Shown one piece after another: positions 1 through 64,000 of a stretch of 64,000 nucleotides of DNA. The stretch spans positions 3,534,001 to 3,598,000 of the forward strand of contig NZ_CP035494.1 in NCBI RefSeq assembly GCF_004135285.1, given 5' to 3'. Source of the DNA: Microbacterium protaetiae. Lineage in GTDB: Bacteria; Actinomycetota; Actinomycetes; Actinomycetales; Microbacteriaceae. How positions within the stretch are numbered: the first letter of the stretch is position 1; every line of letters starts with the position of its first letter. Below the pieces are notes generated by a model that was not told the origin of the DNA, searched no databases, and worked only from the letters and a program-made list of their open reading frames with translations. A program made the translations under genes and the position numbers.

Positions 1-570
1 GTAGGCCGCATACGCGATGGCAACCGGGCGGGCCTCCACCTCAGTGCGCACCTTCTTGGCGCGACCGGCGAGATGACCGGTCTGGGTCCAACAGGCCCCG
101 GTATTGCGCCCAGTCTTTCCAAGGGTTGACTCCGACATCTCGTTGCCGAACTGCGCGGCGACCGCGGCGGTGAGGTCTGCCGATGTCACGCCCGATCCCA
201 CTGGGAGGTCCGCGACCGCGGCGAACGAGGCGCGGAGCACCTCGTCGCGGGTGAAAGCCAGCAGCCCCGCAAGGAGTGGCTGTGCCGCGGGGTCGATGTC
301 CCAGAGGGACCGCAAGGCCGCGAATTCCACGCGCCCCGGATCAAGGAAGTACAGCTCGCGCAGGTGGCGGAACGAACGCTGCCGCCCGGCCAAAGTTGGC
401 CGTCCGAGGATGTTGTCTTCGACCACTGCTTGGCGGTACTGGTCGGCAGACGCATCGGATGGCACTTCGCGGAGGAGCTCCACCAGGTGGGGAATGCCAA
501 TCGTATGGCTGGCGGTCGTCCGCAACGTGGCGAGCGTGAAGTCGCTCCCAGCGACATGTGAACTCGTCAT
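1..570 (-). CDS. BrxA/DUF1819-like protein, partial at the window edge
   Basis: The frame starts at ATG 570 behind a strong GGAAGGAGGA site and stays open for 190 codons to the window edge, so its C-terminus is missing. The region VVEDNILGRPTLAGRQRSF followed by an R-rich LRELYFLDP segment, then an all-helical stretch with LAFTRDEVLRASFAAV, resembles my memory of the N-terminal two thirds of BrxA (DUF1819). BrxA is the small first-gene protein of BREX phage-defence operons. The start overlaps the stop of a 44-aa ORF by 4 bp, and that ORF overlaps an HTH gene in the same way, so the three are one unit. If the assignment holds, brxB, brxC, pglX and pglZ homologues should follow to the left. The assignment rests on recalled family pattern, not on a search. 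Confidence 0.5.
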   Translation of the reverse strand, partial: MTSSHVAGSDFTLATLRTTASHTIGIPHLVELLREVPSDASADQYRQAVVEDNILGRPTLAGRQRSFRHLRELYFLDPGRVEFAALRSLWDIDPAAQPLLAGLLAFTRDEVLRASFAAVADLPVGSGVTSADLTAAVAAQFGNEMSESTLGKTGRNTGACWTQTGHLAGRAKKVRTEVEARPVAIAYAAY

Positions 571-701
571 CTCTCGGTCGTCCTCCTTCCGGTCGCGCGC
601 ATCGAGTCACGCACCCGGAGCGGGGCGTTGCGAATCTCGCTCACGATGGGCTTCATCGCAGGTTCGATCTCAGCAGAAACCTCTGACATTCGAGCCTTCA
701 T
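567..701 (-). CDS. Small 44-aa ORF, translationally coupled
   Basis: This 44-codon frame begins at ATG 701, inside the ATGA that ends the upstream HTH gene, and ends in the ATGA that starts the BrxA-like gene. It contains many Arg and Glu residues and a predicted amphipathic helix (MSEVSAEIEPAMKPIVSEI), with no recognisable domain. The two exact 4-bp overlaps are the main reason to regard it as translated. It could act as a small accessory or regulatory peptide of the operon, or merely as a coupling leader carrying the ribosome binding site of the next gene, which lies within its last codons. I do not recognise the family. Confidence 0.45.
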   Translation of the reverse strand: MKARMSEVSAEIEPAMKPIVSEIRNAPLRVRDSMRATGRRTTER

Positions 702-886
702 GGGGTGTCGTCTCCTGCGGCGCCGCCTCGTCGCACCCAGTCGTCGATCTCGCTGGCTTGGAACTTCCAGAGGCGTCCGACCTTGTGGGCGGGCATGGCC
801 TTCTCGGCGATCCAGGTGTAGACGGTGTCTTTGGTGACCCCGAGGTGGGCGGCGATGTCGTCTGCGGACAGCCACGGCTCAGCCAC
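698..886 (-). CDS. Helix-turn-helix (excisionase/MerR-like) DNA-binding protein
   Basis: This is a 62-aa protein with the classic helix_turn_helix_17 pattern: WLSADDIAAHLGVTKDTVY, then WIAEKAMPAHKVGRLWKF and SEIDDWV. It is the fold of AlpA/excisionase-like proteins and of the HTH proteins that often open defence operons. GTG 886 is chosen because GGGAGGA lies six bases upstream; ATG 907 would add seven residues but has no ribosome binding site. The gene overlaps the next small ORF by 4 bp. It could regulate the BREX-like operon downstream, or serve as recombination directionality factor of the element. Its position at the head of the defence-like genes rather than beside the recombinase favours a regulatory role. 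Confidence 0.7.
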   Translation of the reverse strand: MAEPWLSADDIAAHLGVTKDTVYTWIAEKAMPAHKVGRLWKFQASEIDDWVRRGGAAGDDTP

Positions 887-1021
887 GTTGGTCCTCCCTC
901 GCTCCATGGCCTAGGCAGGCCAACACTCACGATGATACCGGCGGAGGTACGGCTTGAGTTGGGTTTCTCCGGGCGTGGCCGAACGCGATGGGTGCCGAGG
1001 GTGGTCGCTCCGTTCTGCCGA

Positions 1022-2158
1022 TCAGCGTGGGACACGCGCGTTTAGCCAGGTAGTCACCGTTTCGTGCCACCGGTCGGGGTCGGTGTTCCAGCAGAGGGTG
1101 TGGCCGGCGTCGAAGGTCTCCAGCTCGACGAGGTCCGGGTGGGCGTCTCGGAGTCCTTGTGAGAGCCGGATCGGTGCGGAATCGTCTCGGGTGCCGTGGA
1201 GGATCAGGGTCGGCGTGGCGAGGTCTGCGGCTCGGGATGTCCAGTCGAAGGAGCGAAGTGGGATGCTGCCCGGCAACCCGACTGCACGCGCCAGCGGGGT
1301 GACGGTGAGCCACGGGATCGCGAGGTGTCCGGCTGCTGCGGGCAGTCCGCTGCGAACACAGTTGGACTTGATGACCTCGCGCCAGTTCAGGACTGGTGAG
1401 TCGAGCACAAGCGCGGCGATCAACCCCTCGTGTCGCGGCCGGTCGGCGAGCTGGAGGGCAATCGCGGCACCCATCGACCAGCCGAAGAGCACGATTCGTT
1501 GGGCTCCGCGTCGGACGGCGCATCCGATGGCTTCGTCAACGTCTCTCATCTCGGTGCGGCCGAGGGTCACTCGGCCGGTGCCAACGTGTGGCCCTTCTGC
1601 TGTGTTGCGGTAGCTGACGACCAGTGAGGTGTACCCGAGCTCGGTCGCGACGCGGACGCCTCGAAGCGTGCCGGCACGGGAGCTGCCGAGGCCGTGGATG
1701 TGGATCGCCCAGGTCGAAGGGTCGCCGTCGATGCGCCAGGCCGGGCACGATCCTGCGGGAGCGGCGATGGCGATTTCGCGGGCATGAAGTCCGGCCTCGG
1801 CTGGGGTGGCGTAGTAGATGCCGCTCCACGAGGCGCGGTCGCCGACCTTCGGAGTGAAGCCCGATGTGGTGCCCGTGATCCTGCGGGCGACGCGAGTAGG
1901 TCCGCGATCGGTGATCTCTGCGGAGAGCTGTGCCCAGCGGTCGTGCTCGAACCAGAGGTTGTAGATGCCGTGCGCGGTGGTCTGGTCGGTGCGGTCGAGC
2001 ACGATCAGGTCACCGTCGTCGTCGTGCTCGACTCCTCGGACGGGGAGGTCAAACGTGCGCGGGCCGACGGGTGCGGTGAGCCGCCTTGCGATTGCCCACC
2101 CGAGCCCGCCGACTGCTGCTGCCGCGATCCCACCACCGAGAGCGATGCGCCCGATCAC
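1022..2158 (-). CDS. Alpha/beta hydrolase with N-terminal membrane anchor
   Basis: The protein has 378 residues. Residues 5 to 26 form a hydrophobic segment that could be a signal anchor, so the catalytic domain may lie outside or at the membrane. The C-terminal half is an alpha/beta hydrolase: HIHGLGSSRAG gives the oxyanion loop, FGWSMGAAIAL the nucleophile elbow with Ser, HGTRDDSAP the acid, and DAGHT the catalytic His. The substrate cannot be told. The GTG start overlaps the stop of the membrane protein gene by 4 bp (GTGA), so the gene is the last of a four-gene operon with the XRE regulator and the ImmA peptidase. Its 3' end is followed by ~130 bp with no clear gene before the HTH gene. 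Confidence 0.8.
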   Translation of the reverse strand: MIGRIALGGGIAAAAVGGLGWAIARRLTAPVGPRTFDLPVRGVEHDDDGDLIVLDRTDQTTAHGIYNLWFEHDRWAQLSAEITDRGPTRVARRITGTTSGFTPKVGDRASWSGIYYATPAEAGLHAREIAIAAPAGSCPAWRIDGDPSTWAIHIHGLGSSRAGTLRGVRVATELGYTSLVVSYRNTAEGPHVGTGRVTLGRTEMRDVDEAIGCAVRRGAQRIVLFGWSMGAAIALQLADRPRHEGLIAALVLDSPVLNWREVIKSNCVRSGLPAAAGHLAIPWLTVTPLARAVGLPGSIPLRSFDWTSRAADLATPTLILHGTRDDSAPIRLSQGLRDAHPDLVELETFDAGHTLCWNTDPDRWHETVTTWLNARVPR

Positions 2159-3165
2159 GCTCCACGCTCCTCGACGTTTGGAACGGGCAGCGTCGTTGCG
2201 ACGGTGGTGTCGTTTCCGACGAGGTGGCTCTCGGCGCGTTCGAGCAGGTCACGGTCATCGGCCTCGATGTCGAAGGTGATGCGGGGGTCGATCATCGCGT
2301 CGCGGATTTCCACGATCACTCGGTGCAGGTGTCCCTCCGGGTCGTCGCTGTTGGCGGCAAGGGGGTCGGCCTGGCTCAGCCCAGGCCGTGCGTGAGTCGC
2401 ACGACGCCAGAGTGGTTCCAACTCCGCCGTGAACGAGATCGTGTGCCGACGCCGGGCGCGGTGCTGCGCCCGGCGGACGGCGGGCTGGACCGCGAACCCG
2501 GCGCAGAGGAACACGAAGGTGAGGACGGAGAGCGGATCGTAGGCGGGCTGGATGGCGTGCATGAGGTCGAGTTGACCGGCTGCATGGGCGATGTCCATGA
2601 CGATCACGGCGAGGCAGAGGGCGACGCCGAAGGTTGATCCGAGGCTGAGCAGCGCGGCGGGGAGGCGCTGGATGCCTGTGCTGTGTCGATACTGCCGTGC
2701 GGCGAGGACGAGCATCGTTGCGATGACGAGTGCTCCGTAGCTGAAGTTGATGATCGAGTAGACCGCTGTTGCTGGCTGTGCGCCGAGGTCGCTCATGAAT
2801 CGTGTCGTGGTGGTGCCGCGGTCGATGAACAGGAACGATGCGGTGATTGCGAGCAGCGCGATGAGCAGGACGGGTGCGCTCACGGCGGCACGGACAAGCC
2901 GGGGCCGGTACTCGCCGGACTTCATGACACCGCGCCCGAGGAAGAACAGCCCGGTCATCAGCAGGGCGTCCGCGATCAGCGTCGCGATATTCGTGCCGCC
3001 GAGGCGCGGATCGACGACCGCGTAGATGCCATCGACGTTCAACGTCATCGCAATGGCAATGGTGATCGCGGCGTAGGTGATGCTTCTGTCGGTGCGCTTC
3101 CGGCGGAAAATGAGCAGGCTCGCCACGAGCGCCCACATGAGCGTCGCGACGAGCGTCTGGATCAT
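2155..3165 (-). CDS. Seven-helix membrane protein with cytoplasmic tail, MAB_1171c/DUF6545-like
   Basis: This 336-aa protein starts at ATG 3165, with GGAGG just upstream and a 4-bp overlap with the peptidase gene. The first ~235 residues contain seven hydrophobic segments, the first at residues 1 to 20 and the last ending with FVFLCAGFAVQPAV. A soluble tail of ~100 residues follows, rich in R, H and D, with VIVEIRDAMIDPRI as a recognisable block. This layout, and the neighbourhood of an XRE regulator and an ImmA-type peptidase, fit the MAB_1171c family putative transporter with a DUF6545 tail, as I remember it. No transport substrate is known for the family. It may be a sensor that feeds the protease-repressor pair. 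Confidence 0.6.
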   Translation of the reverse strand: MIQTLVATLMWALVASLLIFRRKRTDRSITYAAITIAIAMTLNVDGIYAVVDPRLGGTNIATLIADALLMTGLFFLGRGVMKSGEYRPRLVRAAVSAPVLLIALLAITASFLFIDRGTTTTRFMSDLGAQPATAVYSIINFSYGALVIATMLVLAARQYRHSTGIQRLPAALLSLGSTFGVALCLAVIVMDIAHAAGQLDLMHAIQPAYDPLSVLTFVFLCAGFAVQPAVRRAQHRARRRHTISFTAELEPLWRRATHARPGLSQADPLAANSDDPEGHLHRVIVEIRDAMIDPRITFDIEADDRDLLERAESHLVGNDTTVATTLPVPNVEERGA

Positions 3166-3626
3166 CCGAAGACCTCCGAGTAGGCCGATTCGGCGAACAC
3201 CGCCCCTCGGATGCCGGCGGCGAGCCGGTCCGCGAGGGACTCGGCGGCGATCTCGGTTTCGCTGTCGAGGTCTTGCCGACTGAGCAGGCGCGCGCGGGTG
3301 TAGGGCGGGATGTTGGGCAGTAGTGCCTCGTCGATGGTGCAGTCGTCGCCGTCGCAGTGCCCGAGGATCATGTGGGCAAGCTCGTGGAGCACGAACTGCT
3401 GACGGTGCAGCGCGGAGTCGCTGCGGGCATGGAGCACGAAGTCTTCGGCGTCGGTGGAGATCAAGGCCGCGCAAAGGCCGTCGTGGGCGTCGAGGTCTGC
3501 GAGTTCGACGACGCGGAGCCGGCGGCGCCGGCGGTCTTGGACGGTGTGGCGGAGGTTGTCGAAGGTGAAGGTGTTGCCGAGCTGAAGGCCCGCGACGGCC
3601 GCCGATACGGTCTGTTCGATATTCAC
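3162..3626 (-). CDS. ImmA/IrrE family metallopeptidase
   Basis: This 154-aa protein carries the zincin signature HELAHMILGH at about residues 80 to 90 and a downstream ETEIAAESLADRLA helix that supplies the third zinc ligand and the family-typical ExxAExLA pattern. Members such as ImmA of ICEBs1 cleave the partner XRE repressor and so release element genes. Here the gene lies 60 bp downstream of an XRE-type regulator and is coupled to a membrane protein by a 4-bp overlap. It is likely cytoplasmic, having no signal peptide. The inferred role is antirepressor of the transfer switch; the actual substrate is not shown by sequence. Confidence 0.85.
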   Translation of the reverse strand: MNIEQTVSAAVAGLQLGNTFTFDNLRHTVQDRRRRRLRVVELADLDAHDGLCAALISTDAEDFVLHARSDSALHRQQFVLHELAHMILGHCDGDDCTIDEALLPNIPPYTRARLLSRQDLDSETEIAAESLADRLAAGIRGAVFAESAYSEVFG

Positions 3627-3686
3627 GGTTCGCCCCTTGTCTGTGGGGAGCAGGACCGGTGGCGGCTCCGTGTCGCGCGGTACCGG

Positions 3687-4118
3687 TCAGTGCTCGGGCA
3701 TGTGTGTCATTTCCTCGTCCAGGAACTTGGTGATGGCGTGGAGGGCTTTCGGCGAGATGTCGCCGAGGGTGCGCGCTGCGTAGGACTTCACCTTCGCGGC
3801 CCGCATGGACCGAACCAGATCGAGCTGAGCGGAGACCTTCTCGGGAGTGGCCGCACCGTCCTCGCCGAGCAGGAACGCCGCGTCCACGTCGAAGAACGCG
3901 GCGAGCCCCTCGAAGACTGCGGGGTCTTGGACGTAGCGGTGGCCGTTGACCATGTACGTCCAGCGCGACCGCGACAGGTTGGTGCCTCGCTCTTGGAGGT
4001 AGTCGGCGATCTGCGAGTAGGTCGGCTCAGTGCCGGACTCGGCCACAGCGACGTCCATCAGGAGCCGCAGACGTTTGGCGAGGTCTTCGGCCGCAGCCTG
4101 GCTCTCGTCTTCGGTCAT
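3687..4118 (-). CDS. XRE-family HTH transcriptional regulator (ImmR-like repressor candidate)
   Basis: This protein has 143 residues from ATG 4118, which has a GGAAGGG site upstream; an earlier in-frame ATG would run into the operator repeats and is not favoured. The N-terminal half is an HTH domain (YSQIADYLQERGTNLSRSRW and TYMVNGHRYVQDPAVFEGLA), followed by FFDVDAAFLLG, which is typical of XRE proteins such as SinR/EspR-like regulators. The C-terminal ~70 residues are helical and could dimerise. It is divergent from the transfer genes, and four copies of a 14-bp palindrome lie between the two start sites, so autoregulation and repression of the transfer operon are likely. The ImmA peptidase directly downstream fits an ImmR/ImmA pair. 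Confidence 0.8.
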   Translation of the reverse strand: MTEDESQAAAEDLAKRLRLLMDVAVAESGTEPTYSQIADYLQERGTNLSRSRWTYMVNGHRYVQDPAVFEGLAAFFDVDAAFLLGEDGAATPEKVSAQLDLVRSMRAAKVKSYAARTLGDISPKALHAITKFLDEEMTHMPEH

Positions 4119-4192
4119 GGCGGTGACCCCCTTCCCTTCGCGACGGGCAAGGCATCGATGTAGTCCACCCGGAGGGTGGTTGTGCATGCTCA

Positions 4193-4221
4193 ACCGTACT
4201 CGTTGAGCATGCACAAATCAA
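4193..4221 (-). promoter_or_regulatory. Candidate promoter of the XRE-ImmA operon
   Basis: On the minus strand TTGATT (4221-4216) and TACGGT (4198-4193) are spaced by 17 bp. Operator site 2 lies in the spacer and site 1 begins next to the -10. Binding there would block the promoter, which fits autoregulation. The -10 match is moderate. Confidence 0.4.
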
Positions 4222-4224
4222 GGG

Positions 4225-4253
4225 TTGCGCATGCTCAACGGTCGGTGTTAGAA
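4225..4253 (+). promoter_or_regulatory. Candidate promoter of the transfer operon
   Basis: TTGCGC (4225-4230) and TTAGAA (4248-4253) are spaced by 17 bp on the plus strand, upstream of the ArdC-like gene. The -35 element is the first half of operator site 3, so a repressor bound there would exclude RNA polymerase. The leader to the first start codon is about 170 nt and has no other clear gene. Confidence 0.45.
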
Positions 4254-4428
4254 CAGGACTCCGGGACACTTTGAGCATGCTCAACGTGGCGTCCCGGTCT
4301 CGGCTCGGGCTGCCTCAAGGAGGTGAACGATGTCCAGCTCACGGTCCGGGCGCGGGTGTTCGCGCCTACCTGCCAGGTGTACCGCCGCGCGCCACCGCGC
4401 CGCGGCCCACCGAAAAGGAGGCCGGAGC

Positions 4429-5508
4429 ATGGCATCGAACGAGGACGCCCGCGCGGCGCGAGAGGCGAAGCTCGACGAGCTGCACGAGAAGCTGACCGGC
4501 GCGGTCGGGTCGCTGGTCTCCGGTGACGACTGGCGGCAGGCGCTGGCCTTCGCAGCACGGTTCAGGTCGCGGTCATTCAACAACACGATGCTGATCTGGG
4601 TGCAGCACGAGGCCGCGTTCGAGGCAGGCCGCGTGCCCGAACCCTTCCCCACCCTCGTCGCCGGGTACCGGCAGTGGCAGGGGCTGGGACGGCAGGTGAT
4701 GAAAGGGCAGCCGGGATACATGATCTTCGCGCCCGTGACGGGCCGGTTCGCTACCGCGACTCCTGCCGATGCGGGTTCGTGGCGTCGGCTCGGTCCGCGG
4801 GAGAAGCCGAAGGCCGGCGAGGTGGTGCGCTCGCGAATGGTCGGAGCGCGACCGGCCTACGTGTGGGATGCGTCCCAGACCGACGGCGAACCGCTGCCGG
4901 TCCCGCCCGCTCCGGCGCTGCTGGAAGGTGAAGCGCCGTCGGGGCTGTGGGAGGGGCTGGCGGGGCAGGTTCGCGGCGCGGGGTTCGAGGTGCTGCGGGT
5001 GCCGCACGAGGGGATGATCTCCGGCGCGAACGGCATGACCGACTATGAGGCGCGCTCGGTGGCGGTGCGGGAGAACATGGACCCTGCTGCGCAGGTCAAG
5101 ACGCTCGCGCACGAGCTGGCGCATGTGCTGATGCACGATCCCGACGATGAGGAGGCGCGGCAGCATCGCGGCATCCGCGAGGTCGAGGCCGAGTCCGTGG
5201 CTCTGATGGTCGGTGCGGCGCACGGCATGGACACTGCCGGGTACACGATCCCGTACGTCTCGACCTGGGCCGTCCGCGTGGACGGCCAAGATCCCGTCCA
5301 GGTGGTGCAGGCCACCGGCGAGCGGGTGCGGAAGACCGCGCTGGCGATCCTCGACCAGCTCGACACGCTCCAGGTCGGCGACGGCACCCCGACCGGCCTC
5401 GAACGCGACAACGCCAGTCCGCGCACCTCCCGCACGTCTGCGCCTGCGGTGGAGACCGATCGTCCGCGTGCTGCGCAGGTGCCAGCTCTGGCAGGGCGGG
5501 GGCTGTGA
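4429..5508 (+). CDS. ArdC-like antirestriction/ssDNA-binding protein with metalloprotease motif
   Basis: This 359-aa protein starts at ATG 4429, seven bases after AAGGAGG. Residues ~10 to 130 resemble the ArdC N-terminal domain (DUF1738): the pattern SFNNTMLIWVQHEAAF then GYRQWQGLGRQVMKGQPGYM is characteristic. The second half carries a zinc peptidase motif HELAHVLMH and a downstream REVEAESVALMVG helix, as in ImmA/ArdC-like proteins. ArdC proteins protect incoming single-stranded DNA from restriction after conjugation, so being the first gene behind the regulated promoter makes sense for an early-expressed protein. The tail from ~320 is low complexity. The next gene overlaps by 4 bp. Confidence 0.8.
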   Translation: MASNEDARAAREAKLDELHEKLTGAVGSLVSGDDWRQALAFAARFRSRSFNNTMLIWVQHEAAFEAGRVPEPFPTLVAGYRQWQGLGRQVMKGQPGYMIFAPVTGRFATATPADAGSWRRLGPREKPKAGEVVRSRMVGARPAYVWDASQTDGEPLPVPPAPALLEGEAPSGLWEGLAGQVRGAGFEVLRVPHEGMISGANGMTDYEARSVAVRENMDPAAQVKTLAHELAHVLMHDPDDEEARQHRGIREVEAESVALMVGAAHGMDTAGYTIPYVSTWAVRVDGQDPVQVVQATGERVRKTALAILDQLDTLQVGDGTPTGLERDNASPRTSRTSAPAVETDRPRAAQVPALAGRGL

Positions 5509-6440
5509 TGACCGAAGCATTCGATGTCCTGGCGGCGCTCATTCGCGTGGATCGCTCACCAAACCTCGGGGTAGCGGCTCGGAGCCTCGCGGGGGCTGGC
5601 GTGCCCGTGTTTCCGTGCGTCGTCGAGGGGAAGCGTCCGCTGACCCGCCGCGGGTTCCTCGACGCGAGTAGCGACCCGGAGCAGGTTGCCGCATGGTGGT
5701 CGCGCACACCGAACGCGAACATCGGCATCCCGACCGGCGCTGCATCGGGCGTTGTCGTCGTAGACGTCGATGTCCACGGCCCCCACGACGGCCGCGCGGC
5801 GTACCAGCGCGCCACCGACGCGGGACTCGTCGACGGCGCGGGTCTGCTGGCGCGCACACCCACCGGAGGCACGCACGTGTACTTCCCGGCGACACCGGGC
5901 AAGGAGCAGCGATCGTGGCAGGCCGCTGACGTGGGCGTCGATTTCCGGGGCGACGGCGGCTACATCATCGCCCCTCCGTCCCGGCGAATCATCGACGGGA
6001 ACGTGAGGCTCTACGAGGTCGCCGACATCGCCGCACACTCGGTCGGCACGGTCGATGCGGGCCGTCTGCGGGACTTCCTCGACCCGCGCCCCGTCGCCCC
6101 ACCACGCGCCGAGGGCACCTCAGTGGCCGTGGATGGGAAGCGGCTGGCGGCGTGGGTCGCCGGGCGAAGTGAGGGCGAGCGGAACCGCAGCCTGTTCTGG
6201 GCCGCCTGCCGCCTCGCCGAGAACGGCGTCTCGGCCACGGACGCGCTCGATGCTCTGGGGACTGCGGCACAGTCGGCGGGTCTGGGCGATCGCGAGATCA
6301 CCACGACCGTTCGCTCCGCCTACCGAGCCACCCAGCCCGCATCCGAAGTGACGCCCGGCGGCCGGAGCCAGAGCGCGGGTCGCTGGTTCGGTCGCGCGGA
6401 AAGCCCACCATCCGCAGCGCTGGGGAGGGCCGGGCTGTGA
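5505..6440 (+). CDS. Bifunctional DNA primase/polymerase (prim-pol) domain protein
   Basis: This 311-aa protein has an N-terminal archaeo-eukaryotic-primase-like prim-pol domain: GVPVFPCVVEGKRPL, AAWWSRTPNANIGIPTG, then the metal-binding strand VVVVDVDVHG and the block TPTGGTHVYF, VDFRGDGGYIIAPPS. These are the usual motifs of plasmid and ICE replication primases. The C-terminal part has the small helical RNRSLFWAACRLAENG module often found after prim-pol, but no helicase. It may prime the complementary strand of the transferred DNA or support element replication. Start is GTG 5505 or ATG 5508; the former overlaps the preceding stop (GTGA). Confidence 0.85.
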   Translation: MMTEAFDVLAALIRVDRSPNLGVAARSLAGAGVPVFPCVVEGKRPLTRRGFLDASSDPEQVAAWWSRTPNANIGIPTGAASGVVVVDVDVHGPHDGRAAYQRATDAGLVDGAGLLARTPTGGTHVYFPATPGKEQRSWQAADVGVDFRGDGGYIIAPPSRRIIDGNVRLYEVADIAAHSVGTVDAGRLRDFLDPRPVAPPRAEGTSVAVDGKRLAAWVAGRSEGERNRSLFWAACRLAENGVSATDALDALGTAAQSAGLGDREITTTVRSAYRATQPASEVTPGGRSQSAGRWFGRAESPPSAALGRAGL

Positions 6441-7099
6441 GGCGTGAATCGGACGGGCGGCGCTGGGCCGCCATGACAGCGGTCGCGGGGACGGTGTTCA
6501 TCGCCGCCGGGGCGTTCTGGCTGTCGTTCACCTCGCTCGCCGATCTGGCCGCTCGCTCCGGGATCGGATCGGGGCAAGCGTGGGCGTGGCCGCTGATCGT
6601 GGACGGCATCATCGTCGTCGCCACGGTCGCCGTCGTCGCGCTCGCCGGGCAACGCTCGGCCTGGTACCCGTGGGCGCTGCTGGTCGGCGGCGCGCTCGTG
6701 TCGGTGACGGCGAACGCCATTCACGCCGTCGTCTCCGCAGACGCCGACGTGCCAAGGATGCTCGCGGCCTCGGTCGCAGCGGTGCCGCCCGTCGTGCTGC
6801 TGGCCATCACGCACCTGACCGTGATCCTCACCCGCACCACCGACCCGGCCACCGCACTTGCCGCCCCTGCGAAGTCGATGCCTGCGCTGCCGTCTGGCGA
6901 GACGGAGGTCACCCGTCGAGATGACGGTGTGGCGGATCGGCGGGCGCTGGGGTGGGAGCTGCGCGAGGCGGGCTGGTCGAACAAGCGGATCGCCCGCGAA
7001 CTCGGGGTGCATCCCTCGACCGTGGGCCGCTGGTTCGCCGTCGCGCACCTCACTGACACCACTGACACCGCCGATGAGCGGGAGGAGACGACCCCATGA
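6437..7099 (+). CDS. DUF2637 membrane protein with C-terminal HTH
   Basis: This 220-aa protein from GTG 6437 overlaps the previous stop by 4 bp. Four hydrophobic segments fill residues ~12 to 135 (for example TAVAGTVFIAAGAFWLSFTS and AAVPPVVLLAITHLTVILTR), the layout of DUF2637, common in actinobacterial plasmids and ICEs. The C-terminus carries a helix-turn-helix, GWSNKRIARELGVHPSTVGR, so DNA or partner binding at the membrane is possible. In Streptomyces elements such proteins are linked to plasmid spread or replication, but a molecular function is not established. It sits between the prim-pol and unknown genes in the early part of the operon. Confidence 0.8.
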   Translation: MRRESDGRRWAAMTAVAGTVFIAAGAFWLSFTSLADLAARSGIGSGQAWAWPLIVDGIIVVATVAVVALAGQRSAWYPWALLVGGALVSVTANAIHAVVSADADVPRMLAASVAAVPPVVLLAITHLTVILTRTTDPATALAAPAKSMPALPSGETEVTRRDDGVADRRALGWELREAGWSNKRIARELGVHPSTVGRWFAVAHLTDTTDTADEREETTP

Positions 7100-7500
7100 A
7101 CACCACTGGGAACCCCCAGCGCAACGATCCCGCGAGGCCCGATCCCGCACGGCTGGTGCCCGAGGCGCCCCGGGAGCGCCCCGAGCCCGTCGAGGTGACG
7201 AGCACACCGGAGGCGGTGCGGGCCGCGCAGGTCGCCCGCGACGACAAGCAGCATGCGCTCGTTCGCAGGCGCGGCGTGGAGTGGGTGCGCCCGACCGATT
7301 TGATCGCTCGGCACTCGGCGCACGCGGCCGGTCGTGGCCTCGACTTTCAGGCCGAGCTCGCACGCCGCACCCGCACCCCCATCGGTGCCGGCGTTCGTCG
7401 TCTCGGAGATCGCGCCCGGCGGTTGCCGCCGATCTCGGCGTTCGGGCGCAGCACCGCACCTGCCTCGCAGGTGTCCCGCTCCGGGGTCTCGATGAGTTGA
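7096..7500 (+). CDS. Conserved-looking ICE protein, unknown function (134 aa)
   Basis: It starts at ATG 7096 inside an ATGA overlap with the DUF2637 gene. The first ~40 residues are Pro/Arg-rich and disordered. A short helical block follows (DDKQHALVRRRGVEWVRPTD then LIARHSAHAAGRGLDFQAEL), and the tail is basic. I do not recognise the family. A small basic protein at this place could be an accessory DNA-binding protein for transfer, but the sequence gives no direct evidence. It ends the first tightly coupled block; the next gene starts 93 bp later with its own leader and Shine-Dalgarno site. Confidence 0.65.
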   Translation: MNTTGNPQRNDPARPDPARLVPEAPRERPEPVEVTSTPEAVRAAQVARDDKQHALVRRRGVEWVRPTDLIARHSAHAAGRGLDFQAELARRTRTPIGAGVRRLGDRARRLPPISAFGRSTAPASQVSRSGVSMS

Positions 7501-7593
7501 CGGTGGTGACAGGTCATGGTGGCGACGGCATCGGCAGGAAGGACGCATTCGTGGGAGCGAGTGCGCACCTGCCTGCCAGGAGGTGCCGACACC

Positions 7594-8481
7594 ATGACCA
7601 CACCAACCCGCACCAGCACCGCTCCGACGGCCGACGGAGCTGAGGACTTCACCACCGGCGAGGGCCTGCGCGCCCTGCTCAACCGTCTCGCCGAGGGCGG
7701 CGAGGATGCCTGGGTTCACGACCCGGTGGCCCGCGACCTGATGGAGTTCGCCGCCGACAAGTACCGCGCTCTCGCGAGGAAGCACAAGCTCGACACCTGG
7801 GAAGCGGTCACGGCGGCGTTCGACGCGATGCAGTACCGCTCGACCCGCGAGGCCAACGATCCGTGGGCGATCATCACCCACGCCGTGCGGATCACCTGCG
7901 TCTACGAGGAACGCGCCCAAGGGCTGCTCTGCTCGGTGCACCAGGCCCGCCGCGCCCACGTCTCGGCGTTCCACGACCCCGAACGATTCTCCGAACGCGA
8001 CACCGCGCTGGCCGACTACCATCCCGCGTTCCACACCACCGACCTCCGTCCCAGCGACCTCGAACCGGAGCCGCGTGAAGGACTCGGGTCGGCGCAGGCG
8101 TGCATGTCCGCTGGATTGGCGGCCGAGGACGCCATCGCGATGCTGTGCCTTCTCGACTGGCCCGCAGACACGGCCCGGGCCGCGGTCGAGCACGTCTGCG
8201 GAGCGTTGATGAAGGCCGGCACCCGCCAGTCCGCCTACGAGACGCTGCGCCGCGATCGGCACGCGCGGGCACTGCTCGACCTGCCGCGCCGCTCCTGGGC
8301 CGCGCTGCTGAAGGCGCTGCTCGGGAACCCGCACCCGGCCTACGTGGCCACCAGCAGTGGCCGCGGCGTCCTGCTCCGGCTGCTGTTGGGCGAGACGCTC
8401 GACCTGCTGCTCCGCGACGACGATCTGATCCTCGCGCTGGCTCTGGCCGCTCCGAACGGTGGAGGCGGTGAGTCGTCGTGA
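7594..8481 (+). CDS. ICE-associated protein of unknown function (295 aa)
   Basis: The start is set at ATG 7594 because AGGAGG lies ~10 bases upstream; an earlier frame start would include the leader. The protein is soluble and mainly helical, with acidic N-terminus, a segment AADKYRALARKHKLDTWEAV, and a C-terminal block RSWAALLKALLGNPHPAYVA. No catalytic motif is visible. It is coupled by GTGA overlap to the ParB-like gene, which suggests a joint role, perhaps in partition, replication control or processing of the element. I recall similar proteins beside ParB-like genes in Microbacteriaceae elements, with no known function. Confidence 0.7.
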   Translation: MTTPTRTSTAPTADGAEDFTTGEGLRALLNRLAEGGEDAWVHDPVARDLMEFAADKYRALARKHKLDTWEAVTAAFDAMQYRSTREANDPWAIITHAVRITCVYEERAQGLLCSVHQARRAHVSAFHDPERFSERDTALADYHPAFHTTDLRPSDLEPEPREGLGSAQACMSAGLAAEDAIAMLCLLDWPADTARAAVEHVCGALMKAGTRQSAYETLRRDRHARALLDLPRRSWAALLKALLGNPHPAYVATSSGRGVLLRLLLGETLDLLLRDDDLILALALAAPNGGGGESS

Positions 8482-9479
8482 CCGAGCCGCTGATCGGCAG
8501 CATCCAGCTCGACCGCACCGTCGATTCGATCCTCGTCGGCGCCCGGCACCGCGCCGACCTCGGCGACATCGACGCCCTCGCGGCATCCATCGACCGCGAC
8601 GGCCTGCTGCAACCGCTCACGATCACAATCGACGGCGTGCTCGTGTGCGGAGCACGACGCCTTGCCGCGATCAAGAAGCTGGGCTGGCGCACCGTCAACG
8701 TGTGGGTTCGCAGTGGCCTGTCCGACCGGCTCGGGCAGCTCCTTGCCGAGCAGGACGACAACATGCTCCACAAGCCCTACACCCAGCTCGAAGCCGCCGG
8801 CCTCTACCGAGAACTCAAGCAGGTCATGGCCGAAGACGCCGCCCGTCGCAAGAGCGCGACCCAGTTCAGCAGCGAGAATCAGCCCGGAAGTGACGGTGGT
8901 GCAAACTTTGCACCACCGTCGAACGGGCCGCTCGGGAAGGCCCGGGAGCAGGCGGCGGCGATGATTCCCGGCGGCGCGTCGCACACGACACTGGAGAAGA
9001 TCGGCTACCTCGAAGACGTCGCCAACAACCCCACCCAGCCCGAGACGTTGCGCGCCGAGGCCGCCGCCGGGCTGGAGCGGATCGAGGCCGGGGACTCGGT
9101 GCATCCGATCTATCAAGCGATCCGCGACGCCGACACCACCGAGCGGGAGCGGCGCGAGGCAGAGCTGCACGCCCGCGCCGAAGCAGCCGTGGCCCGCGCG
9201 AAGTCGATCAAGAAGGGCAGGCGCACCCCACCGCGTCCGTTGCCCCTGGCCACCGAAGACGGGCAACCCGTCCGTTACCCACTGCGCGCGTTCATCCAGA
9301 CCTGGGGCGAACTGACGAACTGGTGGACCCACTACGACGCCGACACTCTCGCCGGTGAACTGACCGACGAGCAGTTCGAGAACTTCCTCGCCACCGCCGA
9401 CGGCACCGTCCGGTTCGCCGACGCGCTCCGAGCCGCCCGCGACGGCGCGGCGGAGCGGCCACGACTCCGCGCACTGTGA
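8478..9479 (+). CDS. ParB/Srx-like N-terminal domain protein
   Basis: This 333-aa protein from GTG 8478 overlaps the preceding gene by 4 bp. Residues ~10 to 105 form a ParB N-terminal domain: DIDALAASIDRDGLLQPLTI, then VLVCGARRLAAIKKLGW (the GxRRxxA nucleotide-binding box) and LLAEQDDNMLHKPYTQLEAA. The middle has a helical DNA-binding-like region and the C-terminus an acidic helical block. No ParA is seen nearby, so classical partition is doubtful. ParB-like proteins without ParA in ICEs can be CTP/ATP-dependent DNA-binding factors or nucleases. I favour a regulatory or DNA-processing role. Confidence 0.8.
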   Translation: MTEPLIGSIQLDRTVDSILVGARHRADLGDIDALAASIDRDGLLQPLTITIDGVLVCGARRLAAIKKLGWRTVNVWVRSGLSDRLGQLLAEQDDNMLHKPYTQLEAAGLYRELKQVMAEDAARRKSATQFSSENQPGSDGGANFAPPSNGPLGKAREQAAAMIPGGASHTTLEKIGYLEDVANNPTQPETLRAEAAAGLERIEAGDSVHPIYQAIRDADTTERERREAELHARAEAAVARAKSIKKGRRTPPRPLPLATEDGQPVRYPLRAFIQTWGELTNWWTHYDADTLAGELTDEQFENFLATADGTVRFADALRAARDGAAERPRLRAL

Positions 9480-9491
9480 CAACGGGCAGAG

Positions 9492-10208
9492 GTGCCGGGT
9501 GCGCACCTGATCGGCATGAGCCCTGCACCTACTGATCCTCGGAACCGCCGCCGACTCGTCGCCCTCATCACCGCCGGCATCGCCCTGCTGCTCTTGGTCG
9601 GCGTCGGCGTGTACGGACTCCTCACCGGGCCCCGAAGCAGCACCAGCACCGATCCCGACCCGGAGTCCGGCCCGGCCACGACGGCACCGCCGACCGTGGC
9701 ACCGAGCACGCCCCAGCCACCACGGGTTCCAGCGGTTCCGCGTTCGGCCAATCCCGAGACCTTCGCTCAGGGCGTCGCGTCCACGCTGTTCGCGTGGGAC
9801 ACGGCCTCGGGGCTGTGGCCGCTGGACTACACCTCAGCGATCCTCGCGGTCGGTGACCCCAGCGGAGACGAGCAAGCCGGGCTCGCCTCCGACGTGGCCG
9901 CGTACCTGCCGACCCGCGACGCCTGGATCGAGCTGCGCCAGTACGCCACCCGCCAGCACCTCACCATCGACACCGCCTACATCCCCGACGCCTGGGCCGA
10001 CGCCGTCGCGCAGGCCCAGCCAGAGCAGCTCGCGGCCGGAACTACAGCCGTCACGATCGAGGGCACCCGCCACCGTGCCGGGGTCTGGAACGGCCAGCCG
10101 GTCACCAGCGAGCATCCGGTCGCGTTCACCGTGTTCGTCGTCTGCGCACCGACCTACCCGACCTGCCACCTGCTGCGGCTGTCCCAGCTCGACAACCCGC
10201 TGCGCTGA
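9492..10208 (+). CDS. Single-pass membrane conjugation protein, VirB8/TcpC-like candidate
   Basis: The frame opens at GTG 9492; ATG 9516 is an alternative start and neither has a strong Shine-Dalgarno site. One transmembrane helix (LVALITAGIALLLLVGVGVY) is followed by a Ser/Thr/Pro linker and a ~130-residue outer domain containing PETFAQGVASTLFAWDTASG and HPVAFTVFVVCAPTYPTCHL. Topology, size and position just before the M23 peptidase suit a VirB8-like assembly factor, a fold whose sequence is poorly conserved. The fold is inferred, not read from a motif. Two Cys near the C-terminus could form a disulfide outside the cell. Confidence 0.6.
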   Translation: MPGAHLIGMSPAPTDPRNRRRLVALITAGIALLLLVGVGVYGLLTGPRSSTSTDPDPESGPATTAPPTVAPSTPQPPRVPAVPRSANPETFAQGVASTLFAWDTASGLWPLDYTSAILAVGDPSGDEQAGLASDVAAYLPTRDAWIELRQYATRQHLTIDTAYIPDAWADAVAQAQPEQLAAGTTAVTIEGTRHRAGVWNGQPVTSEHPVAFTVFVVCAPTYPTCHLLRLSQLDNPLR

Positions 10209-10221
10209 AGGGGGTGTAGTC

Positions 10222-11835
10222 GTGTTCCGCAAAGCCGCCATCGCAGCCCTGGCGCTGCTGTTCTTCGCCCCCACCGCAGCACTCCTCGGGATCGGGGTGC
10301 TGATGAACCCCGCTGCCGCCTACTGCGCCACCCCTGCCGGGACCGTGAACCTCGGCCCGATCCCGGACTCGCTCACCGTGACCACCGCGAACGGCGAGAC
10401 CTTCACTCTGAACCGTCAGCAGCTCACGCACGCGGCAACGATCATCGCCGTCGGCAACGGCATCACCGACGTGGGCAAGCCTGGAATCAAGATCGCGCTG
10501 ATGGCCGCGCTCACCGAGTCCACGCTACGGATGCTCACCAACACGAGCGCCCACCCCGAGTCGGCGAACTACCCCAACGACGGCAACGGCGGCGACCACG
10601 ACTCCCTCGGCCTGTTCCAGATGCGCCCGCAATCGGGCTGGGGTTCGGTCGCCGAACTGATGGACCCGAACTATCAGGCGCGAGCGTTCTTCGGCGGACC
10701 GACCGGACCGAACTACCCCTCACCGCGCGGCCTGCTCGACATCCCCGGCTGGCAACAGATGGACCCCGGCGAAGCCGCCCAAGCCGTCGAGGTCTCTGCC
10801 TACCCCGACCGATACCGCAACTACGCGCCCGTCGCCGACAGCATCCTCGCCGCCCTCACCAGCGGCGGCAGCACTCCGGTTCGCGGCATGGGTGGGCCGG
10901 CGGTCTCGTCATTGCGGGTGGTGTTCCCGCTACCCGAGGGCACCTGGGTGCTGACCTCGCCGTTCGGGATGCGGGTGCACCCGATCACGGGCGAACGGAA
11001 GATGCACACCGGCACCGATTTCGCCGCGCCCGACGGCACCCCGATCCTCGCCACCGCGGACGGCACAGTCACCGTCGCGGAGTTCTCAGGCGGGTACGGC
11101 GGTCTCATCGTCATCGAGCACACCATCGACGGCAAGACCGTCGCCACGGCATACGCCCATATGTGGCAGAGCGGCATCCACGTCCGTCCCGGCGACCGGG
11201 TGAGCGCGGGGCAGCACATCGGCGATGTCGGCTCCTCGGGCATGAGCACCGGTGCGCATCTGCACTTCGAGGTCCGGCCCGGTGGCACGAACGGTGAGGC
11301 CATCGACGCCGCCGCCTGGCTCAACGAGCGCAGGGCCGCGAACCTGCCGACAGCGACCAGCGGATCACCCACCGCCTGCAACACCACCACTGCGGGCACG
11401 CCGACCGGCGTCGATGGAGACCCCGACCGGCTCGTCGGCGATCCCACCAGCTCGGGCAAGATCACCGCCCGCATGCTGCACCTCTACCAGCAGACCCTCG
11501 CCGCGTTCCCCGACACCGGCTGGGGCTGCTACTCACCGCGCCCCGGCACCAAGTCCGAGCATCCCCTCGGCAGAGCGTGCGACATCACCTTCGGCAACCG
11601 CATCGGCCAGCGCCCCACCCCGGCCCAGCTCGACGCCGGCTGGAAGGTCACCAACTGGATGAAGGACAACGCCGACGTGCTCGGCGTCGAGTACCTGATC
11701 TGGCAAGGCCAAATCTGGTCCGTCGCACGCGACGCCGACGGCTGGCGACCCTACAACGGAGGCGGTATGCACGACCCCGCCTCCATCACCGGAGGCCACT
11801 ACGACCACCTCCACGTCACCGTCAAGGCAGGGTGA
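10222..11835 (+). CDS. Secreted M23 (LytM) peptidoglycan endopeptidase of the transfer system
   Basis: This 537-aa protein starts at GTG 10222, nine bases after GAAGGGGG. A signal anchor (IAALALLFFAPTAALLGIGV) precedes a helical lysozyme-like region with LMAALTESTLRML and SLGLFQMRPQSGWG, which looks like a goose-type or transglycosylase fold. The M23 domain follows: TSPFGMRVHPITGERKMHTG, then DFAAPDGTPI and HLHFEVRPGG provide the zinc ligands. The C-terminal ~130 residues (HPLGRACDITFGN to GHYDHLHVTVKAG) match the ARB-07466-like domain with its own His/Asp pattern. Such enzymes open the cell wall for the conjugation channel. Confidence 0.9.
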   Translation: MFRKAAIAALALLFFAPTAALLGIGVLMNPAAAYCATPAGTVNLGPIPDSLTVTTANGETFTLNRQQLTHAATIIAVGNGITDVGKPGIKIALMAALTESTLRMLTNTSAHPESANYPNDGNGGDHDSLGLFQMRPQSGWGSVAELMDPNYQARAFFGGPTGPNYPSPRGLLDIPGWQQMDPGEAAQAVEVSAYPDRYRNYAPVADSILAALTSGGSTPVRGMGGPAVSSLRVVFPLPEGTWVLTSPFGMRVHPITGERKMHTGTDFAAPDGTPILATADGTVTVAEFSGGYGGLIVIEHTIDGKTVATAYAHMWQSGIHVRPGDRVSAGQHIGDVGSSGMSTGAHLHFEVRPGGTNGEAIDAAAWLNERRAANLPTATSGSPTACNTTTAGTPTGVDGDPDRLVGDPTSSGKITARMLHLYQQTLAAFPDTGWGCYSPRPGTKSEHPLGRACDITFGNRIGQRPTPAQLDAGWKVTNWMKDNADVLGVEYLIWQGQIWSVARDADGWRPYNGGGMHDPASITGGHYDHLHVTVKAG

Positions 11836-11841
11836 CCGGCG

Positions 11842-12108
11842 ATGGGTGTCTTCCCCGACTTCGACGGACTCGGCGGCATCGGCGACCTCCGCGCCGTCGT
11901 CGGCGCGCTCCTGACGTTCGTCCTCATCGTCGCCGTCCTCATGCTGATCGTCTCCGCAATCGTCTGGGCCATCGCGACCGCCCACGGTAACTACGCCACC
12001 GCCAGCAAAGGCCGAATCGGTGTGCTCGTCGCCGTCGGCGCGGCCGTCCTCGCCGGAGGCGGCGTGGCATGGATGAACTGGCTCCTCACAGTCGGTTCAA
12101 GTTTGTAG
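11842..12108 (+). CDS. DUF6112-like small membrane protein, copy 1
   Basis: This 88-aa protein has two transmembrane helices (VVGALLTFVLIVAVLMLIVS and IGVLVAVGAAVLAGGGVAWM). This is the size and layout of a pilin-like or VirB2-like subunit, and of the DUF6112 family found before TrbL genes. A second copy lies at 13153-13473, sharing the LIVSAIVW and GVLV..GAAV cores. Between them an antisense HEPN-like gene has been inserted. The gene begins 6 bp after the peptidase stop, so it belongs to that transcription unit. No promoter is apparent for the downstream part of the operon other than the leader of copy 2. Confidence 0.75.
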   Translation: MGVFPDFDGLGGIGDLRAVVGALLTFVLIVAVLMLIVSAIVWAIATAHGNYATASKGRIGVLVAVGAAVLAGGGVAWMNWLLTVGSSL

Positions 12109-12122
12109 TTGCGGCGTCGCGG

Positions 12123-12989
12123 TCATCGGTCCGATTCCTCCGCGTCGGCGCTCGCTGTCTCGCACTGGTCGAGCAGGCGCGCGAGGTAGCTGTATGCCGC
12201 GAGGCGCTCCATCGCTTCCTGCTCGGACAGTTCGGTGCGTGTGTGGGTCGTCACGTTGCGGACCGTGAGGTTCAGACCAGTGGCCAGGGCGTTGAGGGCC
12301 TTAGCGAGCGGTTCAAGACCACCGCGCATGCTCTTCACCGTCTTGTCATCCGACCCTCCCGGCCAGGTGAGCTTCGGCTTGCCCGGTTCAGGAGCGCCCG
12401 GCGATAACGTCTGCTGCCAGAAGACCGTGTCATCGACATCGTTCCGGCCGAGACGTTCCTTCCAGTGGACCGTGAGGCCTTCGGCCGCTTCACGAACTGC
12501 CACTCGGTACTGATGCGTCGTCCAATGGGCGGAAGCACCAGCCCAGACCACGGGGTGAAACTGTGCGGGAGCGAAGGTCGGAAGGTCAGAGTCCGTACGT
12601 GACTTGGTGTCGACGATCATCGCGTCGAGCCTGCCCTTGACGTTGGCGGTCGTAGTCCGAATATCCCGAGGCGCGATGGGGGCCTTGGGTGCAGACATGA
12701 ATGACCAGTTGGAGATCGGGTCGATCGCCCCGAGACCAGCGATCCCAATGTAGGCGCCGGTCACTGACACAGCGCTCGCCGCCAGGCCAGCAGCCTCCGC
12801 GACACCGAGTTCGAGCCGTTGAACCTCGCTCTGATCCTGGCCTTCCTTTGTCCACACAGTAGGAAAGAGGCCGCGCGCCGACATGTGATCCGACTCAACC
12901 TGAGTGCTCATCCAGGCGTCGAACGCTTCCTCGAACTTCTCAACAGCGGCACGCAATCGCTGGAGGTAATCCACCCCGTACTGACTCAT
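12123..12989 (-). CDS. HEPN-like (TIGR02391/Ymh family) protein, antisense cargo gene
   Basis: This 288-aa protein starts at ATG 12989. The C-terminal part resembles the TIGR02391 family: WPGGSDDKTVKSMRGGLEPL, then LNLTVRNVTTHTRTELSEQE and MERLAAYSYLARLLDQC. RNVTTH is an R-N-x3-H signature, the catalytic motif of HEPN ribonucleases. The N-terminal ~130 residues are helical with one hydrophobic stretch (AGLAASAVSVTGAYIGIAGL). The gene lies antisense between two DUF6112 copies, with its stop only 14 bp from the first copy. Family members often sit near restriction or defence genes, so a toxin-like phage-defence role is plausible. No antitoxin partner is adjacent. Confidence 0.6.
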   Translation of the reverse strand: MSQYGVDYLQRLRAAVEKFEEAFDAWMSTQVESDHMSARGLFPTVWTKEGQDQSEVQRLELGVAEAAGLAASAVSVTGAYIGIAGLGAIDPISNWSFMSAPKAPIAPRDIRTTTANVKGRLDAMIVDTKSRTDSDLPTFAPAQFHPVVWAGASAHWTTHQYRVAVREAAEGLTVHWKERLGRNDVDDTVFWQQTLSPGAPEPGKPKLTWPGGSDDKTVKSMRGGLEPLAKALNALATGLNLTVRNVTTHTRTELSEQEAMERLAAYSYLARLLDQCETASADAEESDR

Positions 12990-13152
12990 GTTCCTTGCAC
13001 CTCTCGTCCGGCGGTCCCGTGCGGGCGAGCGACGCACAGATACTCCAAAGCTACGGGCGGCCACCGACGGGGACGGCGACGAGCGCGCACCTGTCGCGTG
13101 TACCCCGTCTGCGATTCCGTGGGCGGGCCGCCTGTCGCCAAGGAGACCTTCC

Positions 13153-13473
13153 GTGTTCGATCTGCTCGCCAACGTCATGTCCGCGCCGCTGCTGGTGCCG
13201 ATGGACATCAACATCGACCCCAACACCAACGGCCTGCCGGGGATCAACCAGCTGCGCACCATCGTCGGCGCGGTGATGACCATCGGCCTGATCCTCAGCG
13301 TGCTCGCGCTGATCGTGTCCGCGATCGTGTGGGGCTTCGGCGCGAACTCGTCGAACCCGCACCTCGCCTCGCGCGGGAAGGTCGGCGTCCTCGTCTCCTG
13401 TGGCGCGGCGGTGATCTGCGGCTCGAGCGTGACGCTCATCAACTTCTTCTGGAACGTCGGCCAGTCCGTCTGA
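13153..13473 (+). CDS. DUF6112-like small membrane protein, copy 2
   Basis: This 106-aa protein starts at GTG 13153, eight bases after AAGGAGA. The N-terminal 25 residues precede the motif MDINIDPNTNGLPGINQLRT, then two transmembrane helices carry the cores LIVSAIVWGFG and GVLVSCGAAVICGS shared with copy 1. It is longer than copy 1 and has a better ribosome binding site. As the gene directly before the TrbL-like protein it is probably the functional pilin-like or scaffold subunit. Its 160-bp leader (12990-13152) also serves as the upstream region of the antisense HEPN gene. Confidence 0.8.
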   Translation: MFDLLANVMSAPLLVPMDINIDPNTNGLPGINQLRTIVGAVMTIGLILSVLALIVSAIVWGFGANSSNPHLASRGKVGVLVSCGAAVICGSSVTLINFFWNVGQSV

Positions 13474-13491
13474 CCCACCCTGTCGTCGAGA

Positions 13492-14880
13492 GTGCTGGTG
13501 TTCGTGATGGGCGTGTGCGATGTTCCCGTGATCTCCTCGGTCTGCGATGCCGTCGGCGAAGGAGCCGCGTCTCTGGTCGCGGCCCCGTTCGACTGGCTCG
13601 CCCAGGCGATGGGCGCCGCCGCCGGGTGGCTGTTCGAGGCGGTCTGGTCGGTCTTCGACACCACGACCCTGGTGGATGTCACCAAGCCCGGCTACATCGC
13701 CGTCTACAACCTGCTGTTCGGCATCGCGGTCTTCGTGATGCTGATCTTCTTCTGCCTCCAACTCATTACCGGTCTGATCCGCCGCGACCCCACCGCCCTC
13801 ACCCGCGCCGCCCTGGGGCTGGCGAAGTCGGTCCTCGGGTCGTTCGTGGTCATCACGCTCACGGCGCTGCTGCTGGAAGTGATCGATCAGTTGTGCATCG
13901 GGATCGTGCAGGCAGCCGGCGAGACCACTGAGTCGATGGGCGACAAGATCGCCCTCCTCGCCGCAGGGCTGGTCGGCATCAATATCGCCGCTCCCGGCGT
14001 CGGTGCGATCATCACGATCTTCATGGCCGGGCTTGCGATCACCGCCGCCGCGATTGTGTGGCTGTCCCTCCTCGTCAGGAAAGCTCTCTTGCTGGTGGCG
14101 GTCGTGTTCGCGCCGCTCGCGTTCAGCGGCGCATCCTGGGATGCCTCGCGGGGGTGGATCGGGAAGTGGGCGATGTTCGTCGTCGCGCTGATCTGTTCCA
14201 AGCTCGTGCTCGTCGTGATGTTCCTCGTCGCGATCACCCAGGTCTCTGCACCGATCGATGCTGACCTCGCCTCGGTCAGCGATCCCATCGCGGGGATCGT
14301 GCTGATGGCGATGGCCGCATTCGCGCCCTATCTCACCTACAAGTTCATCGCGTTCGTCGGGTTCGACATGTACCACGCAATCGGCTCCGAGCAGGACGCC
14401 AAGAGCGCACTCAACCGGCCAATCCCGGTCCCGACCAAGCCGCAAGGTGGCGGTGACCCGAAGAAGGTACTCGACGGAACCAGCAGCGGCGGGAACGCGG
14501 GCGGAGGCTCCGGTGGAGGAAGTAGCACACCGCCACCGCCGAAGACCCCAGCGCCGGCACCCGCCGCGAGCGGCGGAGGCGCCGCCGGTGGTGGAGCAGC
14601 AGCAGGCGGGAGCAGTGCAGCCGCAGCAGGTCCCGTGGCAGCAGGGGTGGTGATCGGAGCGAGTGTCGCCAAGAGTGCCGCGACCGCCGGGCCGAAGGCC
14701 GGAACCGCGCTGGGTGCCCAGGGCGAGCACGCCGCCGACGCCGCCGCGCAGACACTGCCACCGCCCGCAGCCTCACCTGCGGCACCGCCGTCGAGCCTGG
14801 CACCACGACCGCCGAGCACCGACCCGTCACCGCGGCCGAAGCAGCCCCCTGCGCCCGCGCCACGCTCACCGAAGGAGTAG
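13492..14880 (+). CDS. TrbL/VirB6-like polytopic conjugation protein
   Basis: This 462-aa protein begins at GTG 13492 or ATG 13507. Residues ~75 to 300 contain at least six transmembrane segments, among them NLLFGIAVFVMLIFFCLQLI and MFVVALICSKLVLVVMFLVA, with the block LLVAVVFAPLAFSGASWDAS typical of TrbL/VirB6 family channel proteins in Gram-positive elements. The last ~130 residues are a Gly/Ala/Pro/Ser-rich disordered tail, likely cytoplasmic or wall-associated. VirB6-type proteins form the inner part of the type IV channel. The downstream gene starts 3 bp after the stop, so expression is linked. Confidence 0.85.
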   Translation: MLVFVMGVCDVPVISSVCDAVGEGAASLVAAPFDWLAQAMGAAAGWLFEAVWSVFDTTTLVDVTKPGYIAVYNLLFGIAVFVMLIFFCLQLITGLIRRDPTALTRAALGLAKSVLGSFVVITLTALLLEVIDQLCIGIVQAAGETTESMGDKIALLAAGLVGINIAAPGVGAIITIFMAGLAITAAAIVWLSLLVRKALLLVAVVFAPLAFSGASWDASRGWIGKWAMFVVALICSKLVLVVMFLVAITQVSAPIDADLASVSDPIAGIVLMAMAAFAPYLTYKFIAFVGFDMYHAIGSEQDAKSALNRPIPVPTKPQGGGDPKKVLDGTSSGGNAGGGSGGGSSTPPPPKTPAPAPAASGGGAAGGGAAAGGSSAAAAGPVAAGVVIGASVAKSAATAGPKAGTALGAQGEHAADAAAQTLPPPAASPAAPPSSLAPRPPSTDPSPRPKQPPAPAPRSPKE

Positions 14881-14883
14881 ACG

Positions 14884-16353
14884 ATGAGCAGCACGAACCA
14901 CGACCACCCGACCGCGGGCGAACTCGTGCCGGTGAAGTTCTCCCGCCTCACCCGCCGTGGTGTCCTTCTCGGCCTGTCGCTGACCCAGCTCATCACGCTT
15001 GCCATCGGCGGAGCCACGCTCATCGGCGCGTTCTACGCCGGCGGCGGGATGCTCCTCGCCTACACCGCGCCCATCTGGGTACTCGCCGCAGCCCTGACCT
15101 GGATACCCATCGCAGGCCGTCCCATCGTGGAGTGGCTACCCATCGCCTGCTGGTGGCTGTGGCGCACCACCGGCGGCCAACTGCTGTACCGGCTCAGGAT
15201 CGTCGTCCCGCGCCCCGTCGGCACCCTCGCACTGCCCGGCGACATGGCGCGACTGCGCGAGTACACCGACCCCGACACCAGCGCCGGCATGATCCACGAC
15301 CCCCACGCCGCCACCTTGACCGTCGTGTGCGAGGTCACCCATCCCGCGTTCGTGCTCCTCGATCCCGGCGAGCAGGAACGCCGCGTCAGCTCCTGGGGCC
15401 GCGTCCTGGCCACCGTCTGCCGTTCCGGGCGGATCGCGACGCTGCAAGTCCTCGAACGCACCCTCCCGGACTCCGGCACCGGACTGGCCGAATGGTGGGC
15501 CACCCACGGCACCCCGGACGGCTCGTGGGCGGCCGACACCTACGCCGAACTCATCGACCGCGCCGGACCCGCCGGCGAACGACACGCCACCACGCTCTCG
15601 CTGTCACTGGACATGAAGACCAGTGCCCGTCAGATCAGGACCGCTGGCGGCGGGATACGCGGTGCCGCCGCCGTGCTGCGCCAGGAGATGAACACCATCG
15701 TCGCCGCGCTCCGCTCCGCCGACCTCTCGCCGTCCGGGTGGCTGACACCGGGGCAGATCGCGGTGATGCTGCGCTCGGCCTACGACCCCGCCATCGCCGC
15801 CACGCTGGAACGCCACGGGAGGCTCGGCCAGTCGCTTGCGACTGCGGGGCCGGTTGCCGTCACCGAGACCTGGGGCAGGTTGCGCACCGACTCCGCTCAC
15901 CATGCGGTGCTCTGGGTCAGCGAGTGGCCGCGGTCGCTGGTGTATCCGGGGTTCCTGTCGCCGGTGTTGCTGTCCACTGGCATCCAGCGATCGTTCTCGC
16001 TGATCTGCACCCCGATGCGCTCCGATGCTGCCGCTCGCGACATCCGCAAGAAGAAGGTCGAGCACATCTCCGACCAGGCCCAGCGCGCGAAGATCGGCCA
16101 GATCGAAGATGCCTCCCAGACCGCCGAGTACCACGACGTGCTCCAACAAGAAGCCGACCTCACCGCCGGACACGGCATCCTTCGCTACACCGGCCTCATC
16201 GCCGTCTCCGCACCCACCGTCGAAGAACTCGACGCAGCCGTTGCCGCCATCGAGCAAGCCGCGATCCAGGCATCCTGTGAGACCCGGCTCCTCGTCGGAC
16301 AGCAAGCCGCCGCGTTCACCGCCGCCGCGCTCCCGCTCTGCCGCCGGGTCTAA
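14884..16353 (+). CDS. SCO6880 family protein (PrgI-like helices plus VirB4 N-terminal-like region)
   Basis: This 489-aa protein carries two N-terminal transmembrane helices (LTQLITLAIGGATLIGAFYA and MLLAYTAPIWVLAAALTWIP), then a long soluble part with VCEVTHPAFVLLDPGEQERR, the pattern of SCO6880 family proteins. The N-terminal pair corresponds to PrgI/VirB3-like subunits. The rest may correspond to the N-terminal domain of VirB4, since the VirB4-like ATPase of this element (19906-21390) is short and lacks it. The C-terminus CETRLLVGQQAAAFTAAALP is well formed. Between this gene and the ATPase block lies an antisense two-gene cargo cassette. Confidence 0.8.
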   Translation: MSSTNHDHPTAGELVPVKFSRLTRRGVLLGLSLTQLITLAIGGATLIGAFYAGGGMLLAYTAPIWVLAAALTWIPIAGRPIVEWLPIACWWLWRTTGGQLLYRLRIVVPRPVGTLALPGDMARLREYTDPDTSAGMIHDPHAATLTVVCEVTHPAFVLLDPGEQERRVSSWGRVLATVCRSGRIATLQVLERTLPDSGTGLAEWWATHGTPDGSWAADTYAELIDRAGPAGERHATTLSLSLDMKTSARQIRTAGGGIRGAAAVLRQEMNTIVAALRSADLSPSGWLTPGQIAVMLRSAYDPAIAATLERHGRLGQSLATAGPVAVTETWGRLRTDSAHHAVLWVSEWPRSLVYPGFLSPVLLSTGIQRSFSLICTPMRSDAAARDIRKKKVEHISDQAQRAKIGQIEDASQTAEYHDVLQQEADLTAGHGILRYTGLIAVSAPTVEELDAAVAAIEQAAIQASCETRLLVGQQAAAFTAAALPLCRRV

Positions 16354-16402
16354 GTCAACCGCCACCGCCGCGGCGTGACCCGACCCTTGCTCCGGCAGTG
16401 GA

Positions 16403-17222
16403 TCAGGCTCGCGCCTCGATGAACCGAAGCATCGAAACAGGAACCGGCGCGTCTGGGGTTCGTGGCAGATCGACCACGGGAAGCACCAGGGACACGTCTG
16501 CGAGGTCGTCGACCCCGAGTTCTAAGCCAGTCCGTGCAGTCGGCATGTGGCAAAGCGCTCACCAGCTGGCGATCCGCGAGCAGCAAGCTGAACGGAGGGA
16601 AGTGAATCACGGCAGAGATTGTCGGTGTGGTGGTTGTCGTCCATTCATCGTCCCTTCCACCATCCCGCGACAGCTTTACGGCCAAGCCCTCGTGTGCTCC
16701 CTCAAGGACCGCCGCCGCTCCGTCCGGCGCGATCGCCGCCAAGAGCCGGATGCCCTCTGGCGCTGGGGCTGCGACTCCATGCCGCACGGCCCCGACCAGG
16801 TCAGGGTGTGAATCGATGAGTTTCGGAGTCAGCGCTGTCATGCCCGCGAGCGCGGAGCGGATGAATCGGCCCGGGCGAACCTCGTTGAGCTTTCCTTCAA
16901 TATGAGTCCGCTCGCCCTTCCATTGGGAGTGGAGCAGGTTGCCTGCGAAGGTGTAGGCCCACCGAATGTACTCGTCATCCCAAGGGGATGTGGCTGCCCG
17001 GCAAGGTTCGCAATGCGCATACAGGCTGGCGCCACCGAGTCGTGGACGCCCGTGGGCAAGTCGGTTGCCTGCTGTCGTGCCGCCCCAAGAGAAGCTCCCA
17101 TTGTTGAATGCAGCTCTCGGTGGCACGTGTGCCTTGGTGAGTCTTGCCCGGGCCCCGCACAGCGCGCACTTGCCGCTCTTTGCCCGCCCACCCGTCGGCC
17201 GGAAGCCTTCCTGCTCACTCAT
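16403..17222 (-). pseudogene. CxxC/HNH-like zinc-finger protein gene, probably frameshifted
   Basis: The frame from ATG 17222 encodes CALCGARARLTKAHVPPRAA and later CEPC, an HNH-like zinc-binding arrangement (two CxxC pairs and a His after the first). It reads sensibly to DWL near 16526, then becomes Arg-rich nonsense and would run on to 16350, overlapping the SCO6880-like gene. Dropping one A at about 16523 (codons CTT-GAA-CTC) restores a normal sequence ELGVDDLADVSLVLPVVDLP ending in MLRFIEARA at TGA 16403. The mutation also creates a rare TTA in the other frame. The likely intact product has about 272 residues. It lies 19 bp behind the PH-domain gene. Function unknown; an HNH nuclease effector is possible. 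Confidence 0.6.
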
Positions 17223-17241
17223 GCCTGCACTCGCGCAATCT

Positions 17242-18945
17242 CTAGGCGTCGATGGCGGAGTCTGCTGTGGCAAGTCCTTCAATCGCTGTCGGGGCCGAAA
17301 CGGCGTGGGGCGTTCTTTCGGAGAGAGCCGCCGCCAGGCTGTCGATGTCCTCGTGCTCCGCGGCGTCGGGGAACATCCAATGCAGGTCGCGCTCCTCTGT
17401 GGCCACGTCGATAGTGGGTCGGACGCCCGCTCCGCGGTGCGAGCGACCGCGTACATTCCGCACGTCATCCAGGGAGTAGATCGGGCCGAGTTCGCCTCGC
17501 TTTAGGAGGTTCCCTGGGTTAGCGGTGACGATCCGTCGGTCAGTCACCGCTACGAACGTGCTCGACGCGAACTTCTCAACGATGGCACTGGCTCTTCCTG
17601 GCGCGAGCGCATCCCAGGTCGCATCAACCCTTCTGGCGAGAATGGCCGGCACGACGCCAGCGAAGTTGTGAGTTCCCATTTCGTATGGGAAGGCCACGCT
17701 GCGAAGCGTCTCGCCATCCTCAAGGAACCACCGAAGGATATGCAGATACGGATCGAGTTCAAGCCCTTCGGGTGCGCATACCGCCGCTGGTACTGCTGGC
17801 ATCTCGACTGCTGGCTGGAGCATGTTGGCCAAAGGGTCGATCGCTTCGAGGAGCTGCCTGCAAGTGAGTTGAGAAGCCTTGGCGTCTTTTCGCTTCTTCG
17901 TGAGAGGCACGGTGGCGCGGCCGGGGAGTTCGGCGATGATCCGCAACTCGCGGACGAGCGACTCGGTCAGCGATCGGATTTCGGAGAGCGACTCGTCGAT
18001 CTCGACGGGAGTGTTCCGGGCGATCCGGTCGAAGAGCTGCGCTTCGCTCTCGTCGTTGGTGCTTCGTGTTCTGGCGAGGGCGGCCCGGACAGCCTGGTAC
18101 TCCGCGTGGGTCTTGAGTGAGCTGAGAAGCGCGTAGGTATCGAAGACGATTGCTTCGGCGTTGGATTCGAGGTACTGGCGGCGAGCGCGACCGTCCAACT
18201 TCCCGAGTTCCTGGACATGGCCTGCCACGTTCTTGCGGTATAGCTTCAATTGCTTGCGGATGTTGGGACCGCTGGGAGCGATGGGCTCCCAGACAGAGTC
18301 TGTGATGGCGTCGAGTTCGCGGGTCTCCTTGACTGCCTCATCGACGGACTCCGCCAGCCCTTCAAGCTCTGCCCATTGCTCGTTTCGGATGGCCTTGAGC
18401 GTCTGCGTCGTGAGCTGGATGTTGGAGCGGACGAGGCCGGAAATCTCGCCGAGCTGCATTTGGAGCGCGATCATGGCGACGGCCGGGCCGATAGCTGCGA
18501 TCGCCGTGGCGGCCGTCATGGAGGCTGGGATGAATCGCGCCTGGGCGACCAGTTCACCGTTCTTGAAGATCGCCCCGAGCTTGGCGCCGTCCTTTGCTGC
18601 CATCTGACCGCCGCTCTTCAACAGAGACAGCGTCGCATCGTTGACGCGGAAGAGGCCTTGCGCGCTCGATACAGCCTCTGCGACGTTCCCGACGATCGTG
18701 CCTGCGTTGCCGAAGGAGCCGAGAGCGGTGGAGAGCTGAGCGCGGTCGAAGGACGGCACCATGTCAAGGCTGATGAGTTCAAGACCGGCGGGGACTTCGC
18801 CGAATACGACTGCGACGCCTGGCGTCACCTCGACGAGGGTCGTGGACGCTGCGAGCTCAAGCGCGTCGGACCTGACCTGACCATCCTCTGCGGTCTGCCT
18901 GCCAACGGCGTCATCATTACCGGACTCGTCGCGCGGGTCGTCCAT
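17242..18945 (-). CDS. Large cargo protein with central hydrophobic region and C-terminal PH-like domain
   Basis: This 567-aa protein starts at ATG 18945, behind GAAGGAGAG; ATG 19035 upstream has no such site. It has an acidic N-terminus, a ~60-residue hydrophobic region (for example MTAATAIAAIGPAVAMIALQ) and a long helical middle with possible coiled coil. The end is a bacterial PH-like domain: FVAVTDRRIVTANPGNLLKR, IYSLDDVRNVRGRSHRG, then an aromatic-acidic LHWMFPDAAEHEDIDSL. The combination of membrane-active helix and PH domain is seen in some defence effectors, but I do not recognise the family. It is antisense to the transfer operon, has visibly lower GC than its neighbours, and heads an operon with the zinc-finger gene. 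Confidence 0.65.
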   Translation of the reverse strand: MDDPRDESGNDDAVGRQTAEDGQVRSDALELAASTTLVEVTPGVAVVFGEVPAGLELISLDMVPSFDRAQLSTALGSFGNAGTIVGNVAEAVSSAQGLFRVNDATLSLLKSGGQMAAKDGAKLGAIFKNGELVAQARFIPASMTAATAIAAIGPAVAMIALQMQLGEISGLVRSNIQLTTQTLKAIRNEQWAELEGLAESVDEAVKETRELDAITDSVWEPIAPSGPNIRKQLKLYRKNVAGHVQELGKLDGRARRQYLESNAEAIVFDTYALLSSLKTHAEYQAVRAALARTRSTNDESEAQLFDRIARNTPVEIDESLSEIRSLTESLVRELRIIAELPGRATVPLTKKRKDAKASQLTCRQLLEAIDPLANMLQPAVEMPAVPAAVCAPEGLELDPYLHILRWFLEDGETLRSVAFPYEMGTHNFAGVVPAILARRVDATWDALAPGRASAIVEKFASSTFVAVTDRRIVTANPGNLLKRGELGPIYSLDDVRNVRGRSHRGAGVRPTIDVATEERDLHWMFPDAAEHEDIDSLAAALSERTPHAVSAPTAIEGLATADSAIDA

Positions 18946-19078
18946 GTGGCTCTCCTTCTCGCCGGTGACTGCCTCGTGCCTCCCTCCGACGCCTCCATCA
19001 AGTATGTCAGCCGCCTTCGACAGCGCCTGGGTCATCGCAGCACACCTCCTGGTCACACGACTTGCGAGGAGGCAGACC

Positions 19079-19909
19079 ATGCCCACGTTCTTCGATTCGA
19101 CTGCCGATGCCGCTGAGGCGTCCGAAGCCTTGCGCGGACTCACTCACGCGAGCCGGGGGTTCGATCAGCCAGCCGAGATGTATGGGGTTATCGGTGACCT
19201 GTCCTCGGGGATGCGGTCGCTGCGGCAGGCGCTCGACCAGATCGCTGATGTTCACGAGCGCAAGGCCGCGCACGCCTTCAACGACGCCGGCAGCCACGAG
19301 GCAGGAGTGCGGGACGCGCTCGCCACTGCGGAGGAGTTGCGTCAGGCCGCGAGTCTCGTCGACCGGGCGTATGACCGGCTCGCGGAGGGGTTCATCGCTG
19401 CGGGGCGGATCGCTTGGCATCCCGAGCCCGCCGTCGAGGAGGCCGCGCCGTCGCGGTGGGTCAGCGTGGTGTTCCTCCAGGGCGAAGAGGCCGACCGGCC
19501 ATTGCGCATCCTCGGCGAGCTGGGCCATGTCGATGCGGTGGACTTCCTCGCGCAGTGGGACTACGGCGACGAGACCACGCAGGCCGCGCTGGAGAACGGA
19601 TACGTCTACGACGAGCCCGGCGAGGGAACAAACGACCGGGTGGCGCTCTCGGGCGACTACGCGCTGGTCGTCAACCCGCACGTCGGCTACCTCTCGTTGC
19701 TGCGCCGCTACACCGAACCGGAGGCAGAGACCCAGGCCGCCGAACAGATCGAGCCCGAGCCGGTGCAGGGTGGGCCGGAACTGCTGGTGTCGTACTCGTC
19801 GCCGGGCGCCCCAGAGCGGGCCGACCTGCCCGCGCCGAAGCGAGACGGGTCGTGGTTCGAGCCGGCCAAGATCACGGCGGTCAAGCAGGCGCGGGGGCTG
19901 GTGCGGTGA
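19079..19909 (+). CDS. Conserved-looking ICE protein upstream of the VirB4 ATPase (276 aa)
   Basis: It starts at ATG 19079, with GAGGAGG seven bases upstream. The N-terminal ~115 residues are helical (DLSSGMRSLRQALDQIADVH, ATAEELRQAASLVDRAYDRL); the central ~90 residues form an alpha/beta region with VSVVFLQGEEADRPLRILGE and FLAQWDYGDETTQAALENGY, and the tail is Pro/Glu-rich. No catalytic motif is seen. It overlaps the ATPase gene by 4 bp (GTGA), so it is likely a component or partner of the channel ATPase. It is separated from the SCO6880-like gene by the antisense cargo genes and seems to have acquired its own leader. Confidence 0.7.
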   Translation: MPTFFDSTADAAEASEALRGLTHASRGFDQPAEMYGVIGDLSSGMRSLRQALDQIADVHERKAAHAFNDAGSHEAGVRDALATAEELRQAASLVDRAYDRLAEGFIAAGRIAWHPEPAVEEAAPSRWVSVVFLQGEEADRPLRILGELGHVDAVDFLAQWDYGDETTQAALENGYVYDEPGEGTNDRVALSGDYALVVNPHVGYLSLLRRYTEPEAETQAAEQIEPEPVQGGPELLVSYSSPGAPERADLPAPKRDGSWFEPAKITAVKQARGLVR

Positions 19910-21390
19910 CCGAGGATCGCGCGCGGCTGCACACTGCCGTTCTGGTGGCACCGTCGAAGGAGCGGCGCAAGCTCCGCAAGCAGCGCCGCAAGGCCGAGGC
20001 GAGGCTCCACGCCGAGCAGCACAGGACCGCGATCGCCGCCGCGAAGGCGAAGGCTGAGCAGGAGCGCGCCGAGCGCCGCGCGACGATCTACCTGCCGAAG
20101 GCGGGCGAGTCCGGTGCTGCGCGGCTGCGCACCCCAGGTCGGTTTCATCTGACGCGGCATCAGGACACGTCGGCGACACTGGCGGGCGCGTACCCGTTCG
20201 TCGCCGAGGGCGGTCTCGGCGCCGACGGCGTGTTCGTCGGCCAAGACCTCTACTCGGGCGGGAGCTTCGTCTACGACCCGTGGGTGCTCTACGCACGCGG
20301 CATCATCACCGCACCCAACGTGGTGCTGGCCGGGATCGTCGGCTCCGGCAAGTCATCGCTGGCCAAGTCCCTCTACACGCGGTCGCTACCGTTCGGGCGG
20401 CGCGTGTACGTTCCCGGCGATCCAAAGGGCGAACACACCGCCGTCGCCAACGCCGTCGGCGGACGCGCCATCGTCCTCGGCCACGGACTCAACACTCGCC
20501 TGAATCCACTCGACGAAGGCCACCGGCCCAGCGGACTCTCGGATGAGCAGTGGGCCTCGACCGTCGCTGCGCGACGCCGTGACCTGATCGGCGCCCTCGC
20601 GGAGACCGTGCTCGCGCGCGGCTTGTCGCCGTTGGAGCACACCGCGATCGACATCGCCCTGACTCAGACGGTGCGGGAGAACGACGTGCCGATCCTGCCG
20701 ATGGTCGTTGATCGCATCCTCGCCCCGAGTGCGGATGCCGACGGCAGGTTGGCCGAGGACGGCAGGCTTGTCGGCCATGCGCTGCGCCGCCTCGTGGCCG
20801 GTGACCTGGCCGGGCTGTTCGATGGGCCTTCGACGGTCGCGTTCGATCCGTCGTTGCCGATGATCTCGCTCGATCTCTCGCGGGTCACCGAGAACTCGAC
20901 GCTCATTTCGGTGTTGATGACGTGCTCGTCGGCGTGGATGGAGTCTGCGCTGCTCGACCCGAACGGTGGGCAGCGGTGGGTGATCTACGACGAGGCCTGG
21001 CGGCTCATGTCCCACCCGGCTCTGTTGCGGCGGATGGATGCGCACTGGCGACTCGCCAGGCACTACGGGATCGCGAACATGCTGATCTTCCACAAGCTCA
21101 CCGACCTCGACAACGTGGGCGACCAGGGCTCCGCCATGCGCTCGCTGGCCAACTCACTGCTTGCGAACGCCGAGACGCGGATCGTGTACCGGCAGGAGTC
21201 CGACCAACTCGGACCGACCGCTACCGCTCTCGGCCTGACCGGCACCGAGCAGCAGCTCTTGCCAAACCTCGGCGTCGGACAAGGCCTATGGCGGATCAAG
21301 GCCAGAAGCTTCGTCTGCCAACACCAACTCCACCCCGACGAACTCGCACTATTCGACACCAGCAGCCGTGCAGCCGGAGGCCACCGATGA
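19906..21390 (+). CDS. VirB4/TraC-type conjugation ATPase (ATP-binding half)
   Basis: This 494-aa protein starts at GTG 19906 in a GTGA overlap. After a basic coiled-coil N-terminus (residues ~20 to 60) comes a RecA-like ATPase: Walker A GIVGSGKSSLAKSL, GDPKGEHTAVANAVGGRAIV, Walker B GQRWVIYDEAWRLMS, then FHKLTDLDNVGDQGSAMRSL and RIVYRQESDQL as in VirB4/TraC proteins. At ~500 residues it is shorter than full-length VirB4 (about 800), since the N-terminal domain is absent; that part may be in the SCO6880-like protein. It powers assembly of, or substrate movement through, the type IV channel at the inner membrane face. Confidence 0.9.
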   Translation: MTEDRARLHTAVLVAPSKERRKLRKQRRKAEARLHAEQHRTAIAAAKAKAEQERAERRATIYLPKAGESGAARLRTPGRFHLTRHQDTSATLAGAYPFVAEGGLGADGVFVGQDLYSGGSFVYDPWVLYARGIITAPNVVLAGIVGSGKSSLAKSLYTRSLPFGRRVYVPGDPKGEHTAVANAVGGRAIVLGHGLNTRLNPLDEGHRPSGLSDEQWASTVAARRRDLIGALAETVLARGLSPLEHTAIDIALTQTVRENDVPILPMVVDRILAPSADADGRLAEDGRLVGHALRRLVAGDLAGLFDGPSTVAFDPSLPMISLDLSRVTENSTLISVLMTCSSAWMESALLDPNGGQRWVIYDEAWRLMSHPALLRRMDAHWRLARHYGIANMLIFHKLTDLDNVGDQGSAMRSLANSLLANAETRIVYRQESDQLGPTATALGLTGTEQQLLPNLGVGQGLWRIKARSFVCQHQLHPDELALFDTSSRAAGGHR

Positions 21391-21935
21391 ACCTCAATGG
21401 CCCACGCCGATCCACCACGACCGACGACGAGAACACGGCTCCCGTCGAGCTGCCGCATGTCCTCGTGACCGTCGCCGAAGACGGCACCCTCGCCGCGATG
21501 GTCGATGGGACACCGTTCGCGTCGCCGGACGGGAGCGCTTGGACGCGGGCGACGTTCGGGCCGCTCATGGATGCCATCACCAAGGACCGCGCCATCGCAG
21601 TCCGGGTCGAGGTCCGCGAGAACGACGGCAGCGTCTTCACCGACATCCTCCGCACCCGCAAGCCCCGACGCGCAGCGGCACCGACCGAGAACCCGGTGCC
21701 GGAGACTCGTCGGAGTCGCCACGCCCGACGGATGCCGCGCTTGGCCGAGGTCACCGCGGGCGGGTTCGTCCCCGGCGAGGATGTCGCCGTCGCGACGATC
21801 GTCGCCCACACCGACGCCACCGGAACCGGCGAAACCCGGACGCTCATCGACCTCGACGACCTACCCGACGGCACACACGAGGTGATCCTGTTCGGACGTA
21901 TCTCGGGCACGCTCGCGGTGCGGCGGCTGACATGA
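21387..21935 (+). CDS. ICE protein of unknown function between VirB4 and VirD4 (182 aa)
   Basis: It starts in an ATGA overlap with the ATPase gene and ends in an ATGA overlap with the coupling-protein gene, so it is certainly translated with them. The first ~80 residues (LPHVLVTVAEDGTLAAMVDG then FGPLMDAITKDRAIAVRVEV) look like a small alpha/beta domain. A basic linker (TRRSRHARRMPR) leads to a C-terminal beta-rich segment with GFVPGEDVAVATIVAHTDAT. I do not recognise the family. Its place between the two transfer ATPases suggests an adaptor or substrate-recruiting factor. Confidence 0.7.
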   Translation: MNLNGPRRSTTTDDENTAPVELPHVLVTVAEDGTLAAMVDGTPFASPDGSAWTRATFGPLMDAITKDRAIAVRVEVRENDGSVFTDILRTRKPRRAAAPTENPVPETRRSRHARRMPRLAEVTAGGFVPGEDVAVATIVAHTDATGTGETRTLIDLDDLPDGTHEVILFGRISGTLAVRRLT

Positions 21936-23710
21936 ACCAGCGGCAAGCCGCGGGCATGGGCGACGAACTCACCAACGCCGCCCTCATCGGCCTGATCGGC
22001 ATGTTCGGCATCGCTCTCGCCCTCCGCGCAGCCGGCAGCGTCGCCGCGTTCCTCACCGGCACAGCCCAGCCCGACGCCGGCGCAGCGGCGGGGCTCGCCG
22101 TACTGTTCAACCCCGGCGATCCAGCGACCGCGCTCGGTGCCGACGGGCTCAATCCAGTCGTCTACTGGCTTGTCAGCACGGCACTGCTCGGCGGACTCGC
22201 TGCCGGGATCGTCTGGGTGTGGATCGTGCTGCGCCGCCACACGCGGAAGACAGAGACCGACCCGCACCGGCTCGCGGGGATCGCGACCAGCCACGAGGTC
22301 AAGACCGCCGCATCCGCGAAAGCACTGCTTCACCGCGCGGCCACGCTGCGGCCCTCCTTGGAGTCGCCAGCACTGCAGGATGTCGGCTACCTGCTCGGTG
22401 CCAGTCGTGGAACGAAGGTCTGGGCATCGGTCGAAGACTCGATCCTGCTGATCGGCCCGCCCCGCTCAGGCAAGGGCCTGCATGTCGTCATCAACGCGAT
22501 CCTCGACGCACCCGGAGCGGTCGTCACCACCAGCACCAGGCCCGATAACCTCACCGCGACCCTCCGCGACCGACGCCGCAAGGGCGGGCCGGTCGCCGTG
22601 TTCGACCCCCAACACCTCGCCGAGGGCATCCCCGCCGGGCTGCGCTGGTCGCCCATTCGCGGGTGCGACGACCCGCTGACCGCGATGATCCGCGCCAACG
22701 GCCTCGCCGCCGCCACAGGCCTCAGTGCTGGCGGGGTCGAGTCCGGCGGGTTCTGGGAGGGCAAGACCCGCACAGCACTCCAGAGCCTGCTGCACGCTGC
22801 CGCGCTCGACGGCCGCCAGCCGGCCGAGCTGTTCAGGTGGACTCTTGATCCCAGCGCGGCGTCGGAGGCCGTCGCGATCCTCAACTCGCACCCGAACGCC
22901 GCGATGGGCTGGGACGACTCGCTAGCCGCGATGATCGACGCCGACCCCAAGACCCGCGACAGCATCTGGCAAGGCGTCTCCCTCGCGCTCGCAGCCCTCG
23001 CCGACCCGCGCGTGCTCGATGCTGTCACGCCAGGACCGCACGAACACTTCGACCCCGAGACCTTCCTCACCGAACAAGGCACCCTTTACCTGCTCGCCAC
23101 CGGTGCCGGAGCGGGAGCCTCCGCGTCGCTGGTCGCGGCGTTCGTCGAAGACCTCATCGAAACCGCCCGCCGACTCGCGGCACGCTCACCGGGAGCCCGG
23201 CTCGACCCGCCGCTGTTGCTCGCGCTCGACGAGATCGGAAACCTCGCGCCGCTGCCGTCACTGCCGACGCTCATGGCCGAAGGTGGCGGCACCGGGATCA
23301 CGACCATGCCGGTCTTGCAGTCCCTCGCCCAGGCTCGCGACAGGTGGAGTGAGCATCAGGCCGGCGCGATCTGGGACGCCAGCATCGTCAAGATCATCCT
23401 CGGCGGCGCATCCAACAGCCGTGACCTCCAAGACCTCTCCACGCTCATCGGAGAGCGCGACGAGTACACCGACAGCGTGACCCTCGGCGACCACGGCACC
23501 CGCTCGAATCAGCGCTCGATCCGCCGCGTCCCGATCCTGCCGCCAGACCGCATCCGAACACTGCCGTTCGGCACCGGCATCACGATGCTGCGCTCTGCAC
23601 CGCCCATCGTCACCGACCTACGCGCCTGGCCGACCCGCCCCGACGCAGCGCAGCTCCGCACTGACCGCGACGAACTCGAAGCGCTTCTGCGCCACCGCCC
23701 CGCCTCCTGA
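21932..23710 (+). CDS. VirD4/TraG-type coupling protein (type IV secretion ATPase)
   Basis: This 592-aa protein starts at ATG 21932 (ATGA overlap). Two N-terminal transmembrane helices ([20 protein letters not shown] and VSTALLGGLAAGIVWVWIVL) anchor a TraG/TraD-like ATPase. Walker A is IGPPRSGKGLH, Walker B LLLALDEIGNLAPLPSLP, and ITTMPVLQSLAQARDRWSEH with SIVKIILGGASNSRDLQDLS are the typical C-terminal blocks of TraM-recognition-type VirD4. It brings the relaxase-DNA complex to the channel. No relaxase was found in the window, so its partner must be encoded elsewhere, probably left of position 1. Confidence 0.92.
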   Translation: MNQRQAAGMGDELTNAALIGLIGMFGIALALRAAGSVAAFLTGTAQPDAGAAAGLAVLFNPGDPATALGADGLNPVVYWLVSTALLGGLAAGIVWVWIVLRRHTRKTETDPHRLAGIATSHEVKTAASAKALLHRAATLRPSLESPALQDVGYLLGASRGTKVWASVEDSILLIGPPRSGKGLHVVINAILDAPGAVVTTSTRPDNLTATLRDRRRKGGPVAVFDPQHLAEGIPAGLRWSPIRGCDDPLTAMIRANGLAAATGLSAGGVESGGFWEGKTRTALQSLLHAAALDGRQPAELFRWTLDPSAASEAVAILNSHPNAAMGWDDSLAAMIDADPKTRDSIWQGVSLALAALADPRVLDAVTPGPHEHFDPETFLTEQGTLYLLATGAGAGASASLVAAFVEDLIETARRLAARSPGARLDPPLLLALDEIGNLAPLPSLPTLMAEGGGTGITTMPVLQSLAQARDRWSEHQAGAIWDASIVKIILGGASNSRDLQDLSTLIGERDEYTDSVTLGDHGTRSNQRSIRRVPILPPDRIRTLPFGTGITMLRSAPPIVTDLRAWPTRPDAAQLRTDRDELEALLRHRPAS

Positions 23711-23790
23711 CGACGCTTGGAAGCTCCAGTGCACCTGCCTGACAGAGCGACCCACACGCAGCTGGTCGCCCGAATCAGGAGGAGGCCATC

Positions 23791-24231
23791 ATGGCCATTC
23801 ACACCCAGGAATCGCTGTCAGGCTTCATCGCTTCGGAGCCGTTGCTCACCGAGACGGCAAAGGGAGACGCCAGGTTCTTCGCCCGTATCGGCAAGGAGCA
23901 CTTCCGCCGCGAGGACGACGGCTCGTTCACGCAGACCGAGACGACCTACCACCACCTGGTGATGTTCGGGCGTTCCGCTGAGCACGCGCACGCGAACTTC
24001 GCCCAGGGCGACAACTTCGTCGCCGAGGGCTACACGCGACCGGTCAACTACGAGCGCAACGGTCAGGCAATCGAGGGCGAAGAGTTCGTCGCCAAGAAGA
24101 TCGGCCACGACGCCGCGCGAACCCGCTACCAGGTGGATCGCACGCCGCGCAATGGAGTCGGGCGGGACGCAGCAACGTACGAGCCGACGCAGCGAGCAGC
24201 GACCGCGGCGCACGCCCCGGTCAGCATGTGA
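23791..24231 (+). CDS. ssb: Single-stranded DNA-binding protein, ICE copy
   Basis: This 146-aa protein has AGGAGGAGG nine bases before ATG 23791. An OB-fold SSB pattern is visible: FIASEPLLTETAKGDARFFA, YHHLVMFGRSAEHAHANFAQ, then DNFVAEGYTRPVNYERNGQA and EEFVAKKIGHDAARTRYQVD. The acidic tail that ends chromosomal SSBs is absent, so it may not recruit the usual SSB partners. Element-encoded SSBs protect transferred single strands in the recipient. The 80-bp leader holds a CACCTGCCTG-type motif also found before other transcription units of the element. Confidence 0.85.
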   Translation: MAIHTQESLSGFIASEPLLTETAKGDARFFARIGKEHFRREDDGSFTQTETTYHHLVMFGRSAEHAHANFAQGDNFVAEGYTRPVNYERNGQAIEGEEFVAKKIGHDAARTRYQVDRTPRNGVGRDAATYEPTQRAATAAHAPVSM

Positions 24232-24250
24232 GCTCGGGAGCTACAGCACC

Positions 24251-24808
24251 ATGAACGATCAGCATGAGATGGATGAGCCGGACGTCTTCGACGGCCCGCC
24301 CCGCGTCACCAACTCGGACATGCCCGAACCGCCGCACCCCGTGAACTGGAACCTGCTGACGGCACACGAGCTGGAGCAGGAATGGCTCGCGCTGAACCGA
24401 TGGGTTGACTGGCTGCGCCGCACCTACGGCCTCACCGTCGCGGTAGTGCCACCGTTCTGGCACCACCACCCGGAGATGGTCTGGGAGCTATCGGCACTGC
24501 ACCTGCACTGGCTCGCGGCCTACGACCCCGATCAGAACGCATCCGCGCCGCTCGGCTGGCACCGCGACTTCGCCGACGCGCGCGAACGCCTTCGCTACTG
24601 GGTCACCGCCTGCGGCACCCGTGGCGACCGCGACCGACCGACCCGGCAAGCTGCATGGCCCGGTGAAGACTCAGCGCCCACCATCCAGGACTTCACCTTC
24701 ACCGACCGCGACACCGAGTTCGTCGAGTTCGTCATCGCCCAAGTCCGCAAGCGCCAGGAGGCCGAAGACGAGTTCTACGCCAACCTGGCCGACGATGAAG
24801 CTCCGTAG
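24251..24808 (+). CDS. DUF4913-like protein
   Basis: This 185-aa acidic protein starts at ATG 24251 behind CGGGAG. The core LNRWVDWLRRTYGLTVAVVP then PFWHHHPEMVWELSALHLHW, LAAYDPDQNASAPLGWHRDF is the DUF4913 pattern known from actinobacterial plasmids and ICEs. The family has no known activity. The run of His/Trp residues could bind metal. It follows ssb by 19 bp and precedes a small ORF by 4 bp, so all three are probably one transcript. Role in transfer or establishment is an inference from position only. Confidence 0.75.
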   Translation: MNDQHEMDEPDVFDGPPRVTNSDMPEPPHPVNWNLLTAHELEQEWLALNRWVDWLRRTYGLTVAVVPPFWHHHPEMVWELSALHLHWLAAYDPDQNASAPLGWHRDFADARERLRYWVTACGTRGDRDRPTRQAAWPGEDSAPTIQDFTFTDRDTEFVEFVIAQVRKRQEAEDEFYANLADDEAP

Positions 24809-24812
24809 AGCG

Positions 24813-25040
24813 ATGAGCCGCTATGCCAAGAAGACCGACCGTCGCCCGTACGAGGAGCGGTCGTTTTCCGTCCGGGCCGTCCACCGCGAGCGCGCCGACC
24901 TGCACAAGCTCGCCGAGGTTCTCATCCGGCTGACGTTGCAGGAGACCGGCGAGAGCCGCGCGGCCCGTGAAGCCGTGCGGGTGCCCGACACCTACCAGGC
25001 GGCTCCCGATGGCCTGGCCGCCTCTGAAGCCGCCCGGTAG
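24813..25040 (+). CDS. Small basic/helical protein next to the recombinase (75 aa)
   Basis: The frame starts at ATG 24813 or in-frame at ATG 24795; neither has a strong Shine-Dalgarno site. The sequence SFSVRAVHRERADLHKLAEV then LIRLTLQETGESRAAREAVR looks like a beta strand followed by two helices, and could be a ribbon-helix-helix-like or accessory protein. Such small genes commonly precede the serine recombinase in related elements, so a directionality-factor role is possible. Its stop codon TAG is part of the TAGAAT that may be the -10 of the recombinase promoter. Confidence 0.6.
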   Translation: MSRYAKKTDRRPYEERSFSVRAVHRERADLHKLAEVLIRLTLQETGESRAAREAVRVPDTYQAAPDGLAASEAAR

Positions 25041-25043
25041 AAT
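25038..25043 (+). promoter_or_regulatory. Candidate -10 element of the recombinase transcript
   Basis: TAGAAT lies immediately before the structured leader and overlaps the stop codon of the 75-aa gene. No good -35 hexamer is seen 17 bp upstream (TGGCCG at 25015-25020), so promoter strength is doubtful or needs an activator. Confidence 0.35.
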
Positions 25044-25221
25044 GAAACCTGCAAGCCTCGCGATGCGGGGTGTTGTGGCCTAAACCCCGCCGTTCGGCGG
25101 GCAACACGCACCGAGACCATCGGGTCTCGCCCTACAGCCTTCACCGGCTGCTCTCACGATCAACACCCCTCCCACCAACAGTGGGAGCGCGAGGGTCGAA
25201 CCGCGTGAGAGTGAGCCCCCG
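25044..25221 (+). ncRNA. Highly structured leader RNA upstream of the serine recombinase
   Basis: At least six stems fit within ~180 nt. CCTCGC/GCGGGG pair at 25056-25070. GTGTTG (25070-25075) pairs with CAACAC (25102-25107) and encloses CCCGCC-GTTC-GGCGGG (25086-25101). CGAGACC-ATCG-GGTCTCG forms a hairpin at 25112-25129, and CAGCC/GGCTG pair at 25135-25150. CTCTCACG (25151-25158) pairs with CGTGAGAG (25204-25211) around a CTCCCAC-CAACA-GTGGGAG hairpin (25169-25187). The last long-range stem includes the GAGAG that could be the ribosome binding site ten bases before ATG 25222, so folding could control translation. I recognise no known riboswitch family. The same DNA might instead act as recombinase-binding arms. 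Confidence 0.6.
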
Positions 25222-27096
25222 ATGACCACCATTGCCGACGATCCGGCAGCCAGCCTCATCGACCCGCCCAAGACTGCGGCTGCCGCCGTGTCCTACCTGC
25301 GAGTCTCGACCCGCGAGCAGGCAGAGAAGGGCGGCACCGACGAAGGCTTCTCGATCCCGGCCCAGCGCGAAGCGACCAGGCGCAAGGCCGAACAGCTCGG
25401 CGCCGGCATCGTCGAGGAGTTCGTGGACGCGGGAGCCTCAGCCAAGTCGTCCGACCGGCCCGAGCTGATGCGGATGATCCAGTACGTCAAGGCCAATAAG
25501 GTCGCGTACTGCATCGTTCACAAGGTCGACCGGCTCGCCCGCAACCGCGCCGACGATGTGAGCATCCACCTCGCACTCCAACAGTGCGGGGTGATGCTCG
25601 TGTCCGCGTCGGAGAACATCGACGAGACTCCTTCGGGGATGCTGCTGCACGGAATCATGTCCACCATCGCCGAGTTCTACTCCCGCAACCTCGCCACCGA
25701 GGTCGCCAAGGGCATGACGCAGAAGGCCATCGGTGGCGGCACGAACGGGCGCGCACCCATCGGGTATCTGAACGTCCGCAAGCGCGACGAGCTCGGGCGC
25801 GAAGTCCGCACCATCGAGCTCGATCCTGAGCGCGCACCGATGATCGAATGGGCGTTCAAGGCCTACGCCTCGGGCAACTGGAGCGTCAGCCAACTCCACG
25901 ACGAACTCACCTCGCGGGGGCTGCGCAGTCTGCCCACGCCGAAGAGGCCGGCGAAGCCGCTGGCCGTGTCCACCATCCACCGCCTCCTGACCAACCCGTA
26001 CTACAAGGGCGATGTCGTCTACCGAGGCACCCGCTACAAGGGCAACCACCCGGCGCTCGTGCCCGCCGAGGTCTGGTACCAGGTCCAGTCCGTGCTCACC
26101 GCGCACCAGTGCGCCGTCGAGGCAACCCAAGTCCACGGCCACTACCTCAAAGGCACCATCCACTGCGGCCAGTGCGGCTCCCGACTCATCGTCTCCAACG
26201 CGAAGAACCGCCACGGCAACGTCTACTGCTACTTCGTGTGCTCCGGCCGGCACTCCAAGCGCACCGACTGCACACGCCAGGCGATGCTCATCGAAGACGT
26301 CGAGAAACTCGTCGAGGACTACTACACCCGCGTCCAGATCACGCCCGCCCAGCAGGACGCGCTCGCGGGGATGCTCCACCACGAGTTCGACCGGCTCATG
26401 GCCGCCGAAACCGAGGAACTGGAACGCCTCACCACCAACCGCGACCGGCTCGAAAGCGAGCAGGACCGCCTCATGCAGGCGCACTACGCCGACGCGATTC
26501 CGCTCTCAGTGCTCAAGCGCGAACAGGACCGCATCGTCGCCGAACTCGACCAAGTGACCCGCCGCATCGACGCCCACTACGGCGACTACGCCGACGCCCG
26601 CTCCCACCTCGACGACGCGCTCGGTCTGCTCGCCAACTGCGCCGACATCTACACCCGGTGCGACGACACCAACCGGCGGCTGTGCAATCAGGCGTTCTTC
26701 ACCAAGGTCTTCATCGACGAAGACAACGAGCTGCGCGTCGAGCACAACCGACCCTTCGAGATGCTCCTCGATCCACAGGTCAACGCCAACGCGCTGACCT
26801 GGGCCGCAGACGCACACAAGGCCCGAACCTCAACCAACGTTTCCGTTGGCAAGGGTTCGAGCCTTGTGCGTGCGGTGGACCTGAGGGGACTCGAACCCCT
26901 GACCCCCTGCATGCCATGCAGGTGCGCTACCAGCTGCGCCACAGGCCCAGAATCGCTTCGAATCTCTCGAAGCAACCCGTTCAGATTACTACATTCTCCA
27001 GCACCGGCGAAATCGACCGATCAGCCGACGACGGCCGGCTGCACCTGCTCGATCGGCACCACCGGGCAGTCCTTCCAGAGCCGCTCGAGACCGTAG
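25222..27096 (+). CDS. Large serine recombinase (integrase) of the ICE; 3' end reads into the chromosome
   Basis: The N-terminal resolvase domain has the catalytic serine in AVSYLRVSTREQAEKGG, then KVDRLARNRADDV and SENIDETPSGMLLHGIMSTI. A recombinase domain (GTNGRAPIGYLNVRKRDELG, STIHRLLTNPYYKG) and a zinc ribbon (CGQCGSRLIV, YCYFVCSGRH, TDC) follow, then a coiled coil (residues ~400 to 460). The native protein should end near residue 540 to 560. In the integrated state the frame continues as the complement of tRNA-Ala (LRGLEPLTPCMPCRC) and into the antisense of rsfS, stopping at 27096. The part past ~26,870 is therefore att-junction-derived. It catalyses integration and, with a directionality factor, excision. 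Confidence 0.9.
   Translation: MTTIADDPAASLIDPPKTAAAAVSYLRVSTREQAEKGGTDEGFSIPAQREATRRKAEQLGAGIVEEFVDAGASAKSSDRPELMRMIQYVKANKVAYCIVHKVDRLARNRADDVSIHLALQQCGVMLVSASENIDETPSGMLLHGIMSTIAEFYSRNLATEVAKGMTQKAIGGGTNGRAPIGYLNVRKRDELGREVRTIELDPERAPMIEWAFKAYASGNWSVSQLHDELTSRGLRSLPTPKRPAKPLAVSTIHRLLTNPYYKGDVVYRGTRYKGNHPALVPAEVWYQVQSVLTAHQCAVEATQVHGHYLKGTIHCGQCGSRLIVSNAKNRHGNVYCYFVCSGRHSKRTDCTRQAMLIEDVEKLVEDYYTRVQITPAQQDALAGMLHHEFDRLMAAETEELERLTTNRDRLESEQDRLMQAHYADAIPLSVLKREQDRIVAELDQVTRRIDAHYGDYADARSHLDDALGLLANCADIYTRCDDTNRRLCNQAFFTKVFIDEDNELRVEHNRPFEMLLDPQVNANALTWAADAHKARTSTNVSVGKGSSLVRAVDLRGLEPLTPCMPCRCATSCATGPESLRISRSNPFRLLHSPAPAKSTDQPTTAGCTCSIGTTGQSFQSRSRP
26833..26848. repeat. Inverted repeat near the right attachment site
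   Basis: CCAACG-TTTC-CGTTGG is followed by a second small inverted repeat, CAAGG-GTTCGAG-CCTTG (26851-26867). Both lie within the end of the recombinase frame, directly beside tRNA-Ala. They may be recombinase-binding arms of attR or a weak terminator. Confidence 0.4.
26876..26948 (-). tRNA. tRNA-Ala (GGC), integration target
   Basis: On the minus strand the 73-nt sequence folds as a complete tRNA: acceptor GGGCCTG/CAGGTCC, a D-arm with GCGC stem pairs, anticodon stem CCTGC/GCAGG around a loop with GGC (Ala), and T-arm AGGGG-TTCGAGT-CCCCT. Discriminator A is at 26876 and CCA is not encoded. The gene is intact although the ICE recombinase gene abuts its 3' side, as usual when the element restores the tRNA end. 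Its promoter should lie at ~26,985. Confidence 0.95.
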
Positions 27097-27398
27097 AACT
27101 CGCGCTCCTGCTCGTGGAAGATGTGCACCACGAGGTCGCCGAAGTCGAGCAGAACCCAGCGCGCCTCGCGGCGTCCCTCGCGCCGCAACCGCTTGTAGCC
27201 GGCCTCGAGAAGCTTGTCTTCGATCTCATCGGCGATGGCGGCCACGTTGCGCTCGCTGCGTCCGGAGACGACGAGGAAGATGTCCACCAGGGGAAGCGGC
27301 TCCGACACGTCGAGGGCGACGAGTTCCTCGCCGCCCTTGGCCTGCGCCGCCACGGCGGCGACCTTCAACATGTCAAGTCCCTGCGCGGTCGCGGTCAC
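27021..27398 (-). CDS. rsfS: Ribosomal silencing factor RsfS
   Basis: This 125-aa protein starts at GTG 27398, which overlaps the stop of the upstream gene by 4 bp; GGAG lies eight bases upstream. Typical RsfS/Iojap blocks are seen: GGEELVALDVSEPLPLVDIF, LVVSGRSERNVAAIADEIED, then EGRREARWVLLDFGDLVVHI and FHEQEREFYGLERLW. RsfS binds ribosomal protein uL14 and prevents subunit joining under starvation. It is the last gene of the obg-proBA-nadD run, as in other actinobacteria, and precedes tRNA-Ala. The ICE recombinase frame overlaps its 3' end on the other strand, only as an artefact of integration. Confidence 0.95.
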   Translation of the reverse strand: MTATAQGLDMLKVAAVAAQAKGGEELVALDVSEPLPLVDIFLVVSGRSERNVAAIADEIEDKLLEAGYKRLRREGRREARWVLLDFGDLVVHIFHEQEREFYGLERLWKDCPVVPIEQVQPAVVG

Positions 27399-28570
27399 GA
27401 AATCACTCCAGATGCCAGTGCATAGACGAGCACGCCCACCAGGGCGAGGGCGAGCACACCAGCTGTGATCGCCAGCGACAGCATGAGCTTGCCGCCCTTC
27501 TCGGGTGCGGGAGCCTGAATGACATCCTCGCTCGATTTGATCGTGCTCACCGCGGCGCTGGCCGCGATCGGGGTCGGCGACGAGTGCGCCGGCAGTTCGC
27601 CGTCGACAAGAATCGCGTCGACCTCTTTGCCATCGGCAGTGCCCGCGGCATGCCCGGTCGAGCCGAGGCCCTCGGGAAGGGCGAAGGTGCCCGTCACGAG
27701 CACCTCGCCGGTACCGGCGATTGGTGCCACCAGCGGGGCCGAGGTCTGCGACATGATGAGTGCGTGCGGTGCCGACACCGAACCGGTGCTCGAGGTATCG
27801 CGCGTGAGCAGCTGCTCGAACGAGGTCGCCGGCTCGGGTGTCTTCGTGTCACCGGCGAGCACGCGCGCACCGAACGCGGGGTTGAGCACGGGGCGCTCCG
27901 GCGCCGCCGAGACCGATTCTGGTGCGGATGCCGCATCCTCATCGTCATCGCGTACGCCGAGCAGCTGCTCGAATGACGCCTCTTCCTCGGCCTCAGCCGG
28001 CGCGTCCGGCACGACGTCGACGTGGCTCTCGGCCACGGCGGGACTCTCGGCCGTGGCCGGTGTCTCGGGCACCGCCCGACTCTCGGCCACAGCCTCGACC
28101 ACGGGCTGCGGGGCGGCATCCGGTTCTTCGTCCACCGGCGGAGCCCACGGCGAACGCTCGGCCAGACCGGTCGCGGTGGCCGCCGAGGTCGGCATCACGG
28201 CCCCCGCGATGTCGGGAGTGATCACCGGCACCGACGCGGTGCGAATGCGCTCCTGCTGCCGTGCCTGGCGACGGGTCAGCGGCGTGGCGCCGAGGTCGAC
28301 GTTCTGGTCGGGCACCGGCGCGGTGTGCACGGGTGCCGGCTCTGCCGCACGCGGCAGCGGTGTCGCCGGTCGTTCGGCAGCGGGCGCGGGGGTGGCGGCA
28401 GGGGCTTCGGGTGCGGGCGCGGCGTCCGCGACAGCGGCGGCCTCCGGTGTCTCGGGAGTGCTCACGGCCGAGGTGTCGGGCGTGATCACGGGGGTCACGC
28501 CGGTGTTCCGCAACTCACGCAGCTGCCGGCGGGTGAGCGGCGGAGTCGACGGCTGATCGGGTGTGCTCAT
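27395..28570 (-). CDS. Ala/Pro/Glu-rich protein with C-terminal transmembrane helix, between nadD and rsfS
   Basis: This 391-aa protein starts at ATG 28570 (GGAGCAAGGC upstream, ATGA overlap with nadD). Most of it is low complexity. Two related blocks, [20 protein letters not shown] at the start and [20 protein letters not shown] near residue 100, each end in VITPD, and SFEQLL occurs twice. One helix near the C-terminus ([20 protein letters not shown]) anchors it with a long cytoplasmic N-terminal part. Proteins of this kind occupy the same place in other Microbacteriaceae, often annotated as hypothetical. No enzymatic role is visible; the repeated short motifs suggest binding sites for a partner. 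Confidence 0.8.
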
Positions 28571-29163
28571 GCCTTGCTCCGGTAAAGATGATGCTTTGCG
28601 ATGTACTGAACGACCCCGTCCGGGACGAGATACCACACAGGGTGTCCCTCACGGACGCGCTGCCGACAGTCGGTCGACGAGATCGCCAGGGCGGGGATCT
28701 CCAATTGACTCACGTCGTCGCTCGGGAGGCCGTCGGTGTTCAGGACATGACCTGGTCTCGAGACCGCGACGAAGTGCGCGAGATTCCACAGTTCATCATG
28801 GTCCCTCCAACTGAGAATTTGCGCTACGGCATCTGCTCCCGTGATGAAGAAGAACTCGGCGTCGGGCCGCTCGGCGCGCAACTCGCGCAGCGTGTCGATC
28901 GTGTAGGTGGGTCCGGAACGTTCGATGTCGATGCGGCTCGTGGTGAACTGCGGGTTGGATGCCGTGGCGATGACCGTCATCAGATAGCGATGCTCGCTCG
29001 GCGACACGTCGCTCTTCTGCCAGGGCTGACCGGTGGGCACGAACACGACCTCATCGAGGTCGAAAGACTCGGCCACCTCGGATGCCGCGACGAGGTGTCC
29101 GTGGTGGATCGGGTCGAAGGTTCCGCCCATCACCCCGATGCGCTGGGGTCGCGTGGCCGTCAT
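28567..29163 (-). CDS. nadD: Nicotinate-nucleotide adenylyltransferase
   Basis: This 198-aa protein has the nucleotidyltransferase signature [20 protein letters not shown] with the (H/T)xGH motif [44 protein letters not shown] and [20 protein letters not shown] are the ISSTxxR and C-terminal NadD blocks. It makes deamido-NAD from nicotinate mononucleotide and ATP. It overlaps the following Ala/Pro-rich gene by 4 bp and follows a small membrane protein by 9 bp. Length and order match other actinobacteria. Confidence 0.95.
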
Positions 29164-29172
29164 ACGGTGGGC

Positions 29173-29397
29173 CTAGTGGCCGTGCCCCGCCTGCGGCGCG
29201 TCGTCCGCGTGCTCCTTCGCGTAGGCCGCAGCCTTGTGCGCGTGGCGGTTCGAGACGTTGCGGTATGACAGCGTCACGAAACCGAGGAAGGCGAACACGA
29301 CGAGGGCGATGATCGGGTACCACACCGTCTCGAGCATGACGTTGCCGGAATGCTCGGCCTCCTCGGCGGCGAAGGCGATCAGCGAGGCGAAGGTCAT
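29173..29397 (-). CDS. Small single-pass membrane protein (74 aa)
   Basis: ATG 29397 has GGAG upstream; a start fifteen bases earlier is possible but lacks a site. There is one transmembrane helix (VWYPIIALVVFAFLGFVTLS) and a His/Ala-rich cytoplasmic tail (HAHKAAAYAKEHADD). It lies between proA and nadD in the same direction, 9 bp from nadD. Similar short proteins are found at this site in Microbacteriaceae. The function is unknown. Confidence 0.8.
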   Translation of the reverse strand: MTFASLIAFAAEEAEHSGNVMLETVWYPIIALVVFAFLGFVTLSYRNVSNRHAHKAAAYAKEHADDAPQAGHGH

Positions 29398-29452
29398 CGG
29401 GTCTCCGTTCACGTTCTTCAGGCGCGACCAGCGCCATCTCTCAGTCTAAGCG

Positions 29453-30712
29453 CTATGCCCTTACCTGTCCTGCACCGCGCGCGAGCCACTTCGTACTGGT
29501 CAGCTCGGCAAGGCCCATCGGCCCCCGCGCATGCAGCTTCTGCGTCGAGATGCCCACCTCGGCGCCGAAGCCGAACTCGCCGCCGTCGGTGAAGCGCGTC
29601 GAGGCGTTGGCCATGACCACGGCCGAGTCGACCTCGGCCAGAAATCGCTCGGCGTTCGCATCGTCGGCGGTGATGATCGACTCGGTGTGATGGGTCGAGT
29701 ACGTGCGGATGTGCGCGAGAGCGGCATCCAGATCGTCGACGACGTGCATCGACAGGTCGAGGCTGAGGTGCTCGATCGACCAGTCCTCGTCGGTCGCCGG
29801 CACGATGTCTGCGGCCAGAGATGCGACCTCGGCATCGCCGTGCACGGTGACGCCGGCCTCTTGCAGCGCGGCCACGACCGGTCCGACCAGGCGCGGCGCG
29901 GCATCCCGATGCACCAGCACCGTTTCGACGGCGTTGCACACGCTCGGTCGCTGCACCTTCGCGTTCACGATGATGTCGCGTGCCCAGTCCAACGGCGCAC
30001 TGGCGTCGAGAACAATGTGCACGACGCCGGCGCCGGTCTCGATGACCGGCACGGATGACTCGGTCACAACGGTCTCGATGAGCTGCGCGCTCCCCCGCGG
30101 CACCAGCACGTCGACCAAGCCGCGCGCGTGCATCAGCTCGCGCGCCCCGTCACGACCGAAGTCGTCGACGGTCTGCACCGCCTGCGGGTCGATGCCGGCG
30201 GCGGCCAGCGCCTCGCGGATCACGGCGACGAGCACGGCATTGGTCCGCAGCGCGGCCGAGCCCCCGCGCAGCACGACGGAGTTGCCCGAGCGCAGCGCGA
30301 GAGCGGTGGTGTCGACTGTGACGTTGGGCCGTGCCTCATAGATCGCGCCGACGACGCCGAAGGGCACCGAGACCTTCTGCAGGCGCACGCCGCTGGGCAG
30401 CGTGCGCTCATCGAGCACGCGCCCGACCGGATCGGGCAGGGCAGCGATCTCGCGCACCGCGGCAGCCAGCGCCGATACCCGCACGTCATCGAGTCGCAGT
30501 CGGTCTTGCAGCCCCTCTGAGAGCCCGTTGTCGCGGCCGTGTGCGAGATCGTCGCCATTTGCGGCGATGATGCGGTCCGCCGCGACCTCGATGGCATCGG
30601 CCACCGCCAGCAGCGCGTCACGCTTGGCGCTGTCGGAGAGAAGTCCCACCGTGCGTGCCGCGTCCTTGGCCAACTGCATGCGGTCGCGGGCGGTGTCGAC
30701 GGTGGTGCTCAC
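29453..30712 (-). CDS. proA: Gamma-glutamyl phosphate reductase
   Basis: This 419-aa protein has the family's length. The aldehyde-dehydrogenase-type catalytic block is seen in NAKVQRPSVCNAVETVLVHR, with the Cys nucleophile. IYEARPNVTVDTTALALRSG, VVLRGGSAALRTNAVLVAVI and SVVMANASTRFTDGGEFGFG are ProA motifs. It reduces gamma-glutamyl phosphate to glutamate semialdehyde with NADPH, the second step of proline synthesis. It follows proB by 9 bp and both are cotranscribed with obgE. The start is GTG 30712. Confidence 0.96.
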   Translation of the reverse strand: MSTTVDTARDRMQLAKDAARTVGLLSDSAKRDALLAVADAIEVAADRIIAANGDDLAHGRDNGLSEGLQDRLRLDDVRVSALAAAVREIAALPDPVGRVLDERTLPSGVRLQKVSVPFGVVGAIYEARPNVTVDTTALALRSGNSVVLRGGSAALRTNAVLVAVIREALAAAGIDPQAVQTVDDFGRDGARELMHARGLVDVLVPRGSAQLIETVVTESSVPVIETGAGVVHIVLDASAPLDWARDIIVNAKVQRPSVCNAVETVLVHRDAAPRLVGPVVAALQEAGVTVHGDAEVASLAADIVPATDEDWSIEHLSLDLSMHVVDDLDAALAHIRTYSTHHTESIITADDANAERFLAEVDSAVVMANASTRFTDGGEFGFGAEVGISTQKLHARGPMGLAELTSTKWLARGAGQVRA

Positions 30713-30721
30713 CGCGTCAGT

Positions 30722-33174
<2,453 letters not shown>

Positions 33175-33194
33175 CTATCGCGTGCGAACGCGGA

Positions 33195-33452
33195 TCACTC
33201 CGCGCCTGCGACGATGTTGACGACCTTGCGGCCGCCCTTGGTGCCGAACTGCACAGCACCGGCCGACAGCGCGAACAGCGTGTCGTCGCCGCCACGGCCG
33301 ACGTTCACGCCGGGGTGGAAGTGGGTGCCGCGCTGGCGGATGATGATCTCGCCGGCGTTGACGGTCTGACCGCCGAAGCGCTTCACGCCCAGTCGCTGGG
33401 CGTTGGAGTCGCGACCGTTACGGGTGGAGCTTGCGCCCTTCTTATGTGCCAT
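33195..33452 (-). CDS. rpmA: 50S ribosomal protein L27
   Basis: The 85 residues are a full L27: [20 protein letters not shown] at the N-terminus, then [20 protein letters not shown] and [21 protein letters not shown]27 reaches the peptidyl transferase centre with its N-terminal tail. There is no N-terminal extension of the kind that needs Prp cleavage in Firmicutes. It lies 19 bp downstream of rplU, and is followed by a hairpin. Confidence 0.98.
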
Positions 33453-33471
33453 CTCTGCGTCTCTCCCTGGC

Positions 33472-33780
33472 CTACTTGATGCCGGTGACCTTGACGCGCG
33501 TGAGGTCCTGACGGTGCCCCTGGCGCTTCTTGTAGCCGGTCTTGTTCTTGAACTTCTGGATCACGATCTTCGGGCCGCGCTCTTCGCCGAGCACCTCGGC
33601 GGTCACCGCGACCTTCGCGAGCTTGGCCGCATCGCTGGTGACGGCCTCGCCATCGACCAGGAGCACCGCGGGCAGCTCGATCGTGTCGCCGACCTTCGCC
33701 TGCTGACGGTCGAGAACGACGATCGTGCCGACCTCGACCTTCTCCTGCCGGCCACCGGCGCGCACAACTGCGTAAACCAC
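33472..33780 (-). CDS. rplU: 50S ribosomal protein L21
   Basis: The 102 residues are a full L21: [40 protein letters not shown], then [20 protein letters not shown] and [20 protein letters not shown]. It starts the rplU-rpmA-obgE transcription unit. The 5' leader of ~155 nt (33781-33937) is longer than usual and may carry autoregulatory structure; I could not identify a named leader family in it. Confidence 0.98.
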
Positions 33781-33943
33781 TTCACACCTGTTTCGTCTGG
33801 GAGCGCACGGCTCCGATTGTCTTTGCGAGACTCGTCCACGCGGGCGCGGCTCTCGGGAAAGATGATGTCTTGGTGCCAGGACGGCTCACGTTGGAGACGC
33901 GGCCGGTCGACGTCTGCCTCGCGACGTGACGCACCAGGGATCT

Positions 33944-33972
33944 ACTTTACCGGATGCCGGGGCAAGGGGCAA
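33944..33972 (-). promoter_or_regulatory. Candidate rplU promoter
   Basis: On the minus strand TTGCCC (33972-33967) and TAAAGT (33949-33944) are spaced by exactly 17 bp. This is the best sigma-70-type match upstream of rplU. It is divergent from the leaderless promoter of the DUF4031 gene. Confidence 0.6.
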
Positions 33973-33988
33973 AGCGAGCGCGCGCGCC

Positions 33989-33994
33989 TAGGAT
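33989..33994 (+). promoter_or_regulatory. -10 element of a leaderless transcript
   Basis: TAGGAT ends seven bases before GTG 34002. Transcription should begin at or next to the start codon, giving a leaderless mRNA, a common arrangement in actinobacteria. Confidence 0.55.
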
Positions 33995-34001
33995 CGGGAG
34001 C

Positions 34002-34301
34002 GTGGCGATCCTGATCGATGATGCGCGCTGGCCTGCCCACGGCATGCTGTGGGCGCACCTGGTCAGCGACAGTTCGCTCGACGAACTGCACGCCTTCGCA
34101 CAGGCTCACGGCATCCCCCGCCGCGCCTTCGATCGCGACCACTATGACGTGCCGGAGCGCAGCCACGCCGAGCTCGTGGCGGGCGGCGCCGAGCACGTCA
34201 GCGGTCACGAACTCGTGCGACGTCTTATCGCGTCAGGCCTGCGTGTGCGGGCGCGCGACCGCAGGCCTCCCGCTCGCGGAGCGCGGCCTCCCGCTCCCTG
34301 A
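34002..34301 (+). CDS. DUF4031 domain-containing protein
   Basis: This 99-aa protein starts at GTG 34002, where a -10 lies seven bases upstream. The pattern VAILIDDARWPAHGMLWAHL, SDSSLDELHAFAQAHGIPRR, FDRDHYDVPERSHAELVAGG and HVSGHELVRRLIASGLRVRA matches the DUF4031 family in full. It is a small soluble protein with conserved Asp, Trp and His residues, widespread in actinobacteria, of unknown function. It is convergent with the RNase E/G gene and shares its promoter region with rplU. The last ~12 residues are Arg/Pro-rich and may be strain-specific. Confidence 0.85.
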   Translation: MAILIDDARWPAHGMLWAHLVSDSSLDELHAFAQAHGIPRRAFDRDHYDVPERSHAELVAGGAEHVSGHELVRRLIASGLRVRARDRRPPARGARPPAP

Positions 34302-34330
34302 GCGAGCGCAGCGCGTCGAAACGCCCCACC

Positions 34331-36808
34331 TCAGTCCTCGCTCGCCACCTCGGGCGTCGTCGAGATCGGCGTGCCGGTCAGCGCGGCCGTGGTCACGCGC
34401 CGGCGCGAACGCCCCTGACCGGGTGCCTTGGGCTCGGGCAGCGCATTGAGCACAGAGTCCAGCAGCAGGTCACGCTCGGTCTTCGGCTCGTGCGACGACT
34501 TCGCTTCCTTCTCCTTGCGCTTCTTGCGCTTCTTCGGCCGTTCCGGCTCGGTCACCGCCGGAGCCGGCTCCGCGGCTTCGGCCACGACCTGCTCCTCGCC
34601 GTCCGCCGGGTGCAAAGTGGACGCCGCGATCTTCGCGAGCGCCGACTTGGCCCCCTCGGTGATCACGTGGGTGCCACCGGCCGGGGTCGTGGTGGGCACC
34701 GGCGCGGGCCGCGAGCGGCGGGAGTTGTTGCTGCCGGCGCTGCTGGAACCGCGGTGCTTGACGACCGGGTCGTGGTGCACGATGATTCCGCGGCCGGCGC
34801 AGACCTCGCACGGCTCGCTGAAGGTCTCGACAAGGCCGAGGCCGATCTTCTTCCGCGTCATCTGCACGAGGCCCAGCGAGGTGACCTCAGCCACCTGATG
34901 CTTCGTGCGGTCACGGCTCAAGCACTCCACAAGCCGCCGGAGCACGAGGTCGCGGTTGGACTCGAGCACCATGTCGATGAAGTCGACCACGATGATGCCG
35001 CCGATGTCACGTAGACGCAGCTGACGGACGATCTCTTCGGCGGCCTCAAGGTTGTTCTTCGTGACGGTCTCTTCGAGGTTGCCGCCCGTGCCGACGAACT
35101 TTCCGGTGTTCACGTCGATCACCGTCATCGCCTCGGTGCGGTCGATGACCAGCGAGCCGCCCGAGGGCAGCCAGACCTTGCGGTCGAGCGCCTTCTCGAT
35201 CTGTTCGGTGATGCGGAATTCGTCGAACGGATCGCCATCGCCCTCGAAGCGCTCGACACGTTCGAGCAGATCGGGGGCGACCGCCTGCAGGTAGTTCTCG
35301 ATGGTGTGCTGAGCGTCTTCGCCCTGGATGAGCATCTTCGAGAAGTCTTCGTTGAAGACGTCGCGAACGATCTTGACGAGAAGATCGGGCTCGGAGTGCA
35401 ACAGGGCCGGTGCCTGCTGGGTCTCGACGAGGCGGTTGATGTGCTCCCACTGCGCGGTGAGCCGCTGCACGTCACGCGTGAGCTGGTCTTCGGTGGCGCC
35501 TTCGGCAGCGGTGCGCACGATGACACCGGATGACTCGGGCAGCACCTCTTTGAGGATGCGCTTGAGCCTGGCACGCTCGGTGTCGGGGAGCTTGCGCGAG
35601 ATGCCGTTCATGGCTCCCCCGGGCACGTACACGAGGTAACGGCCGGGCAGCGAGATCTGGCTGGTCAGGCGCGCGCCCTTGTGACCGACGGGGTCCTTCG
35701 TGACCTGCACGAGCACCCGGTCGCCGGTCTTGAGCGCCAGCTCGATGCGGCGCGGCTGGTTGCCGGTCTCAACGCCGTCCCAGTCCACCTCGCCCGAATA
35801 CAGCACGGCGTTGCGGCCGCGCCCGATGTCGACGAAGGCCGCCTCCATGCTGGGCAGCACGTTCTGCACACGACCGAGGTACACGTTGCCGATGAGCGAG
35901 GCGTCTTGGCTGCGGGCGACGTAGTGCTCGGCAAGGATCTTGTCTTCGAGCACTCCGATCTGGATGCGTCCGTTCTTCGAGCGCACGATCATCTCGCGGT
36001 CGACGGACTCGCGGCGGGCGAGGAACTCGGCCTCGGTGACCACCGGGCGACGCCGCCCTGCCTCACGACCATCGCGACGGCGCTGCTTCTTCGCCTCGAG
36101 CCGGGTCGATCCCTTGATGCGCTGCGGCTCGGTGATGACCTCGACCACGCGCTCGCGCGGCTGCTGCTGCTGCTCGTCGTCGCGCCCCTCGCCGCGGCGA
36201 CGGTTGCGCCGGCGCGGCGACCCGCCTTCCTGCGGCGCGGGAGCATCGGGCAGCGGCGGCAACGGCGCGATCTCGGGAGCATAGAAGTGCAGGTCGGTCG
36301 ATACCGCCGACACGAACTCTTCGGGCAGCAGCCCCAGGCTCACCGCGGTAGGCGTTTCGGGCTCGGCGGGAGCCTCCGGCTCTGCGGCAGCCTCCGGCTC
36401 GGCAGCAACCTCGGGCTCGGCGGCAACCTCAGGCGCGGCGGCAACCTCAGGCGCGGCGGCAGCCTCGGGCTCGGCCACAGCCTCGGGCTCGACAGGAACC
36501 TCCGGCTCAGCGATGTTTTCTGGCTCGGCAACGGGTTCCGGCGCCACCGACCCGGGCTCAGAAATCGACGGCGGCTCAGCGGCCTCGGCCGGCTCCACCG
36601 ACGACTCCGCCTCGGCGGGTGCACCTTCTTCAGCCTGCTCCTGCTCCACCGGAACAACGGATGCCGCGGCCGGTGCCTCAGCGATCGTCGGCGCGCCCCA
36701 GGCCTGCGCGGCCTCGGCGGCGGGCAGCTCGGGAATCAGCGGCGGCTGGGTCGCGGCATCCCATTTCGGCTGATCTTCAAGGTTCTGGTTGTTCTCATCG
36801 ACCGTCAC
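34331..36808 (-). CDS. rne: Ribonuclease E/G family endoribonuclease
   Basis: This 825-aa protein starts at GTG 36808, seven bases after AGGGAG. The N-terminal ~230 residues are an acidic Pro/Glu/Ala repeat region (units such as EPEVAAEPEAAAEPE) plus a basic RRRNRRRGEGRD block. An S1 domain follows (GNVYLGRVQNVLPSMEAAFV), then the DNase-I-like catalytic part with GGSLVIDRTEAMTVIDVNTG and IGGIIVVDFIDM, and a zinc-link CEVCAGRG. The C-terminus is basic and Ser/Pro-rich. It leads rRNA maturation and mRNA turnover. The long N-terminal extension is usual for actinobacterial RNase E. No neighbouring operon partner. Confidence 0.95.
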   Translation of the reverse strand: MTVDENNQNLEDQPKWDAATQPPLIPELPAAEAAQAWGAPTIAEAPAAASVVPVEQEQAEEGAPAEAESSVEPAEAAEPPSISEPGSVAPEPVAEPENIAEPEVPVEPEAVAEPEAAAAPEVAAAPEVAAEPEVAAEPEAAAEPEAPAEPETPTAVSLGLLPEEFVSAVSTDLHFYAPEIAPLPPLPDAPAPQEGGSPRRRNRRRGEGRDDEQQQQPRERVVEVITEPQRIKGSTRLEAKKQRRRDGREAGRRRPVVTEAEFLARRESVDREMIVRSKNGRIQIGVLEDKILAEHYVARSQDASLIGNVYLGRVQNVLPSMEAAFVDIGRGRNAVLYSGEVDWDGVETGNQPRRIELALKTGDRVLVQVTKDPVGHKGARLTSQISLPGRYLVYVPGGAMNGISRKLPDTERARLKRILKEVLPESSGVIVRTAAEGATEDQLTRDVQRLTAQWEHINRLVETQQAPALLHSEPDLLVKIVRDVFNEDFSKMLIQGEDAQHTIENYLQAVAPDLLERVERFEGDGDPFDEFRITEQIEKALDRKVWLPSGGSLVIDRTEAMTVIDVNTGKFVGTGGNLEETVTKNNLEAAEEIVRQLRLRDIGGIIVVDFIDMVLESNRDLVLRRLVECLSRDRTKHQVAEVTSLGLVQMTRKKIGLGLVETFSEPCEVCAGRGIIVHHDPVVKHRGSSSAGSNNSRRSRPAPVPTTTPAGGTHVITEGAKSALAKIAASTLHPADGEEQVVAEAAEPAPAVTEPERPKKRKKRKEKEAKSSHEPKTERDLLLDSVLNALPEPKAPGQGRSRRRVTTAALTGTPISTTPEVASED

Positions 36809-37111
36809 CGGCGTACTCCCTGCGGGTGACACCGCGCGTCACCCGGCGAAATCTCGTGCGGCGCCGCTCCGCCCTTCTGGCGGGACGGGGGCCGCGAACT
36901 CACTCGGTCTGCAGCCGGCCAGTGGCGCTGGCTGCGAAGGGCGTTCGTCGCCCGAAGTCTTCGGTGATGCGTCTCGCGGCGCGGCCGCGAATGCATCCGA
37001 CCTCCATTATCGCACTACCGGCGCGCAATACGCGAAGCGAGCACCTGTGCGTCGCCATAATCACGGCCGGTCCCCTCCGAACCCAGAGGTGGGGATGCCA
37101 TAATTCCAGCC
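36809..37111. other. Intergenic region between rne and the VKOR gene
   Basis: The 303 bp hold no convincing gene. The rne side is GC-rich with short inverted repeats and may form its 5' untranslated region, which in rne genes is often autoregulatory. At the right end CATAAT (37099-37104) lies seven bases before ATG 37112 and would give a leaderless VKOR transcript. Confidence 0.5.
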
Positions 37112-37744
37112 ATGTCACAGCCCCAGTCGCACACCCGACCGACCGGCCTGGCCATCTGGCTCATCATCGCGGGGGTGATCGGCTGGTGGGCGGCGTTCCA
37201 GCTCACCGTCGAGAAGTTCCACGCGTTCGAGAACCCTGGTACCAAGGCCAGCTGCGACTTCAGCGTGCTCGTGCAATGCACCGAGAACCTCGACTCGTGG
37301 CAGGGCAGTGTGTTCGGCTTCTCCAACCCGATCATCGGGCTCACAGCGTGGGCTGCGCCCATCATCGTCGGTGTGGCCATTCTCGCGCACGCCCGCTTCG
37401 CGAAGTGGTTCTGGTGGCTGTTCTGGCTGGGGATCGTCGGCGCGTTCGCCTTCGTCTGCTGGCTGATCTTCCAGAGCATCTTCGTTCTGCACACGCTGTG
37501 CCCGTGGTGCATGGTCACATGGTCGGTGACGATCCCGTCGTTCTTCGCCGTCACCGTGCATCTGCTCAGAGCGGGTGTCTGGCCGCTGCCGGCCCGGGGG
37601 CGCCAGATCGCCGACAAGCTCATGGCGTACGTGCCGCTGATGACGATCGTCGGCTACGCCGTGGTGATCCTGCTCGCACAGGTGCGCCTGAACGCGATCC
37701 CGAACGTGTGGCACACGATCCAGATCGCGCTCGGCTGGGTCTGA
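37112..37744 (+). CDS. Vitamin K epoxide reductase (VKOR) family protein
   Basis: This 210-aa protein has five hydrophobic segments, including IWLIIAGVIGWWAAFQL and FAFVCWLIFQSIFVLHTLCP. The active-site CPWC follows the fourth helix, and the shuttle cysteines are in ASCDFSVLVQC. These are the four-Cys pattern of bacterial VKOR. In actinobacteria VKOR reoxidises DsbA-like proteins using menaquinone, so it drives disulfide formation outside the cytoplasm. No Dsb partner is adjacent. Its stop abuts the end of the convergent ndk gene without a gap, so the two transcripts overlap. Confidence 0.92.
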   Translation: MSQPQSHTRPTGLAIWLIIAGVIGWWAAFQLTVEKFHAFENPGTKASCDFSVLVQCTENLDSWQGSVFGFSNPIIGLTAWAAPIIVGVAILAHARFAKWFWWLFWLGIVGAFAFVCWLIFQSIFVLHTLCPWCMVTWSVTIPSFFAVTVHLLRAGVWPLPARGRQIADKLMAYVPLMTIVGYAVVILLAQVRLNAIPNVWHTIQIALGWV

Positions 37745-38161
37745 TCAGGCGAACCAGATAGCAAGTTCCCGGGCGGCCGACTCGGGGCTGTCCGAGCCGT
37801 GCACGAGGTTCTGCTGCACGGGCAGGCCCCAGTCGCGGCCGTAGTCACCGCGGATCGTGCCCGGCGCTGCCGTGGTCGGGTCGGTGGTGCCTGCCAGCGA
37901 GCGGAATCCCTCGATGACGCGCTCCCCCGCCACCCGAATGGCCACCGCGGGCCCCGACATCATGAAGTCGACGAGCGGCTCATAGAAGGGCTTGCCCTGG
38001 TGCTCGGCGTAGTGGTGCTCAAGCCGCTCGCGGTCGGGCTCGACCAGGCGCAGGTCGACCAGCGAGTATCCCTTCGCCTCGATGCGCGCCAGAATCGCGC
38101 CGGTCAGGCCCCGGGCGACGCCGTCGGGCTTGACCAGAACGAGTGTCTCTTCGGTGGCCAT
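37745..38161 (-). CDS. ndk: Nucleoside diphosphate kinase
   Basis: This 138-aa protein starts at ATG 38161 behind GGAGAATGAC. Conserved blocks are TLVLVKPDGVARGLTGAILA, ARIEAKGYSLVDLRL, then GTIRGDYGRDWGLPVQQNLV and HGSDSPESAARELAIWF, which includes the phospho-histidine site NLVHGSDS. It equilibrates nucleoside triphosphates. It is the last gene of the ileS-folC-DUF4233-ndk run, one base after the DUF4233 gene. Confidence 0.97.
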   Translation of the reverse strand: MATEETLVLVKPDGVARGLTGAILARIEAKGYSLVDLRLVEPDRERLEHHYAEHQGKPFYEPLVDFMMSGPAVAIRVAGERVIEGFRSLAGTTDPTTAAPGTIRGDYGRDWGLPVQQNLVHGSDSPESAARELAIWFA

Positions 38162-38162
38162 G

Positions 38163-38582
38163 TCATTCTCCGTTCGCAGATTCGGCTTCACGCATCAGCT
38201 GGGCATTGCGGCGGTCCAGAGATGCTCCCTTGATCGTCGCATACCCCCACATCGCACCGAAAACCAGTGCGACGAGCAAGATCGCCGGCACGAGGAAGGC
38301 GGCCAGGGCAAGCGCCACCTGCAGCGCCCAGCCGACGACGATCCCCCAGCGATAGCGCAGCACACCGCAGGTGGCCAGCATCAGCACCGCCATGATCGCC
38401 CCGGCGACGATCCCCCACCAGTCGGCCACGCCCTCCGGCAGCACCTTCAGACCGAACACGACAAGTCCCGCCAGAAACACGATGAGAGTCTCGAAGACCA
38501 GCACTATCTGGCCGAGCGATTCGGCGGCTCCGCGCCGACGCCGCGGCGCGGCATCCGGCCTCTGTGCTTCCTGATCGCTCAC
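38163..38582 (-). CDS. DUF4233 domain-containing membrane protein
   Basis: This 139-aa protein starts at GTG 38582, overlapping the folC stop by 4 bp. It has four hydrophobic segments, LGQIVLVFETLIVFLAGLVV, GIVAGAIMAVLMLATCGVLR, then WGIVVGWALQVALALAAFLV and AILLVALVFGAMWGYATIKG. This is the DUF4233 pattern known from the same folC-ndk position in many actinobacteria. The function is unknown; conservation of place suggests a link to folate or nucleotide metabolism or to envelope integrity, unproven. Confidence 0.9.
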   Translation of the reverse strand: MSDQEAQRPDAAPRRRRGAAESLGQIVLVFETLIVFLAGLVVFGLKVLPEGVADWWGIVAGAIMAVLMLATCGVLRYRWGIVVGWALQVALALAAFLVPAILLVALVFGAMWGYATIKGASLDRRNAQLMREAESANGE

Positions 38583-39931
38583 GCGTTCCACCCGCTCTTC
38601 CAGTCCTCGGCCTTCGACAGCGCGATAGCCTGCCCTGCCAGCACGATCGAGCCGGCGATCACGACGGCACGGCGATCGGATGCCGCGGCCCATTCACGCG
38701 CGGCATCGGCCGCATCGCCCAGGTCGGGGTGCACCGTCACCGGCAGCCCTGCTGCCTCGACGAGGTCGGCGACCTCATCAGCGTCGCGGGCCCGCTCTGA
38801 CTCGGGCGCGGTGGCGAACACGCGCGTGGCGACGGTGGCGATCTCGGCGACGATGCCGACAGCGTCTTTGTCGGCGAGCACACCGAAGACGACAGCCCAC
38901 TCATCGAAGTCGAACGACTCACGCAGCGCCTGCGCGAGCGCGTGTGCGCCGTGCGGATTGTGCGCGGCATCCACCAGAACCGTCGGTGCCGTGCCGACCA
39001 GCTGCAGGCGGCCGGGCGAAGTCGCCTCGGCGAGGCCTTCGGTGACGATCGAGTCGGGGATCGGCTGCGTGGCCGCGCCGATGAGCGATTCGACGGCGGC
39101 CAGGGCGAGGGCAGCGTTGAAACCTTGATGCGATCCGTACAGCGGCAGGTACTCCTCGGTGTAGGTGCCGCCCAGGCCCCGCACCGTGATCTGCTGACCG
39201 CCGACGGCCAGGCGCTGCTCGACCAGGGCGAAGTCCTCGCCCTCGAACGCTATCGTCGCGTTCTTCTCGGCCGCGACCGCGCGCAGCACGCGCTCGGCCT
39301 CGGGCACCTGGTGCGCCGAGACGACGGCCGCGCCCTCCTTGATGATCCCGGCCTTGACCGTCGCGATCTTCTCGATCGTGTCGCCGAGCCGGTCGGCATG
39401 ATCCATCGCGATCGGGGCGATCACCGCGACGTCGCCGTCTGCGGTGTTCGTCGAGTCCCACGAGCCGCCCATGCCGACCTCGAGCACCAGCACGTCCACA
39501 GGCGCGTCGGCGGCCACGACGAAACCGAGCACGGTGAGCAGTTCGAAGAAGGTCAGGGGTGCGTCGCCCGCGGCCGCAAGCTCGGCGTCGACGATCTGCA
39601 CGAACGGCTCTATCTCGTCCCAGGCATCGGCCACCGCGCCGTCGTCGGCCGGCTCGCCGTCGATGAGGATGCGCTCGGTGAACCGCTCCAGATGCGGGCT
39701 GGTGAAAAGTCCGGTGCGCAGGCCGTGCGCGCGGATGAGGCTCTCGATCATGCGTGCTGTCGAGGTCTTGCCGTTCGTGCCGGTGATGTGCACGACGCGG
39801 TAGGTGCGCTGCGGGTCATCGAGCAGTTCGAGCACCCGGCGGGTGCGCTCCACGCGGGGCTGCACCCACTGCTCGCCCTGCCTGGTCAGCAGCTCGGCGT
39901 ACACCGCATCGGCACGGTCACGGTCAGTCAT
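38579..39931 (-). CDS. folC: Bifunctional folylpolyglutamate synthase/dihydrofolate synthase
   Basis: This 450-aa protein carries the Mur-ligase type ATP loop [20 protein letters not shown]. Conserved blocks [60 protein letters not shown] and [20 protein letters not shown] are all present. It adds glutamate to (dihydro)pteroate/folates. The start overlaps the 3' end of ileS by 8 bp, so translation is coupled to it. This order is standard in actinobacteria. Confidence 0.95.
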
Positions 39932-42900
39932 CGTCGCTCTCCTGTCGTGCGACCGCGATGAGCAGGTCGCCGGTGTTCGCGTACTTTCCTGCGGTGATCA
40001 GCGCGACGTGGTCGGGGCGGAACCCGTAGGCAGCCTCCCACGCGTCGAGCGAGTCCCCGATCGGAGACTTCCCGTCGCGCACCAGCGGGCCGAAGGCCGT
40101 GGCCAGCGTCTCACTCATCAGCAGCTCGGTGTTCGGCTTGTCTGCCGGCGATCCCTGCACCGGGAACACAGCCGCGTCTTCTGCACTGTCGAACAGGATG
40201 TACAGGCCGATGCGGTCGCTCACGTCGAACGCCGCGGCCTTGCGGGTGTCCTGCACGGCGCGGACGACGTCGCGCGCGAGGCCCTCTGCTTCCAGCTCGG
40301 GCGTGGTCACGGTGTCGAGCAGCACGATTCCGCCCTGCGGCAGCACGGCGAGCGCCTCGCCCTCGGGGCGGCCGCTGGTCTCCAAGACCAGCTCATACTC
40401 AGCAGGCTCAAGTGCGATGCCACCCGCGGTGACCACGCCGTCCTGCTCGCTCCAATCCCCCGACTTCGCAGCGCGGATCGCCTCCTGCACCCGCTTGCCC
40501 AGGCGGGGACCGGCGGCGCGCGCGTTGACCGACAACCGGTGGGTGATGCCGTAGTCGGTCGCGGTCGACTCTGCGAATTCGACGAATTCGGCGGCCTTCA
40601 CGTTGAGCTCGTCGCGCAGGATCGCCTCGTACGGCGCCAGGGCCGCGGCATCCGGCACCACCACCGTCAGGCGTGCGAGCGGCAGACGCACGCGCTTGCG
40701 CTCTTTCTTGCGCAGCGCGTTGGCGACCGATGAGACCTCGCGGATGGTGTCCATCGCGTGCCTGATCTCGACATCGTCGGGGAAGGATGCCGCGTCCGGC
40801 CAATCGGTCAGGTGCACGCTGCGGCCACCTGTGAGGCCCTGCCAGACGCGCTCTGCCACGAGCGGGATGAGCGGAGCGGCCACCCGGCACAGCGTCTCGA
40901 GCACCGTGTAGAGGGTGTCGAAAGCCTCAGTGGAGCGCGGGTCTGCGGCATCCACCCCCGTCCAGAACCTGTCGCGCGACCGCCTGATGTACCAGTTCGT
41001 CAGCACCTCGGCGAAGTCCCGCAGTCGCTCGGTGGCCGTCGTCGAGTCAAGTCCCTCGAGATCGGCGGCGACATCGGTGACCAGCCGGCCGGTCAGCGAG
41101 AGGATGTACTGGTCGAGCACATCGGTCGAATCCGTGCGCCAGGTGGCCTCGTAGCCGCCCGACGCATTCGCGTAGGTGGCGAAGAAGTACCACGCGTTCC
41201 ACAGCGGCAGCAGGAACTCGCGCACCCCCGCGCGGATGCCCTCTTCGGTGACGACGAGGTTTCCGCCGCGCAATACCGAGCTCGACATCAGGAACCAGCG
41301 CATGGCATCGGAACCGTCGCGGTCGAAGACCTCGCTGACATCGGGGTAGTTGCGCAGCGACTTCGACATCTTCTGTCCGTCGCTGCCCAGCACGATGCCG
41401 TGGCAGCTGACGCCGGTGAACGCCGGCCGGTCGAACAGCGCCGTGGACAGCACGTGCATCAGGTAGAACCAGCCGCGAGTCTGTCCGATGTACTCGACGA
41501 TGAAGTCGGCCGGCGCGTGCGTGTCGAACCACTCCTGGTTCTCGAACGGGTAGTGCACCTGCGCGTACGGCATCGAGCCCGAGTCGAACCACACGTCGAA
41601 GACGTCCTCGATGCGACGCATCGTGGACTGCCCCGTCGGGTCGTCGGGATTGGGCCGGGTCAGCTCGTCGATGTAGGGGCGATGCAGATCGACCTCACCC
41701 TGCGCGTTGCGCGGCAGCGTGCCGAAGTCGCGCTCAAGTTCTTCGAGCGACCCGTAGACGTCGATGCGCGGGTGGGCCGGGTCATCACTGCGCCACACCG
41801 GGATCGGCGAGCCCCAGTACCGATTGCGGCTCACCGACCAGTCGCGCGCGCCCTCGAGCCACTTGCCGAACTGGCCGTGCTTGACGCCCTCAGGCACCCA
41901 GGTGATCTGCTCGTTGTTCGCGAGCATGCGGTCTTTGAAGTCGGTGACACGCACGAACCAACTCGACACCGCGCGGTAGATGAGGGGGTTGCGGCAGCGC
42001 CAGCAGTGCGGGTACGAGTGCTCGTAGCTCTGCTCGCGGATGAGCCGACCCTTGCCCTGCAGCAGGCGGATGAGCGGACGGTTGGCGTCCATCCACAATT
42101 GCCCCGCGACATCGGTCACCTGCGCAAGGAAGCGCCCGCCGTCGTCGAGGCTGACCACGACCGGGATGCCGTGCGCCTCACACACCCGCTGGTCGTCTTC
42201 GCCGTAGGCCGGGGCCTGATGCACGATGCCGGTGCCGTCGGTGGTGGTGACGTAGTCGTCGACCAAGATGCGCCAGGCGTTTCCGGTGCCGTAGGTGTCG
42301 GCGTCGGCGTAGTAGTCGAACAGGCGCTCATACGCGACGCCGTCGAGCTGGGCGCCCGTGACGGTCTGCGAGATCGCGGCAGCTGCGGCATCCCCCGTCT
42401 CATAGCCCAGATCTTTGGCGTAGTTCGCCAGCAGGTCTTCGGCCAGAATGTACGACGCGTCGTCATCGCGGGCGGGCCCGGCCGGTACGACGACATAGCG
42501 GATGCCGGGACCCACCACGAGGGCGAGGTTGGTCGGCAGCGTCCAGGGCGTGGTGGTCCAGGCCAAAGCCTGCACGCCCTCAATGCCGAGCGTGGTGGCT
42601 TTCTCGCCGATCAGCGGGAACGTGACGGTGACCGACGGGTCCTGGCGCATCTTGTAGACGTCGTCGTCCATGCGCAGCTCGTGGTTGGAAAGCGGCGTCT
42701 CGTCGCGCCAGCAGTACGGCAGCACCCGGTAGCCCTCGTAAGCCAAGCCCTTGTCGTACAGGGTCTTGAACGCCCAGAGCACCGACTCCATGAACGAGAC
42801 GTCGAGCGTCTTGTACCCGCGCTCGAAGTCGACCCAGCGCGCCTGACGGGTGACGTAGTCCTGCCACTCGCGGGTGTACTCGAGCACCGACTCACGCGCC

Positions 42901-43286
42901 TTCGCGTTGAAGGTCGCGATGCCCATCTGCTCGATCTCATCCTTCTCGGTGATGCCGAGCTGCTTCATCGCCTCAAGCTCGGCGGGAAGCCCGTGGGTGT
43001 CCCACCCGAACACCCGGTCGACCTTCTTGCCGCGCATGGTCTGGAAACGCGGGAAGACGTCCTTCGCGTAGCCGGTGAGCAGGTGCCCGTAGTGCGGCAG
43101 CCCGTTCGCGAACGGCGGGCCGTCGTAGAACACCCACTCGTCGGCACCCTCGCGCTGTGCGATGGACGCGCGGAACGTGTCGTCGCGATCCCAGAACGCG
43201 AGGGTCTCGCGCTCGATCTCAGGCAAGCGCGGGCTCGGCACGGGAGCGGCGGCGGGGCCGAAGGCGGATTCGCGGGGGTAGGTCAT
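39924..43286 (-). CDS. ileS: Isoleucyl-tRNA synthetase
   Basis: This 1120-aa protein starts at ATG 43286; the longer frame would run into the T-box leader. Class I signatures are [10 protein letters not shown] (HIGH-like, here HYGH) and [14 protein letters not shown] (KMSKS). [36 protein letters not shown] and a C-terminal anticodon-binding region are typical of the eukaryote-like IleRS2 type in actinobacteria. It charges tRNA-Ile. The gene is controlled by an upstream T-box and leads folC, DUF4233 and ndk. Confidence 0.96.
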
Positions 43287-43501
43287 GGGCGTCTCGCAGG
43301 GTCGTGTGCTCTGCGCCGGGACGACCTCTGCTTTACGCACGGGCCGCGGTACCACCCCGCGTGAGCGCACGCCCTTCGCGCGCGCTCCCCTCTCACAGCG
43401 GCTGTGACGGGCCTGCCCCGCTCGGTTCTACTGAACGCTTGCGCGCTGTTCTTCCGAGAGCTCCCCGGTGATGGCCGGATCGGTGCTTTGGGTTCATTCT
43501 A
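43287..43501 (-). promoter_or_regulatory. T-box riboswitch (tRNA-Ile, translational type) upstream of ileS
   Basis: On the minus strand the leader contains the T-box core TGGTACCGCGG (43354-43344), which pairs with the uncharged tRNA acceptor end. A compact stem I contains GGCCATCACCGG, with the Ile specifier ATC at 43472-43470, followed by GGGGAGCTCTCGGAAGAACA. This is the short-stem-I, translation-controlling T-box known from actinobacterial ileS genes. A -10-like TAGAAT lies at 43501-43496. Binding of uncharged tRNA-Ile should free the ribosome binding site and raise IleRS synthesis. Confidence 0.92.
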
Positions 43502-43592
43502 TCCGCCGTCGGCGGGCGGTTTGCGGCATCCTCGCCCTCGCATTTTCTGGAACGGGTCCAACTAGCCCGCCGCGGTGGCAGGATGGAACCTC

Positions 43593-44921
43593 GTGACCAC
43601 TGCGCCCACGCTCCCCGATGCCACTGCCACCCCCGCCCGCCGCGTTGCCTGGGCATCGATGGTGGGAACGTCGTTGGAGTCACTCGACTTCTATGTGTTC
43701 GCGTACTTCTCTGCCTACTTCATCGGTCCGCTGTTCTTCGATTCGCTCGGCCATTTCGGCGCAACGCTCGCCTCGTTCGCCACGATCGCCGTGGCCTTCG
43801 TCGTGCGCCCCATCGGCGCCGCACTGTTCGGGCACATGGGCGACCGGCTCGGCCGTCGCGCGACGCTGCTGTGGACCGTGGGCATCATGGGCGTTGCCAC
43901 CGGCCTGATCGGCGTACTGCCGACGTACTCGGCAGCGGGGTGGTGGGGTGCGGTGCTGCTCGTTCTTCTCCGTGTCGTGCAGGGGCTGTCGTTGGGTGGC
44001 GAATGGGGCGGATCGATCCTGTTGGCCACCGAGCACTCCGGGCGCCTGCGCCGCGCGTTCTACGCGGCGATCCCGCAACTCGGCTCGCCCGTCGGGTCGA
44101 CGCTCGCCGCCGCACTCTTCCTGGTTCTGGCCGCTGCGATGCCGGCAGCGCAACTGGCGGCGTGGGGGTGGCGCATCCCCTTCCTGCTGGCGGTGCCGTT
44201 GCTGGCCGTGTCGCTGTACCTGCGCTGGTCCATCGATGAGACGCCGGTGTTCCGCCGGGTCGTCTCCGAGAAGCGCCGCGACCGCGTGCCGTTCGCGACG
44301 ATGTGGGCCAAGCGTCCGGGCGCCATCGTGATCGCCATCGGCGCGGCGCTGCTGGGCATCGGCTCGTACTCGCTGATGAACACGTACACCGTCAACTACG
44401 GCGTCGAGCATCTCGGCTTCGACTTTCAGGATCTGCTGGTGGCCACCACGATCGGCGCCCTCGTGCAGTTCGTCACCATCCCGCTGTTCGGAGCGTGGGC
44501 GAATCGCATCGGTTCGGCGCGGGTCGTGGCGTGGGGAGCGCTGGGAACCCTGCTCATCACGTTCCCGATGTACTGGATGCTGCAGTTCGCGACGTTCCCC
44601 ATCCTCGTGGGCACGATGGTGATCGGCGGCATTCTGCCGACGATGTCGTGGGCGGCGCTGGGCGGACTCATGAACGACCTGTTCCCCGATCACTTCCGCT
44701 ATTCGGCGCTGTCGGTGTCGTACGCGATCGCGGCGACCGCCAGCGGTTTCGTGCCGCTGATCACCGTGGCCTTGGGCCAGGCGACGGGGTATGCGTGGTG
44801 GCACCCCGGCGTCATTCTTGCCGTGATGTCGGCGGTGACGCTTGTCGCGGCCTGGGCGGCATGGCGTTTTGTGCGAGTCCGCGAGGACGCCGCGGCCGCG
44901 GCATCCACCCCTGCCGGCTGA
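43593..44921 (+). CDS. MFS transporter, metabolite:H+ symporter (MHS) type
   Basis: This protein of 442 residues starts at GTG 43593 (GGATGGAA upstream); GTG 43575 is an alternative. It has twelve hydrophobic segments. The MHS features are SMVGTSLESLDFYVFAYFSA at the start, the loop GHMGDRLGRRATLLWTVGIM after helix 2, and LRVVQGLSLGGEWGGSILLA. These resemble ShiA, ProP and citrate carriers. The substrate could be an organic acid, shikimate or osmolyte; none is certain. It stands alone, divergent from ileS. Confidence 0.85.
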   Translation: MTTAPTLPDATATPARRVAWASMVGTSLESLDFYVFAYFSAYFIGPLFFDSLGHFGATLASFATIAVAFVVRPIGAALFGHMGDRLGRRATLLWTVGIMGVATGLIGVLPTYSAAGWWGAVLLVLLRVVQGLSLGGEWGGSILLATEHSGRLRRAFYAAIPQLGSPVGSTLAAALFLVLAAAMPAAQLAAWGWRIPFLLAVPLLAVSLYLRWSIDETPVFRRVVSEKRRDRVPFATMWAKRPGAIVIAIGAALLGIGSYSLMNTYTVNYGVEHLGFDFQDLLVATTIGALVQFVTIPLFGAWANRIGSARVVAWGALGTLLITFPMYWMLQFATFPILVGTMVIGGILPTMSWAALGGLMNDLFPDHFRYSALSVSYAIAATASGFVPLITVALGQATGYAWWHPGVILAVMSAVTLVAAWAAWRFVRVREDAAAAASTPAG

Positions 44922-44956
44922 GGCTGCCGGAACCGGGTCGCGCCCGCGACTCTCAG

Positions 44957-45090
44957 TCACGCCTCGTCCGCGTCACGCCTCGTCCGCCCGCCTCCTCACC
45001 CGCCTCCTCACCCCGCTCCCTCACCCCGTTCCTCACCCCGCCTCCTCACCCCGCCCCTCGCCCCGCCTCCTCATCCCGCCCCTCACCCGT
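44957..45090. repeat. Tandem C-rich repeats downstream of the MHS transporter
   Basis: Two direct copies of a 16-mer GTCACGCCTCGTCCGC (44957-44988) are followed by about eight imperfect copies of a 12-13-bp unit, CCTCCTCACCCCG, up to ~45090. The tract is strongly strand-biased (C-rich on plus). Copy number should vary between strains. It encodes nothing convincing. Confidence 0.75.
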
Positions 45091-45186
45091 CTCCCCTCGC
45101 CCGAGGCGAGGAGATCTGCCGGGGCGAGGAGCCGTTGAGAGAGAAGCATCCTCGCGTCGGCCTTTCTCCTCGCCCGGGGCGAGGAG
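45091..45186. repeat. Dispersed inverted-repeat element, copy A
   Basis: This ~95-bp element is bounded by CTCGCCC..GGCGAGG palindromes at both ends, with GAGGAGATCTGCCG after the first and CCTCGCGTCGGCCTTTCTCC before the second. Copies B and C lie at 46134-46225 and 47270-47363. It looks like a REP/MITE-like extragenic repeat. Confidence 0.8.
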
Positions 45187-45202
45187 AATCCGGAGTCAGT
45201 CC

Positions 45203-46042
45203 TCAGGCCGCCAGGTGCAGTCCCTGCGTGATCGCAGCGAGGATCCGCTCGTGCACATCAGGCCAATGGTTTACGACCTGGTCGTATCCGACGCGGATGA
45301 CGGTGTATCCGCGCAGTACGAGTTCTGCATCGTGGGCAATGTCGGACGCACGCTGGGCCCCGACATGCTGTCCGCCGTCGATCTGAAGGACGAGGCGGTC
45401 GCCGATGAGGTAATCCACCCTGTGCCCATACAGCCATACCTGTGTACGGATCGGTACGGGGAGCCACCGCAGCCGCGGGGGAATGAAGGTTTCCAGCCCA
45501 GAGTCGTGGAACGGCACGGCCGCGCTGAGCAGTTGTCGCGCCTGGCCACGGAACGGCACGCGCTTGAGCTTCTCTCTGTCGATCAACCCCTTGTTCAACG
45601 CGCTCTCCCACACGGCGAGGGCCGCCTCGTAGGGTTGGCACTGCGCCACAGCCTGAAGCACGTTCACGATCGGATCGAGCAGGGCTCCGGGGTCACGCGG
45701 CACGAGCGGCGCGAATCGGTGCAAGACCGCACCCGACACGGCGACCATGCCGGCGTGCGGCGCGCACGCGACATGTGTCATCGTGGCATCCAGCACCCAC
45801 AGCCCCAGACGCTGCGCTCCCGTGATGCACGACAGGACGACTCCCGCACGCGCCGCCGTGCGTAGGTCCTTGTCAGCGTCTGGTGTTGCGACCCACACTC
45901 GCCGCTCCCGCACGAGGGCGCCAGAACGGACGGCGGCCGCAATGTCGTGTTTGCTCGTGCCTTCACGAATGAGCGTCTGGCTGCGCACCACTCCCCCGTG
46001 TTTGCGCACGGCCTGGAGCACGTGGTCGATTCGAGTCTGCAT
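45203..46042 (-). CDS. DUF559 domain protein (Vsr-like nuclease fold) with N-terminal AbiEi-like HTH
   Basis: This 279-aa protein starts at ATG 46042. The N-terminal ~60 residues (HVLQAVRKHGGVVRSQTLIR, GTSKHDIAAAVRSGALVRER) resemble the winged helix of AbiEi-type antitoxins. The C-terminal ~100 residues hold RVDYLIGDRLVLQIDGGQHV, DIAHDAELVLRGYTVIRVGY, a DUF559 PD-(D/E)xK-like core (D, Q-x-D, then hydrophobic strands). Proteins of this build are very common in Microbacteriaceae, often several per genome, with no shown function. The gene is bracketed by copies A and B of the repeat element. Confidence 0.8.
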   Translation of the reverse strand: MQTRIDHVLQAVRKHGGVVRSQTLIREGTSKHDIAAAVRSGALVRERRVWVATPDADKDLRTAARAGVVLSCITGAQRLGLWVLDATMTHVACAPHAGMVAVSGAVLHRFAPLVPRDPGALLDPIVNVLQAVAQCQPYEAALAVWESALNKGLIDREKLKRVPFRGQARQLLSAAVPFHDSGLETFIPPRLRWLPVPIRTQVWLYGHRVDYLIGDRLVLQIDGGQHVGAQRASDIAHDAELVLRGYTVIRVGYDQVVNHWPDVHERILAAITQGLHLAA

Positions 46043-46133
46043 GCGTTCGAGAATGGCGCGATCGCGGCCCACAGAGGACGGAATCTGCACATCTGTGGAG
46101 AACGCGCGCCCTGTGGAGGAACCGATGTCGGCC

Positions 46134-46225
46134 CTTCCTCGCCCCAGGCGAGGAGATCTGCCGAGGCGAGGACCGACAAGCGCGAAAGCCTCCTCGCGTC
46201 GGCCTTTCTCCTCGCCTCGGGCGAG
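46134..46225. repeat. Dispersed inverted-repeat element, copy B
   Basis: It shares CTCGCCCCAGGCGAGGAG, ATCTGCCGAGGCGAGG and CCTCCTCGCGTCGGCCTTTC with copy A, including the end palindrome. It lies just upstream of the DUF559 gene. The next ~120 bp contain further short direct repeats of a GCTGGCAGCGCACGGGCTCA-type unit. Confidence 0.8.
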
Positions 46226-46346
46226 TATGCGGCGGGCGGGCACGGCAGCGCGGCTGGCAGCGCACGGGCTCAGCAGCGCGGCTGGCAGCGCACGGGCTCA
46301 GCAGCGCGGCAGCGCGCGGAGCCCGCGCAGACCGCGAGGCCACCGG

Positions 46347-47057
46347 TCAGCCAGCATCCAGGCGCCGGTACCCGTACATGTCGGTGATGCGGCCGTTGAT
46401 CCACAGCGAGGTGCCCTCGGGCGTCTCGACCAGCAGGGTGCGGTTGTAGGCCTCGTCGACGACCTCGGAAGAATGACCGGATGCCGCGAGCCGGCGGGCC
46501 AGCGCATCGAGATCTCCGGTGTACTCCATGCCCAGCACGGTGCCCGCCTCTGAGGCGGCGTGGAAGGCGACCGAGCCGCCGCCGGGCGCCACGAAGTCGA
46601 GCCACGTTCCGCTGTCAGAACCGATCCGAGGGCGCAGACCGAGGGCCTGAAGAATCGGCCGCACGATGCCGGCGTCGGTGTCGTACCAGATGGGCTGCAC
46701 GAGGATCTCTCCTGCCGCGGTCCGCGCACCGGTCGACGCGCTGACCTTCGCCCCCGTCGACGTCGTGGCCGTCAGCAGCGGACCGACCTCGTCGACCGTC
46801 GTCCGCATGACCGAGACAGCGAGCGGAACGAGTGCCGCCTCGGTCGCGTCCAGATCGTCGACGAGCACATGGATGTCGGTCGTGCCGGCAAGAGGGTCTG
46901 CGGCATCCACTTTATGCACGGCGAGGATGCCGTCGCCGTCGAGCTCGCTCCACACCTCGCCGGGGTCGAATGCCGGCACCAGGCCCAGCGCGACGGCGAG
47001 TTCGCGCCATTGCGCCGGGTGGGCGGTGTACTGGATCGCCTGCACTGTCACGGCCAT
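46347..47057 (-). CDS. VOC superfamily (glyoxalase/bleomycin-resistance-like) protein
   Basis: This 236-aa protein reads as two VOC half-modules: AIQYTAHPAQWRELAVALGL ... GTTDIHVLVDDLDATEAALV and then LVQPIWYDTDAGIVRPILQA ... LDFVAPGGGSVAFHAASEAG, TSLWINGRITDMYGYRRLD. The betaalpha-betabetabeta pattern fits, but the metal ligands are not clearly conserved, so it may be a binding or catalytically divergent member. It is encoded one base after the stop of a CopG-like regulator and so shares its transcript. Confidence 0.75.
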   Translation of the reverse strand: MAVTVQAIQYTAHPAQWRELAVALGLVPAFDPGEVWSELDGDGILAVHKVDAADPLAGTTDIHVLVDDLDATEAALVPLAVSVMRTTVDEVGPLLTATTSTGAKVSASTGARTAAGEILVQPIWYDTDAGIVRPILQALGLRPRIGSDSGTWLDFVAPGGGSVAFHAASEAGTVLGMEYTGDLDALARRLAASGHSSEVVDEAYNRTLLVETPEGTSLWINGRITDMYGYRRLDAG

Positions 47058-47058
47058 G

Positions 47059-47220
47059 TCAGTCCTCCTCGAGATACCGGGTCAGCGCCCGTTCAACCAG
47101 GGCCGAGAGTGACATCCCGTCGTCGATCGCCCGGTGCTTCGTCTCCCGTACGAGGGCCGTCGGCAAGTACACGTTGAACTGCGTCTTGGCCGCGGGCGGG
47201 GCATCCCTTCTTTCTTGCAT
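47059..47220 (-). CDS. Ribbon-helix-helix (CopG-like) regulator (53 aa)
   Basis: This short protein starts at ATG 47220 directly behind a -10 element. [20 protein letters not shown] followed by [20 protein letters not shown] is the beta-strand plus two-helix pattern of RHH proteins. It is cotranscribed with the VOC gene (1 bp gap). It could autoregulate through the inverted repeat over its -10 (TGCTA/TAGCA). It is longer than no other; a toxin partner is not present, so a plain regulator is likelier than an antitoxin. Confidence 0.75.
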
Positions 47221-47235
47221 GCTAGCAATATAGCA
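47220..47235 (-). promoter_or_regulatory. Leaderless promoter and inverted-repeat operator of the RHH-VOC operon
   Basis: TATATT (47232-47227 on the minus strand) ends six bases before ATG 47220. TGCTA (47220-47224) and TAGCA (47231-47235) form an inverted repeat over the -10, a plausible autoregulatory site for the RHH protein. Confidence 0.5.
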
Positions 47236-47269
47236 TCTAGGGGTCCGTCCTGTGTTCGGGTGCTCACGA

Positions 47270-47363
47270 CCCCTCGCTCGAGGCGAGGGGATCTGCCGAA
47301 GCGAGGGCCGTTCTGCGGAATGGCGCCCCTCGCTTCGTCCAGTCCCCTCGCCCGAGGCGAGGA
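47270..47363. repeat. Dispersed inverted-repeat element, copy C
   Basis: It shares CTCGAGGCGAGGGGATCTGC and CCCCTCGCCCGAGGCGAGGA with copies A and B, with a more diverged centre. It lies upstream of valS, within the divergent spacer between the RHH and valS genes. Confidence 0.75.
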
Positions 47364-47483
47364 CCGCGCACCCTGGGCAACCACGCGCATCCGGGCGCGC
47401 GCAGGGCGGTCGGGTAGAATGGCCGGACATCCCACACTCAGGCACGCTCACACAGTGCCGCCTATATCGCGCAAGGAGACCCC

Positions 47484-50060
47484 ATGGCCGACGCATCCAT
47501 TCCCGACAAGCCCGCTCTCGAGGGTCTCGAATCCAAGTGGGATGCCGCATGGCGCGAGCAGGGCACGTACCTGTTCGATCGCGACGCCGCCAAGGCCACG
47601 GGCCGCGCGGGCGTGTACTCGATCGACACTCCCCCGCCCACCGCGTCGGGCAGCCTGCACATCGGGCACGTGTTCAGCTTCACGCACACCGACGTGAAGG
47701 CGCGCTACGAGCGCATGCGCGGCAAGAGCGTGTTCTATCCGATGGGGTGGGACGACAACGGCCTTCCCACCGAGCGCCGCGTGCAGAACTACTACGGCGT
47801 GCGCTGCGACCCGTCGCTGCCCTACGACCCCGACTTCACCCCGCCGTTTGCCGGCGACGCGAAGAGCCTCAAGCCGGCCGACCAGGTGCCGATCAGCCGC
47901 CGCAACTTCATCGAGTTGTGCGAGACGCTGACCGAAGAGGACGAGAAGCACTTCGAGAGCCTGTTCCGCCAGCTCGGCCTGTCGGTGGACTGGACGCAGA
48001 CCTACCGCACGATCTCGGACGAGACGATCCGCACCAGCCAGCTGGCGTTCCTGCACAATCTCGAACGCGGTGAGGCTTACCAGGCCCTGGCCCCCACCCT
48101 GTGGGACATCGACTTCCGCTCGGCGATCGCGCAGGCCGAGCTCGAAGACCGCGAGCAGCAGGCCGCCTTCCACCGCGTCGCGTTCAGCCGCACCGACGGC
48201 GAGGGCGATGTGCTCATCGAGACCACCCGTCCCGAGCTGCTCGCCGCCTGTGTCGCCCTCGTGGCCAACCCCGACGACGAGCGCTACAAGCCGCTGTTCG
48301 GAACGACCGTGCGCACGCCGCTGTTCGACGTCGAGGTGCCGATTCTCGCGCATCCGCTCGCCCAGCAGGACAAGGGCTCGGGCATCGCCATGATCTGCAC
48401 GTTCGGCGACGTGACCGACATCATCTGGTGGCGTGAGCTGCAGCTGCCCAACCGCACGATCCTCGGCAAGGACGGCCGGGTCATGGCCGAAGCGCCCGAG
48501 GCTCTGGTGACGGATGCCGCGAAGGCGGCATATGCGGAGCTGGTCGGCAAGACGGTGTTCAGTGCCCGCAAGCGCATCGTCGAGCTGCTCGACGAGTCGG
48601 GCGACCTGAAGAACGTGTCCAAGCCGTTCAGCCACGCGGTGAAATTCTTCGAGAAGGGCGACCGGCCCCTCGAGATCGTCTCCACGCGCCAGTGGTACCT
48701 GCGCAACGGCGCCCGCGACGAGGATGTGCGCGCAAAGCTCATCGACTTCGGGCGTGGCATGTCGTGGCATCCCGACTTCATGCGCGTGCGGTACGAGAAC
48801 TGGACGAACGGCCTCACCGGCGACTGGTTGGTGTCGCGGCAGCGCTTCTTCGGCGTGCCGATCCCGATCTGGTACGCGCTCGACGAGAACGGTGAGCGCG
48901 ACTACGAACGGGTGCTGACGCCGGATGCCGCATCCCTGCCGATCGATCCGACAACCGATGTGCCGGCAGGCTACACCGAGGAACAGCGCGGCGTGCCCGG
49001 CGGATTCGAGGCCGAGAAGGACATCTTCGACACCTGGGCGACCTCATCGCTCACCCCTCAGCTGGCCGGCGGCTGGCAGCGCGACGACGAGCTGTGGAAC
49101 CTCGTGGCGCCGTACGACGTGCGCCCGCAGGGGCAGGACATCATCCGCACCTGGCTGTTCTCGACCATGGTGCGCAGCGTGCTCGAAGACGGCCGTGCGC
49201 CGTGGAGCGATGCGGCCGTCTCGGGCTTCATCGTCGATCCCGACCGCAAGAAGATGTCGAAGTCGAAGGGCAATGTCGTCACCCCCGCCGACATCCTCTC
49301 CACGCACGGCACCGACGCGGTGCGGTACTGGTCGGCCTCGAGCCGGCTCGGTGCCGACGCGGCCTTCGACCCGCAGAACCCCACGCAGGTCAAGATCGGC
49401 CGGCGCCTGGCGATCAAGGTGCTCAACGCGGCCAAGTTCGTGCTGTCGTTCCCGGTGCCCGAGGGCGCCGAGGTGACGCATGCACTGGATGCCTCGATGC
49501 TGACCACGCTCGACGGCGTCGTGCGCGAGGCGACCAAGGCGTTCGAAGCGTACGACCACGCCCGGGCTCTCGAGGTGACCGAATCGTTCTTCTGGACGTT
49601 CTGCGACGACTACCTCGAGCTCGTCAAGGAGCGCGCCTACGACCAGACCGACGTGGGGCAGGCCTCGGCCGCCCTCGCCCTTCGTCTGGCGCTGTCGACG
49701 CTGCTGCGCCTGCTGGCCCCGGTGCTCGCATTCGCGACGGAAGAAGCCTGGTCGTGGTTCGAAGAAGGATCGATCCACCGTGCCGCCTGGCCCGAGCCGC
49801 TTCAGATCGCCGGCGACCCCGCGGTGCTCTCGGCGGTCAGCTCGGCGCTCGTGGGCGTGCGTCGTGCCAAGACCGAGGCCAAGGCATCGCAGAAGACTCC
49901 TGTGTCGCACGTGACGATCGCCGGCCCCGCCGACGTGGTCGCGGCGATCCGGCAGGCCGAGGGCGACCTCAAGGCAGTCGGACGCATCGATGAGGTCACT
50001 TACGGCGAGGGCGACGAGCTCGCCGTACGCGAGATCGAACTGGTCGCACAGGAGGCCTGA
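47484..50060 (+). CDS. valS: Valyl-tRNA synthetase
   Basis: This 858-aa protein starts at ATG 47484, with AAGGAGA upstream. HIGH-like [20 protein letters not shown] and the KMSKS loop [20 protein letters not shown] are clear. The middle editing domain has [20 protein letters not shown]. The C-terminus lacks the long coiled-coil arm of the Escherichia coli enzyme, in keeping with the archaeal-like, shorter form found in some actinobacteria. It charges tRNA-Val. No T-box was identified upstream. Confidence 0.96.
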
Positions 50061-50061
50061 C

Positions 50062-50304
50062 ATGCAACTGGGTACCCGCTGGGCCGCCGGAGCCGAGCCA
50101 CCCGCGCGGCTGACCCCCGAGTTCATCGCGCAGCTGCGCGCTGTCGAGGCCGATCTGCCTCCGGATGAAGAGGGCATCGCGCAGTGGACGCTCACCTGGC
50201 TCGATGGGCGGCCGGTCGCCGAACTCGACACCGGGGTGATCGTCACCCTCGATCACACCGGCGGAGTCGTCGTGCGCCACGACGACGAGGACGAGTTCGG
50301 CTAG
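50062..50304 (+). CDS. Small conserved-looking protein after valS (80 aa)
   Basis: It starts at ATG 50062, one base after the valS stop, with AGGAGG overlapping the end of valS. The protein is acidic, with the blocks [20 protein letters not shown] and [20 protein letters not shown] followed by [13 protein letters not shown] do not recognise a domain. Coupling to valS suggests steady expression. Its stop overlaps the stop of the convergent MFS gene in CTAG. Confidence 0.75.
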
Positions 50305-51548
50305 ACCGCCGCGGCGACCTCGGCGCCAGCCCGGCGCGTGCCCACGGTGATGAGCCGCCACGCGCACACCGTCACCACCGCGATCACGGTGCCGGCGACG
50401 ATGAACGGAAACCTCAGATCGATGCGCGACACGAGTCCCCCGGCAAGCGTCGCGATCGGGAACAGCCCCCACGTCAGTGTGCGGTTTATGCCGAGCACCC
50501 GGCCGAACAGCGCACGGGGAATGATCTGCTGTCGCAGCGCGCCCCACGGCACGTTCCACACCGATACCGCGAACGCCATGAGTGCGTAGGCACCCACTGC
50601 TGTCACCACGCCGGGCGCACAGCCGACCAGCACGCAGAAGACACCGATCGCCAGACTGGCGACAGCCATCACGGTCCCGCGGCCGAAGCGCGCGACCAAC
50701 CGCGACGCCAGCAGCGAGCCCAGCAGCGCCCCGATGCCGACGCCGGCGGTGACGAACCCGATCAGGGCCGGCGGAACCTTCATCTCGTCGAGGAAGAGCA
50801 GCACGGTCACCGCCTGGGCGAACGACAGACTGCACCCCACGATGGCGGCCAGCAGCACCATCGATCGCAGATATCGGTGCCCCCACAGGTAGTGCAGCGC
50901 GTCGCGCGCTCGCGTCCCGTGCACGACCTCTCCTTCGACCGCGGGTTCGAGCAGCGGGCGCGCGGCCGACAGCGGCAGCATCAGCGCCAACGCGATGGGA
51001 ACGAGGTATCCCACGGCGCCGGTCCACAGAGGAAGAGCGAGCGAGACGGCGAACAGGATGCCGCCGATCGGCGTCGCCACGAAGCTGTCGACCGTTATCT
51101 GCACGGCCTGCACCCAGCCGTTCGCCCGGTCGAGCTGGTCACGCCGCACCACTCCCGGCAGCACCGCGTTCGTTGCATTGTCGAACAGCGTCTCTCCGAC
51201 GCCGAACACCAGAACCCCCGCGAACAGCGCCCACAGATTCAATGCGCCATAGATCGAGAGCACGGCCAGCACAAGCGCCACCCCGCCGCGAAGAGCGTTG
51301 GCGACGGCCATCACCTTGCGCCGGTCGCAGCGGTCGACGATCATGCCGGCCGGCAGTCCGAACACGAGCCACGGCACGAAGGCCAGCGCCGTGATCGCCG
51401 AGATCGCCAGCGGGTCGCGCGTCAGCGTCGTGGCGATGAGCGGAACGGCCGTGCGTCCCACGCCGTCGGCGAGGTTGCTGAACGCCGCCGCGCTCCACAG
51501 CGTTCCGAACGCAGAGCCCAGCCGGTCCCGCGGTGCCGCACGGTTCAC
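50301..51548 (-). CDS. MFS transporter (drug exporter-like)
   Basis: This 415-aa protein has twelve hydrophobic segments in two halves. The N-terminal [20 protein letters not shown], the loop [20 protein letters not shown] after helix 2, and [20 protein letters not shown] are typical of the MFS group of putative exporters (MFS_3/enterobactin-exporter-like). The substrate is unknown. It starts at GTG 51548 overlapping a 74-aa gene by 4 bp, which itself follows an ArsR regulator by 1 bp. The three genes are thus one operon whose expression the ArsR protein probably controls. Confidence 0.85.
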
Positions 51549-51769
51549 CGGTAGAACGAGTGCCGAGCCGCGTCGAGGTCGTACGCGCGTCGCTGCTCGA
51601 CGGGGTCGAACCCCTCAGCGATCCGCTCGGCCAGCTGCTGCCGCCGGAGCATGCGCCGGTGCGCGGATGCCTCCAGCAGTCGTGCGCCGGTCAGCAGCAT
51701 CCTCTCGACTGCCGTCGGCGGCGCCAGGTAGGCGCGGGCGGGGATGCCTCGGGTGGTCATGGCGGTCAT
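51545..51769 (-). CDS. Small basic protein between the ArsR regulator and the MFS exporter (74 aa)
   Basis: It starts at ATG 51769, one base after the regulator stop, and overlaps the exporter start by 4 bp. The sequence [20 protein letters not shown] then [20 protein letters not shown] is a helical, Arg-rich region without membrane segments. I know no named domain for it. A role as a small partner in the exporter operon is an inference. Confidence 0.7.
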
Positions 51770-51770
51770 G

Positions 51771-52367
51771 TCAGTGCCCCTCCTCGGGAAGCGGGAAGAC
51801 GTCGGCGCGGATGGTGACGGTGCGCACGTCGTCTCCCTTCTGGTCTCGGTATTTCTCGACGTACTCGTCGACGATGGTCATCAGGCTGTGGGCCAGCTCG
51901 CCCATCTGCTCGGGCGTGAGATGCGCCGTCGCGGTGTTGATGCTGGCATCCGGATCGTCACGCTCGGGGTTCGCGATGCCCTCAGCGATGTATCTCATGA
52001 GCTGCTCGTGACGCCGGTTGAAGAACTCTGTCATGACGACTTGAGTGGCCGCGCGCCCGGACGGCGTCTTCAGTCCCTCGGGGCTGCCGAACGACACGGC
52101 GCCGCGCGGCCGCTCCCACCAGCGCTCGCGAGCGTTTCCGCGCCCCTCAGCCTCTTGAATCAGCCCGTGCTTGGCAAGAGCGCGCAGGTGGTAGCTCGTG
52201 GCGCCGCTGGACTCGCCCATCATCTGCGCGAGGCTCGACGCCGTCTGCGGCCCGTACTGCGACACGATGTCGTAGATGCGCACGCGCAGGGGGTGCGCGA
52301 GAGCGCGCAATGCGCTCCCCTCGATGACGCGCGGCTCGTCGTGTCGGGGCACCTTGTTCTCGCTCAT
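51771..52367 (-). CDS. ArsR/HTH_20-family transcriptional regulator
   Basis: This 198-aa protein starts at ATG 52367; the longer frame would cross the operator array. The winged helix lies in residues ~15 to 90: LRALAHPLRVRIYDIVSQYG, TASSLAQMMGESSGATSYHL, then RALAKHGLIQEAEGRG. A C-terminal helical part follows (QVVMTEFFNRRHEQLMRYIA) and may bind a ligand. It heads the operon with the 74-aa gene and the MFS exporter. A CTTTGC array of 14-bp period upstream is its likely operator, shared with the divergent peptidase gene. Confidence 0.85.
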   Translation of the reverse strand: MSENKVPRHDEPRVIEGSALRALAHPLRVRIYDIVSQYGPQTASSLAQMMGESSGATSYHLRALAKHGLIQEAEGRGNARERWWERPRGAVSFGSPEGLKTPSGRAATQVVMTEFFNRRHEQLMRYIAEGIANPERDDPDASINTATAHLTPEQMGELAHSLMTIVDEYVEKYRDQKGDDVRTVTIRADVFPLPEEGH

Positions 52368-52371
52368 GCAT

Positions 52372-52429
52372 GCAAAGATACCTTTGCGAACACCTCTTTG
52401 CAAGTATTTCTTTGCAATTGGATCTTTGC
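52372..52429. promoter_or_regulatory. CTTTGC operator array with 14-bp period
   Basis: Direct CTTTGC repeats begin at 52382, 52396, 52410 and 52424, exactly 14 bp apart, and an inverted copy GCAAAG lies at 52372-52377. The array fills the divergent spacer between the ArsR and M3-peptidase genes and touches the -35 of the latter. It is the likely binding platform of the ArsR regulator. Confidence 0.7.
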
Positions 52430-52445
52430 GTTCGGCGACTAGGCT
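52418..52445 (+). promoter_or_regulatory. Leaderless promoter of the M3 peptidase gene
   Basis: TTGGAT (52418-52423) and TAGGCT (52440-52445) are spaced by 16 bp. The -10 ends seven bases before ATG 52453, so the mRNA should begin at the start codon. The last CTTTGC repeat lies in the spacer. Confidence 0.55.
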
Positions 52446-52452
52446 GGATTCC

Positions 52453-54492
52453 ATGACGGATGCCTCGGCCAACCCCCTTCTGCTCCCCAGCCGCCTTCCC
52501 TACCAGCTGCCCGATTACGCGCACATTCGACCCGAGCACTATCTGCCGGCGTTCGAGCTCGCCTTCGAAGAGCATCTGCAAGAGGTCGCCGCCATCACTC
52601 GCGTGCGTTCCATGCCCACGTTCGAGAACACGATGGTGCCGCTGGAGACCAGCGGCCAGCTTCTGGGCGATGTCGCCCGGGCGTTCTACACCGTGTCGTC
52701 GTCCGATGCCACCGACGAGATTCAGGCCGTCGAAGAGAAGCTGGCACCGCTGATGGCGGCGCATGAAGATGCGATCCAGCTCGATGGGCAGCTCTACTGG
52801 CGCATCAAGACGCTGCACGACAAGCTCGACACGCTCGAGCTCGACGCCGAGCAGCGCTACCTCGTACAGCGCTGGTACCGCGAGATGACGCACGCGGGCG
52901 CAGGTCTCGACGACGACGCGAAGAAGCGCCTCACCGAGCTGAACACGCAACTGTCCACGCTCACGACGGCGTTCGACAAGAACCTGCTCGCCGACACGAA
53001 CGAGCTCGCGGTCGTCTTCGACGACGCCTCCGAGCTGGCGGGCCTCAGCGACGGCGAGCTGTCCGCCGCATCGCAGGCAGCGACCGACCGCGGCCTGGAT
53101 GGCAAGTACCTGGTTACCCTCGTGCTGCCCACCGGGCACCCGTACCTCTCGTCGCTGACCGATCATGGAGCGCGCGAGCGGATCATGGCGGCATCCCGTA
53201 CCCGCGCCTCGCGCGGCAACGACCACGACAACCGCGAGACTCTTGTGCAGATCGTGCGTCTGCGGGCCGAGCGGGCACAGCTGCTCGGCTACGCCTCGCA
53301 CGCGGCGTATGTCACCGCCGACGAGACCGCCGGCACTCCTGAAGCTGTGCACGATCTGCTGCGTCGCCTCGCGGTTCCCGCCGCCCGCAACGCGCACCAC
53401 GAGCAAGCGGCGCTGCAGGCGTCGGCCGGCTCTGACATCACCGCGGCCGACTGGGCCTTCTATACCGAGAAGGTGCGTCAGGCCCAGTACGCAATCGACA
53501 CCACAGCGCTGCGCCCGTGGTTCGAGGCCGAGCGCGTGCTGCGCGACGGCGTTTTCTACGCGGCCACGAAGCTCTACGGCATCACCTTCACCGAGCGCGA
53601 CGACCTGCAGACGTACCACCCCGACGCGCGCGTGTTCGAAGTGCACAACGAAGACGGGTCGCCGCAGGGCCTGTACATCCTCGACCTGTACACGCGCGAC
53701 ACCAAGCGCGGCGGCGCCTGGATGAACTCGATCGTCGACCAGTCCGCCCTGCGCGGCACGAAGGCCGTCGTGGTCAACAACCTCAACGTGTCCAAGCCCG
53801 CGTCGGGTCCGACGTTGCTGAGCTTCGACGAGGTGAACACCCTTTTCCACGAGTTCGGTCACGCGCTGCACGGACTGTTCGCGACCGTCACGTTCCCGCA
53901 CTTCGCCGGTACCGAGGTGTTCCGCGACTTCGTCGAGTTTCCCAGTCAGGTCAACGAGATGTGGATGCTGTGGCCCGAGGTGTTGGAGAACTACGCCAAG
54001 CACCTTGAGACCGGTGAGCCCCTGCCGGCCGATGTGGTCGAGAAGCTGCACGCGTCGGAATCGTTCAACCAGGGATTCGAGACGAGCGAATACCTGGCCG
54101 CCGCCTGGCTCGACCAGGCATGGCATTCGCTGAGTCGCGAGGCGGCCGCCGCCGATCTCGATGTCGCGGGGTTCGAGGCATCCGCACTGGCCGATATCGG
54201 TCTCGACAACCCCGCCGTGCCCACCCGGTACTCGTCGACGTACTTCCAGCACGTCTTCTCTGGCGGATACAGCGCCGGCTACTACTCCTACATCTGGAGC
54301 GAGGTGCTCGACGCCGACACCGTCGAGTGGTTCAAAGAGAACGGCGGCCTCACCCGTGCCAACGGCGACCGCTTCCGGCAGCGACTGCTCGGCGTGGGCG
54401 GGTCGAAGGACCCTCTTGAGGCCTACCGCGATTTCCGCGGCCGCGACGCCGACATCGCGCCGCTGCTCAAGCGCCGCGGGCTGGACGGCTGA
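52453..54492 (+). CDS. M3 family metallopeptidase (peptidyl-dipeptidase Dcp/oligopeptidase A-like)
   Basis: This 679-aa protein starts at ATG 52453. The zinc motif is TLFHEFGHALHGLF, and the downstream ligand is in FVEFPSQVNEMWM. AGTEVFRDFVEFPSQVNE, TRYSSTYFQHVFSGGYSAGY and SEVLDADTVEWFKENGG are typical of the Dcp branch. It cleaves short cytoplasmic peptides, a scavenging step. It is divergent from the ArsR-MFS operon across the CTTTGC array, so its expression may respond to the same signal. Confidence 0.93.
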   Translation: MTDASANPLLLPSRLPYQLPDYAHIRPEHYLPAFELAFEEHLQEVAAITRVRSMPTFENTMVPLETSGQLLGDVARAFYTVSSSDATDEIQAVEEKLAPLMAAHEDAIQLDGQLYWRIKTLHDKLDTLELDAEQRYLVQRWYREMTHAGAGLDDDAKKRLTELNTQLSTLTTAFDKNLLADTNELAVVFDDASELAGLSDGELSAASQAATDRGLDGKYLVTLVLPTGHPYLSSLTDHGARERIMAASRTRASRGNDHDNRETLVQIVRLRAERAQLLGYASHAAYVTADETAGTPEAVHDLLRRLAVPAARNAHHEQAALQASAGSDITAADWAFYTEKVRQAQYAIDTTALRPWFEAERVLRDGVFYAATKLYGITFTERDDLQTYHPDARVFEVHNEDGSPQGLYILDLYTRDTKRGGAWMNSIVDQSALRGTKAVVVNNLNVSKPASGPTLLSFDEVNTLFHEFGHALHGLFATVTFPHFAGTEVFRDFVEFPSQVNEMWMLWPEVLENYAKHLETGEPLPADVVEKLHASESFNQGFETSEYLAAAWLDQAWHSLSREAAAADLDVAGFEASALADIGLDNPAVPTRYSSTYFQHVFSGGYSAGYYSYIWSEVLDADTVEWFKENGGLTRANGDRFRQRLLGVGGSKDPLEAYRDFRGRDADIAPLLKRRGLDG

Positions 54493-54604
54493 TGGCCGTG
54501 CCGCGTGCACATCGGCGGAGATCTGCAACGACACACCGTTCTGCGGCGACCATCAGCGGTCTGTCGGCTGGGATCTCCGTAGTTGTGCTCGGGAGAGGGC
54601 GGCG

Positions 54605-55234
54605 ATGACGGTTCTCGACGCACGAAGTGAAGCGATCAGCGAAGTGTTCGATGCCAAAGCCCCTCACTACGACGAAGACCACATGCACCGTGGGCTCGCG
54701 CGGGCGGTGGCCGAGTTCGTCCACACCGCGGACGTCACCGACGTGCTGGATGTCGCAACCGGAACGGGCCTGGTCCTTCGCGCGCTGCAGGACGCAGGCC
54801 TGCAGTCTGGAATGATCGGTGTCGATGTGTCTGCACAGATGCTCGCGGTCGCACACGCCCACCTGCCCACCGCGACCCTGGCGCAAGGCGACGCCGCCGC
54901 GCTTCCCCTCGGTGCCGCATCCGTGGATCTGGTCACCTGCGTCACCGGGCTGCATCTGTTTCCCGATCCGCTCGCTGCCGCGCGAGAGTGGCGCAGAGTC
55001 CTCCGACCCGGGGGACGGATCGTTACCGCAACCTTCGCTGAGGGCGGGTTCCATCCGCGAAACGGAGCAGTGTTCGCCGTCGACCACGACTCGTTCCGTA
55101 CACCCGAACTCCTCCGGCAGTTCGGCCAGACATTCGGCTTCACGGTCACACGCCACCGATTCTGGTCGGACAAGTCACCCCAGATGCTCATCACCGAACT
55201 GGCAGGACAGGAGGACGGCCATGACCACAGCTGA
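54605..55234 (+). CDS. Class I SAM-dependent methyltransferase, tandem copy 1
   Basis: This 209-aa protein carries VLDVATGTGLVLRALQDAGL (motif I), GVDVSAQMLAVAHAHLPTAT, GDAAALPLGAASVDLVTCVT and LRPGGRIVTATFAEGG, the Methyltransf_11/UbiE-like pattern. The N-terminus SEVFDAKAPHYDEDHMHRGL is shared with the next protein. The substrate is unknown. It overlaps copy 2 by 14 bp. The 112-bp spacer after the peptidase gene has an inverted repeat CGGAGATC/GATCTCCG. Confidence 0.88.
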   Translation: MTVLDARSEAISEVFDAKAPHYDEDHMHRGLARAVAEFVHTADVTDVLDVATGTGLVLRALQDAGLQSGMIGVDVSAQMLAVAHAHLPTATLAQGDAAALPLGAASVDLVTCVTGLHLFPDPLAAAREWRRVLRPGGRIVTATFAEGGFHPRNGAVFAVDHDSFRTPELLRQFGQTFGFTVTRHRFWSDKSPQMLITELAGQEDGHDHS

Positions 55235-55850
55235 CGACCAGATCGCGGCAATCCGCGCCTCGTTCGACGCCCGGGCACCGGAGTATGACGAGAACGCGAT
55301 GCACCGGGCGCTCGCTGCATCGGTGGCGCGCTTCGCGCGCGTTCCCGATGAGGGCAGCGCCGTGGATGTCGCGACCGGCACGGGGCTGGTTGCACGAGCA
55401 CTCGCTGCGTTGCACCTGGGAGTGACGATCTCGGGCGTGGACGTGTCCCCCGGCATGCTCTCCGTCGCGCGCAGCGCTCTGCCGTCGGCGGAGTGGATCG
55501 AGGCGGATGCCACGAGCCTGCCTGTTGCCGCGGCATCCATCGATCTGGTCACGTGCGTGACGGCGCTGCACCTGTTCGCCGAGCCAGCACGGGCTATCGC
55601 CGAGTGGGCGCGGGTGCTGCGGCCCGGCGGTCGTGTCGTCACCGCGACGTTCGTCAGCGGCGGCCATCACGGGCAGCACGCGGCCGAGCACCATCCTGCC
55701 GAAGTCCCCTACCCGCGCGATCACGCGTCATTCGCGACGCCCGACCGCCTGCAGTCGTTCTACACGCCCGTCGGTCTGCGCATTGAACGCGTCGCCACCT
55801 GGGTGCGCGCGGGCGACCGCATGCTCATCGCCGAGGCCGTACGGGTTTGA
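55221..55850 (+). CDS. Class I SAM-dependent methyltransferase, tandem copy 2
   Basis: This protein is also 209 aa and parallel to copy 1: FDARAPEYDENAMHRALAAS, VDVATGTGLVARALAALHLG, GVDVSPGMLSVARSALPSAE, DATSLPVAAASIDLVTCVTA and LRPGGRVVTATFVSGG. It starts at ATG 55221 within copy 1, behind AGGAGG. A local gene duplication followed by divergence is likely. The two could form a heterodimer or act on related substrates. A hairpin lies downstream. Confidence 0.88.
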   Translation: MTTADDQIAAIRASFDARAPEYDENAMHRALAASVARFARVPDEGSAVDVATGTGLVARALAALHLGVTISGVDVSPGMLSVARSALPSAEWIEADATSLPVAAASIDLVTCVTALHLFAEPARAIAEWARVLRPGGRVVTATFVSGGHHGQHAAEHHPAEVPYPRDHASFATPDRLQSFYTPVGLRIERVATWVRAGDRMLIAEAVRV

Positions 55851-55913
55851 CCCGTCCCGGCCAGTCCGCCCGTCAGTATCTGCAACTGCAGGCGACCGAG
55901 ACACGTCAGAACC

Positions 55914-55947
55914 GACTGCCGAAGCCTGCCAGGCCAATTCGGCAGTC
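55914..55947. terminator. Hairpin between methyltransferase copy 2 and the NUDIX gene
   Basis: A 10-bp stem GACTGCCGAA/TTCGGCAGTC closes a 14-nt loop, itself containing GCCTGCCAGGC. It lies between convergent genes and could terminate both. ATCTGCAA repeats flank it at 55878 and 55951. Confidence 0.6.
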
Positions 55948-56018
55948 AGAATCTGCAATCGCGGTCGCGTCGAGCACGCAAGTACTGCCTGCTGAACCCG
56001 CGTGCGCCGCGCGATACC

Positions 56019-56552
56019 TCAAAGGTGAGCGCGCGCCTTGTACCAGGTGAGCTGGTTGTAGCTCTGCATCAGACGGTCACCCAGCCGCTCGACCGAAGCA
56101 AGCGCGACTTCGATGATCTCGCCTCCGTCGAGGTCCTGCGTACCGACGCAGCAACCCCGCACCAGAAAATGGTGCACGCGGTTCGTCTGGTTGCCCCAAT
56201 TCGCCCATGTCTGTCCGAGGTCGACGACATCGTCACCTGCGTACCCGGTCTCTTCGCGCAGCTCGCGCACCGCGGCTTCCCGTGGTGACTCACCATCTTC
56301 AACGGCGCCGCTCACCAGACCGACTGACACAATACCCGCGCCGTGGTGGTACTCCTCGACGAGAATCGCCTCGCCGCCCACTGTCAACGCAAGCACAGAC
56401 ACCCATTCAGGCTGCTCAAGAACGTAATAGGGGCCGATATCCCGGCCCCGTGCGTCACGGCAGTCGTCGGCACGAAGCGTGATCCATCGGTCCGACCGAA
56501 CGACCGCGCTCCGGATGACCTCCCACGGAGTGGGACGAACGCCGGATGCCAC
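56019..56552 (-). CDS. NUDIX hydrolase (ADP-ribose pyrophosphatase-like)
   Basis: This 177-aa protein has a complete Nudix box GAVEDGESPREAAVRELREE followed by TGY. WITLRADDCRDARGRDIGPY, EYHHGAGIVSVGLVSGAVED and a beta-rich C-terminus resemble ADP-sugar pyrophosphatases. The substrate could be ADP-ribose or another nucleoside diphosphate derivative. It lies 3 bp downstream of clpX in the same direction, so the two may share a transcript. Confidence 0.88.
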   Translation of the reverse strand: MASGVRPTPWEVIRSAVVRSDRWITLRADDCRDARGRDIGPYYVLEQPEWVSVLALTVGGEAILVEEYHHGAGIVSVGLVSGAVEDGESPREAAVRELREETGYAGDDVVDLGQTWANWGNQTNRVHHFLVRGCCVGTQDLDGGEIIEVALASVERLGDRLMQSYNQLTWYKARAHL

Positions 56553-56555
56553 CGC

Positions 56556-57827
56556 TCAGGCGCTCTTCTTGCGCTTCTCGCGCAGCACGAGAGTCGGCGC
56601 GGCACCCTCGTCGACGGCGGCCCTGGTGACGACGACCTTGTCGACGTCTTCGGTCGACGGGATCTCGAACATGATCGGCCCGAGCACGTCTTCGAGAATC
56701 GCGCGCAACCCGCGCGCGCCGGTCTTGCGGGCCACCGCCAGGTCGGCGATCGCCTCGAGTGCTTCGTGCTCGAACTCCAGGTCGACGTCGTCGAGCTGGA
56801 ACATGCGCTGGTACTGCTTGACCAAGGCGTTCTTCGGGGTGGTGAGAATCTCCATCAGCGCCTCACGGTCGAGCGGCTCGACCGAGGCGACCACGGGCAG
56901 GCGGCCGATGAACTCGGGAATCAGCCCGAACTTGTGCAGATCTTCGGTCTGCACCTCGCTGAACAGGTTGAGGTCTTCGTCTTTGCGGTGCAGCGAGGCG
57001 CCGAAGCCCACGCCATGCTTGCCCACCCGTGCGGAAATGATGTCTTCAAGGCCCGCGAACGCGCCCGCCACGATGAACAGCACGTTCGTCGTGTCGATCT
57101 GGATGAACTCCTGATGCGGATGCTTGCGCCCGCCCTGCGGCGGCACCGAGGCGACAGTTCCCTCGAGGATCTTCAGAAGCGCCTGCTGCACGCCCTCGCC
57201 GGAGACGTCACGGGTGATCGACGGGTTCTCTGCCTTGCGGGCGATCTTGTCGACCTCGTCGATGTAGATGATGCCGGTCTCGGCGCGCTTGGTGTCGAAG
57301 TCGGCCGCCTGCAGCAGCTTGAGCAGGATGTTCTCGACGTCTTCACCGACGTATCCCGCCTCGGTCAACGCCGTGGCATCCGCCACCGCGAACGGCACAT
57401 TCAGCCGCTTCGCCAGCGTCTGCGCCAGATACGTCTTGCCGCAGCCGGTCGGGCCCAGCAGCAGAATGTTGCTCTTGGCGATCTCGACCTCATCGGCGCG
57501 CTGCTCGGCCGACTGGATCGTCGAGTGGGCGCGCACCCGCTTGTAGTGGTTGTACACGGCGACCGAGAGTGCTCGCTTCGCGTCATCCTGCCCCACGACG
57601 TATTCCTCGAGGAACGCGAAGATCTCGCGCGGCTTGGGCAGGTCGAACTCCGACACCGTTCCCTCGCCGGACTCGGCCATGCGCTCTTCGATGATCTCGT
57701 TGCACAACTCAACGCACTCGTCGCAGATGTACACGCCCGGACCCGCGATCAGCTGCTGGACCTGCTTCTGGCTCTTTCCACAGAAGGAGCACTTGAACAG
57801 GTCAGCACTTTCGCCGATGCGTGCCAT
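56556..57827 (-). CDS. clpX: ATP-dependent Clp protease ATP-binding subunit ClpX
   Basis: This 423-aa protein starts at ATG 57827, behind GAGGAGGTG. The zinc-binding N-domain has [20 protein letters not shown] and ICDECVELC. The AAA+ core has Walker [18 protein letters not shown], Walker [15 protein letters not shown] and the pore loop GYVGED. ClpX unfolds tagged substrates and feeds ClpP1P2. It is separated from clpP2 by a strong hairpin, so it has its own promoter. Confidence 0.98.
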
Positions 57828-57928
57828 GGGCACCTCCTCGTCCGCGGCGGGTGTCGGATTCCCGCACCCTTCGAGCCTAATCGCAGGCAACGACATCCGG
57901 GGGCATTGCGACACGCGGTGCGCCCACA

Positions 57929-57968
57929 GCGAAGGCCCCGCCGCTCGGGTGAGCTGCGGGGCCTTCGC
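57929..57968 (-). terminator. Terminator downstream of clpP2
   Basis: A 13-bp GC-rich stem GCGAAGGCCCCGC/GCGGGGCCTTCGC closes a 14-nt loop. It lies 10 bp after the clpP2 stop and separates the tig-clpP unit from clpX. No U-tract follows. Confidence 0.8.
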
Positions 57969-57978
57969 TCGACGATGT

Positions 57979-58671
57979 CTATGCGCCGATGGCGTTCTGA
58001 CCGCCGCGCTTGCGCGTGGTCAGCACCTGGTCGACCAGGCCGTACTCGACGGCTTCGGTCGCCGACAGGATCTTGTCGCGGTCGATGTCCTTGTTGACCT
58101 GCTCCTGCGTGCGCTTGGAGTGCTTCGACAGCGTCTCTTCCAGCCACGTGCGCATGCGCATGATCTCGTTGGCCTGGATCTCGATGTCGGATGCCTGCCC
58201 CTGCCCTGCCTCGCCGACGGCAGGCTGGTGGATGAGGATGCGGGCGTTCGGCAGCGCGAGCCGCTTACCCGGCGCGCCCGCAGCCAGCAGCACGGCCGCA
58301 GCCGAGGCTGCCTGACCGAGAACGACGGTCTGGATCTGCGGCGACACGTACTGCATGGTGTCGTAGATCGCCGTCATGGCCGTGAAAGAGCCGCCGGGCG
58401 AGTTGATGTACATGACGATGTCGCGGTCGGGGTCCTGGCTCTCCAGCACCAGCAGCTGCGCCATGACGTCATCGGCCGAGGCGTCGTCGACCTGCACACC
58501 GAGGAAGATCACCCGGTCTTCGAACAGCTTGTTGTACGGGTCCTGACGCTTGTAGCCGTAGGCGGTGCGCTCCTCGAACTGCGGAAGCACATACCGGCTG
58601 CCGGGCATCTGCAGACCGTGCGGCGCGAGCGCCTGCGGCGAGGTGGGAAGACCGAAGGCGGGGGTGTTCAT
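57979..58671 (-). CDS. clpP2: ATP-dependent Clp protease proteolytic subunit 2
   Basis: This 230-aa protein resembles Mycobacterium ClpP2: [40 protein letters not shown], then [20 protein letters not shown] with the catalytic Ser, ARILIHQP with His, and [17 protein letters not shown] with Asp. An N-terminal extension of ~30 residues is present. ClpP1 and ClpP2 form the mixed 14-mer active in actinobacteria. It overlaps clpP1 by 4 bp. Confidence 0.97.
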
Positions 58672-59276
58672 GCGTTGCTCTCCTTCGCATCCGACTGCTT
58701 GGTGCCGCCGCCGCCGTGCACGCCCTCGGCGTGTTCGCGGATGTGATCGACGAAGCCGTACTCGAGCGCCTCGTCGGCGCTGAACCAGCGGTCGCGGTCA
58801 CCGTCGGCGTTGATCTGCTCCACCGACTTGCCGGTCTGCGCCGCCGTGATCTCGGCCAACCGCTTCTTCATGTCGAGAATCAGCTGCGCCTGCGTCTGGA
58901 TGTCGCTCGCTGTGCCGCCGAAGCCGCCGTGCGGCTGGTGCAGCAGCACCCGGGCGTTCGGGGTGATATAGCGCTTGCCCTTCGTGCCGCTGGTCAGCAG
59001 CAGCTGCCCCATCGAGGCGGCCATGCCGATGCCGACGGTGACGATGTCGTTGGGCACGAACTGCATGGTGTCGTAGATCGCCATGCCGGCTGTGATCGAG
59101 CCGCCCGGCGAGTTGATGTACAGATAGATGTCTTTTTCGGGGTCCTCTGCGGCGAGAAGAAGGATTTTCGCGCAGATCTCATTGGCGTTGTCGTCGCGCA
59201 CCTCTGAGCCCAGCCAGATGATGCGGTCCTTCAGCAGCCTGTCGAAGACGCTCGTCGCGACAAGGGGTTCAGCCAT
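58668..59276 (-). CDS. clpP1: ATP-dependent Clp protease proteolytic subunit 1
   Basis: This 202-aa protein starts at ATG 59276, behind AGGAGC; upstream in-frame sequence is the antisense of the tig terminator and tail and is not coding. [40 protein letters not shown] and [20 protein letters not shown] give the Ser site. VLLHQPHGG and [15 protein letters not shown] give His and Asp. It overlaps clpP2 by 4 bp and lies 142 bp downstream of tig. Confidence 0.97.
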
Positions 59277-59368
59277 TCCAGCTCCTGATTCGGTTGCGTT
59301 CTTCGAATCTACCGGCGCGCACCTCGCGACCTGCCGCTGTTCGCCGTGGGCAGAGCGGGTCACCGGGA

Positions 59369-59410
59369 ATGCGAGAAGGGCGGATGCCGCAGCATCCGCC
59401 CTTCTCGCAT
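59369..59410 (-). terminator. Terminator of tig (19-bp perfect stem)
   Basis: ATGCGAGAAGGGCGGATGC (59369-59387) pairs perfectly with 59392-59410 around a CGCA loop. It starts 9 bp after the tig stop and is followed by clpP1 with its own leader. Confidence 0.9.
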
Positions 59411-59418
59411 GTTCCGAG

Positions 59419-60906
59419 TTACTCGGCGTCGGTCTTCTCGGCAGCCTTCTTCTTGGCCGGAGCCTTCTTGGCCGGCTTCTCGGCCGCCTCGGCCTCGTCG
59501 GTCTTCTTGGCAGGAGCCTTCTTCGCGGCCGGCTTCTTGGCGGGGGCCTTCTTGGCCGGCTTCTCGTCGGCGGGTGCCTCAGCGGGCGTCTCCGCGGTCT
59601 CGTCGGCTGCGGCATCCCCCGCTTCGTCCTCGGTGGCGATGAATCCGGTCAGGTCGACCGCCTTGCCATTGCTGTCGACGACGGTGACCTTGCCGAGGGC
59701 CACGGCCAACGCCTTGTTGCGGGCGACCTCACCGACGAGAACGGGCAGCTGGCCGTTCTGCTGAAGGACCTCGACGAACTCCTGCGGCGCAATGCCGTAC
59801 TGCGCGGCCGACTGCACGATGTACTGGGTCAGCTCGTCCTGCGAGACCTGCACGTCGTGCTGCTCGACGATCTTGTCAAGCAGCACCTGGGTGCGGAACT
59901 GCTTCTCGCTGGCCTCGGTCACCTCGGCGCGGTGCTCGTCGTCTTCGAGACGGCCTTCCTGCTCGAGGTGCTCGTGCACCTGGTCGGCAACCAGCTGCTC
60001 GGGCACGGGAATGTCGACCTTGGCCAGCAGCTCTTCGACGAGCTTGTCGCGGGCAGCCGAGCCCTGGGTGAACACCGACTGCTGCTGCACGCGCTCGACG
60101 AGCGACTCGCGCAGCTCGGCGATCGTGTCGAACTCGCTCGCGATCTGGGCGAAGTCGTCATCTGCCTCGGGAAGCTCGCGCTCCTTGACGCTCTTGACCG
60201 TCACTGCCACCTCGGCCTCTTCTCCGGCGCGGTCGCCGCCGATGAGGGTCGAGCGGAATGTGGTGTCTTCACCTGCGGTGAGCGAATCGATCGCCTCGTC
60301 GATGCCCTCGAGCAGCTCGCCCGAGCCGACCTCGTACGACACGCTCTCGGCGCGGTCGACCTCGGTACCGTCGATCGTGGCGACCAGGTCGAGTTCGACG
60401 AAGTCACCGGTCTTGGCCGGGCGGTCGACGGTCACGAGGGTGCCGAAGCGGCCGCGCAGGCGGTCGAGCTCTTCGTCGACGGCGGCGTCGTCGGTCTCGG
60501 CGGCGTCGACCGTGATCGTGGTGCCCGCGTAGTCGGGCAGCTCGACATCGGGGCGCACGTCGACCTCGATCTCGACCTTGAGGTCGCCGGAGAAGTCCTT
60601 CTCGTTCGGCCACTCGATGATCTCGGCGCTCGGCCGGCCGACGATGCGCACCTCGTGCGCAGTCACCGCCTCGCGGTAGAAGCCGTCGAGGCCCTCGTTG
60701 ACAGCGTGCTCGATGACCGCGCCGCGGCCGACACGCTGGTCGATGATCGGTGCCGGCACCTTGCCCTTGCGGAAGCCCGGAACCTGGACGTCCTGGGCGA
60801 TGTGCTCGTACGCGTGGGTGATGCTGGGCCCCAGCTCGTCGGGCGTGACGCTGATGTGCAGCTTCACGCGGGTCGGGCTGAGCTTCTCGACGGTGCTCGT
60901 GACCAT
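59419..60906 (-). CDS. tig: Trigger factor (ribosome-associated chaperone/PPIase)
   Basis: This 495-aa protein starts at ATG 60906. The ribosome-binding N-domain has [20 protein letters not shown] (the GFRxGKxP signature). The FKBP-like PPIase domain has [20 protein letters not shown], and a helical C-domain ends near [13 protein letters not shown]. The last ~65 residues are an Ala/Lys/Pro-rich tail with KKAPAKK repeats, common in actinobacterial Tig. It holds nascent chains at the ribosome exit. It precedes clpP1, as in most bacteria. Confidence 0.97.
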
Positions 60907-60978
60907 GCCTGTTCGTTCTCCTCTGGTTTCCGCGGCTTGGCGCGCGCGGCGCAGTGCGGGGGTCTAGGGGCCGTGACG

Positions 60979-61052
60979 TCGGGGCGACAGGATTTGAACC
61001 TGCGGCCTCCCGCTCCCAAAGCGGGCGCTCTACCAAGCTGAGCTACGCCCCG
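60979..61052 (-). tRNA. tRNA-Pro (TGG)
   Basis: A minus-strand cloverleaf: acceptor CGGGGCG/CGCCCCG, D-arm GCTC/GAGC, anticodon stem CCCGC/GCGGG around a TTTGGGA loop with TGG (Pro), T-arm GCAGG-TTCAAAT-CCTGT and discriminator A. CCA is not encoded. Confidence 0.96.
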
Positions 61053-61149
61053 GGGCGCATGGCGCCGAAACGGCCTGGAAAAGTCTAGCCGACCTGGATG
61101 TGAACGCCGTGCGGGTCAGTTTCGGCCCTCTCGGCCGCGCCATTTGCCG

Positions 61150-61368
61150 TCCCATTGTGCCGGTTGCGCGCCGGGATGCGACGGAATGGGCCGGCTCCTG
61201 GAGCCGGCGCCGGGGCGCGCTGTGCCATTGTGTCGCTTGCGTTCTCGTGAAGCGACAGAATGGGCCGGGTCTTGGAGGCGACACCGGGCGCGCCGTCCCG
61301 TTGTGTCGCTTGCCCACCGGGATGCGACCGAATGAGCCGGGTCTTGGAGGCGGCGCCGGGCGGACGTG
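61150..61368. repeat. Three tandem 73-bp repeats, each with an inverted repeat
   Basis: Units start at 61150, 61223 and 61296, each opening with TCCCATTGTG-like sequence and running to ...CCGGGCGCG. Each unit contains CCATTGTGTCGCTT and AAGCGACAGAATGG-like arms, able to form a hairpin. They fill the spacer between tRNA-Pro and tRNA-Gly. No gene is visible. Confidence 0.8.
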
Positions 61369-61427
61369 CCGTGACAAGGCACCCGTTCGCGTCCGGTAGA
61401 GTGACATCGGCGCTTCGCGCGCCACGC

Positions 61428-61501
61428 GGGGATGTAGCTCAATGGTAGAGCCTCAGTCTTCCAAACTGATTACGCGGGTTCGATTCCCGTCATCCCCTCC
61501 A
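61428..61501 (+). tRNA. tRNA-Gly (TCC)
   Basis: Acceptor GGGGATG/CATCCCC, D-arm AGCTCAATGGTAGAGC, anticodon stem TCAGT/ACTGA around CTTCCAA with TCC (Gly), T-arm GCGGG-TTCGATT-CCCGT, and 3' CCA encoded (61499-61501). Confidence 0.96.
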
Positions 61502-61658
61502 CGAACTTATCGGGCGCCGCTGCGAGCCCACATCAATCCGCCCAGACCACATGAGTTTTCCGGAAATTTGATGTGGTGCGGGAAATTCCATATGGAATTG
61601 CCGCGCGCCGGACGCCACGCGCCGCGCGCCGCGCGGCGCCGCGCGCCGCGATTCACGC
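61502..61658. other. Intergenic region with palindromes and a GC-only tract
   Basis: It holds an imperfect inverted repeat CCCACATCAA ... TTGATGTGG (61528-61577), an exact palindrome AATTCCATATGGAATT (~61585-61600), and ~50 bp of CG-dinucleotide repeats up to 61655. The AT-rich palindrome stands out in this genome. No gene or known element is recognised; a processing or terminator structure after tRNA-Gly is possible. Confidence 0.5.
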
Positions 61659-62198
61659 TCAGGCCGAGGCCGCATCGCGGTGTGCGGGCAGGTGTTCCTC
61701 ACGGTACACACGGGCATTGCGCACGAGGCCGGCCTTCTCCTCCTCGGTGAGCTCGCGCCGCACCTTGGCGGGCACCCCGGCCACCAGCGACCCCGCCGGG
61801 ATGTCGGCGTTCTCGAGCACGACGGCTCCCCCGGCCACCAGACAGCCCACCCCGATCGTCGCCCCGTTGAGCACGACGGCGCCCATTCCGATCAGCGACC
61901 CGTCGCCGATCGTGCAGCCGTGCACGACGGCGTTGTGACCCACCGAAACGTCCCGACCCACGACGACGGGAGACCCCTTGTCGACGTGCACCGAGACGTT
62001 GTCCTGCAGATTGCTGCCGGCACCGATCGTGATCGCGTCGCCATCGGCCCGCAGCACCGCGTTGTACCAGACGCTGACCCCCTCATGCAGGCGCACCGCA
62101 CCGATCACGCGAGCGCCCGATGCGACGAACGCGCGCTCGTCGATCTCGGGGGCGGTGCCGTTCACGGACAGGATGCTGGCTTCAGCGGCGATCGTCAT
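61659..62198 (-). CDS. Gamma-class carbonic anhydrase-like (left-handed beta-helix) protein
   Basis: This 179-aa protein shows hexapeptide repeats over its length: FVASGARVIGAVRLHEGVSV, GSNLQDNVSVHVDKGSPVVV, GHNAVVHGCTIGDGSLIGMG, GATIGVGCLVAGGAVVLENA. The three zinc-ligand histidines of the gamma class are VHVD and GHNAVVHG. Such proteins (PaaY/YrdA-like) may hydrate CO2 or be thioesterase-like or CoA-dependent; activity varies. It ends with a helical tail. It is divergent from dps. Confidence 0.9.
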   Translation of the reverse strand: MTIAAEASILSVNGTAPEIDERAFVASGARVIGAVRLHEGVSVWYNAVLRADGDAITIGAGSNLQDNVSVHVDKGSPVVVGRDVSVGHNAVVHGCTIGDGSLIGMGAVVLNGATIGVGCLVAGGAVVLENADIPAGSLVAGVPAKVRRELTEEEKAGLVRNARVYREEHLPAHRDAASA

Positions 62199-62252
62199 GA
62201 TCCGACTCTACGACCCGTCGACAAACGCCAGGTAAGCCCAGCCTTTGCTTGC

Positions 62253-62289
62253 TTGCGGAATGCGCCGAGCTGGGTAGCGTTGTACCCAG
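62253..62289 (+). promoter_or_regulatory. dps promoter with inverted-repeat operator
   Basis: TTGCGG (62253-62258) and TAGCGT (62275-62280) are spaced by 16 bp. An inverted repeat CTGGGTA-GCGTTG-TACCCAG (62270-62289) covers the -10, a likely binding site for a stress regulator. The regulator is not identified. Confidence 0.5.
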
Positions 62290-62322
62290 ATGAGGTAGCC
62301 ATACCAAAACGGAGGCCATGAC

Positions 62323-62808
62323 ATGCCCACTACGAAGACCACTCCCGTCGCAGCCGTCGATCCCACTGTCGCCGCCGGTTCCGCACAGTTCCTGACCCCG
62401 GTCGTTCACGGCCTGCAGGCACTCGCAGTGAACGGCAAGCAGGCGCACTGGAACGTGCGCGGCACGAACTTCATCTCGATCCACGAGCTGCTCGACACCG
62501 TCGTGGCGCACGCGCAGGGATGGGCCGACGACGCCGCAGAGCGGGTCGTCGCGCTGGGACTGCCGATCGACGCTCGTTTGAACACCGTCGCCGAGAAGGT
62601 CGACGCCACAGGAGTGGACGCCGGCTTCTCGCAGTGGCAAGACACCGTCCGCGCCGTGATCGCCGACATCGACCGGGTGGGTGCCGACGTGCAGGCCGCC
62701 ATCGACGGCCTCGACGAGATCGACCTCACCAGCCAGGACATCGCGATCGCCATCAAGGAGGGGCTCGACAAGGACCGCTGGTTCCTTGTCGCCCACCTCG
62801 CCGAGTGA
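62323..62808 (+). CDS. dps: Dps family ferritin-like DNA-protecting protein
   Basis: This 161-aa protein has GGAGG upstream of ATG 62323. The ferroxidase residues are in LAVNGKQAHWNVRGTNFISI and HELLDTVVAHAQGWADDAAE, and the four-helix bundle is complete (LTSQDIAIAIKEGLDKDRWF). Dps stores iron, removes hydrogen peroxide and can bind DNA. The N-terminus is short, without a strongly basic tail. A hairpin terminator follows. Confidence 0.95.
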   Translation: MPTTKTTPVAAVDPTVAAGSAQFLTPVVHGLQALAVNGKQAHWNVRGTNFISIHELLDTVVAHAQGWADDAAERVVALGLPIDARLNTVAEKVDATGVDAGFSQWQDTVRAVIADIDRVGADVQAAIDGLDEIDLTSQDIAIAIKEGLDKDRWFLVAHLAE

Positions 62809-62826
62809 TCGGCACGCAACGATGAC

Positions 62827-62855
62827 GAAGCCCCCGGAGATTCTCCGGGGGCTTC
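62827..62855. terminator. Bidirectional terminator between dps and the glycosylase gene
   Basis: GAAGCCCCCGGAG/CTCCGGGGGCTTC form a 13-bp stem around ATT. It serves the convergent genes on both sides. Confidence 0.88.
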
Positions 62856-62860
62856 GTGCA

Positions 62861-63862
62861 TCACGCCTGGCAGCGCGGACACCAGTACAGCTTGCGCGCG
62901 GCGGCTTCTTCCATCACTATCGCCGTGCCGCACACGCGGCACGGCAGCCCCGTGCGGTGGTACACCCAATGCCGGTCATCACGGCTGGCCAACGCCTTGC
63001 GATACTCCTCGGGGCCCAGGCCGTCCATCGTCATCATCTGACCGGTCTCCACCCCGACCCGCAGCAGTCCGGCCCAATCACGCCACAGCCCCCGAACGAC
63101 CTCTTCGGGCACGTCCTTTCCCGGGGTGTGCGGGTTCAGCCGTGCGCGGAACAGCAGCTCGGCACGATAGACGTTGCCGATGCCGCTGACCACCGACTGA
63201 TCCATCAGCAGCAGCCCGATCGGCGTGCGCTTGCGCCGCACCGCCGCAGTGAAGCGCTCCTCACCTTCGGCGGGGTCGCCCACGAGCGGGTCGGGCCCCA
63301 GCTTCGCAAGCGTGCCCAGCATCTCGTCTGGGGTCTGTACCTCGCACGCCGTCGGGCCGCGCAGGTCGGCGCACGTGATCTCGGTGAGCAGCCGCAAGCG
63401 CACCTGGCCCACCACCGGCGGCGGCCACTCCGGGCCCTCATCGGCAAGTCCCCGGGTCTGCTCCGACATGCGCACATGCACACGGGAGCGCCTCGGCGCA
63501 CCGATCGACGTCAGCGAATTCTCGCCCGCGGCATCCCACACCGGTTCGTCGTCAAGCACGGTCCCGCGCTGGTTCGTCTGGCCCATGCGACCGTTGGCCG
63601 AGGCGATCGTCGGATCGGTGAAGATCTCACCGGCGAAATCCCACGCGCCGTACAGGCCCAGGTGCACCCGCAGCCACAGCTCGCCGTCGAACTCGACGAA
63701 CATCTGCTTGCCGACCGCCTGCGCCGTCAACGCCTCGCGCCCGTTCAGCAGTGCCGCACCCTCGGCGAAACGGCCTTGGGGGCTGGATGCCGCCACCGGG
63801 CGGCCCACGAAGTTGCGAGCGAACTGACGGGCGATCCGATGGACGGAGTGTCCCTCGGGCAT
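62861..63862 (-). CDS. Fpg/Nei family DNA glycosylase (Nei2-like)
   Basis: This 333-aa protein starts MPEGHSVHRIA, with the catalytic Pro2-Glu3 needed after methionine removal. The helix-two-turn-helix lies in LLLMDQSVVSGIGNVYRAEL, and the C-terminal zinc finger is CRVCGTAIVMEEAAARKLYW with CPRC. The PEGHS start points to the Nei (endonuclease VIII) branch rather than Fpg (PELPE). It removes oxidised pyrimidines. Its start overlaps the rpiB stop by 1 bp, an arrangement common in actinobacteria. Confidence 0.93.
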   Translation of the reverse strand: MPEGHSVHRIARQFARNFVGRPVAASSPQGRFAEGAALLNGREALTAQAVGKQMFVEFDGELWLRVHLGLYGAWDFAGEIFTDPTIASANGRMGQTNQRGTVLDDEPVWDAAGENSLTSIGAPRRSRVHVRMSEQTRGLADEGPEWPPPVVGQVRLRLLTEITCADLRGPTACEVQTPDEMLGTLAKLGPDPLVGDPAEGEERFTAAVRRKRTPIGLLLMDQSVVSGIGNVYRAELLFRARLNPHTPGKDVPEEVVRGLWRDWAGLLRVGVETGQMMTMDGLGPEEYRKALASRDDRHWVYHRTGLPCRVCGTAIVMEEAAARKLYWCPRCQA

Positions 63863-64000
63863 CAGCGAGCGGCGCGCGGGTCGGGCGCGAGGGTGCCGTC
63901 TTCCTCAAAGGCCCGCACCTGCGCGATGCGGCGCGCGTGCCGCTCTTCGCCCGAGAAGGGCGTGGCGATGAAGCGGTCGATGAAGGAGGCAGCCTCTTCG
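63862..64000 (-). CDS. rpiB: Ribose-5-phosphate isomerase B, C-terminal part
   Basis: The frame is open from the window edge and ends at TGA 63864-63862. The 45 visible residues, AASFIDRFIATPFSGEERHA then RRIAQVRAFEEDGTLAPDPR, match the C-terminus of RpiB/LacAB proteins. It interconverts ribose and ribulose 5-phosphate. The stop shares one base with the start of the glycosylase gene, so the two are cotranscribed. Confidence 0.85.
   Translation of the reverse strand, partial: EEAASFIDRFIATPFSGEERHARRIAQVRAFEEDGTLAPDPRAAR

Follow-up and report, generated by a model that had tools for sequence, protein, structure and literature searches.

A putative pseudoknotted RNA leader upstream of large serine recombinase genes in actinobacteria

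The window is the 64-kb stretch of Microbacterium protaetiae DNA analysed here. A leader of the type described below is found at positions 25044–25221, between a small open reading frame and a large serine recombinase gene that starts at position 25222. Resolvase, Recombinase and zinc-ribbon domains (Pfam) are all present in the predicted protein, which places it with the large serine recombinases. Transfer genes are nearby and a tRNA-Ala gene adjoins the 3′ side of the recombinase gene. The features of the locus are as follows.

21908–23710, TraG/VirD4-like transfer gene
23791–24231, SSB-like gene
24813–25040, small open reading frame
25038–25043, plus strand, TAGAAT, a conserved −10-like box bordering the leader on its 5′ side
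25044–25221, leader
25222–26820, plus strand, homologous part of the large serine recombinase (Pfam Resolvase, Recombinase, Zn_ribbon_recom), the open frame continuing to 27096
26876–26948, minus strand, tRNA-Ala gene

The end of the mobile element probably corresponds to the 3′ end of the recombinase gene beside tRNA-Ala, approximately 1.6 kb away from the leader; upstream of the leader, the −10-like box is inside the element. The first-pass annotation had suggested that the leader might sense the state of the transferred DNA. This finds no support; the leader is poorly placed for sensing integration because the presumed element end is on the far side of the gene and the box is within the element.

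The small open reading frame encodes 75 amino acids with the pattern R..V..R..PDL.KL (by eye) and has no match in Pfam or NCBIfam. The protein is possibly a directionality factor. By eye, it also appears to be present in three relatives that have no leader (L093, L096 and L165).

The TAGAAT box, noticed earlier at the 5′ end of the structured region, is conserved and is situated just 5′ of the range then given. In 73 of 80 related loci a TAGAAT-like hexamer precedes the start codon by 174–208 nt (one of the largest distances comes from L072, where the start codon is changed), and in 17 leaders of the more distant types C to G the distance is 138–203 nt. Among the hexamers listed there is none for L133 and L169, both of which have leader-like sequence; L158 was outside the set screened. 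The hexamer also turns up in two distant leaderless homologues, at 189 nt in L105 and at 133 nt in L110, which is presumably a coincidence. A consensus scan of positions 24950–25300 gave no −35/−10 promoter pair and no terminator, thus it is the conserved −10-like box that points to a promoter. An inverted repeat, CTACCAGGCGGC/GCCGCCCGGTAG, is located at positions 24992–25003 and 25029–25040 with one mismatch, and its right arm overlaps the −10 box. In several relatives the repeat has no mismatch. It is a possible operator.

A search through contigs from one genome per species yielded 247 relatives of the recombinase, and 80 of them were kept. The full leader is present upstream of 73 of these 80 genes, behind the TAGAAT-like box. 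Of the other seven, L051 and L052 lack the recombinase start, L029 is cut off by the end of its contig, and in L055, L067, L073 and L078 the 5′ half of the leader is replaced, as it also is in L152. One common coding-like sequence takes the place of the 5′ half and the −10 box in L067, L078 and L152, with stem c (see below) retained; read by eye, it is the end of a TIR-like protein. Propionicicella superfundia and Leucobacter soli have leaders identical to that of the window.

A covariance model of the core alignment, R1, scores the window at 111 bits. R1 has matches in 4 of 297 genomes of the order and in 3 of 394 genomes of the class (one of them weak), the window's own genome being included in both sets; a weak match in G784 has an E-value of 0.049. 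The strong matches are just upstream of recombinases of the window's family, and association of the leader with other genes was rejected on this basis. Comparison with Rfam 15 agrees with the earlier remark that no riboswitch of this layout was known before integrases, i.e. there is no match to the leader at gathering score, and the best sub-threshold match at E-values up to 10 is RAGATH-25 (E = 0.86, 13.4 of 49 bits). Leaders of eight relatives show no Rfam match at E-values up to 1, and the only gathering-score matches in the whole window are three tRNAs.

The plus strand of the leader has a predicted folding energy of −76.7 kcal/mol compared with a mean of −63.0 for dinucleotide shuffles (z = −3.4), and 1 of 200 shuffles was as good. 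The minus strand folds less well (z = −1.8, 10 of 200 shuffles as good). Since the plus-strand fold is rarely matched by shuffles, structure beyond chance is indicated. The strongly structured leader proposed in the first-pass annotation is thus borne out, with the arms it named present and 199 of 200 shuffles surpassed. The elements of the fold, all on the plus strand, are listed here.

25056–25062, 5′ strand of stem a, CCTCGCG, pairs with 25188–25194
25065–25070, GCGGGG, 3′ strand of an alternative 5′ hairpin P0, possible partner of CCTCGC at 25056–25061
25067–25075, 5′ strand of stem b, GGGGTGTTG, pairs with 25161–25169
25086–25101, hairpin P3, CCCGCC/GGCGGG
25112–25129, hairpin P4, CGAGACC/GGTCTCG
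25135–25150, hairpin P5, CAGCC/GGCTG
25151–25158, 5′ strand of stem c, CTCTCACG, within the loop closed by stem b, pairs with 25204–25211
25161–25169, 3′ strand of stem b, CAACACCCC, pairs with 25067–25075
25170–25186, hairpin e of the 3′ domain, TCCCAC/GTGGGA
25188–25194, 3′ strand of stem a, CGCGAGG, pairs with 25056–25062
25204–25211, 3′ strand of stem c (c′), CGTGAGAG, purine-rich, 11–18 nt before the ATG

Stems a and b enclose a domain with three hairpins and stem c reaches out of this domain. The order of strands, a b c b′ a′ c′, is predicted in the window and its relatives and is that of an H-type pseudoknot. The ribosome-binding sequence of the window itself is weak; the best one, AAGGA, is found just downstream of c′ in some relatives (L033, L037 and L042).

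Alignments A1, A2 and A3 were made without near-identical leaders; L053 and L056 were left out of A2, L054 out of A1 and A2, and L072 with its changed start codon out of A3. A2 contains 28 leaders of the window's type and A3 contains 21 leaders of the tRNA-His type. Covariation, which the first-pass annotation had named as the check on the stems, is present, and in all three alignments it exceeds both shuffled and slid controls. In the core alignment of 31 leaders both sides change at 13 pairs; shuffles give 6.1, and none of 500 reaches the observed number. Of its cells, 88.7% are paired compared with 33–52% for slid partners. In A2, 94.7% of the cells pair and there are 17 both-side-changed cells versus 3.7 in shuffles. 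The values for A3 are 95.1% and 17 versus 5.0, with further pair types in A3 not above shuffles (494 of 500 shuffles as high).

Stem a is paired in 98.5% of cells in A2, where four of its seven pairs are invariant, and in 87.4% in A3, where two pairs show both-side changes. Other complementary sequences occupy its position in types C and D. The long-range stem b is paired in 97.2% of cells in A2, with both-side changes at two pairs, and in 99.5% in A3. Stem c corresponds to the 8-bp long-range stem over the start region that had been pointed out before, and it is conserved: 98.7% of cells are paired in A2 and 98.6% in A3, where its sequence is a different one, GGCTCTTCTC/GAGAAGAGCC. Within A2 and within A3 stem c is near-invariant and the sequence differs between the two sets. 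The near-invariance in the window's sub-clade means that support for this stem comes from other leader types.

Hairpin P3 displays both-side changes in A1, A2 and A3. An inner pair of P4 is AU in 20, GC in 6 and GU in 2 of 28 sequences; its outer pairs are not universal and 81.6% of the helix cells are paired in A2. P5 is paired in 95% of cells in A2 with both-side changes at two pairs. Each pair of hairpin e is present in 19–25 of 28 sequences, and pair types vary, e.g. CG in 18 and GC in 5. P3 is one half of a nested element, GTGTTG/CAACAC with CCCGCC/GGCGGG, proposed in the first-pass annotation. The outer half, GTGTTG/CAACAC, is probably mispaired. Its arms are present at 25070–25075 and 25102–25107 and the local CAACAC partner can pair in 22–28 of 28 sequences of A2; however CAACA is absent at that place in all 21 A3 sequences and GTGTTG belongs to stem b. 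It was therefore rejected as a main helix.

Two further pairings compete with this fold. The pairs of P0 are each kept in 25–28 of the 28 sequences of A2, and P0 would exclude stems a and b because it shares bases with them. A possible helix d, GGCCT at 25077–25081 with GGGTC at 25193–25197, needs G-U pairs and overlaps stem a, and for these reasons it was left out of the fold in set A. If formed in the window, it would be one further crossing. In type H the corresponding helix is UGGUCCU/AGGACCA, with 94.5% of cells paired, and L062 and L064 have the longer GUGAUCCU/AGGAUCAC. The competing pairings (P0, and helix d in type H) may represent the two conformations of a switch, or else intermediates of folding.

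Inverted repeats beside an integrase gene could act as DNA, i.e. as a transfer origin or an accessory recombination site, and the transfer genes (TraG/VirD4-like and SSB-like), the tRNA gene and the presumed element end are all close enough to suggest this. However, at paired places of A2 and A3 there are 133 G-U cells compared with 21 A-C cells (40 versus 17 pair columns), which is unexpected for DNA hairpins. The excess of G-U over A-C argues for an RNA of the plus strand rather than DNA hairpins or a minus-strand RNA, and the DNA-hairpin reading was rejected on this ground. The weaker fold of the minus strand against its shuffles, and the fact that stem c ends near the start codon wherever it is assigned, also speak against a DNA site, which is considered very unlikely.

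A trans-acting product, either a guide or a small RNA processed from the leader in the manner of the IS110 bridge RNA or the IS200 5′tnpA RNA, would be in keeping with the compact fold and with the location upstream of a recombinase gene. Loops of the IS110 bridge RNA match target and donor DNA. No such match is seen at the one locus and one side compared here: the leader and the tRNA/attachment region (26821–26960) share a match of at most 7 nt on either strand, and this is equalled in 84 and 79 of 100 shuffles for the two strands. A best match at shuffle level gives no sign of a guide, and the guide-RNA reading was rejected. In addition, recombinases that are 98%–100% identical are found beside tRNA-Ala, tRNA-Val and tRNA-Lys with no variable guide stretch seen in their leaders, and no terminator-like site precedes the start codon. 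A trans-acting RNA is thus highly improbable.

Recombinases of about 47%–62% identity to that of the window, found in searches of the class and order, the window's own genome and viral contigs, carry leaders with little sequence likeness to it; phage and plasmid collections gave relatives below 60% identity only. The leader types assigned are as follows.

Type C, crossing order a, b, c: L092, L132, L133, L154–L156, L158–L160
Type D, crossing order a, b, c: L124, L161
Type E, crossing order b, c: L162
Type F, crossing order b, c: L164
Type G, crossing order b, c: L149, L167, L169, L171, L173, L174, L176

No stem a is assignable in types E, F and G. The strand near the start codon pairs upstream with sequences that differ by type, i.e. 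CGTGAGAG, GAGAAGAGCC, GGAAACACG, GGAAAGAGCA, GCGTCATG and AGGCGGTCAC. The conserved helix over the start region (stem c) is met with in types A, H, C, D, E and G with differing sequences. The stem c of type F is a helix drawn by eye that is no better than cross pairs.

L124 is a second recombinase in the window's own genome (G000:C1:156000–163000) with 56%–57% identity to the first. It has a type D leader and is beside a tRNA-Ala gene. The recombinase match, C1:158606–160141, has one in-frame TAG.

The recurring layout was also examined with a script that finds the best arrangement of three contiguous helices that cross, c′ being placed close to the start codon and no strands being chosen by hand. 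For 21 leaders of all types compared with shuffles the combined Fisher p is 1.3e-10, a generous value because leaders are related within types; 11 of the 21 have p ≤ 0.05 and seven have p > 0.1. Twenty leaderless homologues give a Fisher p of 0.61; L134, one of the leaderless members of the leader clade, has p = 0.059. The script chose the hand-assigned stem c in 15 of 21 leaders, the exceptions being L033, L056, L062, L162, L164 and L167, and all three hand-assigned stems in six (L005, L047, L058, L132, L154 and L156). In a swap test with one leader from each of ten subgroups, 0 of 20000 permutations matched the true partners for stem c or for stem b; since the strands had been picked for pairing, this is taken as supporting evidence only. 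Both energy tests used 22 leaderless homologues, of which L137 and L140 were left out of the layout script. When free internal loops were allowed, duplex energies failed to tell leaders apart from leaderless controls in these GC-rich sequences. With contiguous-helix energies, 3 of the 22 controls (L134, L168 and L140) also look structured, 10, 12 and 11 of 200 shuffles respectively being as good. The comparison of leaders establishes the stems, their predicted crossing order and their location over the start region.

The tree of 62 recombinases has a fully supported branch that separates 40 rows with a leader, together with five without, from the rest. Each leader type is one sub-clade, and the group labels, which were assigned by hand, need 7 changes, the least possible. 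Leader and integrase are thus inherited together. The leaderless members of the clade (5 of 45) are L093, L096, L134, L165 and L157. The simplest account would be one gain and two losses (L093/L096/L134/L165 and L157), with leader and integrase changing together. Named hosts in the tree span nine actinobacterial families.

Recombinases of at least 94% identity adjoin different tRNA genes. At 31 loci (L005–L014, L016–L031, L035, L038, L057, L059 and L090) the neighbor is tRNA-Ala in 21, tRNA-Val in three and tRNA-Lys in one, with none found in six. Relatives at 80%–90% identity are also found beside tRNA-Leu and tRNA-Arg, and type H is beside tRNA-His. The use of many tRNA genes seems unusual for a serine integrase. 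Targeting of tRNA genes as a property specific to leader-bearing integrases was rejected: a tRNA gene occurs in the retrieved sequence of 28 of 31 rows without an assigned leader, though sometimes at a distance from the recombinase, and the 31 include L175, whose upstream DNA is missing.

The leader is best read as a cis-acting 5′ RNA of the integrase mRNA, with a pseudoknot over the start region that would keep integrase translation low by default; a probability of roughly three in four is given to this reading. Transcription would begin at the TAGAAT box and produce a leader of approximately 170 nt. Stems a and b would close the domain with three hairpins, and strand c from inside the domain would pair with c′ next to the start codon to form the H-type pseudoknot. 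Because the pseudoknot would cover the start region, low translation of the integrase would be the default, and some event that releases stem c would allow translation. As a guess, feedback by the element's own integrase or the kinetics of co-transcriptional folding is placed ahead of a metabolite as the opener.

Autoregulation, where the integrase or another protein of the element binds the leader and locks or opens stem c in a feedback, is a possible but doubtful alternative. No leader type has moved between integrase sub-clades, which is what one would expect if leader and integrase bind each other and change in step, and the sequence turns over while the layout recurs. However simple genetic linkage gives the same pattern, and five integrases of the leader clade are leaderless. 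The small upstream protein is seemingly also there where the leader is absent.

A metabolite riboswitch appears improbable. Here the closed domain (a, b and P3–P5) would be a ligand pocket and the ligand would set whether stem c forms. Conserved unpaired motifs in types A and H (GG-T/C-CCTAAACC, GCAA and TAGTCCTACAG) are of the kind a pocket might use, and the competition of P0 with stems a and b, together with helix d of type H, suggests two states. By eye, however, types D, E, F and G lack these motifs even though the crossing layout recurs there. A ligand may still act in a single type. Further, the gene controlled is an integrase rather than a metabolic gene, and no Rfam riboswitch matches. 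A two-state switch in which P0 and the type H helix d alternate with a, b and c, read by the co-evolving integrase to set its own level, is rather unlikely. If it were true, a large serine integrase would use an RNA pseudoknot to govern its own level and with it how fast integration and excision proceed.

The cis-acting leader reading has parallels in known systems. Translation-controlling pseudoknots are found in the preQ1 and SAM-II riboswitches and in the S15 and alpha-operon leaders, where the crossing helix lies on or next to the ribosome-binding region. Unlike these, the present leader has a larger closed domain, precedes other genes and has no Rfam match. The transposase mRNA of ISPpu9 has a long 5′ untranslated region that folds over the ribosome-binding site; mutations that weaken the fold raised translation, and an antisense RNA helps to open it (PMC8450116). 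The likeness is a long leader of a mobile-element recombinase gene folded over a ribosome-binding site. However the element and host differ, and the abstract of that report mentions no pseudoknot (PMC8450116). The IS200 tnpA leader is another case of a fold over the ribosome-binding site in a mobile element, described as a stem-loop in a transposase mRNA (PMC12594629). Here a multi-stem pseudoknot is predicted instead, and the gene is that of a conjugative element's large serine integrase. The IS110 bridge RNA is likewise a structured non-coding RNA beside a recombinase gene (PMC11208160). It differs in the class of recombinase and in that the single locus compared here has no target-matching stretch. 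No description of a conserved pseudoknot leader on large serine integrases was found in searches of the open-licence literature.

Large serine integrases move conjugative elements and serve as genome-engineering tools. To our knowledge, the control of their synthesis is little described. The leader looks like a new actinobacterial RNA family whose members have evolved along with their integrases. The several sequence-unrelated versions of one layout amount to natural compensatory changes, and therefore the mechanism is directly testable. If the cis-acting reading is true, an RNA family absent from Rfam would hold integrase translation down in tRNA-targeting elements.
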